Made by a program: the position numbers and the translations under genes
The notes under the pieces: generated by a model
What the model saw: the letters and a program-made list of their open reading frames with translations, nothing else
The model's database searches: none
What the model was told of the DNA's origin: nothing
DNA from: a bacterium
GTDB taxonomy: Bacteria; Armatimonadota; Fimbriimonadia; Fimbriimonadales; Fimbriimonadaceae
Direction: 5' to 3'
Length of the DNA stretch: 64,000 nucleotides
Assembly: GCA_013823945.1 (NCBI GenBank)
Contig: PNMZ01000004.1
Coordinates: 1 to 64,000 of the forward strand
Part shown: piece after piece, positions 1 through 64,000 of the stretch
Numbering within the stretch: the stretch's first letter is position 1
How the letters are laid out: every line of letters begins with the position of its first letter

Positions 1-8
1 CTAGGGTT

Positions 9-34
9 GTGCAATCATTGCCGGAAAGCTGGGT
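9..34 (+). repeat. 26-bp direct repeat, left copy
   Basis: This copy matches 1053-1078 at 25 of 26 bases; only the fourth base differs (c against g). It reads as a GTG start followed by codons for QSLPESWV, the same opening as the membrane protein gene at 1053. Its frame closes at a TGA at 42-44, so it looks like an orphaned gene 5' end. The two copies bound a 1,044-bp unit carrying the DUF2071 gene. Confidence 0.8.
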
Positions 35-97
35 TCCAAAGTGATGGTACCGAAGTGCACTGCGGGTGAATTCAGACATTAAGTGGAGAGGAATGAT

Positions 98-820
98 ATG
101 CATCTACCCGTGATAGTCGGCCAACTTGATAGGCGAATATTGCTGAATTATCATTTCTCACCTGACTTGATGAGCGGGTTTCTTCCCGCTCCATTCGAAC
201 CCAGGCTCCACAACGGTCGTGGTGTGGGTGGCATTTGTATGATCCGATTTAAGCAGTTGCGGCCCCGCCGATTTCCTGGCACTTTGGGCATAAATTCGGA
301 AAATGCAGCTCACAGGATAGCCGTTCAATGGCGGGAGCGCGGGGAACACAGAGAGGGGGTCTTTATCCCGCGTCGCGATACGGCGTCAGCCTTCAACCGC
401 TGGGCAGGGGGAAGAATTTTTCCGGGTGTTTTTCAAATAGCGCAATTCGCAATTGACGAGTCCCAGGATCACTACCATATCGAAATAGCTGATGTGGGAC
501 AGCCAGCTCACGTCATATTTGATGGAAATGATACTAATGACTTTTCTCCACACTCAATTTTCACAAGTCTTGATGAGGCATCAGACTTCTTTGCAAAAGG
601 TGCGGTTGGCTATTCCGCTTCGCGCGATGGCAGTCACTTTCAAGGAATGGAATTGCGTCTACTCGACTGGCACATAAGCCCGCTTAAGATAAACAAGGCC
701 TATGTGCGGCTGTTCGAAGACGGTGTGACCTTTCCCCAGGGGAGTGTGATACTCGACAGCGCAATGGTTATGAGACGACTTAGGCATGAATGGCACAACA
801 TACGGACAATCCCCAGCTAG
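98..820 (+). CDS. DUF2071 (YqjF-like) family protein
   Basis: A protein of about 240 residues resembling the DUF2071/YqjF family, which has an acetoacetate-decarboxylase-like fold; no enzymatic role is firmly established for these proteins. The typical opening block is visible: PVIVGQLDRRILLNYHF, then a Phe-Leu-Pro segment and GGICMIRFKQLRPRRFP within the first 60 residues. The ATG at 98 is preferred over an in-frame GTG at 83 because a GGAGAGGA stretch (84-92) sits just upstream of the ATG. No signal peptide or membrane segment is visible. The gene lies alone between two copies of a 26-bp repeat and its codon choice looks more mixed than that of its neighbours, so acquisition by transfer is plausible but unproven. 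The following bases to 1040 hold nothing I recognise. Confidence 0.7.
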   Translation: MHLPVIVGQLDRRILLNYHFSPDLMSGFLPAPFEPRLHNGRGVGGICMIRFKQLRPRRFPGTLGINSENAAHRIAVQWRERGEHREGVFIPRRDTASAFNRWAGGRIFPGVFQIAQFAIDESQDHYHIEIADVGQPAHVIFDGNDTNDFSPHSIFTSLDEASDFFAKGAVGYSASRDGSHFQGMELRLLDWHISPLKINKAYVRLFEDGVTFPQGSVILDSAMVMRRLRHEWHNIRTIPS

Positions 821-1040
821 CAATGATTTGGCTTTTGTGCGGACTTCAACGCGGAAGTGATCTCGTCGGCTATCGTATTGCAGTTACAACTACTTCGGTA
901 TCGAAAATCGCCTGGTCCATGACGCACATAAGTGTTGTCCCAATAACATTGCAATTTGCATTTTGCTGTACTTCCGAGTTCCGGTTGCTATGGAGCCGGG
1001 ACGGAAAGTGATCGTGAGCGGTCGGATTCCGGATTGAGTG

Positions 1041-1046
1041 TAAACT
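1041..1046 (+). promoter_or_regulatory. Putative -10 box (TAAACT) of a leaderless gene
   Basis: TAAACT ends 6 bases before the GTG start at 1053 and no Shine-Dalgarno sequence lies between them. This is the TANNNT geometry expected for a leaderless transcript. No clear -35 element is visible. Confidence 0.4.
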
Positions 1047-1052
1047 AAGTGA

Positions 1053-1078
1053 GTGGAATCATTGCCGGAAAGCTGGGT
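1053..1078 (+). repeat. 26-bp direct repeat, right copy
   Basis: Right copy of the repeat at 9-34. Here it forms the start codon and first codons (MESLPESWV) of an intact gene. Confidence 0.8.
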
Positions 1079-1406
1079 GACAGCGTCAACGATCTTTTTT
1101 ATATTGGGATCGGTGGCGATGGCATTGATTGCGGTGGTCAGTGTTGGGGTGTTTTGGATATTGCTGGACGTGCGGAAAATGTTGAGCGGTCTGAATGTTC
1201 GGGTGACGGCATTGACAGAAAAGGTGGATGGTATTGCCACGAATGTCAAGGATGTTACGGACGAGGTTGGGGTTCGGACTAGAGGGATTGTTCGCGTCGT
1301 GGATGACCATGCGCAGACGGCTTTTGGCATTGTTGAAAAGGTCGCGCCGCTTTTCTTGGCGATTGGGATTGTGAGTCGAATTGTGAAGTTAGTTCGGAGC
1401 CGGTAG
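1053..1406 (+). CDS. Small membrane protein, DUF948-like
   Basis: A 117-residue protein with one clear transmembrane helix near residues 14-38 (rich in Ile, Val, Ala and Phe), then a helical stretch with regular hydrophobic spacing (roughly 40-95) that may form a coiled coil, and a second hydrophobic stretch near 100-112. The arrangement recalls DUF948-type membrane proteins, but the match is by shape rather than by a diagnostic motif. The GTG start is fixed by the repeated 26-bp element, whose left copy has the same start and reading frame. A convergent MscS gene ends 64 bases downstream. Confidence 0.6.
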   Translation: MESLPESWVTASTIFFILGSVAMALIAVVSVGVFWILLDVRKMLSGLNVRVTALTEKVDGIATNVKDVTDEVGVRTRGIVRVVDDHAQTAFGIVEKVAPLFLAIGIVSRIVKLVRSR

Positions 1407-1469
1407 GTGCGGAGTCTTTTGTCGGGATAAGTTGGCTGTAAAAGTGATTGCTGGTGGTTTCGCAAAATT

Positions 1470-3086
1470 CTAGGGTTGAAGTGGACTCGCGTTGTTTGGG
1501 CCATCGATGATCATGCGTTGGGTGGGGAAGGCAAAGTGAACGTCGCACTCCTCGGCGATTTTCATGACGCCTAGGAGCAGTTCTTCGCGGATGAGGAGTT
1601 CGTCGTTATAGTTGTCGGCGTCGATGAATACGATCATTAAGATGTTGAGGCTTGACGGACTGTAGTCATTGAAGGCGATGTTGATCTTGTCGTCCCAGGT
1701 TTTTGGGTGTTCAAGGATATAGGTGCGGAGTTTTTGGACGAACTGTTCGACTTGTTCGGGGGTGGCGTCGTAGGTGATGCCGAGGGTTGTCTTGAGGCGT
1801 CGGAATCGGCGGCGGCCCATGTTTTCGACTGGTTTGGCGATGAACTTGCTGTTGGGGACGAGGATTGTGCTGTCGTGGAACGTGCGAATTGTGGTTGATC
1901 GAATGGAGATTTCTTCGACAATTCCCTCGATGCCGTCGGCGATGATCCAGTCCCCGATTTGGAACGGCATTTCGAATATTAATGTGAGAGAGCCGAAGAA
2001 GTTTTCGACCGAATCTTTGGCGGCAAGGGCGACGACAAGGCCGCCGATACCGAGTCCGGCGATGAGGCCGGTGATATCGAAACCGATGCGTCCGAGGAAG
2101 AAAAGGAGAGTGAGGCCGATGACAATCAGGCGTCCGATGTTGGTGAGGAGAGGAAGGAACAGTCGCTCTGCTTTATCAGTATCAGCGACTTTGGGAGTTA
2201 TTCGGTAAATGAGATATTGAACAACGGCCATGGCAAGCCAGCCCATTCCGACGGTGGTGATTACGAGGGCGAGAAAAAGAAATGCCGCTTTTGGATCCGG
2301 GGGAAGTGAGAGTTGTTTGACGAGGTATCCGAAGACGAGTCCGTTGGTGAGGAGGCTAAAGCCGTTGCCGGCGGAGTCGAGGGTTGATTTGCTGAGTTCG
2401 GAGCCGATCCGTCCAGTTTTGAGCCGGATGATCAGTTTTGCGAGTACTCGGATGATAAGCCCAGAAATGTAGCTGGCGATCAGGAAAAGGAGAAGTGTGG
2501 GCCACTTCCAGTTGATCACACCCAAGAATCCGGGCTCGAGCCATGATCCGCTGAGATTGTCGTTGGCCCATTTTGCATAAACAGATTCAAACGGGCGAAT
2601 GTCTTTGAGCTCGCCGAGGACGGGTTGATCTTTGACGAGTTTCCAGGTTTCGGGGACTGTCGCGACGGTCTGGGCAGAGAATCGCCAGGCTCCGTCGGCG
2701 TTTTTTCTTAGGACAATTGGGGAGAGGTCTTGGAGACGGCGATTGATGCTGATGCTCAGGTCAATGGTGATTTCATCGGCATTGGGATCATTGGAGAACT
2801 GATCGAGTTCGATAAATTTTGTGCGGTTGAAAATTCCGAAGAGTTGGATTGCAATGGATTCACCTTGGGTTTCTTGGGCGAGAGGTGGGACTTCCGATAG
2901 GTCCAGGGTTGAAGCGGCGGTTGCGAGGTCGGGCGGCGAGGCATTCATTGCCGTGAAGAATGTGGTCAAGGTTGCGCGAGGGTGTTCAAGAGTCTCAGGA
3001 ATCTCGAGAGATTTCGTTTCCTGGGCAATGGATAGGAATGGAAACGCGAGTAGGAAGAGTAAGAGGACGATTTTGAATCTGGGCAT
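1470..3086 (-). CDS. MscS-type mechanosensitive ion channel
   Basis: A 538-residue channel of the small-conductance mechanosensitive family, which opens when membrane tension rises and releases solutes. From the ATG at 3086 there is a signal peptide (about 1-21, ending SIAQ), a periplasmic domain of about 170 residues, then four hydrophobic helices between about 194 and 357. The pore helix carries the family's Gly/Ala-rich pattern (GLIAGLGIGGLVVALAAKDS, about 339-358), followed by the beta domain with ENFFGSLTLIFEMPF and GDWI. The cytoplasmic part ends in an alpha/beta domain. The reading frame runs upstream to 3251, but that part crosses a terminator and reads as non-coding, so the start before the signal peptide is preferred. 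Confidence 0.88.
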   Translation of the reverse strand: MPRFKIVLLLFLLAFPFLSIAQETKSLEIPETLEHPRATLTTFFTAMNASPPDLATAASTLDLSEVPPLAQETQGESIAIQLFGIFNRTKFIELDQFSNDPNADEITIDLSISINRRLQDLSPIVLRKNADGAWRFSAQTVATVPETWKLVKDQPVLGELKDIRPFESVYAKWANDNLSGSWLEPGFLGVINWKWPTLLLFLIASYISGLIIRVLAKLIIRLKTGRIGSELSKSTLDSAGNGFSLLTNGLVFGYLVKQLSLPPDPKAAFLFLALVITTVGMGWLAMAVVQYLIYRITPKVADTDKAERLFLPLLTNIGRLIVIGLTLLFFLGRIGFDITGLIAGLGIGGLVVALAAKDSVENFFGSLTLIFEMPFQIGDWIIADGIEGIVEEISIRSTTIRTFHDSTILVPNSKFIAKPVENMGRRRFRRLKTTLGITYDATPEQVEQFVQKLRTYILEHPKTWDDKINIAFNDYSPSSLNILMIVFIDADNYNDELLIREELLLGVMKIAEECDVHFAFPTQRMIIDGPNNASPLQP

Positions 3087-3134
3087 GAGATATAAAGCTA
3101 CCTGACAGTCTCGGTTGCGGATTGGGAGGGCTGG

Positions 3135-3167
3135 AAAAAAATAGAGGCGCCCTGGGGAAGGGCGCCT
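3135..3167 (-). terminator. Intrinsic terminator of the fasciclin gene
   Basis: An 8-bp stem, aggcgccc (3145-3152) with gggcgcct (3160-3167), is followed on the minus strand by a run of seven T (3141-3135). It lies just after the stop codon of the fasciclin gene and before the MscS start, so the two are probably separate units. Confidence 0.85.
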
Positions 3168-3223
3168 GGGGTTTGTGGGGTAGTTAGAAAAGACGTTTCT
3201 TTGTCGATCCCCACTATACCATC

Positions 3224-3784
3224 TTAGTTTCCGCCCGTGCAAGTGCCGCAAGATTTTGCGGGCGCCGGAGCAGGCTCCATGCCTTTGAGCTCGGCAGCGG
3301 ACGGAACGATCACGGTGTCGATGACGTGAATGACGCCATTGCTGGTGTCGATGTCGGTTTTGATGACCGTAGCGTTGTCGATCATGACTTTGCCATTCTT
3401 GACTTTGACATCAACCTTGGCACCCTTGAGTGCGGTTGCGCCTTGCTTGCCGTTCAACTTGATGGCGTCTGCGGCCATGATCTTGCCCGGGACGACGTGG
3501 TAGAGAAGAACTTTCTTCAACAGTTCGTTATCGTTGAGGACGGCATCAAGGGTCTTCTTGTCGAGCTTCTTGAACGCTTCTTCGGAAGGTGCGAACACAG
3601 TGAACGGCCCCTTTGACTTGAGAGTTTCAACGAGTCCAGCCTTTTGAACGAGGCTGACGAGGGTTGGGAAGGCTTTGCTCTCAACGGCCGTGTCGACGAT
3701 ATCTTTCTTTGCCGGTGCCGTTGCGACGGAAGAGGTGATAGTGAGGGCAGCGATTGCTACCATGGTCAGTGCTTTAAGTTTCAT
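3224..3784 (-). CDS. Secreted fasciclin (FAS1) domain protein
   Basis: A 186-residue exported protein with a single FAS1 domain, a fold found in adhesion and cell-surface proteins; its ligand cannot be read from sequence. A signal peptide covers about residues 1-22 ([19 protein letters not shown]). The FAS1 landmarks follow: [39 protein letters not shown] and [14 protein letters not shown] short Cys-containing tail (SCGTCTGGN) ends the protein and is unusual for a single-domain FAS1 protein; it could form a disulfide or bind metal. The ATG at 3784 has an AAGG-type ribosome site about 10 bases upstream. It is transcribed alone. Confidence 0.9.
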
Positions 3785-3960
3785 TGTCTCGTACCTTTGC
3801 GGTGGCTTTGTGAGCCGTCCGATGGTGTTCGTAACGAGGGTTCGCTGATAGGAGTTCCGTGACATATCATTATTTGGTGATATTTATGGGACCCCTGGTT
3901 AATGAGCTTGTTTGGTGGGTTCTGTGTCTATCCGTTTGACCTAGCGGATGGGCCGGGACC

Positions 3961-3990
3961 TTGACACTGAACTCGGGGCGGGCGTATTAT
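3961..3990 (+). promoter_or_regulatory. Promoter of the str operon
   Basis: A perfect -35 TTGACA (3961-3966) and -10 TATTAT (3985-3990) are separated by 18 bases. Transcription would begin near 3997, giving a leader of about 180 nt before rpsL. Confidence 0.75.
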
Positions 3991-4001
3991 CGGCGTCTGG
4001 T

Positions 4002-4047
4002 GTGAAGAACCTGCCTGCAGGTTTTTTATACCCGCCAGCAACTTCAC
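4002..4047 (+). terminator. Leader attenuator 1 of the str operon
   Basis: Stem aacctg/caggtt (4008-4013 with 4018-4023), loop cctg, then T residues to 4027. It is enclosed by gtgaag (4002-4007), which can pair with cttcac (4042-4047). It starts within about 10 nt of the predicted transcription start. Together these suggest a conditional terminator. Confidence 0.55.
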
Positions 4048-4101
4048 GGAGTTCGGGCACTCAGAAACAACGAATCGAAAGGAAAACGAGTCGAGTGAGC
4101 G

Positions 4102-4132
4102 AGCCCCGTGTCAGAGCGACCGGGCTTTTTTT
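4102..4132 (+). terminator. Leader attenuator 2 of the str operon
   Basis: Stem agccc (4102-4106) with gggct (4122-4126), 15-nt loop, followed by seven T. It lies 45 bases before the rpsL start, so read-through or rearrangement is needed for operon expression. The stem is short, so function is uncertain. Confidence 0.5.
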
Positions 4133-4177
4133 ATGTTCGGAAGATATGCAGGCGACACCGTTTGACCAGAGGATTGA

Positions 4178-4558
4178 ATGCCGACCGTAAACCAGTTAGT
4201 TAGAAAAGGCCGCACTAAGGACTCGATTAAGTCCAAGTCGCCGGCTTTGCGAAAGAACCCGTTTAAGCGCGGGGTTTGCACGAACGTGCGGACGATGACT
4301 CCGAAGAAGCCGAATTCGGCGCTTCGTAAGGTTGCTCGTGTGCGTTTGACTAACGGCGTTGAAGTGACCGCCTACATTCCGGGCGAGGGTCACAACTTGC
4401 AAGAGCACTCAGTTGTGCTTGTGCGCGGTGGTCGGGTTAAGGACTTGCCGGGGGTTCGGTATCACATTATTCGTGGTGCTCAGCAAACTGCTGGTGTCAA
4501 CAACCGCAAGAAGAGTCGGAGTAAGTACGGAACGAAGCGACCGAAGCCGACGGCTTAA
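4178..4558 (+). CDS. rpsL: Ribosomal protein S12
   Basis: A 126-residue S12 of the 30S decoding centre, where it helps monitor codon-anticodon pairing. The invariant blocks [18 protein letters not shown] and [13 protein letters not shown] are present, with Lys in both positions that mutate to streptomycin resistance in other bacteria. The ATG at 4178 has an AGAGGA ribosome site 4 bases upstream. First gene of the str operon, 28 bases before rpsG. Confidence 0.98.
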
Positions 4559-4586
4559 GAAGAATTTAAGGAGTTATTGAAAAGAA

Positions 4587-5057
4587 ATGCCACGAAAAGG
4601 TCCAGTCCAAGTACGAGAAATTCTTCCTGACCCGGTTCACGGAAGTGTTTTATTGCAGCGATTTATTAATCGTTTGATGCTTGATGGTAAGAAATCTCGC
4701 GCCGAGCACATCGTTTATACGTCGCTGAACAATGCAGCGCAGAAGCTCGAAGTCGAGCCGCTTGAAGTTTTTGAGAAGGCGATGAGCAATGTCATGCCTC
4801 AGATGGAAGTTCGACCTCGACGAGTCGGCGGTCAAACTTACCAAGTACCGATGGAAGTTCGCCAGGAGCGCAAAAGCACGTTGGCATTGCGCTGGTTTGT
4901 CACTTTTGCTCGCAAGCGTAGCGGGAAAGGGATGATTGAGCGACTGACCGGAGAGTTTATTGACGCTTACAACAACACGGGCAGTGCCGTGAAGAAGAAA
5001 GAAGATACACACCGAATGGCTGACGCTAACCGCGCGTTTAGTCACTACCGATTCTAA
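4587..5057 (+). CDS. rpsG: Ribosomal protein S7
   Basis: A 156-residue S7, the primary binder that nucleates the 30S head and contacts the E-site tRNA. Length and the family blocks ([51 protein letters not shown]) are standard. A ribosome site (AAGGAG) precedes the ATG. In other bacteria S7 represses its own operon by binding the rpsL-rpsG spacer; the 28-bp spacer here is short and shows no obvious S7 target. Confidence 0.98.
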
Positions 5058-5084
5058 CAATCGAACCGAAGGAAAACCCAGAAC

Positions 5085-7214
5085 ATGCCTCGATCTCACC
5101 CGCTTGAACTCATCCGAAACATTGGTATTGCCGCTCACATTGACGCGGGCAAGACAACTACAACGGAGCGAATTCTTTACTACACCGGTAAGACGCACAA
5201 GATTGGGGAAGTTCACGACGGTGCGGCTACGATGGACTGGATGGAGCAGGAGCAAGAGCGAGGGATTACGATCACCTCTGCAGCAACTTCTGCGTTCTGG
5301 CGCGGATCCAACACGGACAAGCCGGAGCACAAGATCAACATTATTGACACTCCGGGCCACGTTGACTTTACGGTTGAAGTTGAACGATCTTTGCGCGTTC
5401 TCGACGGATTGGTCGCTGTTTATTGCGCGGTTGGCGGCGTACAGCCCCAATCTGAGACAGTTTGGCGACAAGCAAACAAGTATAAGGTTCCTCGAATTGC
5501 TTATGTCAATAAGATGGATCGCCTTGGCGCAGAATTTTACGAAGTTGTTGCCAAGTTGCGTGACCGACTCGGGGCTAATGCGGCTCCGATTGCGATCCCG
5601 ATTGGAGCAGAAAGTGAATTTGCAGGTTACATTGATTTGCTTTCGATGAAGGCGACGATTTACAAGAGCGACGACGGAAAGGAATATGATGTCACCGACA
5701 TTCCGGCAGATATGGTGGATGTCGCAGCAGAGTGGCGCGAGAAGTTGATGGAGTCGATTGCTGAATTCGACGACTCGATCATGGAGCGATTCCTTGAAGG
5801 CGAAGAGATTCCGATGGAGGATCTCAAGAAATCTTTGCGTATTGGTACGGTTGCCAACAAGATTATTCCGGTTTTGTGCGGTTCATCGTTCAAGAACAAG
5901 GGTGTGCAGTTCCTTTGCGACTGTGTTGTTGACTATCTTCCTTCGCCGCTTGACGTTGATGCGATTGTTGGCGTCGACCCGGACACCGATCAAGAGAAAC
6001 TTCGTAAGCCCAGCGACGAAGAGCCGTTCAGTGCCCTTGCGTTCAAAATTGCTTCGGACAAATTTGTTGGTCGCTTGACTTACGTCCGCGTATATAGCGG
6101 CGTTTTGAAGAAGGGTTCACAGGTTGCCGTTGCTTACCGCGATCCGCAAACCAATGATTTCCGCACCCGAAACGAGCGCGTTGGCCGAATTTTGGAAATG
6201 CACGCTAACACGCGGCAGGACATTGATGCGGTTTACGCCGGTGAAATCGTCGGTGTGATTGGTCTGAGCGATGTCAAGACCGGTCAAACGCTTTGTGACG
6301 GTTCCAACGAGATTGTTCTTGAGGCAATCAAGTTCCCCGAGCCGGTTATCCAGGTCGCGATTGAGCCTAAATCCCGAGCCGACCAAGAAAAGCTTGGTTC
6401 AAGCTTGGTGCGATTGGCCGAAGAAGACCCGACGTTCCGCGTGTTCACCGATCCGGAAAGTGGTCAGACGATCATTTCGGGGATGGGTGAGCTTCACCTG
6501 GACATTATTGTTGACCGGTTGAACCGAGAATTTGGTGTTCAAGCCAACCAAGGTAAGCCTCAGGTTGCTTACCGAGAAACAGTTTCGACGACCGCGAAAG
6601 CGGAAGGGCGCTTTGTTCGACAGACAGGTGGTTCTGGTCAATACGGAGTTTGTACTTTGGAGATCACGCCGCTTGAAGTTGGTAAAGGCTTTGAGTTTGA
6701 GAACAAGGTCGTTGGTGGTGCAATTCCGAAGGAATACATTCCAGCGGTTGAAAAGGGCGTTCGTGAAGCACTCAATAATGGTGTTATCGCGGGCTATCCG
6801 GTTGTTGACGTGAAAGTTGCGGTTATTGACGGTAGCTATCACGATGTTGACTCGAACGAAAACGCCTTTAAACAAGCGGGCATTCTTGGATTCCGGGAGG
6901 CGATGCGCAATGCGAAGCCGATTTTGAAGGAGCCGATTATGCATGTGGAAGTAACGACGCCCGAGCAAAACGTGGGTGACGTTGTTGGTGACTTGAACGG
7001 TCGCCGTGGACGAATTGAGGGAATGGACGCAGCACTTGGTGGTGTGACGGTTGTGAATGCGCACGTCCCTCTCGCTGAGATGTTTGGATACGTCACGACC
7101 TTGCGAGGCCTTACGCAGGGACGAGCGACGCCGAACGTGACACCTTCTCACTATGAGCAGGTGCCCAACAGCGTGGAAAAAGAAATTGTTGAAAAGCAAC
7201 AAAAAGGCAGCTAA
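5085..7214 (+). CDS. fusA: Translation elongation factor G
   Basis: A 709-residue GTPase that drives translocation of tRNA and mRNA after each peptide bond. G-domain motifs are intact: [19 protein letters not shown] (P loop), the switch I segment with [24 protein letters not shown] and NKMDRLGA. Domains II-V follow in the usual order, including the domain IV segment near [10 protein letters not shown]. Length is typical for the classical EF-G. It lies between rpsG and tuf with short spacers and is expressed from the str promoter. Confidence 0.98.
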
Positions 7215-7231
7215 GTAATCAGGAAAAAGAC

Positions 7232-8437
<1,206 letters not shown>

Positions 8438-8444
8438 GAAAATC

Positions 8445-8476
8445 GTGCCCCTCTTGTTGAAATGCGAGAGGGGCAC
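8445..8476 (+). terminator. Hairpin between tuf and rpsJ (partial terminator)
   Basis: A 10-bp perfect stem, gtgcccctct (8445-8454) with agaggggcac (8467-8476), is followed by acttttga. The T tract is short, so it probably reduces rather than stops transcription into rpsJ, or protects the tuf message 3' end. Confidence 0.6.
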
Positions 8477-8493
8477 ACTTTTGAGAGAGAACC

Positions 8494-8808
8494 ATGAGTG
8501 GACTTCCAACAGTACGAATTCGAATCCGGGCTTATGATCATCGGATCCTTGATCAGTCGGCCGTAAAGATTGCTGAGACCTGCAAACGAACAGGTGCTCG
8601 GATCAGTGGACCGATCCCCTTGCCGACCAAGATTCGCAAGTTCTGCGTGATTCGTGGTCCGCACATTGACAAGGAATCGATGGAGCATTTTGAGCTTCGC
8701 ATTCACAACCGACTCCTTGATCTTCATGATCTGACCAACCGGACAATTGAAGCGCTTGAGCGACTTGATTTGCCGAGTGGTGTGGATATTCAAATTAAGA
8801 CGGTCTGA
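8494..8808 (+). CDS. rpsJ: Ribosomal protein S10
   Basis: A 104-residue S10 of the 30S head, also the NusE partner in transcription antitermination in other bacteria. Landmarks [41 protein letters not shown] and [10 protein letters not shown] are present. In most bacteria rpsJ directly precedes rplC; here a terminator and two unrelated genes intervene, so S10 belongs to the str unit. Confidence 0.97.
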
Positions 8809-8827
8809 CCTGATTACGACCTGGCTT

Positions 8828-8867
8828 CTGGTCACTTTCCTGGGTACCTGGGAAAGTGACCAGTTTT
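8828..8867 (+). terminator. Intrinsic terminator of the str operon
   Basis: A perfect 13-bp stem, ctggtcactttcc (8828-8840) with ggaaagtgaccag (8851-8863), then tttt. It marks the end of the rpsL-rpsJ unit. Confidence 0.9.
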
Positions 8868-8903
8868 CGTATATTGTTGCCGCTAATTTGACTTCAAGAG
8901 TGA

Positions 8904-9593
8904 GTGATTGATAGACTGACCGCTATGGGAATTTTTGCCGATCCGTGGTTCATGTTGCTCCTCGGATTGCTTTTGGGGTGGGGAATTGAATGGGTTATTG
9001 ATCTTGCATATTTTCGTAAGCGATTGCGATTTGTTGAAGGATCTGAACGAGCATTGGAAGACCGTGATCGCTTTCAGAAACAAGTAGCTGATCAGTCGCG
9101 GGTGATTGAAGATTTACGGAGTCAACTGGCTGAGCGCGATTTGGTACGAGAGAAGGAGGTCGAGCGGCTTAGGGCGGAGTGGGATGCGCTCCGCGGGGTT
9201 GCAGAAGGGGAAGTCTATTTGGAACCAGGTCTTGAGTCAACTTTTGAGTCTGTTCGTGGAGAGCAGAATGTCGAGCCTGATGTTATTGAAGTTATTCCTG
9301 TTAAGCCAGAGCCGGTCGAGCAAGAATTGGGCGAGCCTCTCAAAGTCTATGTCAAAGCGGCTAAGCGCGATGCTACTCTTGCGACGGGGGAACGGGACTC
9401 GCTTCGAGCGATCAGGGGGATTGGTCCGAAATACGAGAACATGTTTTGGGAAGCTGGCGTTTTGACTTACAAGGATTTAGCGGAGTTGAGTGAAGAGGCC
9501 CTGCTAGGAATCATCAATCCCGAAGGTTGGCAGAAGGTCGATCCGGCAGCGTGGATTGGGGAGGCGGATCGGCTCGCAAGGAATGGTCGCTGA
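8904..9593 (+). CDS. Membrane-anchored coiled-coil protein with helix-hairpin-helix domain
   Basis: A 229-residue protein with three parts: one transmembrane helix (about 15-36), a charged coiled coil (about 40-98, rich in Glu, Arg and Gln), an acidic Pro/Val/Glu linker, and a C-terminal helix-hairpin-helix module (about 165-222) with LRAIRGIGPKYENMF. The latter resembles the H3TH-type helix-hairpin-helix seen in small uncharacterised proteins annotated as flap-endonuclease-like, but no nuclease active site is visible. The hairpin often binds DNA or proteins, so a tether between the inner membrane and nucleic acid is possible. The GTG at 8904 is used; an ATG at 8925 is the alternative. The stop overlaps the next start (TGATG), so the two genes are translationally coupled. 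Confidence 0.7.
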   Translation: MIDRLTAMGIFADPWFMLLLGLLLGWGIEWVIDLAYFRKRLRFVEGSERALEDRDRFQKQVADQSRVIEDLRSQLAERDLVREKEVERLRAEWDALRGVAEGEVYLEPGLESTFESVRGEQNVEPDVIEVIPVKPEPVEQELGEPLKVYVKAAKRDATLATGERDSLRAIRGIGPKYENMFWEAGVLTYKDLAELSEEALLGIINPEGWQKVDPAAWIGEADRLARNGR

Positions 9594-10348
9594 TGACCGA
9601 AGTGGGTTCGCTGAGTTTGCGTCGTTACGATTGGGGTAAGGGCTTTGTGGCGAGTTGTCTCATGGTGGCACTTGTCGGCTATTTGTTGAACTGGACGGTG
9701 CAAGAGAAAGGCGATCAGCTCCCAGTTCAAGCAATGAAGATGTTAGACCCAGTGGCAAGGGATACGGGAAATTCAGACAAGAAAACGGCGGTTGCGATTA
9801 GTCATCCCATTGTTTCCTCGCCAAAGCTTGGAGATGAAATTGAGTTTGGAATCAATCGATTTGGCGGATTTGCTCAGCCAGGAACGCGAGTTGTGCTGTT
9901 TGGCGACAATGCGGAAATGGGGAGTGGGGAGGCAAAAGAAGACGGGACGTGGGTGTTTGATGCGGATGTCCAGGCTCCGCTTCCGGATGTGTTTTCGGTG
10001 AAGTTTTATGATGAGGGGAGTCAGGTCATTCATACTGAGCCGAATTTGTTGCTGACGACGACGGGGTCGGTAGACGGCGATGATGCAGTATTTGCTATTG
10101 TTCGACCAGTTGAGGACGGAAGTGTGTCTCAGGGGAGTTGGGTGATCGCGGGGACGGGGAAGCCGGGAAGTCGGGTTCGGTTGCAGTTGGATCGGTTTGT
10201 TTTGGGGGAGACTTTGGTGGAGGATGATGGGACGTGGAAGTTCCCGAGAACGATCAACGAGGCGGGGATGAAGCGGGAGTTGATCGCACGGGAGATAGAT
10301 GGATTTGCCGACGAAATCCTCAGTCGGACGATAAGAGTGGTCGAATAA
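9593..10348 (+). CDS. Membrane-anchored protein with two Ig-like domains
   Basis: A 251-residue protein beginning with a cytoplasmic stub and one transmembrane helix (about 16-37), with the rest outside the inner membrane. Two similar domains follow, each with a PGxRV strand and a DDGTWxF or EDGTWVF turn (about 70-130 and 185-240), the pattern of bacterial Ig-like domains. The ATG at 9593 overlaps the stop of the preceding helix-hairpin-helix gene by one base. Partner and function are unknown. With its neighbour it would span the membrane from a nucleic-acid-binding type module inside to Ig-like domains outside. Confidence 0.65.
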   Translation: MTEVGSLSLRRYDWGKGFVASCLMVALVGYLLNWTVQEKGDQLPVQAMKMLDPVARDTGNSDKKTAVAISHPIVSSPKLGDEIEFGINRFGGFAQPGTRVVLFGDNAEMGSGEAKEDGTWVFDADVQAPLPDVFSVKFYDEGSQVIHTEPNLLLTTTGSVDGDDAVFAIVRPVEDGSVSQGSWVIAGTGKPGSRVRLQLDRFVLGETLVEDDGTWKFPRTINEAGMKRELIAREIDGFADEILSRTIRVVE

Positions 10349-10409
10349 ACAAATTAGGTCCCGAATCGGAAAGGGTTACCTATCGCTGGTTCGGTTGAAT
10401 CTGCCATGA

Positions 10410-10437
10410 TTGATGATTGCGACACGAGGATTATTCT
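10410..10437 (+). promoter_or_regulatory. Possible promoter of the rplC block
   Basis: TTGATG (10410-10415) and TATTCT (10432-10437) are spaced by 16 bases, leaving a leader of about 120 nt before rplC. Both elements are imperfect. Confidence 0.35.
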
Positions 10438-10562
10438 CCGTGACGCAAACACTCGCGGCTTTTGATAGGGAATCAACTGCGGTGACCCGGTGAACTCTGG
10501 TTCTGCGCGGGCAACACCATTTAGACGGTTGAAGTCCTCATAAAGAAGCTGCCGGAGGCAAC

Positions 10563-11189
10563 ATGCTCTCAGGAATACTTGGAAAAAAAGTAGGCATGAC
10601 CCATGTGTTTACGGAAGAAGGGAAAAACATCCCGGTGACCGTAATCCAGGCTGGTCCGGTCTATGTAACACAGATCAAAACAGTTGAAACGGATGGCTAC
10701 AATGCGATCCAGGTCGGCTATGAGGAAATGAGTGATAAGCACCTCACTTTCCCCAAGCACGGCCACTTGAAGAAGGCAGGCGTGACAACCAACCTTCGCC
10801 ACATGGCGGAATTTCGCGTTGACAGCACCGATGGGTTTGAGCTTGGTCAGGAGATCAAGGTTGATATTTTTGGTGAAGGTGAGAACGTTGATCTCACGGC
10901 GAAGAGTAAGGGTCGCGGTTTTGCTGGTGGTGTGAAACGGCACCACTTTAAGGGTCAGCACATGACTCACGGTTTTATGACCCACCGACGCCCGAACAGT
11001 AGCGGTGCTACTGGGCCTCAGCGCGTTTTCAAAGGTACGAAAAAGCCGGGCCACATGGGTGATGCACAAATCACTCAGAAGGGAAGTCGAATTGTTGGAC
11101 TTGATGCCGAGCGCAACCTGATTTGGGTGAGCGGCAGCGTACCGGGCGCACCGGATGGATTGGTTCGAGTAACCAAGGCAGGGAAATAA
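10563..11189 (+). CDS. rplC: Ribosomal protein L3
   Basis: A 208-residue L3 of the 50S subunit, an early assembly protein near the peptidyl-transferase centre. It opens LSGILGKKVGMTHVF and has the loop block GRGFAGGVKRHHFKGQ and the HRRPNSSGATGPQRVFKG segment that reaches the catalytic centre. A CCGGAGGC ribosome site precedes the ATG. It heads the four-gene rplC-rplD-rplW-rplB block. Confidence 0.97.
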   Translation: MLSGILGKKVGMTHVFTEEGKNIPVTVIQAGPVYVTQIKTVETDGYNAIQVGYEEMSDKHLTFPKHGHLKKAGVTTNLRHMAEFRVDSTDGFELGQEIKVDIFGEGENVDLTAKSKGRGFAGGVKRHHFKGQHMTHGFMTHRRPNSSGATGPQRVFKGTKKPGHMGDAQITQKGSRIVGLDAERNLIWVSGSVPGAPDGLVRVTKAGK

Positions 11190-11191
11190 CC

Positions 11192-11845
11192 GTGGCAGAA
11201 CTCGAAATTTTTGATGGCAAGGGCAAAAGCGTTGGTAAGCACAAGCTTGCAGCTCCCCTGGCTGAATTGACCGTCAACGGCATGGTTCTTCACAGAACCG
11301 TCGTTGCCGAAGAAGCAAATTCCCGACAAGGGACACAAAGCACCAAGACCCGGAGCGATGCTCGGGGTGGTGGACGCAAACCTTACAAGCAGAAAAAGAC
11401 TGGTAATGCCCGACAAGGGACGATCCGAGCTCCGCATTACGCTCATGGTGGTGTTGCTTTGGCTCCCAAGCCACGCGACTACAGCAAGAAGGTCAACCGA
11501 AAGGAACGACGACTTGCGATCATGGCAGCATTTGGAGCGCAAGCAAACGCAGGCAAGATTGTCTTGAGCAAAGAAGTGAGCTTTAAGGCTCCGAAAACCA
11601 AGGACGCGCAGGCAATGCTCGTTGCTCTTGGCTTGGCGGACGTGAAGCGCGTTTTGTTGGTTGTTCCGGAATATGACGAGATGGTGGTGAAGAGCTTCCG
11701 CAACATTCCAAATGTTGAAGTTCGCACGGCGCCGAGCCGCGATGGCAAGGCTGCATCATTCTCCGCACGCGACTTGTTGGTTGCTCACAAGATTGTGATT
11801 ACCGAAGCCGCAATGAAGAAAACAGAGGAGTGCTGGTTAGCCTAA
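11192..11845 (+). CDS. rplD: Ribosomal protein L4
   Basis: A 217-residue L4, which lines the exit tunnel and in some bacteria represses the S10 operon. The tunnel loop with QGTQSTKTRSDARGGGRK and the TGNARQGTIRAPHY block are present. The GTG at 11192 follows the rplC stop by two bases and an AGGGA site; an upstream in-frame extension overlaps rplC and is not needed. The stop overlaps the rplW start (TAATG). Confidence 0.96.
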   Translation: MAELEIFDGKGKSVGKHKLAAPLAELTVNGMVLHRTVVAEEANSRQGTQSTKTRSDARGGGRKPYKQKKTGNARQGTIRAPHYAHGGVALAPKPRDYSKKVNRKERRLAIMAAFGAQANAGKIVLSKEVSFKAPKTKDAQAMLVALGLADVKRVLLVVPEYDEMVVKSFRNIPNVEVRTAPSRDGKAASFSARDLLVAHKIVITEAAMKKTEECWLA

Positions 11846-12186
11846 TGGATCCCCACGAAATCATTCTTTATCCGCACATTACAGAAAAGACCCGTTTGCT
11901 TGCGTACGGCGATCCGCGGATCAAAGACGAAAAAGAAATCGTTCGCAAATACACGTTTATCGTGTCGCCGCGAGCCAACAAGATTCAGATCAAGTCTGCA
12001 GTCGAAGCGATTTACAACGACGGCAAGAAAGACAAAGAGAAGATTGAGGTTGTCCAAGTGGCAACAATCAATGTGAAGGGTCGGAATCGCCGAGTTGGTC
12101 AACGCAAGGCGGGTAAGACAGCGCTTCGGAAGAAGGCGATTGTTACTTTGGCCGCTGGTCAAGTCCTGGAGGACTTTGGAGTTTAA
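11845..12186 (+). CDS. rplW: Ribosomal protein L23
   Basis: A 113-residue L23, positioned at the tunnel exit where trigger factor and SRP dock. The family signature ITEKTRLLA and the segment YTFIVSPRANKIQIKSAVEA are visible. The insert with DPRIKDEKEI near residue 20-30 makes it slightly longer than usual. The ATG at 11845 overlaps the rplD stop; an in-frame GTG at 11830 inside the ribosome site is less likely. Confidence 0.95.
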   Translation: MDPHEIILYPHITEKTRLLAYGDPRIKDEKEIVRKYTFIVSPRANKIQIKSAVEAIYNDGKKDKEKIEVVQVATINVKGRNRRVGQRKAGKTALRKKAIVTLAAGQVLEDFGV

Positions 12187-12189
12187 AAG

Positions 12190-13023
12190 ATGCCGACCAA
12201 ACGAATGAAACCGACCTCGCCGGGGCGACGACATAAGATCGCAGCTACCTACAGCGAGATTACGAAGAAGACCCCCGAAAAGAGCCTTTTAGCTCCGATC
12301 AAGAAGAAGGGTGGCCGTAACCACACGGGTCGCATCACGATGAAGAACCGGGGCGGTGGAAACAAGCGCCGTTACCGAATCATTGACTTCAAGCGACAGA
12401 AAGATGGCATGGTGGCGACGGTTATCGGGATTGAGTACGATCCAAACCGCACTTGCCGGATTGCTTTGTTGCAATACGAAGATGGCACCAAGACTTACAT
12501 CTTGGCACCGCGCAACGTCACAGACGGGGCTCAACTTTTGAGTGGTCCGGACGCGGACATTTTGCCGGGCAACTGCAAAATTTTGCGCCAAATCCCGCTT
12601 GGTACCTTGGTTCACAACATTGAGTTGCAACCGGGTCGCGGTGGTCAGATGGTTCGCTCCGCCGGGGCTTCGGCTCAGGTGATGGCGAAGGAAGGGAACT
12701 ACGCGACTCTTCGCTTGCCGAGTGGCGAAATGCGGATGGTTCACATGGATTGCCGCGCCACGATTGGTGAAGTTGGCAACGCAGAGCACGAAAACGAGCG
12801 GATGGGTAAGGCCGGTATCAACCGTGGTAAGGGCCGCAAACCGCACGTTCGTGGGGTTGTGATGTCGCCGCGTGATCACCCCCACGGTGGTGGTGAAGCG
12901 AAGTCACCGGTTGGACGCCGCAAGGGTCCGGTCGACCGCTGGGGCAACAAGGCGATTGGATCGCCGACTCGCTCGAACAAGCGGACGGATCGGTTCATTG
13001 TCCGACGCCGGAAGAAGAAGTAA
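12190..13023 (+). CDS. rplB: Ribosomal protein L2
   Basis: A 277-residue L2, needed for subunit association and peptidyl transfer. The C-terminal block [20 protein letters not shown] carries the conserved His region, and [20 protein letters not shown] opens the RNA-binding part. It ends the rplC block; rpsS, which normally follows directly, is 2 kb away. Confidence 0.97.
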
Positions 13024-13047
13024 CTTCAAAATCTTTGGAGTTGCTTG

Positions 13048-13081
13048 GCTGGAGTTGCGATTGCAACTCCAGCTTTTTTTT
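13048..13081 (+). terminator. Intrinsic terminator after rplB
   Basis: An 11-bp stem, gctggagttgc (13048-13058) with gcaactccagc (13063-13073), then eight T. A second copy of ggagttgc at 13037-13044 could compete for the right arm. Confidence 0.9.
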
Positions 13082-13112
13082 GTGCGGACAGTGTAAGTGG
13101 TCTTGTGACGCG

Positions 13113-14105
13113 CTACTGAATTGAATATCTTGTTAGAGTTGTGGTTTGCGTTTTTATGTCAAATGTTTCGACAACAAAGGTGTTATGGCGATCACCTGGC
13201 CAAAATCTCGCATTGTTGCTCCAAGGGTTGTCTGGTTTTTGAATATCAATGGTGCCATCAAGATTCAATATGAACAAGCGGGGAGGTCGCAATTCTCTCG
13301 GTGCTTCACCACCGCCCAAAACCAAAAGAAAGTCCGCTATAGCGAGTACGGGCTTGGTTCCGGTGGGGTTGAGCAGAGACACTAAGCCACTTCCTTCCTC
13401 TAAAACTGGGGAGAAGTTACCATCCCTCAGATAGCCAAATCTCCCTAGAGATTTTCCGTGTTTGGGATTGATCGAGTAGGCGGATCGCTCGACGCTGTAA
13501 CCAAAGGTTTGTCCTTGAATTTCAAATTCCGGGATGAATTCTGTTCGCGATGATGACGATCTTAATGGCTTCCAACCCTTCGGTTCGAACTGGAAAGTGA
13601 ATTGGTATTCTCGGTCATCAGTACCAATTGCAAAAAGCTCCTGTTCGCCAATCCAAATCTTGGCGGGGTAGAGTTTATTGGGAAGATGAGGAAGTATTGC
13701 GGTTTCGCCTGACTTCTTAATTATCCTTACTTGATCGCCGGATCGGATCGAGAATCCTCCATAGGTTTTTTCGATCCTTGAATCCTCCGGGAATAAAGGG
13801 GTGGATTTGATGGTGCCATTCTCGAAGTAAGACGGGCCGGAATCGAGTATGAAAATCGAATCATGATTGATCGGCGATTCTTCAGCTAATGAAACTGATT
13901 GAATCACAGTTTCTGTCGAGTCAAATCTGCGGTGTTCAAGTCTGTTGCCATTTTGCATCCAGACATTTTCAAAGTCGCAGTACACGATTTCACCTAGAAT
14001 CGTGATTGTGCTCAATTTTTCAATATCAAGCGTCTGCAGTGGGAACGTGAGTAAAAGAAAACTGAGCATTCTAGTAGCTCCCCGATCGAATCGAGATCGT
14101 TTCAT
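13113..14105 (-). CDS. Hypothetical exported protein
   Basis: A 330-residue protein with a hydrophobic N-terminal stretch after a basic start (about residues 12-26, MLSFLLLTFPLQTLDI), probably a signal peptide. The rest is rich in beta-type segments with no motif I recognise and no conserved Cys pattern. A good promoter lies upstream (14127-14154). The gene is antisense to the ribosomal block and is part of the 2-kb insert between rplB and rpsS. It runs towards the rplB terminator. Confidence 0.55.
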   Translation of the reverse strand: MKRSRFDRGATRMLSFLLLTFPLQTLDIEKLSTITILGEIVYCDFENVWMQNGNRLEHRRFDSTETVIQSVSLAEESPINHDSIFILDSGPSYFENGTIKSTPLFPEDSRIEKTYGGFSIRSGDQVRIIKKSGETAILPHLPNKLYPAKIWIGEQELFAIGTDDREYQFTFQFEPKGWKPLRSSSSRTEFIPEFEIQGQTFGYSVERSAYSINPKHGKSLGRFGYLRDGNFSPVLEEGSGLVSLLNPTGTKPVLAIADFLLVLGGGEAPRELRPPRLFILNLDGTIDIQKPDNPWSNNARFWPGDRHNTFVVETFDIKTQTTTLTRYSIQ

Positions 14106-14126
14106 TGTCCCACGAATCGTAGTTTT

Positions 14127-14154
14127 AGTATATTCAGATTCTCTCAGTCATCAA
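14127..14154 (-). promoter_or_regulatory. Promoter of the 13113-14105 gene
   Basis: On the minus strand TTGATG (14154-14149) and TATACT (14132-14127) are spaced by 16 bases, 21 bases before the ATG. Confidence 0.55.
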
Positions 14155-14195
14155 AAGTTTTCCAAGAAATTTGTTCCAGGAAGTAAGATGAGGAA

Positions 14196-14768
14196 ATGTT
14201 GGCATTAGTTGGAATTGCGGCGATTGTGGTGGGGCAGGCGAATGAGATTACGGCGATTGATGCGCTGGTCGAGAGCGCGAATAAGTTTAGCGAGTCGAAC
14301 CCGAAGGCCAAGAAGATGGTGATGCTTCAGCAAGGTCAGTGGGTGAAGATGCTGAAGGACTCTGACCATTTGGACGGCGACCAAATGGCGCGGGAAGATG
14401 TTGAGGCAGTGGTGTTTGCTTGGGCACGCGGAGGGCGGACGGAGTTGGTGAACTTCTCATATCCTTCGCAATCGGGAGACAGTTTTGTCTATTTGACGAC
14501 GATCTATCGGGCGGATCGAAGCTTGGCGTTTGCGGAGTACCACTATTCGGGGTTTTCGCCGATGGAAGGGCGGGTCACGCGGAAGAACTATTACAGCCCG
14601 GATGGTGGGGTTTTGAAGAGTACGACGAGCTGGACGGATTTGGACGGCAAGAAGCTTCCGGCGACGGTGATTCGGGAGAATTCGAGTTGGATCGCGGAGT
14701 TGTTTTTTGGGATGCCGGCTTATCCCAACATCCGGATGGCACCGTATGTTGATCTGCTGGCGCAGTAG
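14196..14768 (+). CDS. Hypothetical exported protein
   Basis: A 190-residue protein with a short N-terminal hydrophobic segment (LALVGIAAIVVGQA), probably a signal peptide. The body alternates beta strands in a lipoprotein-localisation-like way (FVYLTTIYRADRSLAFAEYH), but there is no lipobox Cys and the family is not recognised. It is divergent from the 13113-14105 gene and lies upstream of rpsS on the same strand. A weak stem (14790-14794 with 14806-14810) then ctttttc may terminate it. Confidence 0.55.
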   Translation: MLALVGIAAIVVGQANEITAIDALVESANKFSESNPKAKKMVMLQQGQWVKMLKDSDHLDGDQMAREDVEAVVFAWARGGRTELVNFSYPSQSGDSFVYLTTIYRADRSLAFAEYHYSGFSPMEGRVTRKNYYSPDGGVLKSTTSWTDLDGKKLPATVIRENSSWIAELFFGMPAYPNIRMAPYVDLLAQ

Positions 14769-15068
14769 GAATGGTACGATTGGGGCAAAGAAGCGGACAT
14801 TGTTTGCTTCCTTTTTCTCATTGAGCTCGTCCAAATTCTAAGAATATGTAGCCGCATGGCCCACTCTTGGCGGGACAAGGGGTCTATTTGGGTGTGGGTC
14901 CGTTGTGTTGAACCTGGTCTTGGGTGTATCATCCCTGTTTGCGTCTACTGCTGTCCTAACCTGCCTCGTTGTTCGGGGCGGACCAGACTCAGTTAACTTG
15001 CGTTTTCGTTGGATTCGATCTTCAGGATTGGCTCTGCGCGAGACGTTAAGAACGACCTGGAGAAACAT
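14769..15068 (+). promoter_or_regulatory. Non-coding region before rpsS
   Basis: Three hundred bases with no gene. A weak promoter candidate, TTGTGT (14903-14908), 18 bases, TATCAT (14927-14932), would give rpsS a leader of about 130 nt. No riboswitch fold is recognised. Confidence 0.35.
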
Positions 15069-15356
15069 TTGGCACGAAGTCTAAAGAAAGGTTACTTCGT
15101 CGACGACCACCTGATGAAAAAGGTGGACGCGATGAATGAAAAAGGTGAGAAGAGGGTCATTAAGACTTGGTCTCGCCGTTCGACGATCATTCCCGATTTT
15201 ATTGGGCACACGTTTGGGGTTCACAACGGCAAAGCACACGTGCCGGTTTTTGTGACGGAGAACATGGTGGGCCACAAACTCGGTGAATTTGCTCCGACCC
15301 GCACTTACAAGGGTCACGACGGTTCGATTCCGGATCGGGGGACGCGGCTTCGCTAA
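15069..15356 (+). CDS. rpsS: Ribosomal protein S19
   Basis: A 95-residue S19 of the 30S head. The TTG at 15069 gives the canonical opening (M)[14 protein letters not shown] and the usual length, and a GGAG site (15056-15059) lies 9 bases upstream, so the rare TTG start is preferred to a 20-residue extension beginning at 15009. The [19 protein letters not shown] and [17 protein letters not shown] blocks are intact. First gene of the second ribosomal block. Confidence 0.95.
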
Positions 15357-15371
15357 GCCGGGAGATTTGAT

Positions 15372-15941
15372 ATGGAAGTACGAGCAGTTGCAAAGTTTGT
15401 TCGCGTTCAGCCGCGAAAGGTTCGCTTGATTGCGAACGAAGTCAAGGGTAAGCCGGCGATTTATGCGGCGAACCACTTGCGATTCCACCCGAGCAAGGGT
15501 GCGTTTGTATTGCGCAAAGTTTTGGTGAGTGCAATTTTCAATGCCGAGAACACCCACGGGTTGGACAGTTCCAAGTTGAAGATTCGCGAAATCCGCGTTG
15601 ATGAGGGTCCAGTTTTGAAGCGGATCCAAGCGCGGGCCATGGGCCGGGCGAACCGCATTCAGAAGCGGATGAGTCACATCACGGTTGTGGTGGATGAGAT
15701 GGAGCCGGTGGTTTTGGCGAAAGTTGCGACTACGCCAGAAAAGCCTCGTCCGAAGCTTGCTGTGGTAGCCAAGAAAGGCAAGAAAACCGAAGCAAAGGCG
15801 GCACCAGTTGAAGAAGTGAAGGAAGACGTGGTAGCTGAAGAAGTTGTAGATGCGCCGACGGAAGAAACGGTAGCTGAAGTGACCGAAGAGGTTGCGGCAG
15901 TCGAAACAGCTCCAGAAGTCGAAGGGGAGGAGAAGAACTAA
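15372..15941 (+). CDS. rplV: Ribosomal protein L22 with acidic C-terminal extension
   Basis: A 189-residue L22, which contacts the exit tunnel. The normal core ends near residue 115 after RIQKRMSHITVVVDE. It is followed by a basic linker (about 120-143, several KKGKK-type groups) and an acidic tail (about 146-189) made of Glu, Val, Ala and Thr. The typical family length is about 110, so the tail is a lineage-specific addition that would project from the solvent side. The stop is one base before the rpsC start. Confidence 0.95.
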   Translation: MEVRAVAKFVRVQPRKVRLIANEVKGKPAIYAANHLRFHPSKGAFVLRKVLVSAIFNAENTHGLDSSKLKIREIRVDEGPVLKRIQARAMGRANRIQKRMSHITVVVDEMEPVVLAKVATTPEKPRPKLAVVAKKGKKTEAKAAPVEEVKEDVVAEEVVDAPTEETVAEVTEEVAAVETAPEVEGEEKN

Positions 15942-15942
15942 G

Positions 15943-16713
15943 ATGGGTCAGAAAATTCACCCAGTCGGCTTTCGAATTGGCGTAATTCGCGGACACGACA
16001 GCCACTGGATTTATCCGAAGAAGCACTATCGACATGCGCTCCAAGGCGACAAGGCGATTCGCGACTATGTGAAAGAGAAGATCTCGAAGGGTCTTGTTTC
16101 ACGAGTTGAGATTGAGCGAGCAGCTAACCGAGTCAAGGTCACGATTTATACAAGTCGTCCGGGAGCGGTTATTGGTCGGGGCGGAAAGGGCATCGATCAG
16201 ATCAGCGAAGACCTCAACCGCATGATCCGGAAGAATGACGATACGGCTCAGGTTCAGGTGAACGTGAGCGAAGTTCGTCAGCCAGAACTCGACGCCATGT
16301 TGGTTGCAGAAAACATTGCGGTTCAGCTTGAGCGACGGATTTCTCACCGACGGGCGATGCGTCAGTCGATTACTCGGGCTCAGCGCATGAATGGTCGCGG
16401 AATGAAGATCATGTGCAGTGGACGCTTGAATGGTGCAGACATTGCGCGGATTGAAGTTGATAAGTTTGGAAAGGTTCCTCTGCACACTTTGCGAGCGGAC
16501 ATCGACTACGGTACGGCAACGGCAAAGACCATTTATGGTGCTGTTGGCGTGAAGGTTTGGGTTTATCGCGGCGAAGTCTTGCCGGAGCGTCAGCTCCAGG
16601 CGATGACCGATGCCATGAATGATCGCAAGCCGAAGAAGAACCGCAACAAGAAGCGGGACAATGACGGCGGTGGCCGTGACAATAACGAGGTGAACGAAAA
16701 TGTTGATGCCTAA
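15943..16713 (+). CDS. rpsC: Ribosomal protein S3
   Basis: A 256-residue S3 at the mRNA entry channel. The opening [19 protein letters not shown], the KH motif [12 protein letters not shown] and the [11 protein letters not shown] segment are present. A polar, basic C-terminal tail ([16 protein letters not shown]) follows residue about 225. The ATG at 15943 comes one base after the rplV stop, and the end overlaps rplP. Confidence 0.97.
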
Positions 16714-17131
16714 GCGAACTAAGTTTCGGAAGCAGTTCCGCGGAAAGATGCGCGGGAAGGCTGTCCGAGGGAACGTCGTCAATTTTGGCGATTACGGCCT
16801 GATGTCTTTGGAATCGGCGTGGATCACCAGTCGCCAAATCGAAGCGGCTCGGATTGCAATGACCCGTCACATCAAGCGGGGCGGCAAAGTTTGGATTCGG
16901 ATTTTCCCGGACAAGCCTTACACCAAGAAGCCGCTTGAGCAGCGAATGGGTAAAGGTAAGGCGGGTGTTGAGGGTTGGGTTTGCGTTGTCAAGCCCGGTC
17001 GCATCATGTTTGAAATGAACGGGGTTGCCCCGGAAGTTGCAAAGGAAGCGATGCGCCTTGCTCAGCACAAGTTGCCGATTAAGACGAAATTTGTAACCAA
17101 GGAGGAGTTCCAAGAAGCCAACGGGCTCTAA
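16700..17131 (+). CDS. rplP: Ribosomal protein L16
   Basis: A 143-residue L16 at the tRNA A- and P-site side of the 50S. The family pattern [35 protein letters not shown] and [14 protein letters not shown] is clear. The start overlaps the last codons of rpsC by 14 bases, which implies translational coupling. Confidence 0.97.
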
Positions 17132-17147
17132 GCTTGGATGAACTGAC

Positions 17148-17357
17148 ATGAAAGGATTGAAAGCAAAGGATCTCCGGTCGAAATCAGTACCGGAACTTGA
17201 AGAGCTGATCAAGCAAGAGCGAGCTGGTTTGTTCCAGGCTCGTCGTGACTTGGTGTTTCGCAACACGACAGACACGGCGGGTTTGAAAACTCGGCGACAC
17301 AACATTGCTCGATTGTTGACTTTGATTAACGAGAAGAAATCAGGAGATCAATCATGA
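17148..17357 (+). CDS. rpmC: Ribosomal protein L29
   Basis: A 69-residue L29, a two-helix protein near the tunnel exit. It shows the LEELIKQERAGLFQARRDLV helix and the LKTRRHNIARLLTLINEKK helix. The stop overlaps the rpsQ start (ATGA). Confidence 0.95.
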   Translation: MKGLKAKDLRSKSVPELEELIKQERAGLFQARRDLVFRNTTDTAGLKTRRHNIARLLTLINEKKSGDQS

Positions 17358-17617
17358 GCGAAGTAGTCAGCCGAGGTGCGCGCAAAGTTCGACGCGGCGT
17401 TGTGTCCAGCAATAAGATGGACAAGACGGTCGTTGTACGGATGAGCACGACCAAGCAGCACCCCCTTTATGGCAAGACGGTTAAGGCATCAATGACGTTG
17501 AAGGCTCATGACGAGCTGGGTTGCGACATTGGTGATACCGTTGAAATTATGGAAACTCGCCCGCTGAGTAAAGACAAGCGATGGCGCGTGACCCGAATTA
17601 TTGAAAAGGTCAAGTAA
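17354..17617 (+). CDS. rpsQ: Ribosomal protein S17
   Basis: An 87-residue S17, a primary 16S rRNA binder. The block GVVSSNKMDKTVVVRM, then HPLYGKTVKAS and RPLSKDKRWRV, is diagnostic. It overlaps rpmC by four bases and is followed by a 102-nt structured spacer. Confidence 0.95.
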   Translation: MSEVVSRGARKVRRGVVSSNKMDKTVVVRMSTTKQHPLYGKTVKASMTLKAHDELGCDIGDTVEIMETRPLSKDKRWRVTRIIEKVK

Positions 17618-17719
17618 GGCTTTTTCGACAAGGTGTTTCTGCAACCTTAGGCAGGGAAGTGCACGGCGTGCTGGTTTGAGAACTATCACGCCCTCTGCGC
17701 AAAGATTTGGAGCAAAGAA
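17618..17719 (+). promoter_or_regulatory. Structured spacer between rpsQ and rplN
   Basis: Two possible stems are visible: aaggt/acctt (17630-17634 with 17644-17648), and ggcgtg/cacgcc (17665-17670 with 17687-17692) extended by gcag/ctgc (17651-17654 with 17695-17698). The spacer sits exactly at the S10/spc operon boundary. It may hold a promoter or an autoregulatory leader, but no clear promoter is seen. Confidence 0.4.
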
Positions 17720-18088
17720 ATGATTCAACAGTTCTCACGGCTGAAAGTAGCCGACAACTCGGGTGCACGCGAAGTGATGTGTATTCGAGTTTTGAAAGGG
17801 TCGCAACCTCGTTACGGCGGGATTGGGGACGTCATCGTTTGTTCGGTGAAGTCGGCGACTCCGAATATGCCCATTAAGAAGGGTGAAGTGATTAAGGCGG
17901 TTATCGTTCGGACGAAAAAGTCCGTTCGACGCCAAGATGGATCGATGTTGCGGTTTGATGACAATGCTTGCGTTGTGATCAACCAAAATGGCGAGCCGAA
18001 GGGTACGCGGATTTTTGGTCCGGTAGCCCGTGAATTGCGCGACGGCAATTATATGAAAATCGTCTCGCTCGCTCCGGAGGTTCTTTAA
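17720..18088 (+). CDS. rplN: Ribosomal protein L14
   Basis: A 122-residue L14 at the subunit interface. [20 protein letters not shown], the [16 protein letters not shown] block and [13 protein letters not shown] are all standard. First gene of the short rplN-rplX-rplE block. Confidence 0.97.
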
Positions 18089-18089
18089 G

Positions 18090-18503
18090 ATGCCAACTAA
18101 AGCAGAATTGAAAAGAAAAGCGAAAAGCCAACCCAAGCTGCGGTTGCGTCAGGGTGACCAAGTTGTCATTATCGCAGGTAAGGACAAAGGCGAGCGCGGT
18201 TATGTCGCCAAGATCAGTCCGGTTGAGAACAAGGCTTATGTCTTGAAAGACAACCCGGAAAATCCAGATGCTCCGTTGCCTTTGAACGCGGTTATCAAGC
18301 ATAAAAAAGCGAAGTTCCAAGGTGAAAAGAGCGACCGATTGCGGATTCCTTCACCGATTCACGTCAGCAATTTGATGTTGATTGATCCGGAAACTGATCA
18401 ACCGACACGAGTTGGGAAGCGCAGAGAAGGCGATAAACTTGTTCGATATTCAAAGAAGAGCGGCAAAACGCTCAATGACCAATCATTGATCAACAAGGAC
18501 TAA
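18090..18503 (+). CDS. rplX: Ribosomal protein L24
   Basis: A 137-residue L24, an assembly initiator. The KOW motif is at about 25-50 (GDQVVIIAGKDKGERGYVAK). The protein is longer than the usual 100-110 residues because of a basic N-terminal stretch and a polar C-terminal tail. It begins one base after rplN. Confidence 0.95.
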   Translation: MPTKAELKRKAKSQPKLRLRQGDQVVIIAGKDKGERGYVAKISPVENKAYVLKDNPENPDAPLPLNAVIKHKKAKFQGEKSDRLRIPSPIHVSNLMLIDPETDQPTRVGKRREGDKLVRYSKKSGKTLNDQSLINKD

Positions 18504-18509
18504 TCTGAG

Positions 18510-19094
18510 ATGGCACGAAAAGAACACAAGATTGAATCCGGGCCGCAAGGTGCCTTGCCGGCTCCGCGATTGAAGAAGATTTATAAAGAAACGGTCATCC
18601 AAAAGTTGCGTGACAAGTTCAATTACAAGTCAGTCATGGAAGTCCCCAAGCTCACGAAGGTCGTGATCAACATGGGAACTGGTATTGACGATAAGGAATT
18701 GGACTCGGCATTGCGCGATATGACCTCGATTACTGGTCAAAAGCCGGTGACGACGGTTGCTCGCAAGTCAGTGGCCCAGTTTAAGCTCCGAGAAGGGATG
18801 AAGATCGGTTGCCGCGTCACATTGCGTGGAGATCGAATGTGGCACTTCTTCGATAAGTTGAACACTGTCGCCCTGCCGCGATTGCGTGACTTCCAAGGAC
18901 TTTCGCCCAAGTCATTTGACGGTCGAGGAAACTACTCCTTTGGATTGCAAGAGCAGTTGGTTTTCCCGGAAATTGACTATGATTCGTTCGACAAAATGCG
19001 CGGAATGGACATAACGATCTGCACAACGGCGAAGACGGATGAAGAAGGCCGAGAGCTTTTGAAGGCTTTGGGCTTCCCGCTCCGAGATAAGTAA
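18510..19094 (+). CDS. rplE: Ribosomal protein L5
   Basis: A 194-residue L5, which binds 5S rRNA and the P-site tRNA. Landmarks are [37 protein letters not shown] and [21 protein letters not shown]. In most bacteria rpsN, rpsH and rplF follow, but here a terminator closes the block after rplE and the rest of the spc operon must be elsewhere. Confidence 0.96.
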
Positions 19095-19115
19095 GGTCTC
19101 ACTGACAAGCACTTG

Positions 19116-19148
19116 ATTCCCCTGGGCTTTTTGTCCGGGGGAATTTTT
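19116..19148 (+). terminator. Intrinsic terminator after rplE
   Basis: Stem attcccc (19116-19122) with ggggaat (19138-19144) and a run of T to 19148. Confidence 0.85.
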
Positions 19149-19154
19149 ATTTGG

Positions 19155-19160
19155 TAGTCT
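19155..19160 (+). promoter_or_regulatory. Putative -10 box (TAGTCT) of a leaderless gene
   Basis: TAGTCT ends 7 bases before the GTG start at 19168, with no ribosome site between. Confidence 0.35.
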
Positions 19161-19167
19161 CAGAGTT

Positions 19168-20253
19168 GTGAAGGTACAAGATGTTCTCAACGAGGTGGAA
19201 AGACTGGCGCCGCCTCACTATGCATTTGGGTTTGATAAGGTGGGGTTGCAAGTGGGAGATCCTACGGCAGATGTTCAGAAAATTGTTGTTAGCTTGGATT
19301 CGGGACAGGGAGCGATTGAGTTTGCGGCATCAGTTGGAGCTAATCTGATGGTGACTCATCATCCGGTGATTTGGGATGAACTTACAGCAGTGAGGTCGGA
19401 TCATTGGGCGCAGAGAAGGGTTTTTGAGTTGGTGCGAAAGGGGATTTCTTTGATTGCGGCTCATACCAATTGGGATTGCGCGCCAGGAGGGATCAATGAT
19501 GCATTGGCGGATCGGCTGGGACTGGAGCATGTTGTTCCTTTTGGTTGGGGTGAGAAGACGGAACAGTGGAAGCTGGTTGTGTTTGTACCGATTGCTTGTC
19601 GAGATTTGTTGATTGATCAGCTTTCGGCCGCGGGGGCTGGAGTGATTGGAAACTATGACCGTTGCGCATTCCTTACTGAAGGCGTTGGGACATTTCGAGG
19701 TGGGGAAGGGGCGAATCCTGTCGTTGGGGAGCGAGGTCGAGTTGAGGAGGTTGCAGAAGTTCGGATTGAGATGGTTGTTTCGGGTGAACGACGAAGGGCA
19801 GTTGAATCGGCTATGCGAGCGGTGCATCCGTATGAAGAGCCGGCGTTTGATTGGGTTCAGTTGGCGGACGGTGTGGCGCATCCTTGCGGGAGAATTGGCG
19901 ATTTGCAGGGTGTGGAGGACTTTCAGGCGTTTGTTGATGACCGATTGGGCAGTCGATCGGAAATGTGGGTGGGCCATGATCGTCCCGTTAGGCGTGTTGC
20001 AGTCGTTGGAGGTGCTGCTTCGGGAGAATGGCGGGCCGCTTTGGCTTTGGGAGCGGATGCTTACATCACGGGAGAGGTTCCCCAGCATGTTGCTTTGGAG
20101 GCGAGTGAGAGCGGATTAACCATTTTGGCATGCGGACACTACGCGACAGAGCAGCCAGGTATGGAAAGAATGGGGTCAATTTTGGCGGAGGTTTGTCGGA
20201 TTCAGGTGGTTGTTTTTGAACCTGGAGTGGGATTGAGTGGTCGTCCTCGATGA
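19168..20253 (+). CDS. NIF3-like dinuclear metal-centre protein
   Basis: A 361-residue member of the NIF3/YqfO family, sometimes labelled GTP cyclohydrolase 1 type 2; the biological substrate is unsettled. Metal-ligand motifs are visible: TFHHP-type MVTHHPVIWDE (about 55-65), AAHTNWDCAPGGINDALA (about 98-115) and the C-terminal GHYATEQPGM (about 325-334). A PII/CutA-like domain is inserted between the two halves (about 130-230, with MRAVHPYEEPAFD), as in the long form of the family. The GTG start has no Shine-Dalgarno site and a TAGTCT box 7 bases upstream. It lies after the ribosomal block but is separated by a terminator. Confidence 0.9.
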   Translation: MKVQDVLNEVERLAPPHYAFGFDKVGLQVGDPTADVQKIVVSLDSGQGAIEFAASVGANLMVTHHPVIWDELTAVRSDHWAQRRVFELVRKGISLIAAHTNWDCAPGGINDALADRLGLEHVVPFGWGEKTEQWKLVVFVPIACRDLLIDQLSAAGAGVIGNYDRCAFLTEGVGTFRGGEGANPVVGERGRVEEVAEVRIEMVVSGERRRAVESAMRAVHPYEEPAFDWVQLADGVAHPCGRIGDLQGVEDFQAFVDDRLGSRSEMWVGHDRPVRRVAVVGGAASGEWRAALALGADAYITGEVPQHVALEASESGLTILACGHYATEQPGMERMGSILAEVCRIQVVVFEPGVGLSGRPR

Positions 20254-20313
20254 ATCGGGCCTAGGGGGTCTATTTTGGGTCGTCGTAAACCGATCACAAT
20301 AGAAGGCTGACGC

Positions 20314-20401
20314 GGAGCGGTGTCCGAGTGGTTGAAGGAGCACGATTGGAAATCGTGTATAGGGCAACCTATCGAGAGTTCGAATCTCTCTCGCTCCGCC
20401 A
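20314..20401 (+). tRNA. tRNA-Ser (anticodon GGA)
   Basis: An 88-nt class II tRNA with an encoded CCA. The acceptor ggagcgg (20314-20320) pairs with tcgctcc (20391-20397), discriminator G. The anticodon GGA is at 20348-20350 in an acgat/atcgt stem, the long variable arm is tatagggcaacctatc, and the T arm is gagagttcgaatctctc. Confidence 0.97.
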
Positions 20402-20495
20402 TTATTGTTTTTGCCACCACTTTTAGCGGATTGGTAGTGTTATCTGATATGCTTAACGCGGGAACCTCTTGGCATTGAGGTGACATAAGAAAGAT

Positions 20496-21542
20496 ATGGA
20501 AAATCGTGGCATCTACGCAATCGTTGGGGTCGTTGTCGGGGCAGGGCTCTTGGGTTATGCGGGATATCGCAACTTTGATATTCAGGCGCGAGAATCCAAG
20601 AAGGAGCTCGTGATGACGAATTCAACGATTGGGGAGCGGACTCAGAATGCGCCCACGGGGGATGAATTGGCGAGTGGATTGCCGAATGATACGGGAGTTG
20701 GGGTTGGAGAATCTCCGGGGAATATTGAAGCACCACAAGGGGGAACTTCGACTCCAAACCGACCCTTTATAGGAGGAGGTGGTGGGATGCGCCGAGGGGG
20801 CGGATCAGTAGCCCCGGGCGAAACGTCTTCGGTTCCAGTTCAGCCGCAACGGGGCGGTGGAGAAGCTCCAGCAAGACCTCGTCCTCAGGGGGGCGGGGAG
20901 ACTCAGATGGGTGAAGTTGACATCTTGGGAATGGGCGGGATGATATTGAATGACCCTAAAGTGGCCACCGAACTAAAGTTGTCAGATGCTCAGAAAAAGC
21001 AGATTTCTGATGCGATGAAGCCGCCAGCGGCTTCGGGCAATGACGGTGAAGGGCTCGAAGGAGTGGCGCGCGGGATGCGTCGTGCTTCGGCGGAATTGGG
21101 GCCGAAATTGCGAACGATTTTGAATGCTCAACAGGTGAAGCGGTACGAGGAATTGGTATTCCAGCAAATTGGTCCGGCTTCGATGATGGGCGATAATTTC
21201 AAGACTCGTTTTGCGATTAGTGATGCGGAAGCGGAGAAAATGCAGAAAATGGCCGAGGCTTTTGGTCAGGAGATGATGGCTTCTTTGCAGGGCGGTGGTC
21301 AAGGTGGCGGTCAGGGTGGCGGAAGACAAATGCCTGACTTGAGCAAAATCATGAAGGCTAAATCGGATTTTGACAAGAAACTTGTGGCCGCTTTGGATGC
21401 TGATTCTCAGGCCAAATGGAAGGCGGCGACAGGGAAACCGTTTACCTTTAGTAACCCGATGGCGGCCTTTGGCGGCATGATGGGTGGAATGGGCGGTGGT
21501 ATGGGTCGACCTGGTGGGCAGGGACGGCGGGGCGGCAATTGA
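20496..21542 (+). CDS. Glycine-rich exported protein with Spy/CpxP-like blocks (paralogue 1)
   Basis: A 348-residue protein with an N-terminal membrane anchor or signal (about 7-24, YAIVGVVVGAGLLGYAGY), a low-complexity Gly/Pro/Arg/Gln region (about 85-145), and a helical domain. It shares three blocks with the protein at 24060: DPKVATELKLSDAQKKQI (about 151-168), LRTILNAQQVKRYEEL, and KWKAATGKPFTFSNP. The first block resembles the LTxxQ repeats of periplasmic Spy/CpxP proteins, which in enterobacteria buffer envelope stress and inhibit the CpxA kinase. Relation to that family is inferred from pattern only. It lies upstream of a two-component system on the same strand. Function is unproven. 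Confidence 0.6.
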   Translation: MENRGIYAIVGVVVGAGLLGYAGYRNFDIQARESKKELVMTNSTIGERTQNAPTGDELASGLPNDTGVGVGESPGNIEAPQGGTSTPNRPFIGGGGGMRRGGGSVAPGETSSVPVQPQRGGGEAPARPRPQGGGETQMGEVDILGMGGMILNDPKVATELKLSDAQKKQISDAMKPPAASGNDGEGLEGVARGMRRASAELGPKLRTILNAQQVKRYEELVFQQIGPASMMGDNFKTRFAISDAEAEKMQKMAEAFGQEMMASLQGGGQGGGQGGGRQMPDLSKIMKAKSDFDKKLVAALDADSQAKWKAATGKPFTFSNPMAAFGGMMGGMGGGMGRPGGQGRRGGN

Positions 21543-21701
21543 CAGAGACTCGTCACTTCGTGTTCAGATTCCGTTCAGCTTAATGGGCTAGATTGATCGA
21601 GTCACCGTATTCCGGCAGCTTGATGAGTTGGTTATAGTCAACAAGAAACAGGATGAGGCAACAATAAAGGCACGAAGAATGCTGTATGCAGGAAAGCATT
21701 G

Positions 21702-23279
21702 ATGGGGACTCGACTTGCGCTCAGAGACATTGATGAAAGGATTTTGCAGCCCCTGCTTCAATCGGTCGTTGCGGATTCTGAAACTGGGATTCTCGTGACC
21801 GATCTCAATCATGCAACGTTGATTTGTAATGAGCGATTTGGTGAAATATGGGGGCTTGATATTGACCTCTCAGTGCGAGAAACGGTTGACGGAGTAAGGG
21901 CTACGGTTCGATCGCGACTGATAGATTTTCAGGCTTGGGAAGAGAACCTAAACCAAGTCTATCGCGACCCGTATTACAAGCAGATTGATCAGTTGGTTTT
22001 GCAAGAACCTCATGCCGTGATCCATCGCTATACGGGGCCACTCGTTGATTCCGGAGGTCTAGTGGTGGGTAGGCTTTGGACGTTTCAGGATCGGACAAGA
22101 TCTGACCGCAAAACGCGAATTTTAGAAGCTTTACACGAGACATCATTGATGATTGATGCTGACCCCAGAAAAGTTTATGCGGGGATTGTGGAGCGGACAA
22201 GCGTGTATTTTGGAACTTGGGTGTTGTTGAGCATTTTGGATGGGGAGATGATGCGCTTTGAGGCTGTAGGAGGGGCAACAAATCCTGCGCAAGGGGTGGC
22301 CGGGAATCCAGTCCAAGATTCTTACTGCCAATTGTGTTTGAAGCAGGATCAAACTTTGCTGATTCAGGATGCTCGGCTGGATGAAGTGGCGCGGAAGATT
22401 CTGCCCTGTTCTTTGGGGCTAACCCGGTATTTGGGGGTTCCGGTAAGGCGACCGAGTGGGGAAGCGATTGGTACGCTGTGCATTTTGGATGGGTTGAGTG
22501 AGCAAGAATTTGACCCGGAAGAGATTCGATTTTTGGAACAAATTGCGTCCCGTATTGGGGGAGAGATTGAGCGCGAGAATCATTTGGCCCAATTGCAATC
22601 GGAGTTGAGCACCGTTCAGAAGAACTTGATTGACCAAGAGAAGTTGGTTGTGACAGGTCAGCTTTCGGCAAGTATTTCACACGATATCCGCAACATTCTT
22701 TCGACTATGCAATTGCAGATGAAAATGCCGGGACTGAGCGATGCGGCGAAGTTAGAGATGATGGATGAGCAGGTTACACGGTTTCGGGTGTTGTCGAATC
22801 GGTTGCTCTCTTATTGCAAACCAAATTCGGGGCATATGGAGCAAGTTGATTTGCATGAGATTTTGCTCTCGGTTTTAGAGATGCTGAATACTCACGCTGA
22901 GCTTGCACAGATTTTGGTTGAGATTGATTTAGGCGCAAGCGATGCATGGATTATGGGTGATCGGGTCAGGCTTGAGCATTTGTTCCTGAATTTGCTTTTG
23001 AATGCAGTTCAAATTGTTGACCAAGGGGGGCGGATTGGAATTCAGACAATTGATATTGGTGAAGATTTGATTCGGGTGATGGTTTGGGATTCCGGACGAG
23101 GGATGTCGCTTGATGCTCAACAAAATCTTTTTGTTCCGTTTCAATCCGGCCGTCCTGACGGAATTGGGCTTGGACTTTACAGTGCAAAGCAGATTATTGA
23201 AATGCACGGTGCTGTGATTCAGTGCGAATCGAAAATCGGAGTAGGGACAAAATTTGTGATGGAGTTTCAGCGATGTTAG
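21702..23279 (+). CDS. Soluble PAS-GAF sensor histidine kinase
   Basis: A 525-residue kinase with no transmembrane helix, so it senses a cytoplasmic signal. A PAS domain covers about 15-130, a GAF domain about 140-290, then a coiled linker and the dimerisation helix with SISHDIRNILS (phospho-acceptor His about 327). The ATPase domain has the N box (HLFLNLLLNAV), G1 (WDSGRGM) and G2 (GIGLGLYSAKQI). The GAF domain has Cys residues (YCQLC and PCSLG) that might respond to redox or a ligand. ATG 21702 has an AGGAAAG site 5 bases upstream; TTG at 21699 is an alternative. It overlaps the response regulator by seven bases. Confidence 0.9.
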   Translation: MGTRLALRDIDERILQPLLQSVVADSETGILVTDLNHATLICNERFGEIWGLDIDLSVRETVDGVRATVRSRLIDFQAWEENLNQVYRDPYYKQIDQLVLQEPHAVIHRYTGPLVDSGGLVVGRLWTFQDRTRSDRKTRILEALHETSLMIDADPRKVYAGIVERTSVYFGTWVLLSILDGEMMRFEAVGGATNPAQGVAGNPVQDSYCQLCLKQDQTLLIQDARLDEVARKILPCSLGLTRYLGVPVRRPSGEAIGTLCILDGLSEQEFDPEEIRFLEQIASRIGGEIERENHLAQLQSELSTVQKNLIDQEKLVVTGQLSASISHDIRNILSTMQLQMKMPGLSDAAKLEMMDEQVTRFRVLSNRLLSYCKPNSGHMEQVDLHEILLSVLEMLNTHAELAQILVEIDLGASDAWIMGDRVRLEHLFLNLLLNAVQIVDQGGRIGIQTIDIGEDLIRVMVWDSGRGMSLDAQQNLFVPFQSGRPDGIGLGLYSAKQIIEMHGAVIQCESKIGVGTKFVMEFQRC

Positions 23280-23977
23280 GGGCAAAAATATTGGTCGTTG
23301 ACGACGATCAATTTATACTGAAGTCGCTTCGAGAATTACTCAACGGTGAGGGTTTGACCGTATTGACGGCACCTAATACGGAGATTGCTTCTGATTTCAT
23401 GAAGAATGAGAATCCGGATCTGGTGATTTTGGATATCAATTTGCCCGGTGAGAACGGAATTTCGTTTTGCCGCAGGGTCAGGCAGAAGAGTCGAGTTCCG
23501 ATCATCATGTTGACGAGTAAAGCGGACGTTGTTGACAAGATTGTTGGTTTAGAGGTGGGAGCCGATGACTACTTGGCGAAACCGTTTGAACCGCGCGAAT
23601 TATTGGCGCGGGTTAGGGCATTATTGCGGAGAGTTTCGGAGTATTCGAGCGACCCTGACGCAAAAGATGAAGAATATTCGGCGGGAGATTTATTGTTGAA
23701 TGCGTCTCAGTTGAAGGTTGAGATTCATGGAGAGAATGTTGAGTTGACCTTGCTTGAGTTTCGGCTCCTTGAGTACTTGATGCAGAATTACGGCAACGTT
23801 TTGTCGCGCGATCAGATATTTGAGCATGTTTGGGGATACGATCAGTCGTTTAGCCAGAATTCGCTTGAGGTTATGATTTATCGTGTGAGGTCGAAGGTTG
23901 AAAAGCGACTGGGATCTCGGTTGATTCATACCGTTCGGGGGTATGGATACCGGGCAGAAATTCGGCCTGGTTCGTGA
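23273..23977 (+). CDS. OmpR/PhoB-family response regulator
   Basis: A 234-residue regulator with an N-terminal receiver domain and a C-terminal winged helix. The acidic pocket (VVDDD), phospho-Asp (VILDINLPG, about D54), Thr/Ser (MLTSK) and Lys (LAKPFEP) are all present. The DNA-binding end has LTLLEFRLLEYL and the HTVRGYGYR wing. The ATG at 23273 lies inside the end of the kinase gene, so the two are co-translated. Its obvious candidate targets are the two flanking Spy-like genes, but no operator has been identified. Confidence 0.93.
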   Translation: MLGAKILVVDDDQFILKSLRELLNGEGLTVLTAPNTEIASDFMKNENPDLVILDINLPGENGISFCRRVRQKSRVPIIMLTSKADVVDKIVGLEVGADDYLAKPFEPRELLARVRALLRRVSEYSSDPDAKDEEYSAGDLLLNASQLKVEIHGENVELTLLEFRLLEYLMQNYGNVLSRDQIFEHVWGYDQSFSQNSLEVMIYRVRSKVEKRLGSRLIHTVRGYGYRAEIRPGS

Positions 23978-24059
23978 AATGAGGGGTTTCCTCATAGTTT
24001 TCTCACTTCGCGTTCTTAGAATGATCATGTAGCTTGCGGGATTCCCAGAGGCAAGCAGC

Positions 24060-24962
24060 ATGAGGAACGAAAAGATGAAAACACAAAAATTACTCACGAT
24101 TGCATTGGCAACGATCGGCATCGTCGGGATGGCAAGCGCGGCATTCGTTGTGAATGGCTCCGCCGGTTCTCAAGCGTGTGACGAGTTGTTTGCTCAGCAA
24201 GCTGGCCCACGCGGTGGTGGACAGGGTGGACCAGGAGGTCAGCAGGGTCAAGGCGGACAGCGAGGCGGAATGCAAATGCGAGGGCCACAAGGTGGACCAA
24301 TGATTCTGCGCGATCCGAAAGTCCAAGTTGAATTGAAATTAACCGACCAACAAAAATCGCAGATTCAGCAAGTCTTGGAAGAAATGCGACCGCAAGGCGG
24401 TCCGGGAGGACAAGGTCAAGGTGGACAGGGCCAAGGCGGCGGTCAACGAGGCCAAGGCGGTCAAGGTCAGGGTGGACAGGGTCAAGGTGGCGGTCAGCGG
24501 GGCCAAGGCGGCCCTGGTGGACAAGGTGGACCGGGAGCGGAGTTGGTTCAGCAAATCGAAGCTAAATTGAAAACGATCTTGAACGAAGGTCAATTCAATC
24601 GGTATCAGCAATTGTCGCTTCAGGCTTCGGGCCCCATGGCGTTCATGCGACCGGATGTTGTCCAAAAATTAGGCATCAGTGAGCAACAGCAACAACAAAT
24701 GCGAGCAATTATGGAAGCCAACCGACCGCCGCGACCGGAACCGGGCCAAGGTGGTCAAGGTGAACCGCCCCAGCCGCCGAACCCTGAGGAAATGAAAGCG
24801 CGCATGGATAAGCTGATGAACGAACTCCTGGGAGTTTTGAATGGCAATCAACGGAATCAGTGGAACCAGATGACAGGAGCGAAATTTGAGTTCTCTCCAC
24901 CCCAGCAGGGCCGTGGCGGTCGGCAGGGCGGGGGCGGTGGTGGCGAACTTTTGAACGCCTAA
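24060..24962 (+). CDS. Gly/Gln-rich exported protein with Spy/CpxP-like blocks (paralogue 2)
   Basis: A 300-residue exported protein. A signal peptide follows either ATG 24060 or ATG 24075 (KTQKLLTIALATIGIVGMAS); both have GAGG sites 8 bases upstream. Gly/Gln repeats flank the block DPKVQVELKLTDQQKSQI (about 84-101), and a near-duplicate Gly/Gln/Arg unit at about 24400-24530 is an in-frame tandem expansion. The blocks LKTILNEGQFNRYQQL and QWNQMTGAKFEFSPP match paralogue 1 in order. The LTxxQ-like motif suggests a periplasmic Spy/CpxP-type protein. It comes 82 bases after the response regulator and ends in a bidirectional terminator. Confidence 0.6.
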   Translation: MRNEKMKTQKLLTIALATIGIVGMASAAFVVNGSAGSQACDELFAQQAGPRGGGQGGPGGQQGQGGQRGGMQMRGPQGGPMILRDPKVQVELKLTDQQKSQIQQVLEEMRPQGGPGGQGQGGQGQGGGQRGQGGQGQGGQGQGGGQRGQGGPGGQGGPGAELVQQIEAKLKTILNEGQFNRYQQLSLQASGPMAFMRPDVVQKLGISEQQQQQMRAIMEANRPPRPEPGQGGQGEPPQPPNPEEMKARMDKLMNELLGVLNGNQRNQWNQMTGAKFEFSPPQQGRGGRQGGGGGGELLNA

Positions 24963-24968
24963 TCAGAC

Positions 24969-25009
24969 AAAAAAAATCCCCCTGATCGCATTGATCAGGG
25001 GGACTTTTT
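24969..25009. terminator. Bidirectional intrinsic terminator
   Basis: An 11-bp stem, tccccctgatc (24977-24987) with gatcaggggga (24993-25003), has eight A before it and T after it, so it can stop transcription from both the 24060 gene and the convergent aquaporin gene. Confidence 0.9.
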
Positions 25010-25011
25010 GT

Positions 25012-25683
25012 TTATTCGGAAGCTTCGGGTTCGTTCTTGAAGATTACGCCATCGAAAAGGAAGGCGGCGATCACTGCACCGATGCAGGGGCCGAGAATCC
25101 AGACCCAAAAGTTAGGGCCAAACGCTCCGCCAACAATGGCGGGGCCAATGTAGCGAGCGGGGTTCAAGGCGGCTCCGGATAAGGGACCAATTGCAAGGAT
25201 GCCAGCAATGATCACGAGGCCAATGTAAAGAGGTGCCTGGCCGGAATTCCGTTTATCCACCGCCGAACCGAAGATCACAGCAACCAAGAAGAAGGTGCAT
25301 ACGATTTCGGCTATCAAGGCGTTGACGGCGGTTACACCGTCGGCGATGGTGGGGGTTCCTCCGGCTACAGCAGGAGTGCCGAGGACGATGCCGGCGATCA
25401 GCGCGGCTACCGCGCCGCCAAGAATCTGAGCGATGAGATAGCCGAAGAAACCGGAAGCGGTGATGCGTTTGGTAACGAGCATCGCAAGACTGACAGCGGG
25501 GTTGAAGTGGGCTCCGGATACGGCAGCAAACGCGGCAACCATCACGGCGATGGCGAGGCCGTGGGCCAAGGCGACACCGGTGAGATTAGTGGCTCCAGCT
25601 CCCGCGTTGGCAATTGCAAAAATGCCAACGAAACAGAGGGCGAAGACGCCAATGAATTCGGCGACAAGGGCTTTTGTGTTCAT
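25012..25683 (-). CDS. Aquaporin (MIP family)
   Basis: A 223-residue channel of the major intrinsic protein family. Both half-helix motifs are present: HFNPAVSLAM (first NPA) and ALNPARYIGP (second NPA), along with six hydrophobic helices. The position before the second NPA and its Arg fit a water channel more than a glycerol facilitator, but substrate cannot be decided here. The ATG at 25683 gives a normal length. It is divergent from the 25738 gene. Confidence 0.92.
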   Translation of the reverse strand: MNTKALVAEFIGVFALCFVGIFAIANAGAGATNLTGVALAHGLAIAVMVAAFAAVSGAHFNPAVSLAMLVTKRITASGFFGYLIAQILGGAVAALIAGIVLGTPAVAGGTPTIADGVTAVNALIAEIVCTFFLVAVIFGSAVDKRNSGQAPLYIGLVIIAGILAIGPLSGAALNPARYIGPAIVGGAFGPNFWVWILGPCIGAVIAAFLFDGVIFKNEPEASE

Positions 25684-25737
25684 CTTTAGTGATCTGGACG
25701 AACTGGGGCGGCAATTTGGAGCGGTTAAACTGGGGGA

Positions 25738-26541
25738 GTGAACATCGTTTGGAGCTTGCATCCGGAGCAGTTAGACGGACTGAAGGCTGAAGATATGGCG
25801 CGTTTGGTGACGGACGCAGGGGCCGAAACTTGTACGGTAGTAGTTGGGGAGAACGGACAGGCAACGGTCGAGCATATTTATCCGGAATTGCCGGACTATA
25901 TCAATGCAGTTGCGGCAGCAGGGGTCGAAAGCTACTCCGTTCAGGTTGATTTGACGTTGCAGCAGTTGATTGGTGAGCCTGACTTTTTGAAATTGCTGAA
26001 AGCTTGCGGGATCAAGGAATTTTCGATCGCAGAACTTGCGAAGAAGGGATATTTCGTACGGTCTCGTTTGACCAAAGCCAGGGAAGCCCTGGATCAGCTC
26101 AAGCCGATCTTGGAAGAGAATGAGCTTCGCTTGATTCTGCCGGTGAGTGGGGAAAGTTTGCTGCCCTCACCGAGTGCGGCGTTCCACTTGATTCGGGGGT
26201 TGAATCCGTTCCAGTTTGGGGTTCAACTTGATCCGGGCGGAGCGCTTTTTGAAGGGTTTGAGGCTTGGGATTATACGGTTGCAATTCTGATGGATTATTT
26301 GGCGTGCATCACGGTTCGAGACAATGTTTTGGTCAAGCATCCTGGGGCTTCGGATGTAAACAGTAAAGGTTGGGCCCGACGTTGGTCAACCGTTCAGGAT
26401 GGGATGACCGATTGGGCGGATATGATGCGTCAACTGCGGAATATGGAGTTTTCCGGTCGGGTGGAATTGCGACCGATGGTCAGCAGTGACGCGGCTTCGA
26501 TTCGAACTGAATTTGACTATCTGAAAGGGCTGTTGGACTAA
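25738..26541 (+). CDS. Xylose-isomerase-like TIM-barrel protein
   Basis: A 267-residue protein that resembles the AP endonuclease 2/xylose isomerase TIM-barrel superfamily by its strand pattern and the late segment FGVQLDPGGALF followed by DYTVAILMDYLACITVRDN. The expected metal ligands are only partly evident, and the usual mid-barrel Glu is not obvious, so an enzyme activity cannot be named. The GTG at 25738 has a strong GGGGGA site. It overlaps the convergent protease gene by four bases. Confidence 0.6.
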   Translation: MNIVWSLHPEQLDGLKAEDMARLVTDAGAETCTVVVGENGQATVEHIYPELPDYINAVAAAGVESYSVQVDLTLQQLIGEPDFLKLLKACGIKEFSIAELAKKGYFVRSRLTKAREALDQLKPILEENELRLILPVSGESLLPSPSAAFHLIRGLNPFQFGVQLDPGGALFEGFEAWDYTVAILMDYLACITVRDNVLVKHPGASDVNSKGWARRWSTVQDGMTDWADMMRQLRNMEFSGRVELRPMVSSDAASIRTEFDYLKGLLD

Positions 26542-28181
26542 CGCTTTTCTGGAGTCGAGATGACCGAGTCTTCTCTGATCTTGTTGAGTTCGCTCCGGCG
26601 TCCGGCATCGATTGCAAAGACGGCGAGCATGAGGAGAACTACGAGGAAGCCGCCGATGTTGTGGAGGGCGAGTTGGAAGTTCATGGGGAGGCGCTTGTTG
26701 CCTCGGATAAGTTCGGTGAAGGCAATAACCATTTGACCACCATCGAGAGGGGGGATGGGGAGGAGGTTCATGATTCCAAGGCTGATGCTCAGGAGGGCGG
26801 CAAGCTCGAGGATTTTGATAAAGCCGCCTTTGACTGAGTCGGACGTTTGTTGCACCATGGCAGCCGGTCCACCAACGCTTTCCTTGGCTTCGTCGAAGCT
26901 GGTGAAGATACTGATAATATTGAGGGTCATCGTCACGGGGGCCAAAGCGGCGATTTTTGCTGCTTCGTCGAGTTTGGCGGGCTCGTACGAGGGGCTACCG
27001 ATAAACCCGATTCGTGCCTGCCTTGCTTTTAGGTCAACGAGTTTGCCGGCTTCTGTTGTTTTGACTGGCTCATTATCACGGTTGAGGACGATCTCCGGCT
27101 TGGGATCAATGGTTGGAAGGAGCGAGAAATTCTTGGTTTGGCCGTCCCGAATGACGGTTAAATTGATTGGCTTGGGTTTGTAATCTTTATCGTATGAGAA
27201 CCGAACTTTCTCCCTTATGTCGCTAAAATTGCTGACGGATTGCCCGTTGATAGTGGTGATTTTGTCCCCGACTTCTAGCCCTGCAGCTTTACCCGGACCG
27301 GTAGGTAGGAATCCAATCGTCGTAGTGGCCTCGCCGGGAATTCCTTGGGCCATGATGGTGCCGAAGAGAATGATTTGACCGAAGATGATGCTGAAAAGTG
27401 GTCCGGCGAAGAGGACAAGGAGACGCTGAAACGGAGGACGTGAGAAAAATCCTTTGTCGATTTTTGTTTCGCTGCCGTCTTCGCGCGGTTGCATTCCTTT
27501 GATGGCGGCGAATCCACCCAGGGGGAGGAGAAGAAGGGAGAATTCGGTTCCCTCTTTGTTAGTTTTGCTCAGAAGTGGGCGGTATTGAACGGGGATCGAT
27601 TGGCCATCGACTTTGATTTCGCCACGCCCTTTGTTACCTTCCATATCCGCGGCTCCGAGTACTGGGGCGTAGTAGACGAGCAAAACGGCGCAGACTGATC
27701 CGGCGAGGAGGAAATTGAGGGCATAGGAGAGATCAAGATTTTGAAACTGGGTGCCCATGAAGAGGATGACGGCAACGACTCCCCATGACTTGAGAAGAGT
27801 AAGAATGCCGACTTGGACGGGGCGGTGGTAGAGAGATGATAGGCGGGTGATGATCCAAACCGGGCCACCAATTGCCAAGAACGCTAAACCACCATAGAAA
27901 ACGGGGTTGAGATTAAAGAAGCCAGCGAGGAAGGTGAGAACTGCGATACTGGTGCCGATCAACCAGACATTTCGTGCAGGGACAAGGGGCTTGGTGAGGT
28001 GGACATCAAGAGGGGTTTTTCGGACTCCTCCGACCATGACGGCAAATGCTTCGACATGCATGCCGCAAAGCTTGGCAAACCAGTAATGTCCGAGTTCATG
28101 GACGGCAACAAGAATTGTGATGACAATGAGAAATGTTATTCCGACGATGACGCCATGGGATACGGTGTTCAGCAAATCCAT
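26538..28181 (-). CDS. rseP: RseP-type intramembrane metalloprotease with a membrane insert
   Basis: A 547-residue site-2 protease of family M50, which cleaves membrane-bound regulators or remnant signal peptides. The zinc motif HELGH is at 28-32 in the first helix; a PDZ domain lies at about 285-365; the third metal ligand is in NLLPIPPLDGGQM (Asp about 480). Between the first helix and the PLGGFAAIKG beta element at about 220 there is an insert of about 150 residues (55-210) with roughly four extra hydrophobic helices, which the common forms (350-450 residues) lack. It starts 21 bases after dxr on the same strand, the usual dxr-rseP pairing. Confidence 0.88.
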   Translation of the reverse strand: MDLLNTVSHGVIVGITFLIVITILVAVHELGHYWFAKLCGMHVEAFAVMVGGVRKTPLDVHLTKPLVPARNVWLIGTSIAVLTFLAGFFNLNPVFYGGLAFLAIGGPVWIITRLSSLYHRPVQVGILTLLKSWGVVAVILFMGTQFQNLDLSYALNFLLAGSVCAVLLVYYAPVLGAADMEGNKGRGEIKVDGQSIPVQYRPLLSKTNKEGTEFSLLLLPLGGFAAIKGMQPREDGSETKIDKGFFSRPPFQRLLVLFAGPLFSIIFGQIILFGTIMAQGIPGEATTTIGFLPTGPGKAAGLEVGDKITTINGQSVSNFSDIREKVRFSYDKDYKPKPINLTVIRDGQTKNFSLLPTIDPKPEIVLNRDNEPVKTTEAGKLVDLKARQARIGFIGSPSYEPAKLDEAAKIAALAPVTMTLNIISIFTSFDEAKESVGGPAAMVQQTSDSVKGGFIKILELAALLSISLGIMNLLPIPPLDGGQMVIAFTELIRGNKRLPMNFQLALHNIGGFLVVLLMLAVFAIDAGRRSELNKIREDSVISTPEKR

Positions 28182-28202
28182 TTGATTTTTGTTCCTACTT
28201 CT

Positions 28203-29324
28203 TTACTTTGCGATGAGTTCGCGGGCGGTTATTCTGGCCCAGGCGTCGGTGGCGATGATGTTGTCGAGGGTTGGTTCGACGGGAGTGTGGGATTGCATCA
28301 CCTTGAGGTTAATATCGGCAATTTCGAGGAAGCCGATAGACTCTTTGAGGAATGCATTCGCTGTTTCTTCGTTCGCGGCATTAAGCGCGCAGGGCATGGT
28401 TCCCCCTTCTCGGGCGGCTTGGTAGGCCAGTTGAAGGCATTGAAAAGTCTCTGGATCGGGGGCTTCAAAGGTGAGAGTGGGCGTTTCGATGGGATTCCAG
28501 GGTTTGAGGTGATTGGGGGTTCGTTCCGGGTAGAGAAGAGCGTATTGGATCGGGAGGCGCATATCGGGCCAACCCATTTGGGCGAGAACGCTGGAGTCTT
28601 TGAACTGCACCATGCTGTGGATGATGGATTGAGGGTGGACGACGACGTTGACCTCTTCGATGGAGGTTCCGAATAGCCAGTGAGCTTCGATCACTTCAAG
28701 GCCTTTGTTCATGAGGGTGGCGGAGTCCACGGTGATTTTGCCGCCCATTGTCCATGTGGGGTGGGCGAGGACTTGAGCCTTGGTTACCTTGGCAAGGTCG
28801 TCGCCGGATTTTCCGCGGAAAGGGCCCCCTGACGCCGTGAGAATGAGCTTGTGAATTTGATCATTGCTGTATCCCTGGAGGCATTGGAAGAGGGCGGAGT
28901 GTTCCGAATCAATGGGGGTGAGGGTGATGCCATTTTCGGCAACGAGGGGCATGACGATTTGTCCGGCGGCAACGAGGACTTCTTTGCTCGCGAGGGCGAT
29001 GTCTTTTTTGGCGTTGATGGCGGCGAGGGTGGGTTCGAGTCCGATGACTCCGGCGACGGCGATGACGACGAGATCAACTTCGGGGTGGGTGGCGATATCG
29101 ATGATGGCCTGGATTCCGCCGGGGAGCAGGTGTTCTCGGGCGGATTTTTCATCCATTAGAGCGACATTTTTTGTGCCGAACTCTTTGGCTTGGGAGATGA
29201 GTTCGGTCGCGGACCGGTTGGCGACGAGGCCGGTGACGCGGAGTCTATCGGGGTGTTGGCGGACGATATCAAGGGTTTGGGTTCCAATTGAGCCGGTTGA
29301 GCCGAGGATTGCGATCCGCTTCAC
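28203..29324 (-). CDS. dxr: 1-deoxy-D-xylulose-5-phosphate reductoisomerase
   Basis: A 373-residue enzyme that converts DXP to MEP with NADPH, the first committed step of the non-mevalonate isoprenoid pathway. The NADPH motif GSTGSIGTQTLDIV is near residues 7-20; the metal and substrate regions PIDSEHSALFQCL, LTASGGPFRG and the MGGKITVDSATLMNKGLE segment are intact. The GTG at 29324 gives the canonical start VKRIAILGS and has a TAAACT box 7 bases upstream; a longer frame starting at 29393 would add 23 residues without family support. Followed by rseP. Confidence 0.95.
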   Translation of the reverse strand: MKRIAILGSTGSIGTQTLDIVRQHPDRLRVTGLVANRSATELISQAKEFGTKNVALMDEKSAREHLLPGGIQAIIDIATHPEVDLVVIAVAGVIGLEPTLAAINAKKDIALASKEVLVAAGQIVMPLVAENGITLTPIDSEHSALFQCLQGYSNDQIHKLILTASGGPFRGKSGDDLAKVTKAQVLAHPTWTMGGKITVDSATLMNKGLEVIEAHWLFGTSIEEVNVVVHPQSIIHSMVQFKDSSVLAQMGWPDMRLPIQYALLYPERTPNHLKPWNPIETPTLTFEAPDPETFQCLQLAYQAAREGGTMPCALNAANEETANAFLKESIGFLEIADINLKVMQSHTPVEPTLDNIIATDAWARITARELIAK

Positions 29325-29331
29325 GGCTGGT

Positions 29332-29337
29332 AGTTTA
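29332..29337 (-). promoter_or_regulatory. Putative -10 box (TAAACT) of dxr
   Basis: On the minus strand TAAACT ends 7 bases before the GTG start of dxr, with no ribosome site. It faces the TAGAAT box of the divergent antitoxin gene. Confidence 0.4.
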
Positions 29338-29372
29338 GCTGGTGTAGAGATAGAATCTTTGGGGCGATGTCG

Positions 29373-29378
29373 TAGAAT
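29373..29378 (+). promoter_or_regulatory. Putative -10 box (TAGAAT) of the DUF433 gene
   Basis: TAGAAT ends 6 bases before the ATG at 29385, predicting a leaderless toxin-antitoxin message. Confidence 0.4.
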
Positions 29379-29384
29379 AGGGTT

Positions 29385-29630
29385 ATGATTCAAATTCCAG
29401 CCGAACTAAAAGATGTTTTGGTAAGTACGGAGGATACATTGGGAGGAAGTGTTCGATTTTTGGGTACTCGGGTGCCATTACAAGCGCTCCTGGACACTCT
29501 TCAAGGTGGTGGATCATTGGAGGAATTTTTAGACGGGTGGCCTGATGTTTCGAGAGAGCAAGCTCAAGCGGTTCTGGATTGGGATTTAGGGCGAGTGCGG
29601 GCTGAATTTGGTCTTGAACGAGCGGGGTGA
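29385..29630 (+). CDS. DUF433 family antitoxin
   Basis: An 81-residue DUF433 protein, a winged-helix-like family that occurs as the antitoxin partner of PIN-like toxins. Features are the LGGSVRFLGTRVPLQALLDTL core (recalling the family's GxPxxxGTRIPV pattern) and FLDGWPDVSREQAQAVL. The second gene of the pair follows by one base. It is expected to neutralise the toxin and may bind the shared promoter. Confidence 0.8.
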   Translation: MIQIPAELKDVLVSTEDTLGGSVRFLGTRVPLQALLDTLQGGGSLEEFLDGWPDVSREQAQAVLDWDLGRVRAEFGLERAG

Positions 29631-29631
29631 G

Positions 29632-29967
29632 ATGAAGATTATTTTGGACAATTGTGTGAATTGGAGATTGGCTCAGTTCTTCAAGCGATACGAGGCCCGT
29701 CATGTTCGTGATTTGGGATGGCAGGATTTGTCGAATGGCAAGCTCCTCGCCGCAGCGGAACAATCTGGATTCCAAGTATTAATTACCGTTGATAAGAACA
29801 TGCGCCACCAACAGAATTTGAACGAATTCTCGATTAATCTGGTCACGCTTGATTCGGCTTCGATTCGGTTGGTTGACCTGATACCACTTGTCGCCGGGGC
29901 AGAAACTGAGATTGCAGCTCTCGAATCGAAGAATGTAACTGGGGCGAATATTTCGATTCGCATTTAG
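29632..29967 (+). CDS. DUF5615 PIN-like toxin
   Basis: A 111-residue protein of the PIN-like DUF5615 family (Mut7-C-like), the usual partner of DUF433. Conserved acids fit an RNase-type site: ILDNCVNWRLA (Asp near residue 5), VRDLGWQDLSNGKLLAAA, and ITVDKNMRHQ (Asp near 50). Activity is inferred from the family. The ATG at 29632 follows the antitoxin stop by one base; an in-frame GTG at 29608 would overlap it. Confidence 0.8.
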   Translation: MKIILDNCVNWRLAQFFKRYEARHVRDLGWQDLSNGKLLAAAEQSGFQVLITVDKNMRHQQNLNEFSINLVTLDSASIRLVDLIPLVAGAETEIAALESKNVTGANISIRI

Positions 29968-30015
29968 CCTAGGACAGGTGCAATTAGGGGATTAGGTTCG
30001 TAAGGTATAACAGGA

Positions 30016-30041
30016 CAGTTTTCAATTATTGTTGAAAACTG
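30016..30041. repeat. Perfect inverted repeat upstream of mqnE
   Basis: cagttttcaa (30016-30025) and ttgaaaactg (30032-30041), 6-base spacer, lie just after a possible -10 box TATAAC (30006-30011) and end 14 bases before the ATG of mqnE. It could be an operator or a leader hairpin. Confidence 0.55.
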
Positions 30042-30055
30042 GATGTGGAACACCG

Positions 30056-31216
30056 ATGAGCATTGCGCCGGAGCGAATTGTTGGCGATGAATTGATGGAC
30101 ATTTATCGCAAGGTTGAGGCTGGGGAGCGTCTTTCGCTGGAAGACGGGATTCGGCTTTATGAGACGCCGAGGCTGACGGCGGTGGGGTACATGGCCAATT
30201 TGGTTCGGGAGCGTCGCCACGGTAAACGCACCTACTTTGTGCGGAATCAGCACATCAACTATACAAATATCTGTAACAAGTTCTGTAAGTTTTGTTCATT
30301 TTATGCCAAGAAAGGGGGGCCGGATCCTTATGAAATGACGATTGAGGAGGTTCGGAAGCGGTTGCATTGGCATATGGATGTAGATGTGACGGAAATCCAT
30401 ATGGTGGGGGGGATCAATCCGCGTTTGCCTTACCAATACTACATGGACTTGTGCCGGGTGGTGAAAGAGGTTTATCCGAACGCCCACGTGAAAGCGTTTA
30501 CGGCTATAGAGATTGAGCAGATTGCGCTGAAGGGTGGGGTCACCCACGAGCAGGCGTTGAAGGATTTGATTGAAGCAGGTCTCGACTCCTTGCCGGGTGG
30601 GGGGATTGAGGTGTTGAGCGATCGCGTTCACCGCGAGCTTTTTGGTAAGAAGTTGGGGGGAGATGGATGGAAGAGTGTTGCTCGGGCCGCTTCAAAGTTG
30701 GGCTTGACGCAATATGCGACGATGCTCTATGGTCACATTGAGACCAATGAGGAGCGCGTGAGCCACTTGATGCAGTTGCGTGAGTTGCAGGATGAGACAG
30801 GGCACTTTGTGTGCTTCACTCCTCTCTCATTCCACCCAGAGAAAACCGAGCTTGAGGACATCAAAACGCCGACGGGTTATGTTGATTTGCGGAACATCGC
30901 CGTTTCGCGGTTGATGCTGGACAATTTTGAGCATATCAAGAGTTTTTGGATTATGAATACTCCGGAGGTCACGCAGACGGCTCTCTGGTATGGCGCGGAT
31001 GATGCAGATGGGTTTGTTCATGAGTACGAAATCACCTATAAGGAGGGTGATTTTGGGAACAAGCAGCAGGTTTTGACCCTCTCGCGGATGACGGATATGA
31101 TTTTGGAAGCGGGTCGAGAGCCGATCGAACGGGATTCGCTTTACAATGAGATTAAGCGGGATGCGGTGGTTTCGACAAAGAAAGAGCGGAAGTTGATTCC
31201 GCTGAGTGTTTCCTAG
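30056..31216 (+). CDS. mqnE: Aminodeoxyfutalosine synthase (radical SAM)
   Basis: A 386-residue radical SAM enzyme of the futalosine menaquinone pathway, joining the chorismate-derived intermediate to the SAM adenosyl group. The cluster motif CNKFCKFC is at residues 73-80. Diagnostic segments are VRNQHINYTNIC, LPGGGIEV, LYGHIETNEERV and TPLSFHPEKTELE. The ATG at 30056 is used; a TTG at 30029 inside the inverted repeat is less likely. No other mqn gene is in the window. The producer probably relies on menaquinone. Confidence 0.92.
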   Translation: MSIAPERIVGDELMDIYRKVEAGERLSLEDGIRLYETPRLTAVGYMANLVRERRHGKRTYFVRNQHINYTNICNKFCKFCSFYAKKGGPDPYEMTIEEVRKRLHWHMDVDVTEIHMVGGINPRLPYQYYMDLCRVVKEVYPNAHVKAFTAIEIEQIALKGGVTHEQALKDLIEAGLDSLPGGGIEVLSDRVHRELFGKKLGGDGWKSVARAASKLGLTQYATMLYGHIETNEERVSHLMQLRELQDETGHFVCFTPLSFHPEKTELEDIKTPTGYVDLRNIAVSRLMLDNFEHIKSFWIMNTPEVTQTALWYGADDADGFVHEYEITYKEGDFGNKQQVLTLSRMTDMILEAGREPIERDSLYNEIKRDAVVSTKKERKLIPLSVS

Positions 31217-31247
31217 CCCGCTCTCTGCGTGAGTGGAGAGAGGGGGG

Positions 31248-31619
31248 TTAGGCGAGTAATTTCTTGACGCGAGTGCCGATTTCGTCGCGGACGACGTTGA
31301 ATTCTTCGGGGGGGAGATCGCGGGGGTCATGGAGAGCCCAATCGTCACGGTTTTTGGCGGGGAGGTGAGGGCAGGCGTCGCCGCAACCCATTGTGATCAC
31401 CCAATCCCATTCAAGCTTGGGGAGTTCATCGAGGCCGATGGATTGGTGGTGGGAAATATCGATTCCAAGTTCGGCCATGGCGGCGATAGCTTTGGGGTTG
31501 ACTTTGCCGGACGGGCGGGAGCCGGAGGAGTAACTGGAAGCGTTGCCGAAATGTTTGGCAAAGCCTTCGGCCATTTGGGAGCGGTTGCTGTTTTCGATAC
31601 AGACGAAGAGGATGTTCAT
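31248..31619 (-). CDS. arsC: Arsenate reductase, thioredoxin-coupled LMW-PTP type
   Basis: A 123-residue protein with the P loop C7-IENSN-R13 (CX5R) and the late DPRDLP motif (Asp98) of low-molecular-weight phosphatases. Two more Cys (79 and 83, in MGCGDACPH) match the redox pair of thioredoxin-coupled arsenate reductases, which convert arsenate to arsenite. There is no arsR or efflux pump next to it, so it could also be a phosphatase or a detached ars gene. A long hairpin-rich region lies upstream. Confidence 0.85.
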   Translation of the reverse strand: MNILFVCIENSNRSQMAEGFAKHFGNASSYSSGSRPSGKVNPKAIAAMAELGIDISHHQSIGLDELPKLEWDWVITMGCGDACPHLPAKNRDDWALHDPRDLPPEEFNVVRDEIGTRVKKLLA

Positions 31620-31634
31620 TGCTTTCTGTTATGA

Positions 31635-31722
31635 GCAAGGCCCCCCCGGAGGGGAGCCTTGCGATGTGCATTCACCAGAGACCTGGCTAACTTTGCATGA
31701 GTGGTTGCTCGTTCAAAGTTAG
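31635..31722 (-). other. Two stem-loops between the prepilin and arsC genes
   Basis: gcaaggc/gccttgc (31635-31641 with 31656-31662) around a C-rich/G-rich inner stem, and ctaactttg/caaagttag (31687-31695 with 31714-31722). No T run follows either on the minus strand, so they could be message-stabilising 3' structures of the prepilin or a leader of arsC. Confidence 0.5.
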
Positions 31723-31736
31723 AGGGTTCGCCTGGA

Positions 31737-32768
31737 TTAGTTTGTAACGGGGTTTCCGGAGACCGGGTCGGTGACTTGCAAACCACCGTCGGTGTAGACG
31801 TTGGCGCCCCACATGAAGTTCGCCGGGTTCAACGTTTGGTTGAACTTGCGATACTTAGCTGATCCGTCGCTCATGCCGTAGTTGTCGCCTTCGCTCCAGC
31901 GGTTCCAGCTTTGATATACTGCAAGCGGGTAGGTGGTCGAAGGAGCGGTGCGGCAGAGGTTGAAGATTTGGTTGGAACCAGTGCTGATTCGGCTCCAGTT
32001 CAGAGCAAAAACCTGCGTCGGTCGAACTCCACCTGGATCTTCAGCAGAACCGAAGTAAGCCGTCGTGTTGTTTGCATCTCGTGAGAGACCGTTGGTGGAG
32101 CGGTGTGATGCGCTTCGAACGGTTGCGGTGATGGATGCGCTGGCCAAGCAGCTGAAGACGTCGGTCATACCAGTCAAAAGAATGGTGTTGGAGACGTTGT
32201 CAATTGCGGTTTGGCTGACAACACTGATTCCACGGTTGACGTCGTTGATGTTGCGCAGTCGCGGGATAACGGCACCGTTAACGGTGTAGCTCAAGCGCGG
32301 GACTTGTTGGTCGACGATTGCGCCTCCTCGAATCCACTCGGGCGGAGTCAACGGGCTGCCAGCGGGGCAGACGTTGGGGTTGTTGTTCGCCGGAATACCA
32401 GCGCCGCTGTTATTGTCGGAGCTGGAGAAACAAGTCGGAGCTTGACCTCGGCTATTGTCGCCGGGGCTGACGAAGATTTGCTGGTTCTTGACGTACGGAG
32501 TGATCATCCAGGACCAGTGAATGTAACCGGCAGTTGTTCCGCCAGCGGCCGGATTGAAGGCGCGGTGGAAGTAAGCGGACGGATAGACATCGTCGTAGTC
32601 CGTGGTGTAGATGGTCATTCCGAGGCTCAACTGCTTGACGTTGCTGAGGTCGGAGGATTTCTTAGCGGCTTCCTTTGCTTTGGCGAAGACAGGGAAGAGG
32701 ATGGCAGCCAGGATGGCAATGATCGCAATAACGACCAAGAGTTCGATGAGGGTAAACGCTTTTCGCAT
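31737..32768 (-). CDS. Prepilin-like protein (DUF1559-type)
   Basis: A 343-residue protein with a type IV-prepilin-type N terminus: a short basic leader, MRKA, then [20 protein letters not shown] and a following FPVFAKAKEAAKKSSDLSN. A peptidase would cut before the Phe (here after Ala rather than Gly). The large C-terminal part is beta-rich and typical of the DUF1559 family common in Planctomycetes and Armatimonadota, whose members are thought to form pseudopili or surface proteins. No assembly ATPase or platform gene is near. The ATG at 32768 fits the leader peptide better than the TTG at 32789. The leader region carries a tiny ORF. Confidence 0.88.
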   Translation of the reverse strand: MRKAFTLIELLVVIAIIAILAAILFPVFAKAKEAAKKSSDLSNVKQLSLGMTIYTTDYDDVYPSAYFHRAFNPAAGGTTAGYIHWSWMITPYVKNQQIFVSPGDNSRGQAPTCFSSSDNNSGAGIPANNNPNVCPAGSPLTPPEWIRGGAIVDQQVPRLSYTVNGAVIPRLRNINDVNRGISVVSQTAIDNVSNTILLTGMTDVFSCLASASITATVRSASHRSTNGLSRDANNTTAYFGSAEDPGGVRPTQVFALNWSRISTGSNQIFNLCRTAPSTTYPLAVYQSWNRWSEGDNYGMSDGSAKYRKFNQTLNPANFMWGANVYTDGGLQVTDPVSGNPVTN

Positions 32769-32789
32769 GATTTCTTTTGGGTTCTCCAA

Positions 32790-33130
32790 GAGATTTCGTG
32801 TCTGACATGCAGACTCGCACCACGATTATTGCGGAATATTGTGATTCTTAAAATTAAGAGAATGTTAATAATTCTTTTGCTTTAGCATACAGATTCCTCC
32901 TTAAACAAATTTTAATGCCATTCTTAACATAAGGATCAACTTTGTTGCAATATTGAGTTGAAGTTGGGACTCACACAGAATTGGCTTCTTAACATTCTTA
33001 ATCGTTCGGAATGTTGGTTCATCCGAATTTTGTCTAGGTCGTATTGCCTTACCCAGACTTTAGAAAGGGAGTTTGACATGGACCTGGCCCGAGGTTTCCC
33101 GGATGTGATTTGATCTACGGTGCTGACGGA
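32790..33130. other. A+T-rich intergenic region upstream of the prepilin gene
   Basis: Four copies of TTCTTAA (32845, 32921, 32986 and 32995) occur within 157 bases, two of them extended to TTCTTAACAT (32921-32930 and 32986-32995). A short leader ORF with a perfect ribosome site is at 32865-32902. A lone TTGACA-like sequence near 33073 has no partner box. The region likely controls the prepilin gene. Confidence 0.45.
32865..32888 (-). CDS. Seven-codon leader ORF (MLKQKNY)
   Basis: On the minus strand ATG CTA AAG CAA AAG AAT TAT TAA is preceded by a perfect AAGGAGG (32902-32896) 7 bases upstream. It ends 96 bases before the prepilin ATG. The ribosome site is stronger than that of the prepilin itself. 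It could be a regulatory leader peptide or chance; no terminator pair is seen after it. Confidence 0.35.
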   Translation of the reverse strand: MLKQKNY

Positions 33131-34477
33131 TTACGCTGACTCAAGCATTCCGTGACCGTAATGAGTGACTCGATTTTTGCCGTTCTGCTTGCTGTGGTAC
33201 ATAGCTTTGTCGGCTTCATCGATTAGGGTTTGCTCAGATTTGGAGAGGGAATAGACGGTGGAAACTCCAACGCTTGCGGTGACGGCTCGAGAGCTTGTTT
33301 TGGCCATTTGGATGCGCCGGCGGAGTTCTTCGGCGACAGCAAATGCGGCTGATTCAGATGCGCCGGGGAGAACCATCATAAATTCTTCGCCGCCGTAGCG
33401 ACCGACTCCGGCATCTTTGGGGCAGGATTGCTTGAGAACTTGAGCAATAGTCCGCAGGGCTTCGTCTCCCGCCATGTGTCCGTATTGGTCGTTGAGTTGT
33501 TTGAAATTATCGATGTCGAGGAGGATAACGCTACTCGGTGATCCGATGACGCCGTTTCGCTTCATGTGGACGCTCAGGAATTCCATGAGGGCGCGGTGAT
33601 TCATGACTCCAGTCAGACCGTCAAGCGTGGCGAGACTTTGGAGCTTGGCGTTGGCTTGAGCGAGAGCATCGTGAGATGCGGCCATGAGTTGGTTTTTCTC
33701 GGCAATGATATCCATCTGCTCGCGGATGCGATCGCCTTGGAGGAGGAGTTCGGCTCGGGCGACTCGGGCTTCGGCAAGGGTTTGGATGAGTTGGATGCCA
33801 GTGATTCCGCCGAAGATCGTGAGGAGGAGCAGGATCGCAGTCATTGTGATGACGCCCTTTTGAGCGTCGAATTGACTAGATCGATATGACTCGCCGCTGA
33901 AGGTTGCGAGAAGAAGTGCCTCAACTTTTCTAGAGGAGTTGGTCACTGGTACAGCCGCAACTGACGCGGAATCTTTGTCATCGAGCAGGAGAATTTGACC
34001 AGAACCTTCCCAGGCTTTGGCGAATGTGCTGGGATTTTCGATGACTCCGTTGGCAATTTTGTTGTCACCAGAGCGGGTGATGGGTTGGAACTTGCCGTCG
34101 GGGGTTTTGCGAATTGTTTGAATACCGGTGATTGATGATCTTCGCTTGAACATCTCCGCATAGCTCGATTCAATATTCTGGATTGCAGTTGTGGACGATC
34201 CGTCAAGCCGGATTTGGGCGTGATTTTCGTTTTGAGTACTAATCGCAATGAGGTTTGCGAGCTCGATATTGTTGTGAAGAAACCGCTGGGTGTCTCGCTT
34301 TGATGCGCTGTCGGCGGTGAGATAACCGATAACGAGGGTTGTGACGATCAGCAGAAACAGAACGGGAAGAATTTTGGGGGATCGTTTGGTTTTGAATGTC
34401 CAGGCGGCAATGGCAATAAAACTTACCACCGCAAGGATGGCAAGTCCAAAGAGCCAGGGATGGACGCCGTTCAGCAA
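33131..34477 (-). CDS. Membrane diguanylate cyclase (GGDEF domain)
   Basis: A 448-residue protein that should make cyclic di-GMP. Two N-terminal helices (about 7-27 and 36-55), a predicted external sensor of about 150 residues, a third helix (about 209-230), a coiled linker and the cyclase domain (about 280-440). The active-site loop is GGEEF at 362-366, a functional variant of GGDEF. The product-inhibition site (RxxD five residues before) is not present; the segment is PKDA. The start is TTG at 34477 after a GGAAAA run. No EAL domain is attached. Confidence 0.88.
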   Translation of the reverse strand: MLNGVHPWLFGLAILAVVSFIAIAAWTFKTKRSPKILPVLFLLIVTTLVIGYLTADSASKRDTQRFLHNNIELANLIAISTQNENHAQIRLDGSSTTAIQNIESSYAEMFKRRSSITGIQTIRKTPDGKFQPITRSGDNKIANGVIENPSTFAKAWEGSGQILLLDDKDSASVAAVPVTNSSRKVEALLLATFSGESYRSSQFDAQKGVITMTAILLLLTIFGGITGIQLIQTLAEARVARAELLLQGDRIREQMDIIAEKNQLMAASHDALAQANAKLQSLATLDGLTGVMNHRALMEFLSVHMKRNGVIGSPSSVILLDIDNFKQLNDQYGHMAGDEALRTIAQVLKQSCPKDAGVGRYGGEEFMMVLPGASESAAFAVAEELRRRIQMAKTSSRAVTASVGVSTVYSLSKSEQTLIDEADKAMYHSKQNGKNRVTHYGHGMLESA

Positions 34478-34570
34478 GTTTTTTTTCCGGAAACGAGTTC
34501 GTTTCTAGGTAAGAGATCGGCTAAAAGTGGTCAGAAAGTTAGGCTAATTCGGCAGAATTTGAACCAAAAA

Positions 34571-34601
34571 ACACCCCTGGTGAATATGGCACCAGGGGTG
34601 T
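34571..34601. terminator. Terminator after rplI
   Basis: A 12-bp stem, acacccctggtg (34571-34582) with caccaggggtgt (34590-34601), followed on the minus strand by a T run (34570-34566). It separates rplI from the diguanylate cyclase gene. Confidence 0.9.
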
Positions 34602-34617
34602 TTGGACTTTGAGACGA

Positions 34618-35151
34618 TTATTCGGTTTCGTCGGCTTCGGCTTCGTCAGATTCTTCGACGGCGACTTCTTCGACTTCGGGAAGTTTTTCGTCAAGTTCAG
34701 CGAATTCCGGATCAAAGACGTTGAGTTTCATTTCGATGTTGACATCTCGGTGGATGTTGATTTCGACGTCATATTTGCCGACTCGCTTGATGGGTCGGAG
34801 CAGAAGTACAGCTTTCTTGTCAACTTCGGTTTTGAGTTCCGACTTGATCATGTCAACAATATCCTGGCTAGTGATGGCACCGAAGAGACGTCCGTCTGGG
34901 CCGGATTTGGTTTCCATTTTCAACGTCACGCCATTCAGCTTTTCGCCAACGACTTGGGCTTCGGCTCGGGTTTGCTCAAGTTCGGCAGCGATTTTGGCTT
35001 GTTGGCGTCCGAGAACTTCCAATTGTTTTTTGTCGGCGATAACCGCCATGTGTTGGGGGAAAAGGAAGTTGCGTGCGTAACCGTCCTTGACGTTTACCAC
35101 TTGACCCTCTTTGCCCAGTTTGGGCACAGCCTGCTTAAGAATGACCTTCAT
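34618..35151 (-). CDS. rplI: Ribosomal protein L9 with acidic tail
   Basis: A 177-residue L9, the elongated 50S protein whose N domain binds 23S rRNA near L1. The N domain shows MKVILKQAVPKLGKEGQVVNVKDGYARNFL in two halves; the long connecting helix and the C domain follow, with RLFGAITSQDI. An extra acidic tail of about 27 residues (EEVEEVAVEESDEAEADE pattern) ends the protein. The ATG at 35151 has a GAGG site 7 bases upstream. No rpsF or rpsR is next to it. Confidence 0.95.
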   Translation of the reverse strand: MKVILKQAVPKLGKEGQVVNVKDGYARNFLFPQHMAVIADKKQLEVLGRQQAKIAAELEQTRAEAQVVGEKLNGVTLKMETKSGPDGRLFGAITSQDIVDMIKSELKTEVDKKAVLLLRPIKRVGKYDVEINIHRDVNIEMKLNVFDPEFAELDEKLPEVEEVAVEESDEAEADETE

Positions 35152-35169
35152 CAAAAAACCTCGTTTTGT

Positions 35170-36591
35170 TTAGCGCTTAATCCCGATGCCGATCGCCGGA
35201 GAATTTCGATCAAACACCCGTTCAATTCCCACCCAACCGTGAAGGGCTTCGTTGAACCGATGCTTGAGGCGTAGATCAAGCTGTGGATCGTTGAGTCCGA
35301 ATACCTCGCTTTGGAGCCAGGTGTTCGGCGCGAAGCGATAAGATACCCCGGCGCCCGGTTTGCTTGCATAGACCCCGTACCTAAGGTCCGTTCGGTCGTT
35401 GATTGATCGCTCGAGGAGAATGTTGAGTTTATTGGATTCGAAGGCGTCGTAGAGACCAAAAATGAGCTTTTCTTTTCCGGCGGGGATTTTGAGATTGACA
35501 TCGGTGCGGATGCGAGATGCCTCGGTGTTGTAGGTGAGGTCCGACTCCACTTCGACTTTCGGAATGAGGCCGCCGGCTCCGGCTCCGGTGGGATCGAATT
35601 TTTTGACAGCACCTTTGACATCTTCGATCAGCTCTTCGACTTCGTTGGCTAGCTTGTTGGCTTTGGTCATGAGTTCTTTGGTTTGCTGGCTGATCTCGAT
35701 CCCGTTTTTGGTCATGACTTCCGTATCGGCGGCGATGTTGACACCGGATGCGCTCATCGTTTCGAAGTTCTTGAGGGTTGATTTGAGGCTATCTTGGAGT
35801 TCAGGGTCGGCGGTGTAGGCTCTGAGGTCTTCCATGAGACCTTTGCCTTCGGTGGCGGCGGCGTTCATGGTGGTGAGGAGCTGTTCGGTTTGATCCTGGA
35901 GCTTTCCGCTGGCGGCAAAGGCCTCGATTTCTGCACTTACGCTTTGGACGTTTTTCATGGTCGCGACCATGGTTTTCATAAGCGTGTTGATTTCGTCGGA
36001 GTTTTGGGTGAGGGTTGAGTTGAAGTTATCGGCGAGGTTGCCAAATTTTGTGGCGGTTGTTTCGCCGGATTTCATGATTCCAACGAGTCCGTCTTTGAGT
36101 TCTTTGTCTTCGAGAAGGGAGCGGAATGCGACCATGGTTTTGTTGAGCTCGGCCATGGTTTCTTCCGTATCGGGGAAGATTTCGTCGAGAGGGCCTTGAA
36201 GGATCCCGGGGATTGGATCGGATCGATCTCCAGCAGCGTAGATTCCGCTGGCTTGGGCCATGGGGCGAAGGAGGACTTGCTTGTCGCCAAGGGAGATAAA
36301 GCTGGTCGGGAGAACGGCGACGAGAGTCTTGTCAAGCTTGCGGCCTTGTTCGATGGCGAGCGTAGCGATTGCTTCTCCAGTGGAAGTGAGTTCGACTTTC
36401 TCGACTCGTCCGATGGAAACCCCGGCGAGGAGGACATCGGCTCCGGAATCAAGTCCCCCGGCATCGGCGAATTTGGCGTAATAGAGTTCTTTTGGTTCGG
36501 CAAAGATACTTGCACCAAGAGTTGCGAAGATTCCTAAGATCAGTCCAACAAAGATCAGGACGAGGGCTCCGACTTTCCAGGCGGCAGGCAT
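35170..36591 (-). CDS. MCE-domain lipid transport protein with a C-terminal barrel-like domain
   Basis: A 473-residue protein anchored by one N-terminal helix (about 5-29). An MCE domain (about 35-120) has the GLDSGADVLLAGVSIGRVEK signature; MCE proteins form periplasmic tunnels for phospholipid or hydrophobic substrate transport. A long amphipathic helical region follows (about 140-330). The last 130 residues alternate hydrophobic and polar residues in short strands, resembling an outer-membrane beta barrel or sheet (GVYASKPGAGVSYRF, LDLRLKHRF). Permease and ATPase partners are not adjacent. A TACAAT box 6 bases before the ATG suggests a leaderless message. Confidence 0.75.
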   Translation of the reverse strand: MPAAWKVGALVLIFVGLILGIFATLGASIFAEPKELYYAKFADAGGLDSGADVLLAGVSIGRVEKVELTSTGEAIATLAIEQGRKLDKTLVAVLPTSFISLGDKQVLLRPMAQASGIYAAGDRSDPIPGILQGPLDEIFPDTEETMAELNKTMVAFRSLLEDKELKDGLVGIMKSGETTATKFGNLADNFNSTLTQNSDEINTLMKTMVATMKNVQSVSAEIEAFAASGKLQDQTEQLLTTMNAAATEGKGLMEDLRAYTADPELQDSLKSTLKNFETMSASGVNIAADTEVMTKNGIEISQQTKELMTKANKLANEVEELIEDVKGAVKKFDPTGAGAGGLIPKVEVESDLTYNTEASRIRTDVNLKIPAGKEKLIFGLYDAFESNKLNILLERSINDRTDLRYGVYASKPGAGVSYRFAPNTWLQSEVFGLNDPQLDLRLKHRFNEALHGWVGIERVFDRNSPAIGIGIKR

Positions 36592-36597
36592 TGCCTT

Positions 36598-36603
36598 ATT
36601 GTA
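36598..36603 (-). promoter_or_regulatory. Putative -10 box (TACAAT) of the MCE gene
   Basis: On the minus strand TACAAT ends 6 bases before the ATG at 36591, without a ribosome site. Confidence 0.4.
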
Positions 36604-36640
36604 CTGTTTGATTTACCTGGATGGTTCCGCATGGCCAAAA

Positions 36641-36669
36641 AAGCCGGAAGCGATTGCGGCTTCCGGCTT
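36641..36669. terminator. Bidirectional terminator between the MCE gene and the 36688 gene
   Basis: An 11-bp stem aagccggaagc (36641-36651) with gcttccggctt (36659-36669), flanked by A on the left and T on the right. On the minus strand it closes the 36688-38073 gene. Confidence 0.85.
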
Positions 36670-36687
36670 TTGATTGTTTCCTCTAGT

Positions 36688-38073
36688 CTATGGTGTTGTC
36701 ACAAAACACTCGAGGAGGTCAAGTTGCATCTGCCAACTTCGGTCATTGTTGAACGTAGTGTTTTGCCAGCCGACTCGCGCTCGGATCGCCGGAATGGGTC
36801 CAAGAATTGGGTGATTCACGGTTCCGATAAAGTTCGGGATTTGTGATACTGGCCCGCCGTACGTCTCGTTAAATTGGAACAAACCGAGTGTCGGTACTTG
36901 GATTTGGTTCAAGAGCACCCATGTGTTCGTGGTGAAGTTGTAGAGGTGGATTCTTCTGATAGTGTTATTAATCGTTGTTCCACCAGTACCGGCGATTCGG
37001 ATTCCGTTAACGTTTGTCACGGGATTGAAGAAGTCAACAATGACTTCGCCGACGCTTGTGTCCCTCGCGACGTTGTAGGCTTCATTCATCCGGAAGAGGT
37101 TGTTGTCACCGGCATTGAGGATTGACAGCAAATTGCCGGAAACAAATCTGCCATTCCCCATGAAAGCATTCAGGGCAGTTATTTCTTGAACTGTGCCTGA
37201 CTGGCTGACTTGAATCCCGCCAAGAAGGTCTGCGCGGGCGCCCTCGAAGATATCAATTTCTGTGTTCTCATAGATTCCATCGGGAACGGGATCAAAGTCG
37301 TACCAAAACTGGTCTTCGCTGAAGCCAACTGACGGTGGTGCGGCGGCATTGAACAATGCATCTACCTCTCCCGTTTTGAATGAGCCCTCACCGTCTTCGC
37401 CCAGAGGGTTGTTCGAGCGGTTGCGATATTGATGAGCGATATAAAGGCTCGTATCAGTGGTTGAAATGGCTGCTGCGATCACATTGATCTCGAAAATATG
37501 GGCACCAGACGGCACTGATTGGTTCCAAATTACGCCGAAATCAGCGATTTCGCCCGAAAAGTCGTTTTGTGGAGCTGGATTATCAACATTGTTCTGCCAA
37601 ATTCGCCATCTCATAACAAATTGACTAAAGGTCGTCGGGACGTAATTGAAACCGAATCGAAATTGAGTCCAGGGCTTACCGATCGCACCGGAAGTCAACA
37701 CGACATCATCAAGTGAACTGGGATTGCTCTCGATGTAGCCGTACCCGGCACCAGCATCTGCGAAATAAACATAGTTGTTCGATTCGGGGCCATTTAGAGG
37801 AGCAGGTGGATTGAACTTGGGTTGTCGTTTTTCGCTCGATTTAAAGAGGTTTCCGAGCCAATTTGCTGAGGCTTTAACGGGAGTCAGGTTTTTTGCTGAA
37901 ACGGGCCAAGCTCTATATTGAATTTTACGGCCCTTGAGGTTGACTTTGTTGCCATTGGCGTCTTTTGACCAGCCGAACGCAATTTCAAGTTCCCCAGAAA
38001 TTGGGCCGGGTTCAGCGTTTGCGAGTCCGGGGAGTACGGCGAATGCGGCGAGAAGAGGGAGGTAGTGTCGCAT
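36688..38073 (-). CDS. Large secreted protein of unknown function
   Basis: A 461-residue protein with a clear signal peptide (MRHYLPLLAAFAVLPGLANA). The mature part is beta-rich, with a WxFGF-type core and many Asn, Gly and Asp; there is no lipobox, no PEP-CTERM sorting end and no catalytic motif I recognise. The C terminus ends in a Cys-containing segment (LECFVTTP). The ATG at 38073 is set by the signal peptide. It is divergent from clpC across 357 bases. Confidence 0.6.
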   Translation of the reverse strand: MRHYLPLLAAFAVLPGLANAEPGPISGELEIAFGWSKDANGNKVNLKGRKIQYRAWPVSAKNLTPVKASANWLGNLFKSSEKRQPKFNPPAPLNGPESNNYVYFADAGAGYGYIESNPSSLDDVVLTSGAIGKPWTQFRFGFNYVPTTFSQFVMRWRIWQNNVDNPAPQNDFSGEIADFGVIWNQSVPSGAHIFEINVIAAAISTTDTSLYIAHQYRNRSNNPLGEDGEGSFKTGEVDALFNAAAPPSVGFSEDQFWYDFDPVPDGIYENTEIDIFEGARADLLGGIQVSQSGTVQEITALNAFMGNGRFVSGNLLSILNAGDNNLFRMNEAYNVARDTSVGEVIVDFFNPVTNVNGIRIAGTGGTTINNTIRRIHLYNFTTNTWVLLNQIQVPTLGLFQFNETYGGPVSQIPNFIGTVNHPILGPIPAIRARVGWQNTTFNNDRSWQMQLDLLECFVTTP

Positions 38074-38430
38074 GATGTTGTGTGATTGCAGTTTGGGCAG
38101 TCGCAAGGGACAGCCACAAGTCGGGTTTGACTTCTGTTTAGTGTAAAGGGTTCCTGGCAAATCTGACATAGTATTTTTTTCACTCGACGAAGATACTGGT
38201 AATTTTACTTGGAAATGACGGGCAGGACTGAGTTGGGTTAGGTTCGCGGGCGGTAGAATCTGCCTAGAAAAATTGCTAGGAAGATTAAGGGATTCTTCCG
38301 AGAATGAGTTTATCGGTTGATTTGACCGACGTTGGGCTTTGGGTCTGCGGGCACAAGACCAGGAGAATACTCGTCTAAGCAAGTACGGCAATTCCTTCGG
38401 GGGTTGTCACCAAGGAGCACGAAACAGAAC
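38074..38430. other. Divergent intergenic region between a secreted-protein gene and clpC
   Basis: No gene is seen. A weak plus-strand pair TTGGGT (38233-38238) and TAGAAT (38254-38259) has only a 15-base spacer. An AAGGAG site (38412-38417) lies 13 bases before the clpC ATG. There is no CIRCE-type or other inverted repeat I could recognise. Confidence 0.3.
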
Positions 38431-40941
38431 ATGTGGCAACGGTTTACGGAACGCGCAAGGAAGGTTGTCTTCTTTGCCCAAGAGGAAGCGCAAAAGTTTG
38501 GGGAGGGATACGTCTCTACCGAGCATTTGCTGCTTGGCCTCGTTCGTGAGAGTGATAGTGTTGCGGCGCGAGTTCTGGAAAAGCTCGGAGTCGGTCTTGG
38601 GAAGATCCGGAACGAAGTCGAAAAGCAGCTTCCCCGAGGAGAATCCCGACCGAGTCAGGATATGACGCTTACGCCGAGGGCGAAGCGAGTCATCGACTTG
38701 GCTTATGACGAAGCACGCAACTTGAATAACAACTATATTGGTACTGAACACCTTTTGCTCGGATTGATTCGGGAAGGGGATGGGCTGGCGGGCAGAGTGC
38801 TTGGTCGGCTCGGGGTTGAACTTGATCGGGCGCGTCGCGAGGTGATGGCCCTTCAGGACAACGAAGTTCAGTCCAGCTCGAGTGAGAAAGGAAGCAAGTC
38901 TTCCAGCTCAAATAGCGGGTCGGGGAATACAGCGAAAAGCCCGACTCTTGATGAGTTCGGACGTGACTTGACGGAGCTTGCTCGTGAAGGAAAGCTTGAC
39001 CCAGTGGTTGGTCGCCAGCAAGAGATCGAGCGAGTCATGCAGATTTTGGCTCGGCGGACGAAGAATAATCCGTGTCTCATCGGTGATCCGGGGGTCGGGA
39101 AAACGGCAATTGCCGAGGGTTTGGCTCTCCGCATTGTGAGCGGAGACATTCCGGAAATCTTGATGGATAAGCGATTGGTTGCCCTAGATATGGCGGGCCT
39201 CGTAGCAGGAACGAAATATCGCGGGGAGTTTGAAGAGCGCATGAAGAAGGTGATGGAAGAAGTTCGCAAGGCGGATGGTGAAGTCATCCTATTCATTGAT
39301 GAGCTTCATACTTTGGTTGGTGCAGGAGCGGCCGAAGGGGCGATTGATGCGTCAAACATCATGAAGCCGGCACTTGCCCGAGGTGAGCTTCAATGCATTG
39401 GCGCTACGACGCAAGACGAATTCCGCAAGTACATTGAGAAAGATGCGGCACTTGAGCGACGATTCCAATCAGTAAAGGTTCGGGAACCGAACGAGGAAGA
39501 AGCAGTTGAAATTCTGCGCGGACTTCGGGAGCGATATGAAGCCCACCACAATGTGGAGATTACGGACGAGGCTCTGACCAGCGCAGTTCAACTTTCGATG
39601 CGGTATATCACCGATCGGACTTTGCCGGACAAGGCGATTGACTTGATTGATGAAGCAGCCAGCCGGGTTCGTTTGCAACAGAGTCTGCCGCCTGCAGATG
39701 TCCGAACCGATAAGCAGCAATTGGCGAAAATGCGCGCTGATCTGGAGCACGTTCGGCGACACGGTGAGCCAGAGGAAATTGAAAAGCTCGACAAGGCTTA
39801 CGATGAATTGAGTGCTTCGATCACCGAACGTGAAGAGGCTTGGCGAGCAGAAGAGAAGCCGGATGCAGTCGTAGGTGAGACTGAGATTGCAGGAATTGTT
39901 CAGAGCTGGACAGGTATTCCAGTGACTCGGCTTGTCGAAGCAGAATCGCAAAAGTTGCTGCGGATGGAAGACGACTTGCACAAGCGCATTACGGGTCAAG
40001 CCGAGGCAGTTAGTGCGGTTGCGCGGGCGATCCGCCGCAGTCGAAGCGGATTGAAGGATCCGAAACGACCGATTGCGAGTTTCATCTTCTTGGGGCCGAC
40101 GGGGGTTGGTAAGACAGAACTTGCCAAAACTTTGGCGGAGTACCTCTATGAGAAGGAAAGTTCAATGGTTCGGATTGACATGTCCGAATACATGGAGCGA
40201 TTCGCGGTGAGTCGGCTCGTTGGGGCTCCTCCGGGATATGTTGGATACGATGAAGGTGGACAGCTCACCGAGCAAGTTCGCCGGAATCCGTATTGCGTGG
40301 TGCTTCTTGACGAGATCGAGAAAGCTCATCCAGAAGTCTTCAACATTTTGCTTCAAGTGATGGAAGATGGTCACTTGACAGACTCTCAGGGTCGTCATGT
40401 GGACTTCCGAAACACAATCATCATCATGACTTCTAATGTCGGGGTTCGCCCGATTGAGCTTGAAAAAGGGCTTGGATTCCGCGATGCCAAGATGGACATC
40501 AACGATCCGCGAACTTATGAGGCGATGAAGAATAAGATGTTGGACGAAATGAAGAAGTTGTTCCGGCCTGAATTCTTGAACCGGGTGGACGAAGTCATCG
40601 TCTTCCAGCATCTCAAGAAAGACGAAATCTTGGAAATCGCCGACCTTTATCTCAAGCGAGTTAATGAGCAGGCAAAAGAGCTTGGCATTACGATCGAGTT
40701 GAGCGATGCGGTGAAAAATCTGCTTGTGGAGAAGGGTTACGACCCGAATCTGGGAGCTCGACCATTGCGCCGCGCGGTTCAACGATTCATTGAAGATCCG
40801 TTGAGCGAGCAATTGCTAATGACGACATTTGCTCAAGGCGACCATATTGTCGCTGATGTGGATGGCGATGGCAATGTGTTCTTCCGAAAGAGCGATGCTC
40901 CTCCGGCAAGTGACGAAGAGCCAGAACTGGTAAACAACTGA
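38431..40941 (+). CDS. clpC: ClpC-type AAA+ ATPase
   Basis: An 836-residue Hsp100 unfoldase that feeds ClpP. The N domain has two repeats (about 1-150, with TEHLLLGL in each), a serine-rich linker (about 147-170), the first AAA+ module with GDPGVGKT (218-225) and IDELHTLVG, a middle coiled region, and the second module with GPTGVGKTE (about 556-564) and LLDEIEKAHPEVFN. Arginine-rich sensor segments are in place. The ATG at 38431 gives the standard MWQRFTERARKVVFFAQ start. No ctsR or mcsB is near, so its regulation differs from Firmicutes. Confidence 0.96.
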   Translation: MWQRFTERARKVVFFAQEEAQKFGEGYVSTEHLLLGLVRESDSVAARVLEKLGVGLGKIRNEVEKQLPRGESRPSQDMTLTPRAKRVIDLAYDEARNLNNNYIGTEHLLLGLIREGDGLAGRVLGRLGVELDRARREVMALQDNEVQSSSSEKGSKSSSSNSGSGNTAKSPTLDEFGRDLTELAREGKLDPVVGRQQEIERVMQILARRTKNNPCLIGDPGVGKTAIAEGLALRIVSGDIPEILMDKRLVALDMAGLVAGTKYRGEFEERMKKVMEEVRKADGEVILFIDELHTLVGAGAAEGAIDASNIMKPALARGELQCIGATTQDEFRKYIEKDAALERRFQSVKVREPNEEEAVEILRGLRERYEAHHNVEITDEALTSAVQLSMRYITDRTLPDKAIDLIDEAASRVRLQQSLPPADVRTDKQQLAKMRADLEHVRRHGEPEEIEKLDKAYDELSASITEREEAWRAEEKPDAVVGETEIAGIVQSWTGIPVTRLVEAESQKLLRMEDDLHKRITGQAEAVSAVARAIRRSRSGLKDPKRPIASFIFLGPTGVGKTELAKTLAEYLYEKESSMVRIDMSEYMERFAVSRLVGAPPGYVGYDEGGQLTEQVRRNPYCVVLLDEIEKAHPEVFNILLQVMEDGHLTDSQGRHVDFRNTIIIMTSNVGVRPIELEKGLGFRDAKMDINDPRTYEAMKNKMLDEMKKLFRPEFLNRVDEVIVFQHLKKDEILEIADLYLKRVNEQAKELGITIELSDAVKNLLVEKGYDPNLGARPLRRAVQRFIEDPLSEQLLMTTFAQGDHIVADVDGDGNVFFRKSDAPPASDEEPELVNN

Positions 40942-40961
40942 GACTGAGGTTCGCAAAAAGT

Positions 40962-40997
40962 AAAGTCCTCCCGGTTTTTAAACCGGGAGGACTTTTT
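40962..40997 (+). terminator. Terminator of clpC
   Basis: A long stem, aagtcctcccggttt with its complement aaaccgggaggactt (40962-40994), then a T run. It also separates clpC from the convergent tRNA-Val. Confidence 0.9.
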
Positions 40998-40999
40998 TA

Positions 41000-41075
41000 T
41001 GGTGGGCGCTGAGGGACTCGAACCCCCGACAGCCTCGGTGTAAGCGAGGTGCTCTACCAACTGAGCTAAGCGCCC
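41000..41075 (-). tRNA. tRNA-Val (anticodon TAC)
   Basis: A 76-nt tRNA on the minus strand with encoded CCA (41002-41000). The acceptor gggcgct (41075-41069) pairs with agcgccc (41010-41004). The loop cttacac holds anticodon TAC (41042-41040); the T arm is gggggttcgagtccc. Confidence 0.97.
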
Positions 41076-41110
41076 GGGAGTTGTGAAAATATACCCGGAG
41101 CTGCCATGAG

Positions 41111-41656
41111 TCATTCTAGGTCGTCAAAGTCGGCGAGGTCTGGGATCAAGCAGCCGTATGGTTTGGTTTTCTTGGTTTTTGGGATTTGTCCTTGGCTGAT
41201 GGCACGGATTGCATCGGCGAGATCGTTTTCGGTGACGGACTTTCGTCGAACGCCGAGGTCGGAATACATGTTGTTGATTCGTCCTCGGTACTGGATTTTT
41301 CCAGACGAGTCAAGCACAAATGCCTCGGGGGTAGTGGTGGCCCCAAGGTGTTTGACGAGGGCGTGGGTTCGGTCGATGGATTGGAGGTAAGTGAATCGAA
41401 ATTCGGATTTATGCTTTTGGGCTTCCGATTCGGTGAGTTTGGGGTTAATGTAGACGCCAATGAGTGGGGTTTGGGTTGAGTTAAATTGTTTATGGATTCG
41501 TTCCAAATCAGGTTGGGAATCGTTAGCGATAGGGCAATCGTTGGTCAGGAAAACGATGGTAAGGGCTTTGTGTCCGGTTAGGGGTATGGGTTTGCCGTCG
41601 ATGATCGGAATCGTGAGAGGATTGAGGATTGTGGTGGCGACGAGCAGGGCGAGCAT
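41111..41656 (-). CDS. Exported redoxin (AhpC/TSA-like) protein
   Basis: A 181-residue thioredoxin-fold protein. The ATG at 41656 is preferred because a signal peptide follows at once (MLALLVATTILNPLTI). The peroxiredoxin-like active segment is TNDCPIANDSQPDLE, with one Cys and no resolving Cys in the usual CxxC. GVYINPKLTESEAQKH and TPEAFVLDSSGKIQYRGRI complete the fold, so a redox or scaffolding role outside the membrane is likely. An alternative GTG at 41749 would overlap the end of the TauE-like gene by 25 bases. Confidence 0.75.
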   Translation of the reverse strand: MLALLVATTILNPLTIPIIDGKPIPLTGHKALTIVFLTNDCPIANDSQPDLERIHKQFNSTQTPLIGVYINPKLTESEAQKHKSEFRFTYLQSIDRTHALVKHLGATTTPEAFVLDSSGKIQYRGRINNMYSDLGVRRKSVTENDLADAIRAISQGQIPKTKKTKPYGCLIPDLADFDDLE

Positions 41657-41724
41657 CAACTGATTAGACGGAGTAAGTAGCTCGGGGGTTTTCTGAAAGG
41701 AATCCTTATTCTGCTTCGAGCTAT

Positions 41725-42087
41725 CTAATTTTTGAACCAGAGGTAGCACGCGATCAAGACCAGGAAGACCGAGAAAATCTTTCTCATCGTGACAGGATCA
41801 AGGGAAGTGGCGATATTGGCACCAGCGAGAGCTCCGGCGAAGAGGCCAACTGAAAGGGCAAGAGCCGCATTGATATCGATGTTCTTTTCTTGATGATATT
41901 TATATGCACCAAGGGCACCAACCGGAAGGAGGAGGGCGGCGAGAGATGTTCCTTGGGCTTTGTGCTGTGAGAAGCCGAGGGCAAGAATAAGCGCTGGCAC
42001 GATGACAATTCCGCCACCAATGCCAAAAAGCCCGCTCAGCACACCAGCTGCGAGTCCGGTGACTATACCGATGATGATCGTGGACAT
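41725..42087 (-). CDS. Half-size TauE/SafE family membrane protein
   Basis: A 120-residue membrane protein equal to one repeat of the TauE/SafE family of anion (sulfite, sulfonate) exporters. It has GVLSGLFGIGGGIVIVPALI, the family's signature near residue 15, and about four hydrophobic helices. Full-length members have two repeats (about 250 residues), so this half-size form would have to work as a dimer. It lies 26 bases after the 42114-42839 gene, and its 3' end is close to the redoxin gene. Confidence 0.85.
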   Translation of the reverse strand: MSTIIIGIVTGLAAGVLSGLFGIGGGIVIVPALILALGFSQHKAQGTSLAALLLPVGALGAYKYHQEKNIDINAALALSVGLFAGALAGANIATSLDPVTMRKIFSVFLVLIACYLWFKN

Positions 42088-42113
42088 GAGTCCATTCAGG
42101 TTACCCGTGGAGG

Positions 42114-42839
42114 TTAGTGATTGAATTTGAGAACGCGTTCGACGATCCGTCGCTGGTGGGCGTGGTGCTCATCGGATTGTAAGCCCTGCGGATGATAGAG
42201 GTAATCGGCAACGGGGACATTACAGGCGATGAGGTCGTCATACAGTCCGCGACCGAATGCAATTAGGAGGGCATCAGGAGCTTCAGTTTGTAGAAATTGG
42301 CCCGGGCCGCTCCACCAATGTTCGATCAGGGGGCGCTCAGCATGATCGCCGAACAATGAAGGATGGGTGATCCAGATTCCAAGGCGGTGAAGTTCGTGGA
42401 GGATGCGGGCTTTATGCTCCAGTCGGGGCAGAAGGTCAAGGCTTGGGGAGTAATTGCGTTGAACGAGTTCGGCGAGGGTATGCCAGATAGGGGAGTTTTT
42501 CTCGGCGATTGTATTGTCGAGGGAGGGGACGATTTCCGGTTCACCGTAGCCGAGGCAATAAGGGGTGCGTACAAATGCGTTTGGAGAAGTGTGCTCTCCG
42601 AGTTTGAGCCACGCGGATTTGACTTTGTGACCGAGGTCAGGGGAGCATGTTTGGGAGTCTCTTGGAATGAGAAGAATTGTTTTGACTGGTTTTGGTTTCC
42701 AAAAATAGCGGTAGGTTTCGGCAGCGAGGGCGACATCCACGGATTCGCAATGGTCAATCCCGTTCTCGTTCATCCACTCTTGACCTTTGATGTAGCTTCG
42801 GCCGATTGTGGAGATCATTTCTTGCGAGATCAATGCCAT
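42114..42839 (-). CDS. Conserved protein of unknown function, possible uracil-DNA-glycosylase-like fold
   Basis: A 241-residue soluble protein I do not recognise with confidence. Segments such as VKTILLIPRDSQTC, KARILHELHRLGIWITHPSLFGD and DALLIAFGRGLYDDL recall, loosely, the order of motifs in the uracil-DNA glycosylase superfamily, but the catalytic Asn/Asp and the late His motif are not clear. The ATG at 42839 gives a compact protein with no signal sequence. It may be in one unit with the TauE-like and redoxin genes downstream. The fold call is a weak guess. Confidence 0.45.
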   Translation of the reverse strand: MALISQEMISTIGRSYIKGQEWMNENGIDHCESVDVALAAETYRYFWKPKPVKTILLIPRDSQTCSPDLGHKVKSAWLKLGEHTSPNAFVRTPYCLGYGEPEIVPSLDNTIAEKNSPIWHTLAELVQRNYSPSLDLLPRLEHKARILHELHRLGIWITHPSLFGDHAERPLIEHWWSGPGQFLQTEAPDALLIAFGRGLYDDLIACNVPVADYLYHPQGLQSDEHHAHQRRIVERVLKFNH

Positions 42840-42913
42840 GTCGCGTTAGACGCATAGTTTGCGCCATGGGGGGGAATCCGCCAAATCCGTCCTAGTCCTT
42901 ATGGTCTGTGGGT

Positions 42914-42919
42914 TAGACT
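42914..42919 (+). promoter_or_regulatory. Putative -10 box (TAGACT) of the DMT transporter gene
   Basis: TAGACT ends 7 bases before the ATG at 42927; no ribosome site lies between. Confidence 0.4.
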
Positions 42920-42926
42920 GAACTCA

Positions 42927-43838
42927 ATGTCCCGCTGGCCAAACTGGCTTCCTCATCCGGCTTTGGTTTTTGTTGTTTTGGCGTGGGGTTTGAACTTTGT
43001 CGTAGTGAAATTTGCGCTTGAGGCATGGCCCGTCCAGGTGGTTATGGTGCTTAGATATTTGCTGATGGTTCCGGTGATGGGAGCCTACGCAATTGCAGTA
43101 AAGCAGACCTATAAACCGGTTGGAAAAGAGTGGATTCGATTTCTCTTCGCAGGATTTTTGAGCACGGGACTTTACATGGTTCTCTTTTTGGAGGGCATGA
43201 GCCGAGTCGGAGCGGCCCAGGGTGCGGTTTGTTTGGCGACAGCTCCGATTTGGGTTTCTATCATTTCTGTTGTTGTCGGACAGGAGATCGGGCGGTGGCA
43301 ACTTTTTGTTGGAGGAGGAATCGCTTATGCGGGGGTTGCGGGGGTGATTTGGATGGGGACAGGGGAGCGATACTGGACTCCGCTTGGGCTTGGTCTAGTA
43401 TTGGCGAGTGCTTTGGTGTGGGCGACGAGTGTCGTGCTGATGAAGCCACTCCTGAAAGATCGTCCGGCGATTGGGGTTTATCTGGCGACTTACGCAGGGG
43501 CAGCGTTCGTTTTGCTCCCTTATGGCGGAATGGCGACATTGCAGTTTGACTACAGTACGATCGGATTTTGGGGGTGGATGGGATTGGCTTATCTGACTCT
43601 CATTGCGGGGGCTGGGGCGTTCACGGCTTATTATGTGGGGGTTCGGGAAGTTGGATCCGCGAAGGCTTCGATGGTTGCCTATTTCGTACCGGTGGTTGCA
43701 GCCATATCAGCTTGGGTGCTCCGGGGAGATTCTCTGAATGCTTTGCAGATTGCGGGGGTGGTGCTTGTTCTGTTTGGGGTTGGTTTGGCTAGTTTAAAGG
43801 GTAAGAAAGTCGAGCCGACTGAGCCGATTGGGGTTTAA
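42927..43838 (+). CDS. EamA/DMT-family transporter
   Basis: A 303-residue integral membrane protein of the drug/metabolite transporter superfamily. Ten hydrophobic helices form two EamA repeats (about 10-140 and 155-295); each repeat has the usual Gly/Ala helix ends, for example LSTGLYMVLFLEGMSRVGAA in the first. The substrate cannot be read from sequence. The gene is divergent from the 42114-42839 gene and is followed by an oxidoreductase gene 21 bases later. Confidence 0.9.
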   Translation: MSRWPNWLPHPALVFVVLAWGLNFVVVKFALEAWPVQVVMVLRYLLMVPVMGAYAIAVKQTYKPVGKEWIRFLFAGFLSTGLYMVLFLEGMSRVGAAQGAVCLATAPIWVSIISVVVGQEIGRWQLFVGGGIAYAGVAGVIWMGTGERYWTPLGLGLVLASALVWATSVVLMKPLLKDRPAIGVYLATYAGAAFVLLPYGGMATLQFDYSTIGFWGWMGLAYLTLIAGAGAFTAYYVGVREVGSAKASMVAYFVPVVAAISAWVLRGDSLNALQIAGVVLVLFGVGLASLKGKKVEPTEPIGV

Positions 43839-43845
43839 GATCGGA

Positions 43846-43851
43846 TAGGAT
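43846..43851 (+). promoter_or_regulatory. Putative -10 box (TAGGAT) of the oxidoreductase gene
   Basis: TAGGAT ends 8 bases before the ATG at 43860. A GAGGGG stretch lies between, but too close to the ATG to work well as a ribosome site. Confidence 0.3.
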
Positions 43852-43859
43852 AGAGGGGT

Positions 43860-44864
43860 ATGAAAGTTGGGATTCTTGGCACGGGTGGGATGGGGAATGT
43901 TCATGCTCGTCATTACGCGAACATATCGGGTGTTGAGCTTGTGGCCTGGGATCGCGATTCAGACAAGTTGGGGGCTTTTTCTAAGCATCATGGGGCGGCG
44001 AAAGCGACTAGCTACGAGGATTTGTTGAATCAGGTTGACCTTGTTGATATTTGTTTGCCAACGCCATTGCATTTGGATTTTGTTCTGCAAGCCATAGAAT
44101 CAGGTACGGCGACATTGGTCGAGAAACCAATGGCACGACGGCTTCATGAATGCCGAAGAATGATTGATGCGGCGAACGCAAAGAAAGTGCAACTTGGAGT
44201 GGGACATGTGGTGCGGTTTTTTCCCGAGCACCGAAAGATTCATGAGTTAGTTTTAGCCGGGGAAGTTGGGACACCCGCAAGCTGCCGGATGCGACGTGGT
44301 GGTCGATGTCCGATGGGAAGTGAGGGTTGGTTTAGAGACTTAGAGCAGTCTGGCGGCGTGATTCTCGATTTAGCGATCCACGATTACGATTGGTTGAGAT
44401 GGACGTTTGGGGAAGTGATTCAGGTGTACGCGAAATCTGTTCGGTTGGGTAGCACGGTTCCCGATACACAGATTGAAGGAGATTACGCGGTCGCAACGCT
44501 AAGTTTTGAATCTGGATTGGTGGCCAATGTAGAAACGACCTGGATGGATCCCAGTGGGTTCCGGTCAACGCTTGAAGTGACTGGGTCGAACGGGATGATT
44601 GAGTTTGATTCTCGCCAGAACCCAGCTTGGCGTGTTCATACCGATTCCGGTTCCATGGCGGGTGGTCAGATGGACGGAATGGATGACCCTTACTATCGTC
44701 ACCTTTCAGCGGTGGTGGATGCGGTGCGTTTGGGATCCGAGATGCCGATCAGTGGTGAAGAGGGGATGAAAGCCGTAGCGATAGCAGAAGCGGCAATTCA
44801 AAGCGCGGTGGAGGGACGCCCGGTTGACCCCAGGGTACTCATGGCGGAGGCATCAGCGGTTTGA
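43860..44864 (+). CDS. Gfo/Idh/MocA family oxidoreductase
   Basis: A 334-residue NAD(P)-dependent oxidoreductase. The Rossmann motif GILGTGGMGNVHARHY opens the protein; the family EKP motif is in TLVEKPMARRL (about 90); the catalytic-region His is in DLAIHDYDWLRW (about 173). Members act on sugars or inositols, and the substrate is unknown here. The downstream BNR-repeat gene starts in the last codons, so a joint role with a surface glycan-binding or glycosidase-like protein is possible. Confidence 0.9.
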   Translation: MKVGILGTGGMGNVHARHYANISGVELVAWDRDSDKLGAFSKHHGAAKATSYEDLLNQVDLVDICLPTPLHLDFVLQAIESGTATLVEKPMARRLHECRRMIDAANAKKVQLGVGHVVRFFPEHRKIHELVLAGEVGTPASCRMRRGGRCPMGSEGWFRDLEQSGGVILDLAIHDYDWLRWTFGEVIQVYAKSVRLGSTVPDTQIEGDYAVATLSFESGLVANVETTWMDPSGFRSTLEVTGSNGMIEFDSRQNPAWRVHTDSGSMAGGQMDGMDDPYYRHLSAVVDAVRLGSEMPISGEEGMKAVAIAEAAIQSAVEGRPVDPRVLMAEASAV

Positions 44865-46126
44865 TTTCCCTTGCGCTTTTGGCTTTGGCGGCAGACGTTT
44901 CGTTTTTGAATGTTGAAATTGCGGTTAAGCAGGGAAACGGGTTTTCGCCATGCGAGCCTAGTGTTGCGATTAGCCGGACGAATCCGGATGTCATTGTTGC
45001 CGGAGCTGTTTTGGACAATGTGATGGTGAGCCAGGATGGAGGGAAGACTTGGAGGCAGAGTCAGCTGAAGTCGGAGTTTGGGGTTTATGGAGACCCAACG
45101 GTGATCAGCAATGCGGCGGGAGAGTTTTATTACTTTCACCTCGCAAATCCGGGGCCACAGGATCGGTGGCTGGAGCGGTTGGTTTGCCAGAAATCTACGG
45201 ACAGCGGGAAAAGTTGGACGACCCTGAGCGGGGTTGGGCACAACCCGCCGAAGCATCAGGATAAGCAGTGGCCAGCAGTTCATCCGACAAAGGATGAGAT
45301 TGTTCTGACTTGGACGCAATTTGATAAGTACGGGGAGAAGGATTTGAAGTTTGAATCAAATATTTTGTTCTCGAAGTCGATAGATGGAGGAAAGCAGTGG
45401 AGTTCTCCCGTTGAAATTAATGATGTTTCGGGAGATTGTGTTGATGGGGATGATACGACGGAGGGGGCGGTTCCGGCAGTCGGAAAGGATGGGACGGTTT
45501 ATGTGACTTGGAGTGCGCATGGGGTGATTTGGTTTGATCAATCAGTCGATGGGGGGAAGACATGGGGGAATGACCGGGCGATTGCGCGCCAGTTTGGGGG
45601 ATGGGATCAGGAGATTCCGGGGATTGGACGGGCAAATGGGATGCCCGTTTTGATGATGGACAATTCTGGTGGTGTGAACGATGGGAATCTGTATTGCTTG
45701 TTTGCGGATCAGCGGGCGGGGGAGAGGGATACGGATATTTTTATGATTCGCTCGACAGATGGAGGAGCAAATTGGTCAAATGCAAAGCGGATAAACCAGG
45801 ACGCGGTGGGGGCGCACCAGTTTTTCCCGTGGCTAGCGGTTGACCAAGCGACGGGGGATATGTTCGCGGTTTTTTATGACCGTCGAGGGCTTATGGGGCT
45901 CGAAACGAATGTTTATGTGGCGTGGTCGCGCGATGGTGGGTTGACTTGGCGGGAACGGCGTGTGAATCGTGAGGTGATTGACATGCAGCCCAAGGGGTTC
46001 TTTGGCGATTACAACAATATCGCGGCTCAGTCGGGGCGAGTTGTTCCATTATGGACGGGAGTTCGGGAAGGGGTGACGAGTGTTTGGGCGGGGGTTTTGA
46101 GTTTGGCAGACCTTGAGAGGAGGTAG
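44861..46126 (+). CDS. Exported BNR/Asp-box beta-propeller protein
   Basis: A 421-residue protein with a short N-terminal hydrophobic stretch (MISLALLALAADV, probable signal peptide). Six Asp-box motifs of the form S-x-D-x-G-x-x-W are visible (SQDGGKTW, STDSGKSW, SIDGGKQW, SVDGGKTW, STDGGANW, SRDGGLTW), matching the blades of a sialidase-type propeller. No clear Arg triad of a sialidase is apparent, so it may bind or process glycans in another way. The TTG start overlaps the preceding stop codon, with GGAGG 10 bases upstream. Confidence 0.8.
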   Translation: MISLALLALAADVSFLNVEIAVKQGNGFSPCEPSVAISRTNPDVIVAGAVLDNVMVSQDGGKTWRQSQLKSEFGVYGDPTVISNAAGEFYYFHLANPGPQDRWLERLVCQKSTDSGKSWTTLSGVGHNPPKHQDKQWPAVHPTKDEIVLTWTQFDKYGEKDLKFESNILFSKSIDGGKQWSSPVEINDVSGDCVDGDDTTEGAVPAVGKDGTVYVTWSAHGVIWFDQSVDGGKTWGNDRAIARQFGGWDQEIPGIGRANGMPVLMMDNSGGVNDGNLYCLFADQRAGERDTDIFMIRSTDGGANWSNAKRINQDAVGAHQFFPWLAVDQATGDMFAVFYDRRGLMGLETNVYVAWSRDGGLTWRERRVNREVIDMQPKGFFGDYNNIAAQSGRVVPLWTGVREGVTSVWAGVLSLADLERR

Positions 46127-46207
46127 CAGATCAAGAGAGATGGCTTCATTATCCCAGTACTCTTGCGAGGTTTGATTTAGTGCAGAAGGCTCGTTAGCTA
46201 ATTCTGT

Positions 46208-46213
46208 TATATT
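46208..46213 (+). promoter_or_regulatory. Extended -10 box (TGTTATATT) of a PEP-CTERM gene
   Basis: TATATT with TG one base upstream ends 6 bases before the ATG at 46220, predicting a leaderless message. No -35 box is seen, as is usual for extended -10 promoters. Confidence 0.45.
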
Positions 46214-46219
46214 GATTGA

Positions 46220-46864
46220 ATGAGAAATCATTTTCGATTCTTAACAGTTACTTCAGGAGTGGTCTTGTGCGGAATGAGCTTTGGTGCGACATTGCTTGCG
46301 AACACCACGTCTAACAACGGAGGAGCCGCAGGGTGGGGCATGTTCTTTGACGTTACTGCGGTTAGTACGACACTCAACATTACTTCTATGACGACCTTCT
46401 CATCTGCGCCGGTAGGTGGAAGTTTTTCTATAGAGGTTTTTCGTCGATCTACCTCTGCACTCGGAGGAGCGTTAACAGGGGCGGGAAGCTCTTCTTCTGG
46501 TTGGACTTCGCTTGGGATTGCTTCAGCTACCCAAGGTGCGGTCGTAAATGGAGAGTCTCTTGCGATTGATATTCCAGGTATTACGGTAGTTGGTGGAACT
46601 ACTGTTGGTGTTGCACTTGTCTTTATAAATGCTGGTCCAAACTACTTTGGAACAGGTAGTGCGCCACTTCAAGATTTTACAGATGGAGTTCTGTCGTTGA
46701 AAACGGGGGATGCCCGATCAGCACCGTTCACTCAAACAGGCACCTTTTTCAGCTCTCGAGGTCTTTCTGGATCACTCACGTATGAAGCTGTGCCGGAGCC
46801 GATGACCTTGCTGGGACTAGCTGCTATCAGCGGTTATTTAGCTCAGAAACGAAAGAAAGTCTGA
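46220..46864 (+). CDS. PEP-CTERM sorting-domain protein
   Basis: A 214-residue exported protein with a signal peptide (about 1-22) and a C-terminal sorting signal: VPEPMTLLGLAAISGYLAQK then a basic end (KRKKV). Such ends are recognised by exosortase, which is not in this window. The middle is beta-rich and Ser/Thr/Gly-rich with no catalytic motif. Confidence 0.85.
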   Translation: MRNHFRFLTVTSGVVLCGMSFGATLLANTTSNNGGAAGWGMFFDVTAVSTTLNITSMTTFSSAPVGGSFSIEVFRRSTSALGGALTGAGSSSSGWTSLGIASATQGAVVNGESLAIDIPGITVVGGTTVGVALVFINAGPNYFGTGSAPLQDFTDGVLSLKTGDARSAPFTQTGTFFSSRGLSGSLTYEAVPEPMTLLGLAAISGYLAQKRKKV

Positions 46865-46883
46865 GATTTGGTACTCACCGAAG

Positions 46884-46919
46884 AGTCCGCTGGGTTGTTT
46901 GACTCGGCGGACTTTCTTA
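46884..46919. terminator. Terminator between the PEP-CTERM gene and hutI
   Basis: Stem agtccgc (46884-46890) with gcggact (46907-46913), followed by tttctt. It can stop the 46220 gene; the hutI stop codon lies just past the right arm. Confidence 0.75.
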
Positions 46920-48122
46920 TTCTTGGTGCTTTCCAGAGAACCAGGATTTGATGAGTGGTGGAGATTGGAGCTGGGCGACGAGTTGGATGGGGTGGTCTAT
47001 GGCCCAGAGGGCAAGGTCGGCGGATTTGCCGACTTCGAGGGTGCCAATTTCGTTTTGGAGTCCGAGGGCGCGGGCGGCGTTGATGGTTGCGCCGAGGAGG
47101 GATTCGGTAGGAGTCAGGCCGAAAAGCGTGCTCGCCATATTGAGGGCGAGAAGGAGGTTCGTAGAGGGGCTGGTGCCGGGGTTGCAGTCGGTGCTGATGG
47201 CCATCGGGACACCATGGTCACGGAAGGACTGAATGGGAGGGAGTTGAGTTTCGCGGAGGTAGTAAAAGGCGGTAGGGAGGAGGACGGCAACGGTGCCACT
47301 CTCGGCCATATGTTTAACGGACGCTTCGGAGGTGTACTCGACGTGATCGGCGGACAGAGCACCGAATTCGGCGGCGAGGCCGGCTCCTTCAAGATTGGAG
47401 AGTTGATCGGCGTGTAGCCGGATGGCGATGTTAAGAGCTTTGGCGGCTCGAAACAGTCGTCGGGTTTGGTCGGGGGTGAAGCCAACGGTTTCGGTGAAGC
47501 AATCTATGTAGTCGGCAAGGTTTTCTTTGTTGATTTGGGGCAGGGTGACGGCGATGATGTGGTCAATGTAGTCGTCTTTGGAGGTGAATTCGGGGGGGAG
47601 GGTGTGGGCGGCGAGGAGGCCTTTGATGACGCGGAGGGGCAGTGTCTCGCCGAGCTTTTTGGCGACGCGAAGAATTTTGAGTTCGGACTCAAGCGTTAGG
47701 CCGTAGCCGGATTTGATGTCGAGGGTAGTGACGCCTTGGGCGATGAAGTCTTGGGCGCGTTTCGAGGCTCCTTCGGTCAGTGCGTTTTCTGAGGCGGCGC
47801 GGGTGGCGTGGACGGTGGAAAGGATTCCGCCACCTTCGGCGCAGATTGTTTGGTAGGATTTGCCTTCGAGCCGGGCTTCATATTCGTGGGCCCGGCATCC
47901 GGCGTAGACGAGGTGGGTGTGGCAGTCGATGAATCCGGGGAGGAGCCATGCGCCTTGGGCGTTGATTTCTTCGGTGGGGTTTGTTTCGGCGGGGATTTCT
48001 GAGTCGGGGCCGATCCAGGCGATGCGTTGATTTTGGATGATCAGGGCGTGGTTGGGGAGATGACTGATCGAGTCATTAGTCATCGTTGCAAGATTCGCAT
48101 TGCGGATGAGAGTGGTGGTCAC
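46917..48122 (-). CDS. hutI: Imidazolonepropionase
   Basis: A 401-residue amidohydrolase that opens imidazolone-5-propionate to N-formimino-glutamate, the third step of histidine degradation. The metal motif PGFIDCHTHLVYAG (about 63-76), the Lys/His segments KSGYGL and IRLHADQLSN, and the late STDCNPGTSP are all present. The GTG at 48122 has a TAAACT box 8 bases upstream. It is separated from the other hut genes by a prepilin gene. Confidence 0.95.
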   Translation of the reverse strand: MTTTLIRNANLATMTNDSISHLPNHALIIQNQRIAWIGPDSEIPAETNPTEEINAQGAWLLPGFIDCHTHLVYAGCRAHEYEARLEGKSYQTICAEGGGILSTVHATRAASENALTEGASKRAQDFIAQGVTTLDIKSGYGLTLESELKILRVAKKLGETLPLRVIKGLLAAHTLPPEFTSKDDYIDHIIAVTLPQINKENLADYIDCFTETVGFTPDQTRRLFRAAKALNIAIRLHADQLSNLEGAGLAAEFGALSADHVEYTSEASVKHMAESGTVAVLLPTAFYYLRETQLPPIQSFRDHGVPMAISTDCNPGTSPSTNLLLALNMASTLFGLTPTESLLGATINAARALGLQNEIGTLEVGKSADLALWAIDHPIQLVAQLQSPPLIKSWFSGKHQE

Positions 48123-48130
48123 TTCAACTC

Positions 48131-48136
48131 AGTTTA
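48131..48136 (-). promoter_or_regulatory. Putative -10 box (TAAACT) of hutI
   Basis: On the minus strand TAAACT ends 8 bases before the GTG start of hutI, with no ribosome site between. Confidence 0.35.
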
Positions 48137-48162
48137 GCTCGATTGAAGTGACCTCAGAACAC

Positions 48163-49059
48163 TCAGTTCACATCAATAGCCAATGGATATCGCACGACAT
48201 GATCGGGGAAATGGTCGAACTTGGCTCGGCCCCATCGCATCCATTTCACATGAGAATCAGCATAGATGTAGTTGGCTCCGCCGTTATGCCGGTTGTATTT
48301 GATCCAACCTTCGTTTGGACGACTCCCCGAGCCCCAGTTGACCATGGCTCCTTCACCAGCCCACGCGTCGTAGTCGTCCTGGGGCACATAGTAAAAGTCG
48401 CTGTTGGGATCAGTTAAACCCTCGGAGTTTCGTTCCGAGAACATGATTATGTTTGGGTCTTCGAGGCTTGCAATGGCAGATTCTGTTGCAAAGCCGTCGA
48501 GGACACCTTCGACTCCGTAGCGGCACGATTTGTGGGTAAAAATTGAGTTAATGAGGTAGCTATACATGACGGTGTTTGAAGCTTGAGCGAGACAGCTTTC
48601 GCTTTGGGGATTGATGGTGCATTCCTCTCCGACAATCTCGGTGTCTCCATTAAAATCGTACAAGTTTGTGGCGAGTTTTTGTGATTTTGGGCCATGGTCG
48701 CCTGGGCAAAACGCGATTTGTCGACTCTTCATGTAGGGTTGGAAAAAGATTGCCCACGGTTTTTCGGCTTGGCTATTTCCAAATCCTCCGCCCGTGCAGT
48801 CGTTTGGATCGGTTGGGAGATTGACGGTTAGCGAACCATCATCAAGTACCCAATCCTCGTGATGGTGAAAGAGCTGTCCTTCGTAGTCGGCCATGTAGAG
48901 TTGGGCAGCCAGTCCGAGTTGTTTTTCGTTGTTGAGGCATGCTGACTTTTTTGCCGACTCCTTCGCTTGGGCAAATACGGGGAATAAGATTGCGGCGACT
49001 ATAGCAATGATTGCGATGACAACAAGAAGTTCGATGAGAGTGAAAGCACGTGTCTTCAT
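48163..49059 (-). CDS. Prepilin-like protein (DUF1559-type)
   Basis: A 298-residue protein with the prepilin N terminus MKTRA then [20 protein letters not shown] and [14 protein letters not shown]. The C-terminal part is beta-rich and ends near [13 protein letters not shown]. It is related in design to the prepilin at 31737, with little similarity beyond the N terminus. A full sigma70-type promoter lies directly upstream and the message would be leaderless. It lies between hutG and hutI on the same strand. Confidence 0.88.
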
Positions 49060-49066
49060 AACTTGG

Positions 49067-49095
49067 AGTGTAAATCGGGTTTAAATACTGTTCAA
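49067..49095 (-). promoter_or_regulatory. Promoter of the second prepilin gene
   Basis: On the minus strand TTGAAC (49095-49090), a 17-base spacer, and TACACT (49072-49067). The predicted start falls on or next to the ATG at 49059. This is the clearest complete promoter among the leaderless candidates. Confidence 0.6.
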
Positions 49096-49165
49096 CGAAC
49101 TGTAATGAACTATTCAGATTGGTACCTCTTTCAGGATGAACCTCATTCCATGGTCACAACCTGAA

Positions 49166-49180
49166 GAAGTCGAAGACTTC
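49166..49180. other. Small hairpin downstream of hutG
   Basis: gaagtc/gacttc (49166-49171 with 49175-49180) with loop gaa lies 18 bases past the hutG stop. No T run follows. It may mark the hutG message end. Confidence 0.35.
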
Positions 49181-49197
49181 CCGCTCCCGAGAATGCC

Positions 49198-50133
49198 CTA
49201 GGGAGAGGGGGCCAGAGAATTCACGGTTTGGTAGATGAGGCGGGCGGCGAGGCGGGAGGTGCGGTGGTCAATGTCGTGGGTGGGGTTGAGTTCGGCGACG
49301 TCCATGATGGCGAGTTTGCCTGACTTTGCGGCGATTTTGAGGAGGGGTTCGATGACTTCGGGGGCAAGACCGAGAGCGGCGGGAGCGGAGACTCCGGGCG
49401 CATAGGCGGCTGGAAAGACGTCCAAGCAGATCGTCAAGTAGAGATGGTCTAACCCATCGAGCCAGGTACTGAGGTCTTGCTTTGCTTCTTCGAGGTGGAG
49501 CAATGTGAGTCGTTCATCGAGGCGGAATTGGACGGAGTGCTTTTGAGCGGTGCGGAAAAGAGCGGCAGTGTTGGACGCAGATGAGATTCCGAAGCAGGCG
49601 TACTTGATTCGCGGTCCAGCGATTTCGAAGGCATCGGCGGCCCAGGTTCCGCTGGTTCGTTGATTGTCTCGGCGCATGTCAAAGTGGGCATCGAAGTTGA
49701 GGATGCCGATAGTGCCTTGAGGTCGGGCGGCGTTCAGCGCCGCAAACGAGGCGAATCCGATTTCGTGACCTCCACCGAGGCCGACGACAAGCTGAGATTT
49801 TTTGAGTGCGGCGGAGGCGAGTCCGGAGTATTCTCCTTGAGCGAGTTCGAGGTTCTTGTCGTGGCAGGCGACGTCGCCCAAGTCGTGAAGGGGAAGGGGT
49901 TGGTGGATGGCGAGGTTCGACAGGGCTTGGCGGAGTTGTTGGGGGCCCTGCTTGGCACCTACGCGGCCCTGGTTGCGGAATACGCCCTCATCACAAGCGA
50001 ATCCCAGAAGGTTGATTGCGCCGGGGTTGGGGGATGGTCCGATTTCGACGATGTGGTGCCAGCGATGACCATCTGGGCCGTCGAGCGGATCGTGTCGGCC
50101 CTGCCAGGATTGTTTGGTTGGTTCGACGAGCAT
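49198..50133 (-). CDS. hutG: Formimidoylglutamase (arginase family)
   Basis: A 311-residue enzyme of the arginase fold that removes formamide from N-formimino-glutamate, the last hut step. Manganese ligand motifs are GGGHEIGF, NFDAHFDMR and CLDVFPAAYAPGVSAPA, in order, plus DVAELNP. The LDVFP variant of the usual DxD motif fits the HutG branch. It starts 51 bases after the stress-protein gene on the same strand. Confidence 0.92.
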   Translation of the reverse strand: MLVEPTKQSWQGRHDPLDGPDGHRWHHIVEIGPSPNPGAINLLGFACDEGVFRNQGRVGAKQGPQQLRQALSNLAIHQPLPLHDLGDVACHDKNLELAQGEYSGLASAALKKSQLVVGLGGGHEIGFASFAALNAARPQGTIGILNFDAHFDMRRDNQRTSGTWAADAFEIAGPRIKYACFGISSASNTAALFRTAQKHSVQFRLDERLTLLHLEEAKQDLSTWLDGLDHLYLTICLDVFPAAYAPGVSAPAALGLAPEVIEPLLKIAAKSGKLAIMDVAELNPTHDIDHRTSRLAARLIYQTVNSLAPSP

Positions 50134-50183
50134 GTGTCCACTTTTATCCGAACTGGCACCAAAAGGGCGTCAGCAAAATGATC

Positions 50184-51077
50184 TCATGTCTTTCCTGCCT
50201 TCAGCAGCAAGACGGAAGTATTCTCATGGAGTACTTGGTGCAATGATTGGCTCCCTATCATGAGTCTTTCAAAGAAATTGTGGCCTTGAGACCCCATGAT
50301 TAGGAGTTCTGACTGAGTTTCTTTGAGAGCGCTGGGCAAAGCGACTCGTAAGTTATCTTGAGAAACTAGAACAGACAATTCGGTTGCGAGTGGAGCCAGA
50401 CCATCGGCTATTTGAAGATTAGTTTGCTCAAGTTTTTCCTTTATCCATATTGGGGCAATCTCGGCCATGTCGGGTAAATCTTTAAGGGCAAACGACATAG
50501 TTTCTTTTTGCGATTCGTTGGTTGTGAAAACTATAAGTCTGCCAAGTGATAAGCCCTTCATTTCTTTTAGACGTTCGATGCACTTGACCATGTATGGTGA
50601 ATGATCAGTTGAAAGAAGAGCCGTAATCGAACCCAAGTTTTTATGTTCATTTTTGACGATGAGGAGGGGGATATTTGCGGAGAGGACAAGTGCTTTCGCT
50701 GTGCTGCCAAAAATCAGAGATTCAGAAGGTGATTTGATAGAAGACCGGATGGCGATGAGGTCACAGTTTGACTTCTCGGCAATCTCCGTAAATATATTCC
50801 TGACGTTGCCTTCGCGGATCGATTGATGACACTGAACATTGTGTTGGGATAGGAAGGCGGTTGCTAAGTCGAGTGCTTCTTGACCTTGCCGTCGAAACTC
50901 TTGGTAAATGGTTGCTATAGGGTGATCAAGACTGACTGAGGGGAATGATGAATCTGGCAATAGTGATTCGATGCAGTGCACCAGTTCAGCTTCAAATCCG
51001 TCAGGAAACAACCTGACCAAGAGATTCGCAGCACCCTGCCATGCCTGCATGGTGTCAATTCCAATTAGAATTCTCAT
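50184..51077 (-). CDS. Tandem universal stress protein (UspA)
   Basis: A 297-residue protein with two UspA domains (about 1-143 and 150-297). The second has the nucleotide-binding pattern G-SQ-G-9x-G-S (GSQGHNFFERLMIGS); in the first the glycine pair is replaced (IRSSIKSPSESLIFGST), so it is probably degenerate. A perfect TATACT box lies 7 bases before the ATG. It sits between hutH and hutG, an unusual place. Confidence 0.9.
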   Translation of the reverse strand: MRILIGIDTMQAWQGAANLLVRLFPDGFEAELVHCIESLLPDSSFPSVSLDHPIATIYQEFRRQGQEALDLATAFLSQHNVQCHQSIREGNVRNIFTEIAEKSNCDLIAIRSSIKSPSESLIFGSTAKALVLSANIPLLIVKNEHKNLGSITALLSTDHSPYMVKCIERLKEMKGLSLGRLIVFTTNESQKETMSFALKDLPDMAEIAPIWIKEKLEQTNLQIADGLAPLATELSVLVSQDNLRVALPSALKETQSELLIMGSQGHNFFERLMIGSQSLHQVLHENTSVLLLKAGKT

Positions 51078-51084
51078 ATGGTGA

Positions 51085-51090
51085 AGTATA
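51085..51090 (-). promoter_or_regulatory. Putative -10 box (TATACT) of the tandem Usp gene
   Basis: On the minus strand TATACT ends 7 bases before the ATG at 51077. The box is one base from consensus. No ribosome site is seen. Confidence 0.45.
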
Positions 51091-51129
51091 CACAGGATGA
51101 TTGTTCATTGCTCTCCCTTCAGAATCAAT

Positions 51130-52653
51130 TTATGAGCTTGGAAAAAGATTCAAGGAGTCCAAGTTGCAATGGTTTGTACTCATTAATAGGCCGATTTTTG
51201 CGATATCGGGGGCGAAGTAGCGATCTTCGTTATACGGAGGGACGAGATTGCGAATTTGGGCGTGGAGGGCTTCGAGGGAATCGCTGGTACGGAGCGGACG
51301 GTGGAATTCGATGCCTTGGGCGGCGGCAAGGAGTTCGATTGCGATAACGGTTTCGACGTTCTTCGCGATTGTGCAGAGTTTCCGGGCGGCGAAGGTTGCC
51401 ATGCTGACGTGATCTTCTTGGTTGGCTGATGTCGGGAGGCTATCCACGCTTGCGGGATGGGCAAGGGTTTTGTTTTCACTTACAAGAGCGGCGGCGGTGA
51501 CGTGGGCGATCATGAATCCGCTGTTGAGACCTGGATTCGGGGTGAGGAAGGGAGGGAGTCCGCTGAGGGTGCTGTCAATGAGCAGGGCGATGCGGCGTTC
51601 GGCAAGTCCGCCGATTTCAGCGCAAGCAATGGCGAGGCTGTCGGCAGCGAGAGCGACGGGTTCGGCGTGGAAGTTCCCGCCACTCAGTACATCGCCCGAT
51701 TCGGGGAAGACAAGGGGGTTATCGGTAACGCCGTTTGCTTCTGTGTGGAGAATTTTTGATTGGGCGTTGATTTGCTGAAGGATTGCGCCCATGACTTGGG
51801 GTTGACAGCGAAGGGAGTACGGATCTTGGACTCGATCATCGTTTTCCAGATGGCTAGCCCGAATTTCGGAGCCGCTCAGGAGGTCACGGTACATCTTGGC
51901 GACTTCGATTTGTTCCGTGTGACCTCGAACCTCGTGAATGCGGGGGTCAAACGGGGCGTCGGAGCCTTTTGCGGCATCAACAGAGAGGGCTCCGGCGAGG
52001 ATAGCAGCTCGGAATGCGCATTCGGTTTGGAACAAACCTCGGAGAGCAATGGCAGTGCTGACTTGAGTGCCATTAAGGAAAGCGAGACCCTCCTTGGCAT
52101 GAAGTTCGAGGGGTTTGATTCCGGCTTGGCTCAGGGCATCGGCAGCGGGTTGGATTTGGTTCTTGTAAAGAACCTCCCCTTCGCCCATCAGAGCGAGAGT
52201 GTAGTGGGCTAACGGGGCGAGGTCTCCAGATGCACCAACGCTCCCTTGACTAGGGATACATGGGAGGATTCCGGCATTGTGGATCGCGATGGCGGTTTGG
52301 AGCGATTCGGGTTGGATTCCGCTGTAGCCTTGGGCCAAAGAGGCTATTTTGAGGATTGCAATGAGGCGCGTTGTTTCTGGGTCAAGGACGGTGCCGACGC
52401 CGACGGCATGGGAGCGGACGAGATTGGTTTGAAGTTGGGTGAGTTGGTCGTCGGGGATATGGACTTTAGCGAGTTTGCCGAATCCGGTGTTGATTCCGTA
52501 GGCTGGCTCACCTTTGGCAACGATCCGGGCAACGGTTTCAGCGCCGGCTTGAACTTTGGCCCAGTTTTCGGCAGGGAGTTCGATGGGGATATGGGTGTCA
52601 CTGAGGGTTTTGAGGTCATTGAGAGCTAGAGAGCCGGGGGTGATGAGTGTCAT
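51130..52653 (-). CDS. hutH: Histidine ammonia-lyase
   Basis: A 507-residue enzyme that removes ammonia from histidine to give urocanate. The MIO cofactor triad Ala-Ser-Gly is in [15 protein letters not shown] (about 143-157). The substrate segments [10 protein letters not shown] and [15 protein letters not shown] are intact. Length matches the family. It follows hutU after a 95-base palindrome-rich spacer. Confidence 0.96.
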
Positions 52654-52663
52654 TTTTTCTTTG

Positions 52664-52745
52664 CTTGAGTCAACCCCGCCAGGTTTCCCTTTCGGAAACC
52701 ACCCTCCTCAAGCTTGAGGAGGGAATTCTTGAGACGGGGATTTTT
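52664..52745. repeat. Palindrome-rich element between hutU and hutH
   Basis: A perfect 22-bp palindrome (52702-52723) sits next to a 7-bp hairpin, ggtttcc/ggaaacc (52682-52688 with 52694-52700), and both are enclosed by ccccg/cgggg (52674-52678 with 52735-52739). The sequence cttgag recurs at 52664, 52713 and 52728. The design resembles a REP-like or three-way-junction element. No other copy is visible in this window. Confidence 0.6.
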
Positions 52746-52748
52746 AAG

Positions 52749-54434
52749 TTAGTTCATTGGTCTGATGAGATTGTTATCTCTTGCGGATTGATTGGCGATC
52801 TCGTACCCAGCGTCGGCGTGGCGGATGACTCCGATTGCGGGGTCGTTAAACAGGACTCTTTCGATCCTGGAAGCCGCTTCGGGAGTTCCGTCCGCAACGA
52901 TGACGACGCCGGAATGTTGGCTGTAGCCCATACCGACGCCACCGCCATGATGGAGGCTGACCCATGTTGCTCCGCCCGCGACGGCGGTCATGGCGTTAAG
53001 GAGCGGCCAATCGGAGACGGCATCGCTGCCGTCAAGCATCGCTTCGGTTTCGCGGTTAGGGCTCGCGACGGAACCGGTATCGAGGTGGTCGCGTCCGATG
53101 ACAATTGGGGCAGAGAGTTCGCCAGACGCGACCATGTCGTTGAATGCGAGGGCGGCACGGTGACGATGACCGAGTCCGAGCCAGCAGATTCGGGCGGGAA
53201 GCCCTTGGAAGGCGATTCGCTCGCGGGCTTGGGTGAGCCATCGGTGAAGAGGCTTGTCATCAGGGAACAACTCGCGGACCTTGGCGTCCGTTTTGTAAAT
53301 GTCTTCTGGATCGCCGGACAGGGCCACCCAGCGGAAGGGGCCCTTTCCTTCGCAGAATAGGGGGCGGACGCAGGCCGGAACGAATCCAGGAAAGTCGAAC
53401 GCATTGGTGACACCCTCGTCTTTTGCGACTTGGCGGATATTGTTGCCGTAGTCGATCGTCGGGACACCCATGTGGTGAAAATCTAGCATGGCTTGAACGT
53501 GGACGGCGCAAGACTCGGCGGCTCGTTTAGTGAGGACTTTTTGATCATCGGGTGAGCCTTTGCGGGCTGACTCCCACTGCTCGAGAGTCCAACCAGCGGG
53601 GAGATAACCATTGATGAGGTCGTGGGCAGAGGTTTGGTCGGTGACGGCGTGGGGTTTAGGTCCGCCACTTTTGGAAAGTTCGACGAATTGGGGCATGAGA
53701 TCGGCAGCGTTGCCGAGGAGGCCGACACTGGTTGGTTCAGAGGCTCGATCGATGATTGCGATTGCTTCTTCGATTGTTGTGGCTTTGTGATCAAGGTATC
53801 GCGTTTTGATGCGAAAATCAATTCGGGATTCTTGGCACTCAATGGCAATGCAGTGGGCTCCGGCGAGGACCGCGGCGAGAGGCTGTGCACCTCCCATTCC
53901 GCCCAGGCCAGCAGTGAGAATCCACTTGTTCGTCCAATCGCCGTTGTAATGCTGGCGACCGAGTTCGACAAACGTTTCATGAGTTCCTTGAACGATGCCT
54001 TGGCTACCGATGTATATCCATGAGCCGGCGGTCATTTGACCGTACATCATGAGGCCCTTTCGATCCAGTTCGTGGAAGTGCTCCCAGGTTGCCCATTTGG
54101 GGACGAGGTTGGAGTTTGCAATCAGGACTCTTGGGGCGTCGGAATGGGTTTGGAGAACGGCGACGGGTTTGCCGGACTGGACGAGGAGGGTTTGGTCGGA
54201 ATTAAGTTTTTCGAGGGTTTTGAGGATGGCCTCGAAGCATTCCCAATTGCGGGCGGCTTTGCCGATTCCGCCGTAGACGACGAGGTCTTCGGGGCGTTCG
54301 GCGACCTCGGGGTCGAGGTTATTTTGGATCATGCGGTAGGCAGCTTCGATTTGCCAGTTCTTGCATGTGAGGGTTGACCCTCGTGGGGCGCGTACTGTGC
54401 GCGGTTGGGCGGCGTTGCCCAAAGTTGTGGTCAT
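52749..54434 (-). CDS. hutU: Urocanate hydratase
   Basis: A 561-residue NAD-dependent enzyme that adds water to urocanate to make imidazolonepropionate. Diagnostic blocks include [38 protein letters not shown] and the active-site region [14 protein letters not shown]. Length is standard. First gene of the hut set, with a TAAAAT box 6 bases before the ATG. Confidence 0.97.
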
Positions 54435-54440
54435 GCCCTT

Positions 54441-54446
54441 ATTTTA
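54441..54446 (-). promoter_or_regulatory. Putative -10 box (TAAAAT) of hutU
   Basis: On the minus strand TAAAAT ends 6 bases before the ATG at 54434. It suggests a leaderless hutU message. A -35 element would fall in the upstream terminator and is not recognisable. Confidence 0.4.
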
Positions 54447-54461
54447 GCCTTTGGGCGGGCA

Positions 54462-54503
54462 CAGAAAAACCGCCAGCTTTTGTGAAGTCTGGCGGTTTTT
54501 CTG
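54462..54503. terminator. Bidirectional terminator between a PEP-CTERM gene and hutU
   Basis: A 15-bp stem, cagaaaaaccgccag (54462-54476) with ctggcggtttttctg (54489-54503), with A-rich and T-rich edges. It closes the minus-strand PEP-CTERM gene just before the hutU promoter. Confidence 0.9.
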
Positions 54504-54516
54504 ACTGGATTGACGT

Positions 54517-55326
54517 TTACTTTTTGCGGCGTCGAACGAGAGAGGCTGCGCCAAGACCGAGAACGGTCAGAGTTGCTGGTTCTGGAACTGCTTCGACATT
54601 AAAATTATCGTAGTAGGCACCCATTGGGCCACCCGTCCCATTTGCAACGGCAACAACGGATGTGAAGTCTATCCTTGCCCCCGAAACGGTTGTTGTCAGA
54701 ATATTTCCAGTTCCAGCGAAAATTTGGGAATTCGCAGAATCTTTGATTGTCAGGTTATAGCCTATTGATGGGTTCGTTGTATCAAGAATCAGCGTTAGAT
54801 CGAGCCACTGATTTCGGTAAGTACTGAAATTTGAAATCGTTCCAATCGTTGCATAAGTGAACGACGAATCGTTCCACATGACAACGTTTCCGTTGTTTTG
54901 AATACCAGTTCTTATTGAGCGGCTACTAATTCCGTTATTCCAGGTCATTCTGCTTCTGAATCCATGAACGTTGTTAGTGGAGGTCGTTCCAAAGCTCCCG
55001 GCGGATGATTCCATGAACATTTTCATATTTGTTCGGATTTGGCCCTGATTCTGAGAAGAAGGGAAGCTAGTTGGTTGGATTGTCGTTGAAGGAAGTAAGG
55101 TGGTTCCGTTGGTTGTTGCGTATAGTGCTTGGCTACCTGAAAACTTCTGAGTTGTGCTCACCCGCCAGTTGTTTAAACCGTTCCAATCGGAATTTGTCGC
55201 TGGATTCGGGGAGCCCCAAGCTGGGACTTCAGTCGTTTCAAAAGAGGTTGAGTAGGGCAGGTTTACAGCCAAGCTCAGAGCTGACATCCCCACCATTGTC
55301 AAAAGCGCAATGTTTCGCATTTTCAT
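54517..55326 (-). CDS. PEP-CTERM sorting-domain protein
   Basis: A 269-residue exported protein. A signal peptide (about 1-20) is followed by a beta-rich, Ser/Thr/Asn-rich domain reminiscent of carbohydrate-binding sandwiches, and the C terminus is VPEPATLTVLGLGAASLV then RRRKK. Exosortase should process it. An AGGA site lies upstream of the ATG, unlike the leaderless PEP-CTERM gene at 46220. The leader of about 100 nt has several imperfect stems. Confidence 0.85.
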   Translation of the reverse strand: MKMRNIALLTMVGMSALSLAVNLPYSTSFETTEVPAWGSPNPATNSDWNGLNNWRVSTTQKFSGSQALYATTNGTTLLPSTTIQPTSFPSSQNQGQIRTNMKMFMESSAGSFGTTSTNNVHGFRSRMTWNNGISSRSIRTGIQNNGNVVMWNDSSFTYATIGTISNFSTYRNQWLDLTLILDTTNPSIGYNLTIKDSANSQIFAGTGNILTTTVSGARIDFTSVVAVANGTGGPMGAYYDNFNVEAVPEPATLTVLGLGAASLVRRRKK

Positions 55327-55556
55327 GTGTTCCTGTGGTCTCCGCTAGCACGGCGACACACGGTGAAAAGATACTGGATTTGCATAAATGTATGTTCCCT
55401 GAAACCCGTGCATAAGAATTCACGGTTCAAAATGGGAGAATTGCAAGCAGAAATACGGGGGAGTTGGATGGGGCTATCGGACTTGTTACAATATTAAACG
55501 ATTTTGTTTTTTGGGTGTGTGCGAAATCATTTTGATTCTCCCTCGTCTGAAATGGT

Positions 55557-56000
55557 ATGAAAACTGGACTTTTGAGCTTGGTGGTAGCAGGGGCGGCAAC
55601 GACGGTCGTGTTGAGTGGATGTGGCGGGAGTGGGAACACGTTCAGTCAGTTTCAGGGGACATGGAGTGGCCCGTTCCAGGTTTACAACCCTGGTGGTGGG
55701 AGCAGTGTTGAAAGTTCCGGTACGATGACGGTGGTGTTTGATTCGTTCGGCGGCGCCCAGATTACGATGGTGCGAACTGATTCCAACAATCAAACTCAGG
55801 TTTTCAATAATGGGTTTGTTGATCGTGATCGCTTGTTCCGCTATGTGTGGCGGTGGAACAACACCAATGACCGGGAGACCCGAGGTGAGATCAGGATCAA
55901 CGGGAACTTCCTCCAGGGGGCGACGACGGATCGTCGAATTCCGACTACGTTCGCAGGTGGGGGAACTGGAGGAATGGAGTTCACTCTGACGAAGCAGTAA
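55557..56000 (+). CDS. Small lipoprotein
   Basis: A 147-residue lipoprotein. The lipobox LSGC (Cys about 22) follows a hydrophobic signal. The mature part is a small beta-rich domain with FQGTWSGPFQVY at the start, which may be a lipocalin-like or YceI-like fold, but the family is not recognised. A hairpin follows the stop. Confidence 0.7.
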   Translation: MKTGLLSLVVAGAATTVVLSGCGGSGNTFSQFQGTWSGPFQVYNPGGGSSVESSGTMTVVFDSFGGAQITMVRTDSNNQTQVFNNGFVDRDRLFRYVWRWNNTNDRETRGEIRINGNFLQGATTDRRIPTTFAGGGTGGMEFTLTKQ

Positions 56001-56010
56001 TATGAAGTCT

Positions 56011-56042
56011 AGTGGCCCGCCTCTCCATTTTAACGGGCCACT
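56011..56042. terminator. Hairpin between two convergent lipoprotein genes
   Basis: A 9-bp stem, agtggcccg (56011-56019) with cgggccact (56034-56042). A T-rich stretch is some bases away, so termination is likely but not certain. Confidence 0.6.
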
Positions 56043-56074
56043 CCGGTTGTTGAGAATTGTTTTGCTTGTACGAA

Positions 56075-56551
56075 TTACTTTCGAGTCAGGATCAATACAC
56101 CGTTCTTGCCAGTGTTGAGTTTTGCGGTTTTGTCTCCGGTTGATTCGAACTTGTTGGGCTTAGTTTCTTTTTTGAGATCTTCCAACATGCTCTTTTCGAT
56201 GTCGGCTTTGTTCGCGGCCGCCTCTTGCGGCAGATTGAGGAGCTCAACAGATTCAGGGTTGAGATTGAGGTCTTTGTCGGCTAGTGAATAGGTGCCTTGA
56301 ATTTTAATTTCTGAGTTCTCGGGGAAGATGGACATTGTATATTTTCCATCCTCCGTGAACACAAATTCGGCCTTTGTTGAGTCTGATTTGTCCTCAGGGA
56401 TGGCGGTCCAACTTCCGACGATCGGCGATTGTTTTACAGCTTCTTTGGAGGCGGGAGTATTGTCCTTCGGTTTGGTGTCGGCTGAATCAGTCGTGGAACA
56501 TCCGACAAGGATCAGGGCAAAGAGGGGGACGAGTGAAAGGAGTTTTTTCAT
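56075..56551 (-). CDS. Small lipoprotein
   Basis: A 158-residue lipoprotein with lipobox LVGC (Cys about 18) and a Lys/Asp/Ser-rich linker. The mature domain opens with PIVGSWTAIPEDK and contains EFVFTEDGKYTMSI, a pattern of small lipocalin-like domains. Function is unknown. It is convergent with the 55557 lipoprotein. Confidence 0.75.
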   Translation of the reverse strand: MKKLLSLVPLFALILVGCSTTDSADTKPKDNTPASKEAVKQSPIVGSWTAIPEDKSDSTKAEFVFTEDGKYTMSIFPENSEIKIQGTYSLADKDLNLNPESVELLNLPQEAAANKADIEKSMLEDLKKETKPNKFESTGDKTAKLNTGKNGVLILTRK

Positions 56552-56652
56552 CTAATGGTATCAGTCGTTGTCTGGGTGAATTTTGATGTGATCTGCATCA
56601 CAATCGCAGACAATTGATTTGAAAGAGAGACAGATCGCAGATTTGATTCGTA

Positions 56653-57417
56653 GTGAATCATATGCTGACAATGATTTTGGCGGGTGCGATTGCCACGGCG
56701 GATTTGAACGGAGTTTCGGTGGATTACAAGGACGGCGACGTGGTTTTAGAAGGTTATCTTGCCAAGCCGGATCAAGATGTTGTTGCGCCGGCGGTCATGA
56801 TTGTTCATCAATGGGGTGGCCTTGGAGAATATGAAAAACGCAGGGCCGATATGCTCGCTAAGATGGGTTATGTTGCTTTCGCAGTTGATATTTATGGCAA
56901 GGGAGTGCGACCGACGGGAAACGACCGGGGACAATTTGCTGGGAAATATAAGGGCGACCGGACGCTCTTTCGGTCACGTCTGAAGGCGGGATTGGATGAA
57001 ATTCGACGGACGCCGGGAGTTGATGCGGATAAGATCGCAGTGATTGGCTATTGTTTTGGTGGTACGGGGGCTTTGGAATTGGCGCGATCTGGCGCGGATA
57101 TTCGAGGTGCGGTGAGCTTCCATGGTGGGATTGGACAAGGCAAAATTGAAGAGGCGCCTGACATCAAAGCATCGATCTTGATTCTGCATGGAGCAGATGA
57201 TCCGTTCGTGCCGGCAAAAGAAATCGATGAGTTTTATGCTGAAATGCGGGCAGGGAAAGTGGATTATTCGTTGATCAGCTACGGTAATGCGGTGCATAGC
57301 TTCACAGAAGTGGAAGCAGGGAACGACAACTCGCGCGGCGCTGCTTACAATGCGGAAGCGGATCGGCGGAGTTGGGCGGCAATGACGAACTTCTTGCAAG
57401 AAGTTTTTGCACGTTAG
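56653..57417 (+). CDS. Dienelactone hydrolase family protein, exported
   Basis: A 254-residue alpha/beta hydrolase. The nucleophile is Cys in GYCFGG (about residue 134), with Asp in GADDPFVP (about 187) and His in AVHSFT (about 218), the DLH catalytic triad. The N terminus is hydrophobic (MLTMILAGAIATAD) and probably a signal peptide. The GTG at 56653 and the ATG at 56662 are both possible; neither has a clear ribosome site. It overlaps the next convergent gene by four bases. Confidence 0.9.
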   Translation: MNHMLTMILAGAIATADLNGVSVDYKDGDVVLEGYLAKPDQDVVAPAVMIVHQWGGLGEYEKRRADMLAKMGYVAFAVDIYGKGVRPTGNDRGQFAGKYKGDRTLFRSRLKAGLDEIRRTPGVDADKIAVIGYCFGGTGALELARSGADIRGAVSFHGGIGQGKIEEAPDIKASILILHGADDPFVPAKEIDEFYAEMRAGKVDYSLISYGNAVHSFTEVEAGNDNSRGAAYNAEADRRSWAAMTNFLQEVFAR

Positions 57418-58283
57418 AATAATTCGGCGATCATACAGCGGACAGAACCGCCGCCAATGAGTTCGATGGTTGGAATGGGGCATGGTACAAGCGTTCCGTG
57501 CCCTTCGAGCTTTCTGACTTGGTCAGGGGCGAGGGCGGTCCGAGCAGATTCAGACAAGATGATGAGTTTGTCCCTTTCTTTGCTTTGAAGTTCAAGCATA
57601 TTCCCGGCATAGTTCTCCATTTGGGCGGGGGAGATTTCAATGATTTCGTGGGAGTCTAAATTTTCGTAGATCGCAAGTTTATCTTCAGGGTTTGGGATAA
57701 CTTCAGGTGTGATAACTGCCCATTTTGTGCCAATTGCCATCATGACATTTGTATGATAAATGTCATTTGTAGTTTGGAACGATGTGAACCCGTAGTCAAG
57801 CGTTTGTGCCCAATGGCTGAGAGTAGTGAGAGATGTTCTTGGGCTGATCGCGGCAAAGGCATGGCGATTGATTCGGTCGAGAACGAGGGAGCCGGTTCCT
57901 TCGAGGGGTGGGAGGTGTCGGAGGTCAATTTGGTTTGGATAATTTTGTTGAATCAATTCGAGTGGGATTGGTTTTGCTTCGGCTTGGCGGGAGGGGGCAA
58001 GCATAGGATAGAGCACATGGGTTTGGTTTTCGTGGGTGGAGAACCAGTTGTTAGGGAAATGGGCGTCGGGAGTCTGTGGCTTGGCCGTATCTTGGACGAC
58101 ATGAACGGTGACTCCATGTGCGATTAAGTTCTCAACAAACTGATCAAATTCCGACAGAATTCCATCTAGTGAATTTGGGGGAGTTTGTTGCGATTGGAAG
58201 GAGTTTGTAGCCTGAGTTTCTGGATTTGATACTGCAGTCGCGGGCCGAATCACGAGAATTGAGTTGGATGATTGCTCAGGCAC
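57414..58283 (-). CDS. CtlX-type citrulline/arginine-related amidinohydrolase
   Basis: A 289-residue protein of the guanidino-group-modifying (amidinotransferase-like) superfamily, similar in layout to CtlX. Motifs in order are NNWFSTHEN, GTGSLVLDR, HTNVMMAIG and GGGSVRCMIAELF with catalytic Cys near 283. It is likely to act on a free guanidino or ureido compound such as citrulline. The start is GTG at 58283; a TAAACT box lies 9 bases upstream. Confidence 0.85.
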   Translation of the reverse strand: MPEQSSNSILVIRPATAVSNPETQATNSFQSQQTPPNSLDGILSEFDQFVENLIAHGVTVHVVQDTAKPQTPDAHFPNNWFSTHENQTHVLYPMLAPSRQAEAKPIPLELIQQNYPNQIDLRHLPPLEGTGSLVLDRINRHAFAAISPRTSLTTLSHWAQTLDYGFTSFQTTNDIYHTNVMMAIGTKWAVITPEVIPNPEDKLAIYENLDSHEIIEISPAQMENYAGNMLELQSKERDKLIILSESARTALAPDQVRKLEGHGTLVPCPIPTIELIGGGSVRCMIAELF

Positions 58284-58405
58284 GATATTGATAGTTTACT
58301 GCCTCGCAAAATTTACGGGGAACTCTTGATCATTTAATTGCATAATCACCGTCGTAACATTGGTTACACGTGGTTTGGAGTTGTCCAGACAGCGGGAGAA
58401 AATTG

Positions 58406-60112
58406 ATGATGAATCGAACAAAGTGGTTGATCGTGTCGCTGATTTTGGCGACCATTGCGGTGTTGATGGCAGGTTGTGGAGGGGGAGGTGGCTCGTCGAA
58501 TTCAGTGGATACGAGTCAGCAAGTCTCCTTCTTTGTGACGGATGACTTGAGCACGGCTTATGATCATGTTTGGGTGAAATTCCATGAGGTTGAGCTTGAA
58601 TATGCTGGGGGGAGTAGTAAGGTTTACAACTCAGATACGGGGGTTGAGATTGACCTGAGGGCGCTGAATACTGGCTCAGGAAATCTCTTCCAATTCTTGG
58701 GTGCGGCAAGCTTTCCAAGTCAGCCGATTACGAAAATCAAGTTTACGGTCGCACGCAATTTGGTTCTTTTTACGACAGGGGCAACGACGGGGACGAATGC
58801 TCAGTTTGCCTCGACTTTCAATTTGCCAAATGGTCGGAGCCGATTTGAGGTGACTCCTTCGACTCCGTTGACTGTTGCTCCGGGCGGGGCAGTTGCGTTT
58901 GACTTTGATCTTTCGGCATGGACGATGGCGAGTGGCTTTGTCACCCCAGTTGGGGCAGTATTTACTGGCTCAGGGTTGGGCAATCCGGCAAACCATGTTG
59001 ACGAAGATTTTTCGGGGACGGTGAGTGATTTGGCGGGGACGGTTCCGACCTTGAGTTTTGCAGTAACGTGGGCAAACGGTCAGGTCGTGAAAGTGACGAC
59101 AAGTTCTTCAACCGTGTTTTTGAATTCAAATGGTGCTCCTTCGCCGGTTGTTGCGAACGGCAAACGCGTTGAAGTTCGCGGTCGGTTTGCAACGAGTAGC
59201 CAGTCTTTTGCGGCAAGTGTGGTGAAAGTTGAAGACTCGAATGGCGTGGGTGACGACGAGGACAAAGTGAAGGGATTGGTCAGGAATGCCAATGCTTCGG
59301 CTGGCACTTTTGAGGTGAAGAGTCAGTTTGTCCGTGGATTTTTGCCTGCTCAGCTGTGGGTGAACGTTCAGACGTCGAGTACGACGAAATACTTTAACCG
59401 ACTTGGTGCGGTGATTTCTTCGACGGCTTTTTATGCGGCGTTGACCTCTGGTTCGGCGGAAGCCGAGGGCGTTTATACTTCTGGGAACAACACTTTGGTT
59501 GCAACCAAAGTTAAGCTTGAAGACGGTGTTGGCGGTGATGATTACCAGGAAGCAAAAGGAACGTTGATCACCTCAAATGAGGGGGCGGGAACCTTGAGCA
59601 TTGCGATGACAGAGTGGGAGGGATTCGCTGGAACCTCAGGCGGAACGCTGAACATTTCCACGACTGGAGGCACTGACTACCGGGGAACGGATGGTCAAAC
59701 GATTACGAAGACGCAGTTCTTCGCGGGGCTTGCAGCAGCTAATTTAGTTAAGGTTGAAGGGACGTTCTCGGGCACGACGATGCAGGCTAAACGGCTTGAA
59801 CTTCGCAACAATGGTGGCGGAGGTGGTGCTGGGAATGATCCCCATGAAGTGAACGGGACGATTAGCGATATCAATGAATCTGCGGGAACCTTTAAGGTGA
59901 CGTTGGTGAGTTGGTTTGGCTTTGGTGGATCACATGGACAAGTGGTGAGTGTGACGATGACATCCGGGGCGACGTATCGCAATGATGATGGAAGCACGAT
60001 GACCAAGGAGCAATTCTTTGCGGCATTGGTAACAAGCCCTCTGGTAGAAGTGGATGGCACAGTAGCAGGTTCAGCAATGACAGGAGTCAAGGCTAAGCTT
60101 GACGACGACTAA
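58406..60112 (+). CDS. Lipoprotein with DUF4382 and DUF5666-like repeats
   Basis: A 568-residue lipoprotein with lipobox LMAGC (Cys about 24). A DUF4382-type domain follows (about 35-190, with VWVKFHEVELEY). The rest is made of about four modules of roughly 80-90 residues, each with a G-x-V/L-x(3)-N/D-x(3)-GT-x-x-V start and a V-x-L/V-E-D end, matching the DUF5666 repeat. Modules three and four share an EW or SW then GF segment. A GGGAGA site precedes the ATG. Function is unknown; these domains are thought to be extracellular. Confidence 0.8.
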   Translation: MMNRTKWLIVSLILATIAVLMAGCGGGGGSSNSVDTSQQVSFFVTDDLSTAYDHVWVKFHEVELEYAGGSSKVYNSDTGVEIDLRALNTGSGNLFQFLGAASFPSQPITKIKFTVARNLVLFTTGATTGTNAQFASTFNLPNGRSRFEVTPSTPLTVAPGGAVAFDFDLSAWTMASGFVTPVGAVFTGSGLGNPANHVDEDFSGTVSDLAGTVPTLSFAVTWANGQVVKVTTSSSTVFLNSNGAPSPVVANGKRVEVRGRFATSSQSFAASVVKVEDSNGVGDDEDKVKGLVRNANASAGTFEVKSQFVRGFLPAQLWVNVQTSSTTKYFNRLGAVISSTAFYAALTSGSAEAEGVYTSGNNTLVATKVKLEDGVGGDDYQEAKGTLITSNEGAGTLSIAMTEWEGFAGTSGGTLNISTTGGTDYRGTDGQTITKTQFFAGLAAANLVKVEGTFSGTTMQAKRLELRNNGGGGGAGNDPHEVNGTISDINESAGTFKVTLVSWFGFGGSHGQVVSVTMTSGATYRNDDGSTMTKEQFFAALVTSPLVEVDGTVAGSAMTGVKAKLDDD

Positions 60113-60131
60113 ATCACTTTAGGATTTATTT

Positions 60132-60164
60132 GCCCCCAAGAGGTATTCCTTTTGGGGGCTTTTT
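60132..60164 (+). terminator. Terminator after the DUF4382 lipoprotein gene
   Basis: Stem gcccccaa (60132-60139) with ttgggggc (60152-60159), followed by a T run. Confidence 0.85.
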
Positions 60165-60169
60165 GTTTT

Positions 60170-61009
60170 CTAGTGGGAGTGTTTGGTTCCGTTGTGAGTG
60201 TGGGTTGATTCTCCGCCCCTTCGTGGTGGGCCAGGTCGGCGAATGAAGCTCGGATCGGGGGTGCCGACATAGAATCTAGGAATCCAGGGGTAGGAATTTG
60301 TGACGACGTAATAGTAGGTTCCATTTGGGAATTCAGGGGTTATTCCGAACCGTCCATTGGCGGCATCAAGGTCGCCGGATTTGGACTTGTATTCCCAGTC
60401 TTGGACGAAGCTTCCGTCGTATTGTCCCCCGGGGCCGGATGGGCGGGTGCCTGATTTTAACTGGTATGAGCCTTTGAGTTCTGTGAAAGGTGACTTGGGA
60501 TTGAGGGGATCAGTGGGGGCATAGGGGCCGTAAATGGGGAAGCCATCAGCGGCCCAGCCGATTAGTGTCATTTGACTCTTGGATGGGATGAGGGGGCTCG
60601 GAACGCCATGGTAATGGTACGCGCCGGTGGGCTGGACATGGGCGTTGGCGTAGTCAATGCCGAGAGTTCCTTGACCGTTTTGGAATGCTTCGTAATTCCA
60701 GCCGGAACTTCGGTCTCGGTTCCACCATTCGTTGGTGAAGGGGTCGAACGGGACACCGTTTATCGCGATGCCGAAGTTGCTCATGGTGAGAGGGGTGAGC
60801 TTTTCGGGGTTTTCTTTTGGGTTTGCCGGGATGCGGTAGTTGTACGCTTGGGGTTGGATGGAGTTGGGGTTGCCTCGGTTCGGGAATTGGCCGGGGGTGT
60901 GGTTGGGGATGCCGTTAGCGGAGATGTATTTGTATTCGCCGCGAGTTTCGATCGTGATGGTGGGGTTGGCGAGTTGGTGGAGGGCGAGGAAGGTTAGGCT
61001 AGTGAGCAT
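60170..61009 (-). CDS. Secreted YHYH-domain protein
   Basis: A 279-residue secreted protein with the signature YHYHGVP (about 148-154) of the YHYH family and the conserved GWAADGFPIYGP block. A signal peptide covers the first 15 residues (MLTSLTFLALHQLA). The C terminus is His-rich (THTHNGTKHSH), which could bind a metal ion. A TATCAT box lies 6 bases before the ATG. Confidence 0.85.
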   Translation of the reverse strand: MLTSLTFLALHQLANPTITIETRGEYKYISANGIPNHTPGQFPNRGNPNSIQPQAYNYRIPANPKENPEKLTPLTMSNFGIAINGVPFDPFTNEWWNRDRSSGWNYEAFQNGQGTLGIDYANAHVQPTGAYHYHGVPSPLIPSKSQMTLIGWAADGFPIYGPYAPTDPLNPKSPFTELKGSYQLKSGTRPSGPGGQYDGSFVQDWEYKSKSGDLDAANGRFGITPEFPNGTYYYVVTNSYPWIPRFYVGTPDPSFIRRPGPPRRGGESTHTHNGTKHSH

Positions 61010-61015
61010 AGAGGG

Positions 61016-61021
61016 ATGATA
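61016..61021 (-). promoter_or_regulatory. Putative -10 box (TATCAT) of the YHYH gene
   Basis: On the minus strand TATCAT ends 6 bases before the ATG at 61009. Confidence 0.4.
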
Positions 61022-61056
61022 GGGGACGGCAGTGAGGAAATTGTGAGCAATAAGAG

Positions 61057-62049
61057 TTATTGTTTCTTTATAACTGCCAAACCAATTTCTCTAGAGACTC
61101 TATTCGTATATTGTGCAGCAATGGCCTTTCCTCTAGCGGCGAGTACGGAATCGATTTGGTTTGCCAAACTTGGCGTAATGGTGTAGATATCTGTTTTGAC
61201 TGACCCAGATTGGATGAAATATGTTTGTAAATTGTTAGCATTTTGACTGTACCCAACAACGGAATTGTCACCAAGAAGTCCGATGGCATAACAGAAAGTA
61301 TCACCAGGTAATGGTTCAATAATCGTTTCGTTATTGTTTGAATTCAAAATAACTCCGCGGGATGAGTTTGGCCCGGAATTGGTACGGTTGGCAAGAAGAA
61401 AACCAGACGCACCTTCAGTCGTTATGCCTGACAGGTTGGAGGACGTTGTATTTATTCGTGCTTGCAATGGTTCACCAGCAACAAAGTAGCCGTAGTAATA
61501 TTCGTTGTTTAGCGAATAAGTAACTGCAGACGGAACAGAACCAAGGTGGGAAGAAAAAAATGACGAAGAGTCACCAAGTTTATAGGATATTTCTAATATT
61601 CCATCTTTCACTCGGGCTATTTCGGTGTCAGAAGAAGTTGGATACGAATAAACCCCATAGATTGTCCCATCGTCATCAATCGGTAAATTTCCCCTAAAAT
61701 TAGTTGGAAATACAGGATTCATTTTGGTAGCTCCATCGAAGTACTCGACTGATCCTGTATAGCCATCGTACGAAAAGAACCGGGATGAAGGGGAGAAATA
61801 AGCTAGTTGAGGCAAGTTCGGGTTAGCTCTTGTCAACAACTGCATTGGCGACGTACCAGGTCGAGTAAGAAATACTCCTGATCCGCTTGCAGAGAGGATG
61901 CTTCCGTCGTTTGCGAGTGCAATCAGCGTGTGATTTGGTATCAAAGTAACTGTCCAAGAACTATTCTCAGAACTCGCCGACCCGCCGCAACCAAATAGGA
62001 AGAAAAGACTCAAGGCGGTAGCTGCGAGGAAAAGGTTAGTTCTGATCAT
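61057..62049 (-). CDS. Lipoprotein of unknown function
   Basis: A 330-residue lipoprotein with lipobox LFGC (Cys about 21). The mature part has repeated strand-like segments with GVILNSNNN and GLLGDNSVVGYSQNANN, suggesting a beta-propeller or beta-helix-like protein, but no family is recognised. Its codon use and higher A+T content differ from its neighbours, which may mark a recent arrival. Confidence 0.65.
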   Translation of the reverse strand: MIRTNLFLAATALSLFFLFGCGGSASSENSSWTVTLIPNHTLIALANDGSILSASGSGVFLTRPGTSPMQLLTRANPNLPQLAYFSPSSRFFSYDGYTGSVEYFDGATKMNPVFPTNFRGNLPIDDDGTIYGVYSYPTSSDTEIARVKDGILEISYKLGDSSSFFSSHLGSVPSAVTYSLNNEYYYGYFVAGEPLQARINTTSSNLSGITTEGASGFLLANRTNSGPNSSRGVILNSNNNETIIEPLPGDTFCYAIGLLGDNSVVGYSQNANNLQTYFIQSGSVKTDIYTITPSLANQIDSVLAARGKAIAAQYTNRVSREIGLAVIKKQ

Positions 62050-62079
62050 TAATTTACTTATGTTACTCCCTGAGGCAGA

Positions 62080-63003
62080 TTATTGTGGTGTTAAATCGAC
62101 TCTGGAACAGTATTCAAGCAGGGATTCAGGGAAAGGGCGGTGGGGGGAGACGCCGGTGGATTCGAGCTTGGCAGTGTTGAGCACGCTGTAGGCAGGGCGA
62201 CGGGCGGGGGTGGGATAGTCGGCGGTCGTGCACGGGGCGAGTTTGATCTCGTTAGGGAGCTGGTGCATTTCCCTGTAAGTTGAAATGGCAAGTTGGGCAA
62301 ACTGGAACCATGTGGCTTGATCGCCGCCAGTGGCGTGATAGATTCCGGCGGGGATACTCAGTTCAATGGCCTGGCAGATCGATTCGCTGAGATCAACCGT
62401 GCTGGTGGGGCATCCGGTTTGGTCGTTGACGACTTTGAGACCAGTTCCTTTGAGGAAATGGGTGATCATGGTGCGGGGGAAGCAAGGACCGTGGGCTCCG
62501 TAGAGCCATGATGTGCGAAAAATGATGGTCTGGTCGTTTTCTTTGATGGCGTTTTGTTCGCCTTGAAGTTTGGATTTTCCGTAGACGCCGAGAGGATTTG
62601 GGGGATCAGCTTCGGTGTACGGGTTTTGGGCGAAGCCATCGAAGACAAAGTCAGTAGAGATGTGGATGAATTTTGCGCCAGTTTCACGAGCGGCAAAGGC
62701 GAGGAGTCCGGGGGCAACCGCGTTGATGCGCATGGCGGCCATAGCCTCGGATTCGGCTTTATCCACGGCTGTGTAGGCGGCACAGTTGATGATGTGGGTG
62801 TAAGGGCCGATGTCACGACGACGGATTTTTTCCAGATGCTGAGGATTGGTGATGTCGAGGTCATTCATCCATGGGGAATCCACTGACCAATTCCGACGCA
62901 GGAGTGCGGCGAGGAGATCCGTGCCGAGCATTCCTTGGCTCCCGATGAGCAGGATTTTTGGGCTAGATATTGACGACGTCGCTTCGGTTGGGGTTGTGTT
63001 CAC
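62080..63003 (-). CDS. rfbD: dTDP-4-dehydrorhamnose reductase
   Basis: A 307-residue short-chain dehydrogenase that completes dTDP-rhamnose synthesis. The Rossmann motif GSQGMLG is at 21-27; the catalytic YGKSK (Y141, K145) and the STDFVFDG segment are present. The GTG at 63003 has GGAGG 11 bases upstream and gives a 307-residue protein; it lies inside the 3' end of the SRPBCC gene. Other rml genes are not in the window. Confidence 0.92.
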   Translation of the reverse strand: MNTTPTEATSSISSPKILLIGSQGMLGTDLLAALLRRNWSVDSPWMNDLDITNPQHLEKIRRRDIGPYTHIINCAAYTAVDKAESEAMAAMRINAVAPGLLAFAARETGAKFIHISTDFVFDGFAQNPYTEADPPNPLGVYGKSKLQGEQNAIKENDQTIIFRTSWLYGAHGPCFPRTMITHFLKGTGLKVVNDQTGCPTSTVDLSESICQAIELSIPAGIYHATGGDQATWFQFAQLAISTYREMHQLPNEIKLAPCTTADYPTPARRPAYSVLNTAKLESTGVSPHRPFPESLLEYCSRVDLTPQ

Positions 63004-63457
63004 GGAGATCGATTCCTCCTTCAATTATGGACTTGAGGTTCGTCAGGAAGAAAGTCCATCCGATGCGGCATCCGTATTGGGCTTTAAGAATTTCTTGGGG
63101 CTCCATCATGCTGGACATAGACTGGGTGAGTTCGAGGAGGGTGCCATCAGAATCGGGAGTTGCGGTGACTTCGATTTGACCCTGGTTGTGGTACCAACCA
63201 TAGACGATGCGGGTGGGTTCGACTTCGAGAATATTGGACTCATCTACTGAGCCGTCGAGCCATGTCCACTTGTATGAACCGCCGGGACGGGCATCTGGAG
63301 TTGCAAGGCCGTTCTGGAGGAATTCGCACTGATTGACGAACCACTTTGTGACGAGACTGGATTGAGTCCAGCCAAGCATGATGTCTTCGGGTTTGGCTTT
63401 GATCCAAATGCGAGTTCGGAACGGTTTGAGAATGAAGTTTGCGTCGATGTTTTCCAT
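62963..63457 (-). CDS. SRPBCC (AHSA1-like) protein
   Basis: A 164-residue protein of the START/SRPBCC fold with an AHSA1-like pattern: TRIWIKAKPEDIMLGWTQ at the start, WTWLDGSV in the middle and GWTFFLTNLKSIIEGG near the end. These proteins often bind hydrophobic ligands. The end overlaps the rfbD start by 41 bases, so the two are coupled. Confidence 0.82.
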   Translation of the reverse strand: MENIDANFILKPFRTRIWIKAKPEDIMLGWTQSSLVTKWFVNQCEFLQNGLATPDARPGGSYKWTWLDGSVDESNILEVEPTRIVYGWYHNQGQIEVTATPDSDGTLLELTQSMSSMMEPQEILKAQYGCRIGWTFFLTNLKSIIEGGIDLREHNPNRSDVVNI

Positions 63458-63475
63458 ATTTGGTACGGTTCGTCT

Positions 63476-64000
63476 TTATCCTACGGCCACGTGAACCAGT
63501 TCTTTGGCGTAGTCGCTGGTTGACGCTTGACCTCCGAGATCGATTGTGAGGCACTTTCCGTCTTGACAGACGCGCATGACGGCATTTTGGATTTTGTCGG
63601 CTTTTTCGTGTTCGCCAAGATGACGGAGCATCATCACGGCACTCATGAGGAGTGCGGTGGGATTGGCTACACCTTTGCCCGCGATGTCGGGGGCGGAACC
63701 GTGGACGGCTTCGAATACGGCGCAGTTGGTGCCGATGTTTGCACCGGGAGCGAGTCCGAGACCTCCTACTAGTCCGGCGCAGAGATCAGAGATGATATCA
63801 CCGTATAGGTTTTCGGTCACGAGGACATCGAACTGCTGAGGTTTGGTGACGAGTTGCATACAGCAATTGTCGACAATAATGTCATTGGATTCGATATCAG
63901 GATAGTTTTTTGCGGCTTTGTAGAATTCTTCCAGGAAGAGCCCATCAGAGAGTTTCATGATGTTGGCTTTGTGGACGACGGTGACTTTCTTTCGCTGCTG
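63476..64000 (-). CDS. NAD-dependent isocitrate dehydrogenase, 3' part
   Basis: The last 174 residues of a beta-decarboxylating dehydrogenase; the 5' end lies beyond the window. The segment opens with KKVTVVHKANIMKLSDG and contains the metal/substrate motif DNCCMQLV, VTENLYGDIISDL and GSAPDIAGKGVANPTA. The MKLSDGLF and MQLV segments fit NAD-type isocitrate dehydrogenase better than 3-isopropylmalate dehydrogenase, but the two are close. It ends 18 bases before the SRPBCC start on the same strand. Confidence 0.85.
   Translation of the reverse strand, partial: QQRKKVTVVHKANIMKLSDGLFLEEFYKAAKNYPDIESNDIIVDNCCMQLVTKPQQFDVLVTENLYGDIISDLCAGLVGGLGLAPGANIGTNCAVFEAVHGSAPDIAGKGVANPTALLMSAVMMLRHLGEHEKADKIQNAVMRVCQDGKCLTIDLGGQASTSDYAKELVHVAVG

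Follow-up and report, generated by a model that had tools for sequence, protein, structure and literature searches.

The spy2 gene (24060..24962, + strand), which encodes a predicted secreted Spy/CpxP-family protein (LTXXQ), is predicted to be controlled in trans, as a CpxP/Spy-type effector, by a membrane two-component system encoded on contig 3, while the soluble two-component pair next to it would control a separate regulon; we put the probability of this reading at about three in four. In the window (the whole stretch of 64,000 nucleotides that was analysed, positions 1 to 64,000 of contig PNMZ01000004.1), the enclosure of the soluble pair by two Spy-like genes is best read, judging from the promoter and gene-order comparisons below, as a juxtaposition of two regulons.

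The four genes of the locus are all present on the + strand, where a sequence-only reading of this DNA had placed two Gly-rich paralogues around a kinase and an OmpR-type regulator. The first gene, spy1 (20496..21542), encodes a Gly-rich protein of 348 aa with an N-terminal hydrophobic anchor (residues 5-23) and a duplicated Spy-like unit. It is followed by the soluble histidine kinase P0003 (21702..23279; PAS-like, GAF, HisKA and HATPase_c) and by the response regulator P0004 (23273..23977; recognition helix NSLEVMIYRVRSK), which is of the OmpR/PhoB type and whose ATG overlaps the stop of the kinase gene. For the kinase, ATG 21702 is the most likely start codon rather than TTG 21699, where the open reading frame opens; for spy2 it is probably ATG 24075 rather than ATG 24060, since the sister genome has TTG in place of ATG 24060 and AGGA precedes 24075. 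A strong intrinsic terminator (24977..25003, +) marks the end of the spy2 transcript. Between the regulator and spy2 lies a weak, terminator-like hairpin, ATGAGG-GGTTT-CCTCAT (23979..23995, +), which overlaps the first half-site of the spy2 box. A sigma-70 scan of the region stayed at background.

In the soluble kinase, GAF (8.3e-12) and HATPase_c (9.7e-19) were over the Pfam cut-off and HisKA was below it. The protein had been described as a PAS-GAF kinase without a membrane helix; the GAF domain was recovered and no helix passed a Kyte-Doolittle scan, while the PAS domain is suggested by weak profile matches only, at the N-terminus, to the PAS domains of BvgS and DosP. A membrane kinase with a sensor and HAMP was found on contig 3 and not beside spy2. 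There, the OmpR-type regulator P0005 and the kinase P0006 (transmembrane segments 14-32 and 190-208, an extracytoplasmic sensor, HAMP, HisKA and HATPase_c) are orthologous to spy-linked pairs and have no spy neighbour; the orthologues of P0006 are the spy-linked kinases of other genera. The P0004-type and P0005-type regulators form separate clades (support 99/99), and the recognition helices differ between the two groups (NTVNFHVSSLRKK and NSLEVMIYRLRQK). The sensor domains of the spy-linked kinases (P0006 residues 33-190; L067, L076 and L101) are Gly/Pro-rich just after the first membrane helix, like the linkers of the Spy-like proteins.

The spy2 promoter carries the box CTCAT-N6-CTCAC-N10-TAGAAT (23991..24022, +), which matches the promoter box of the unlinked membrane system. 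In the genus, spy2 promoters share the direct repeat CTCA-N7-CTCA, with TAGAAT after a further N11 spacer, and the promoter of the contig-3 regulator has an equal layout (CTCACGAGAAACTCATGGGATTGGCCTAGAAT). CTCA-N7-CTCA is also present in P0005-family regulator promoters inside and outside the genus; a point against control of spy2 in trans is the variant second half-site (CAAA) in the regulator's own promoter in four genomes (G004, G007, G003 and G005). The strict pattern CTCAY-N6-CTCAY-N10-TANNAT has three matches in the 3.16 Mb genome, before the contig-3 regulator, spy2 and a gene for a YHYH-family predicted secreted protein with a His-rich C-terminus (60170..61009, -), and in G006 it stands at the same three genes. 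The YHYH gene, predicted to be co-regulated with spy2, is preceded by the second box of this type in the window, CTCAC-N6-CTCAC-N10-TATCAT (61016..61047, -). Across the genus, 12 of 13 strict matches fell in orthologous regulator, spy2 or YHYH promoters, and reversed controls gave 0 matches in its eight genomes; these genome-wide counts are pattern searches, and about 0.1 match per genome is expected by chance (our own arithmetic from the pattern information). A matrix trained on seven regulator promoters, all from outside the genus, ranked the YHYH promoter first and the spy2 promoter third among about 128,000 window positions, with the soluble kinase and spy1 promoters at background. Binding of P0005 to the CTCA boxes is inferred from these sequence matches.

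In the family outside the genus, eight strict matches were found versus one in the reversed control, and the eight include four P0005-type regulators, a YHYH gene, a di-haem peroxidase-like gene and a Gly-rich CotH-like gene. The boxes before the last two (L235 and L237, in G017 and G069), whose genes were named by eye from sequence as di-haem cytochrome peroxidase-like and CotH-like, hint at a wider regulon. At the regulator promoters of L198, L199 and L204, TTCA replaces CTCA in the half-sites, and the recognition helix reads TVDVYV, TVDAFI or TVDVFV instead of TVNFHV, which hints that helix and box co-vary. Literature searches on LTXXQ together with Spy/CpxP, on DUF4394/DUF4331, and on YHYH together with regulators found no papers.

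The spy2 box is retained in G004, a member of the genus with the order spy1 - spy2, although this genome lacks the soluble pair, so that it works like a natural deletion test. Because the CTCA box belongs to the other regulator clade and stays in G004, the adjacent pair is not regarded as the likely regulator of spy2. The earlier proposals of control of both spy genes by the enclosed pair, and hence of a signal that has to pass through the cytoplasm, were not supported: the box at spy2 is the autoregulatory box of the unlinked membrane HAMP pair, and upstream of spy1 neither a CTCA nor a TTCAG box was found.

The soluble pair has a box of its own before the kinase gene, TTCAG-N6-TTCAG-N10-TAGATT (21563..21594, +), which is one of two perfect matches to the strict TTCAG pattern in the genome, the other lying before a DUF4331 gene. 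In the genus, four of the five genomes that have the soluble pair carry this pattern and none of the three that lack the pair does, and spy2 promoters gave no TTCAG match. The box is informative only with the -10 element in the pattern: GTTCAG pairs with one mismatch gave 22 matches against 23 in reversed controls, which is background. TTCA-N7-TTCA repeats also occur in three other genera; in two of them they precede the ferritin-like gene, and in one they precede the kinase gene. At L205:6732-8034, two adjacent ORFs behind a perfect TTCAG box match the N- and C-terminal portions of DUF4331. At L158:5952-8035 (contig 1 of the present genome, about 239,900), a triple repeat GTTCAA/GTTCAG/ATTCAG in 11-base steps sits in the gap that separates a PD40 lipoprotein gene from a divergent DUF4394 PEP-CTERM gene; this repeat may be a further target of the soluble pair, since in other genera the soluble kinase has DUF4394-type genes as neighbours.

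The present genome (G000) is closely related to Armatimonadetes bacterium Uphvl-Ar1 (G006, CP021423.1; spy2 97% identical), which was assigned to Fimbriimonadaceae by its authors (PMC5629041). The order spy1 - kinase - regulator - spy2 was observed in G000, G006 and G007, with an additional ferritin-like gene in G006, and kinase - regulator - spy2 in G003 and G005. Linkage of the soluble pair to spy genes was seen within one genus only, in five of eight genomes; in seven other genera no spy gene lies within about 6 kb of its orthologues. In several of these genera, the gene just upstream of the soluble kinase encodes a ferritin-like lipoprotein or is of the DUF4394 type. The cassette of many other genera is regulator - membrane HAMP kinase - spy, or spy - regulator - kinase, and in the family and order a Spy-family gene lies at most 3.5 kb away at 17 of 31 P0005-type regulator loci (two of the 17 depend on divergently oriented or weak matches), with only about five OmpR-type regulators per genome. 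These gene orders support a tie between the Spy-like proteins of the order and two-component systems. In Uphvl-Ar1, frameshifts seem to affect three genes, those of the soluble kinase and of both members of the membrane pair (L061, L191 and L208), and the ferritin-like gene stands as an insertion before the kinase. Because this genome is a PacBio RSII (SMRT) assembly (PMC5629041), the frameshifts were rejected as biology and are likely errors of long-read assembly.

Both regulators might act on spy2, the adjacent one by way of the NTCA half-sites or read-through and the remote one by way of its cognate box, so that cytoplasmic and envelope signals would meet at one gene; we regard this as doubtful. 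The kinase and spy2 boxes have the common architecture NTCA-N7-NTCA-N11-TANNNT and few differing bases, so cross-binding of the two regulators is possible on sequence grounds. A caveat to the two-regulon reading is that only 82 bp separate the regulator from spy2; as the hairpin between them is weak, read-through from the kinase-regulator operon is also possible, and the adjacency has been retained in five genomes of the genus. However, the half-sites are consistently distinct (GTTCAG vs YCTCAY), in step with the different recognition helices, and a TTCAG match occurs at no spy2 promoter. The reading with two separate regulons is preferred.

By sequence profile and predicted structure, spy1 and spy2 are Spy/CpxP relatives, as had been suggested before. 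The two proteins are 31% identical over 132 aa (BLASTP, E=2e-9) and have the three shared blocks described earlier in the same order, DPKVATELKLSDAQKKQI, LRTILNAQQVKRY and QAKWKAATGKPFTFS in spy1 and DPKVQVELKLTDQQKSQI, LKTILNEGQFNRY and QRNQWNQMTGAKFEFS in spy2. The spy2 protein scored 36.8 bits against LTXXQ (PF07813; cut-off 24.3), whereas the Pfam LTXXQ search of the whole genome returned nothing. No match to PF07813 was obtained for spy1, and its homology to spy2 is the sole ground for placing it in the Spy/CpxP (LTXXQ) family. A profile built from 17 family members ranked E. coli Spy highest among PDB entries (1.3e-5); CpxP matched more weakly. The AlphaFold2 core models are helical (pLDDT 75.6 for spy2 and 77.4 for spy1). 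With Foldseek, 10 of 11 matches of the spy2 model were Spy or CpxP, at E above 1, and the spy1 model was uninformative by itself. In a second structural comparison, the best matches of spy2 were Spy and CpxP, with Z of 5.4-6.7 over 71-83 residues (Spy 6.7 over 77), and spy1 matched Spy (6.7) and the VirG-like STV protein (6.3). The structure predictions thus point to Spy/CpxP or a related protein, with the matches of both models reaching only the C-terminal half; Z values of 5.4-6.7 alone are weak for helical proteins, and the sequence profile to Spy forms a second line of evidence.

The Spy-like unit occurs again in the N-terminal half (probability 98.7%, E 2e-16; hhalign with profiles of the two halves), and in spy2 the two tandem units have Gly/Gln-rich linkers between them. 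By analogy with Spy, we infer an internal pseudo-dimer from tandem duplication, in which the two fused units could give a Spy-like cradle in one chain. Judged from hydrophobicity, the N-terminal hydrophobic segment is signal-peptide-like in spy2 and anchor-like in spy1. Neither sequence contains histidine; His-based metal sites are therefore absent from both, and ZraP/CnrX-like metal sensing by spy2 was rejected. A five-row family profile search found three related loci, one of them in Uphvl-Ar1, and no relative was found in viral contigs. On contig 2 of the present genome, a third Gly-rich LTXXQ-like protein is encoded directly behind an apparent pilus/secretin operon with an 807-aa secretin-like protein (L081:5949-9120).

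A structural role of the paralogues at the surface or in a matrix is unlikely, one in which the Gly/Gln-rich stretches are the working part and the Spy-like helices a mere scaffold. Long low-complexity Gly/Gln/Pro segments are found in all family members, and the modelled pLDDT is low there, as such a role would suggest, but linker length is highly variable among the members while the helical LTxxQ units are conserved, and the family profile reaches Spy and CpxP in the PDB. Least probable of all is a single envelope-stress module in which the enclosed pair responds to a cytoplasmic signal and directly controls both paralogues, a reading which the same-strand adjacency in G000, G006 and G007 and the kinase - regulator - spy2 order in G003 and G005 would favour, but which is opposed by the box of the other clade at spy2 and its persistence in G004, the lack of a box at spy1, the soluble-pair orthologues without a spy neighbour in seven other genera, and TTCAG boxes that precede the kinase and other secreted-protein genes and not spy genes.

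In the preferred two-regulon reading, envelope disturbance, the presumed stimulus, would activate the membrane kinase P0006, and phosphorylated P0005 would bind the two CTCA half-sites, which are spaced by one helical turn and lie directly before the -10 element, raising expression of its own operon, spy2 and the YHYH protein. The spy2 protein would hold envelope proteins that are unfolded and, like CpxP, may dampen the activity of the kinase; chaperone activity and feedback are both carried over from Spy and CpxP. The soluble PAS/GAF pair would control a second, independent regulon through the TTCAG box, comprising its own operon, DUF4331 genes and, in relatives, the ferritin-like lipoprotein, and would have come to lie beside spy2 in one genus. 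More tentatively, there may be a Fimbriimonadales envelope-stress regulon with a single-chain pseudo-dimer Spy, in which spy drifted beside the soluble pair in one genus and two signals may meet; its members would be the membrane kinase pair, Spy and YHYH, and in relatives possibly the CotH-like protein and the di-haem peroxidase.

The locus would thus offer a Cpx-like regulon with a defined predicted binding box, open to testing, in a little-studied phylum, a Spy-type protein built of two fused units, and a clear case of conserved adjacency to a two-component system pointing to the wrong regulator. ZraP and CnrX are metal-linked CpxP-family proteins tied to signalling systems; spy1 and spy2 belong to the same superfamily and are likewise linked to signalling systems, but are without histidine metal ligands. 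E. coli Spy is a Cpx/Bae-controlled, ATP-independent periplasmic chaperone that forms a dimeric cradle (PMC8144458). The paralogues resemble it in the LTxxQ helix pairs, the link to OmpR-type two-component systems and perhaps secretion, and differ in having two units per chain with Gly/Gln-rich linkers, where E. coli Spy has one unit per chain and dimerizes. CpxRA-CpxP consists of a membrane kinase, an OmpR-type regulator and a periplasmic accessory protein with an inhibitory effect on the kinase (PMC4985592), a role that spy2 may share. Similarly, in many relatives a CpxP/Spy-family gene adjoins the genes of a membrane HAMP kinase and its OmpR-type regulator, and here a common box, with predicted binding, precedes the regulator (P0005) and the accessory gene (spy2). 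Unlike in CpxRA-CpxP, the accessory gene is unlinked from the system that probably controls it, and the predicted regulon comprises three promoters.
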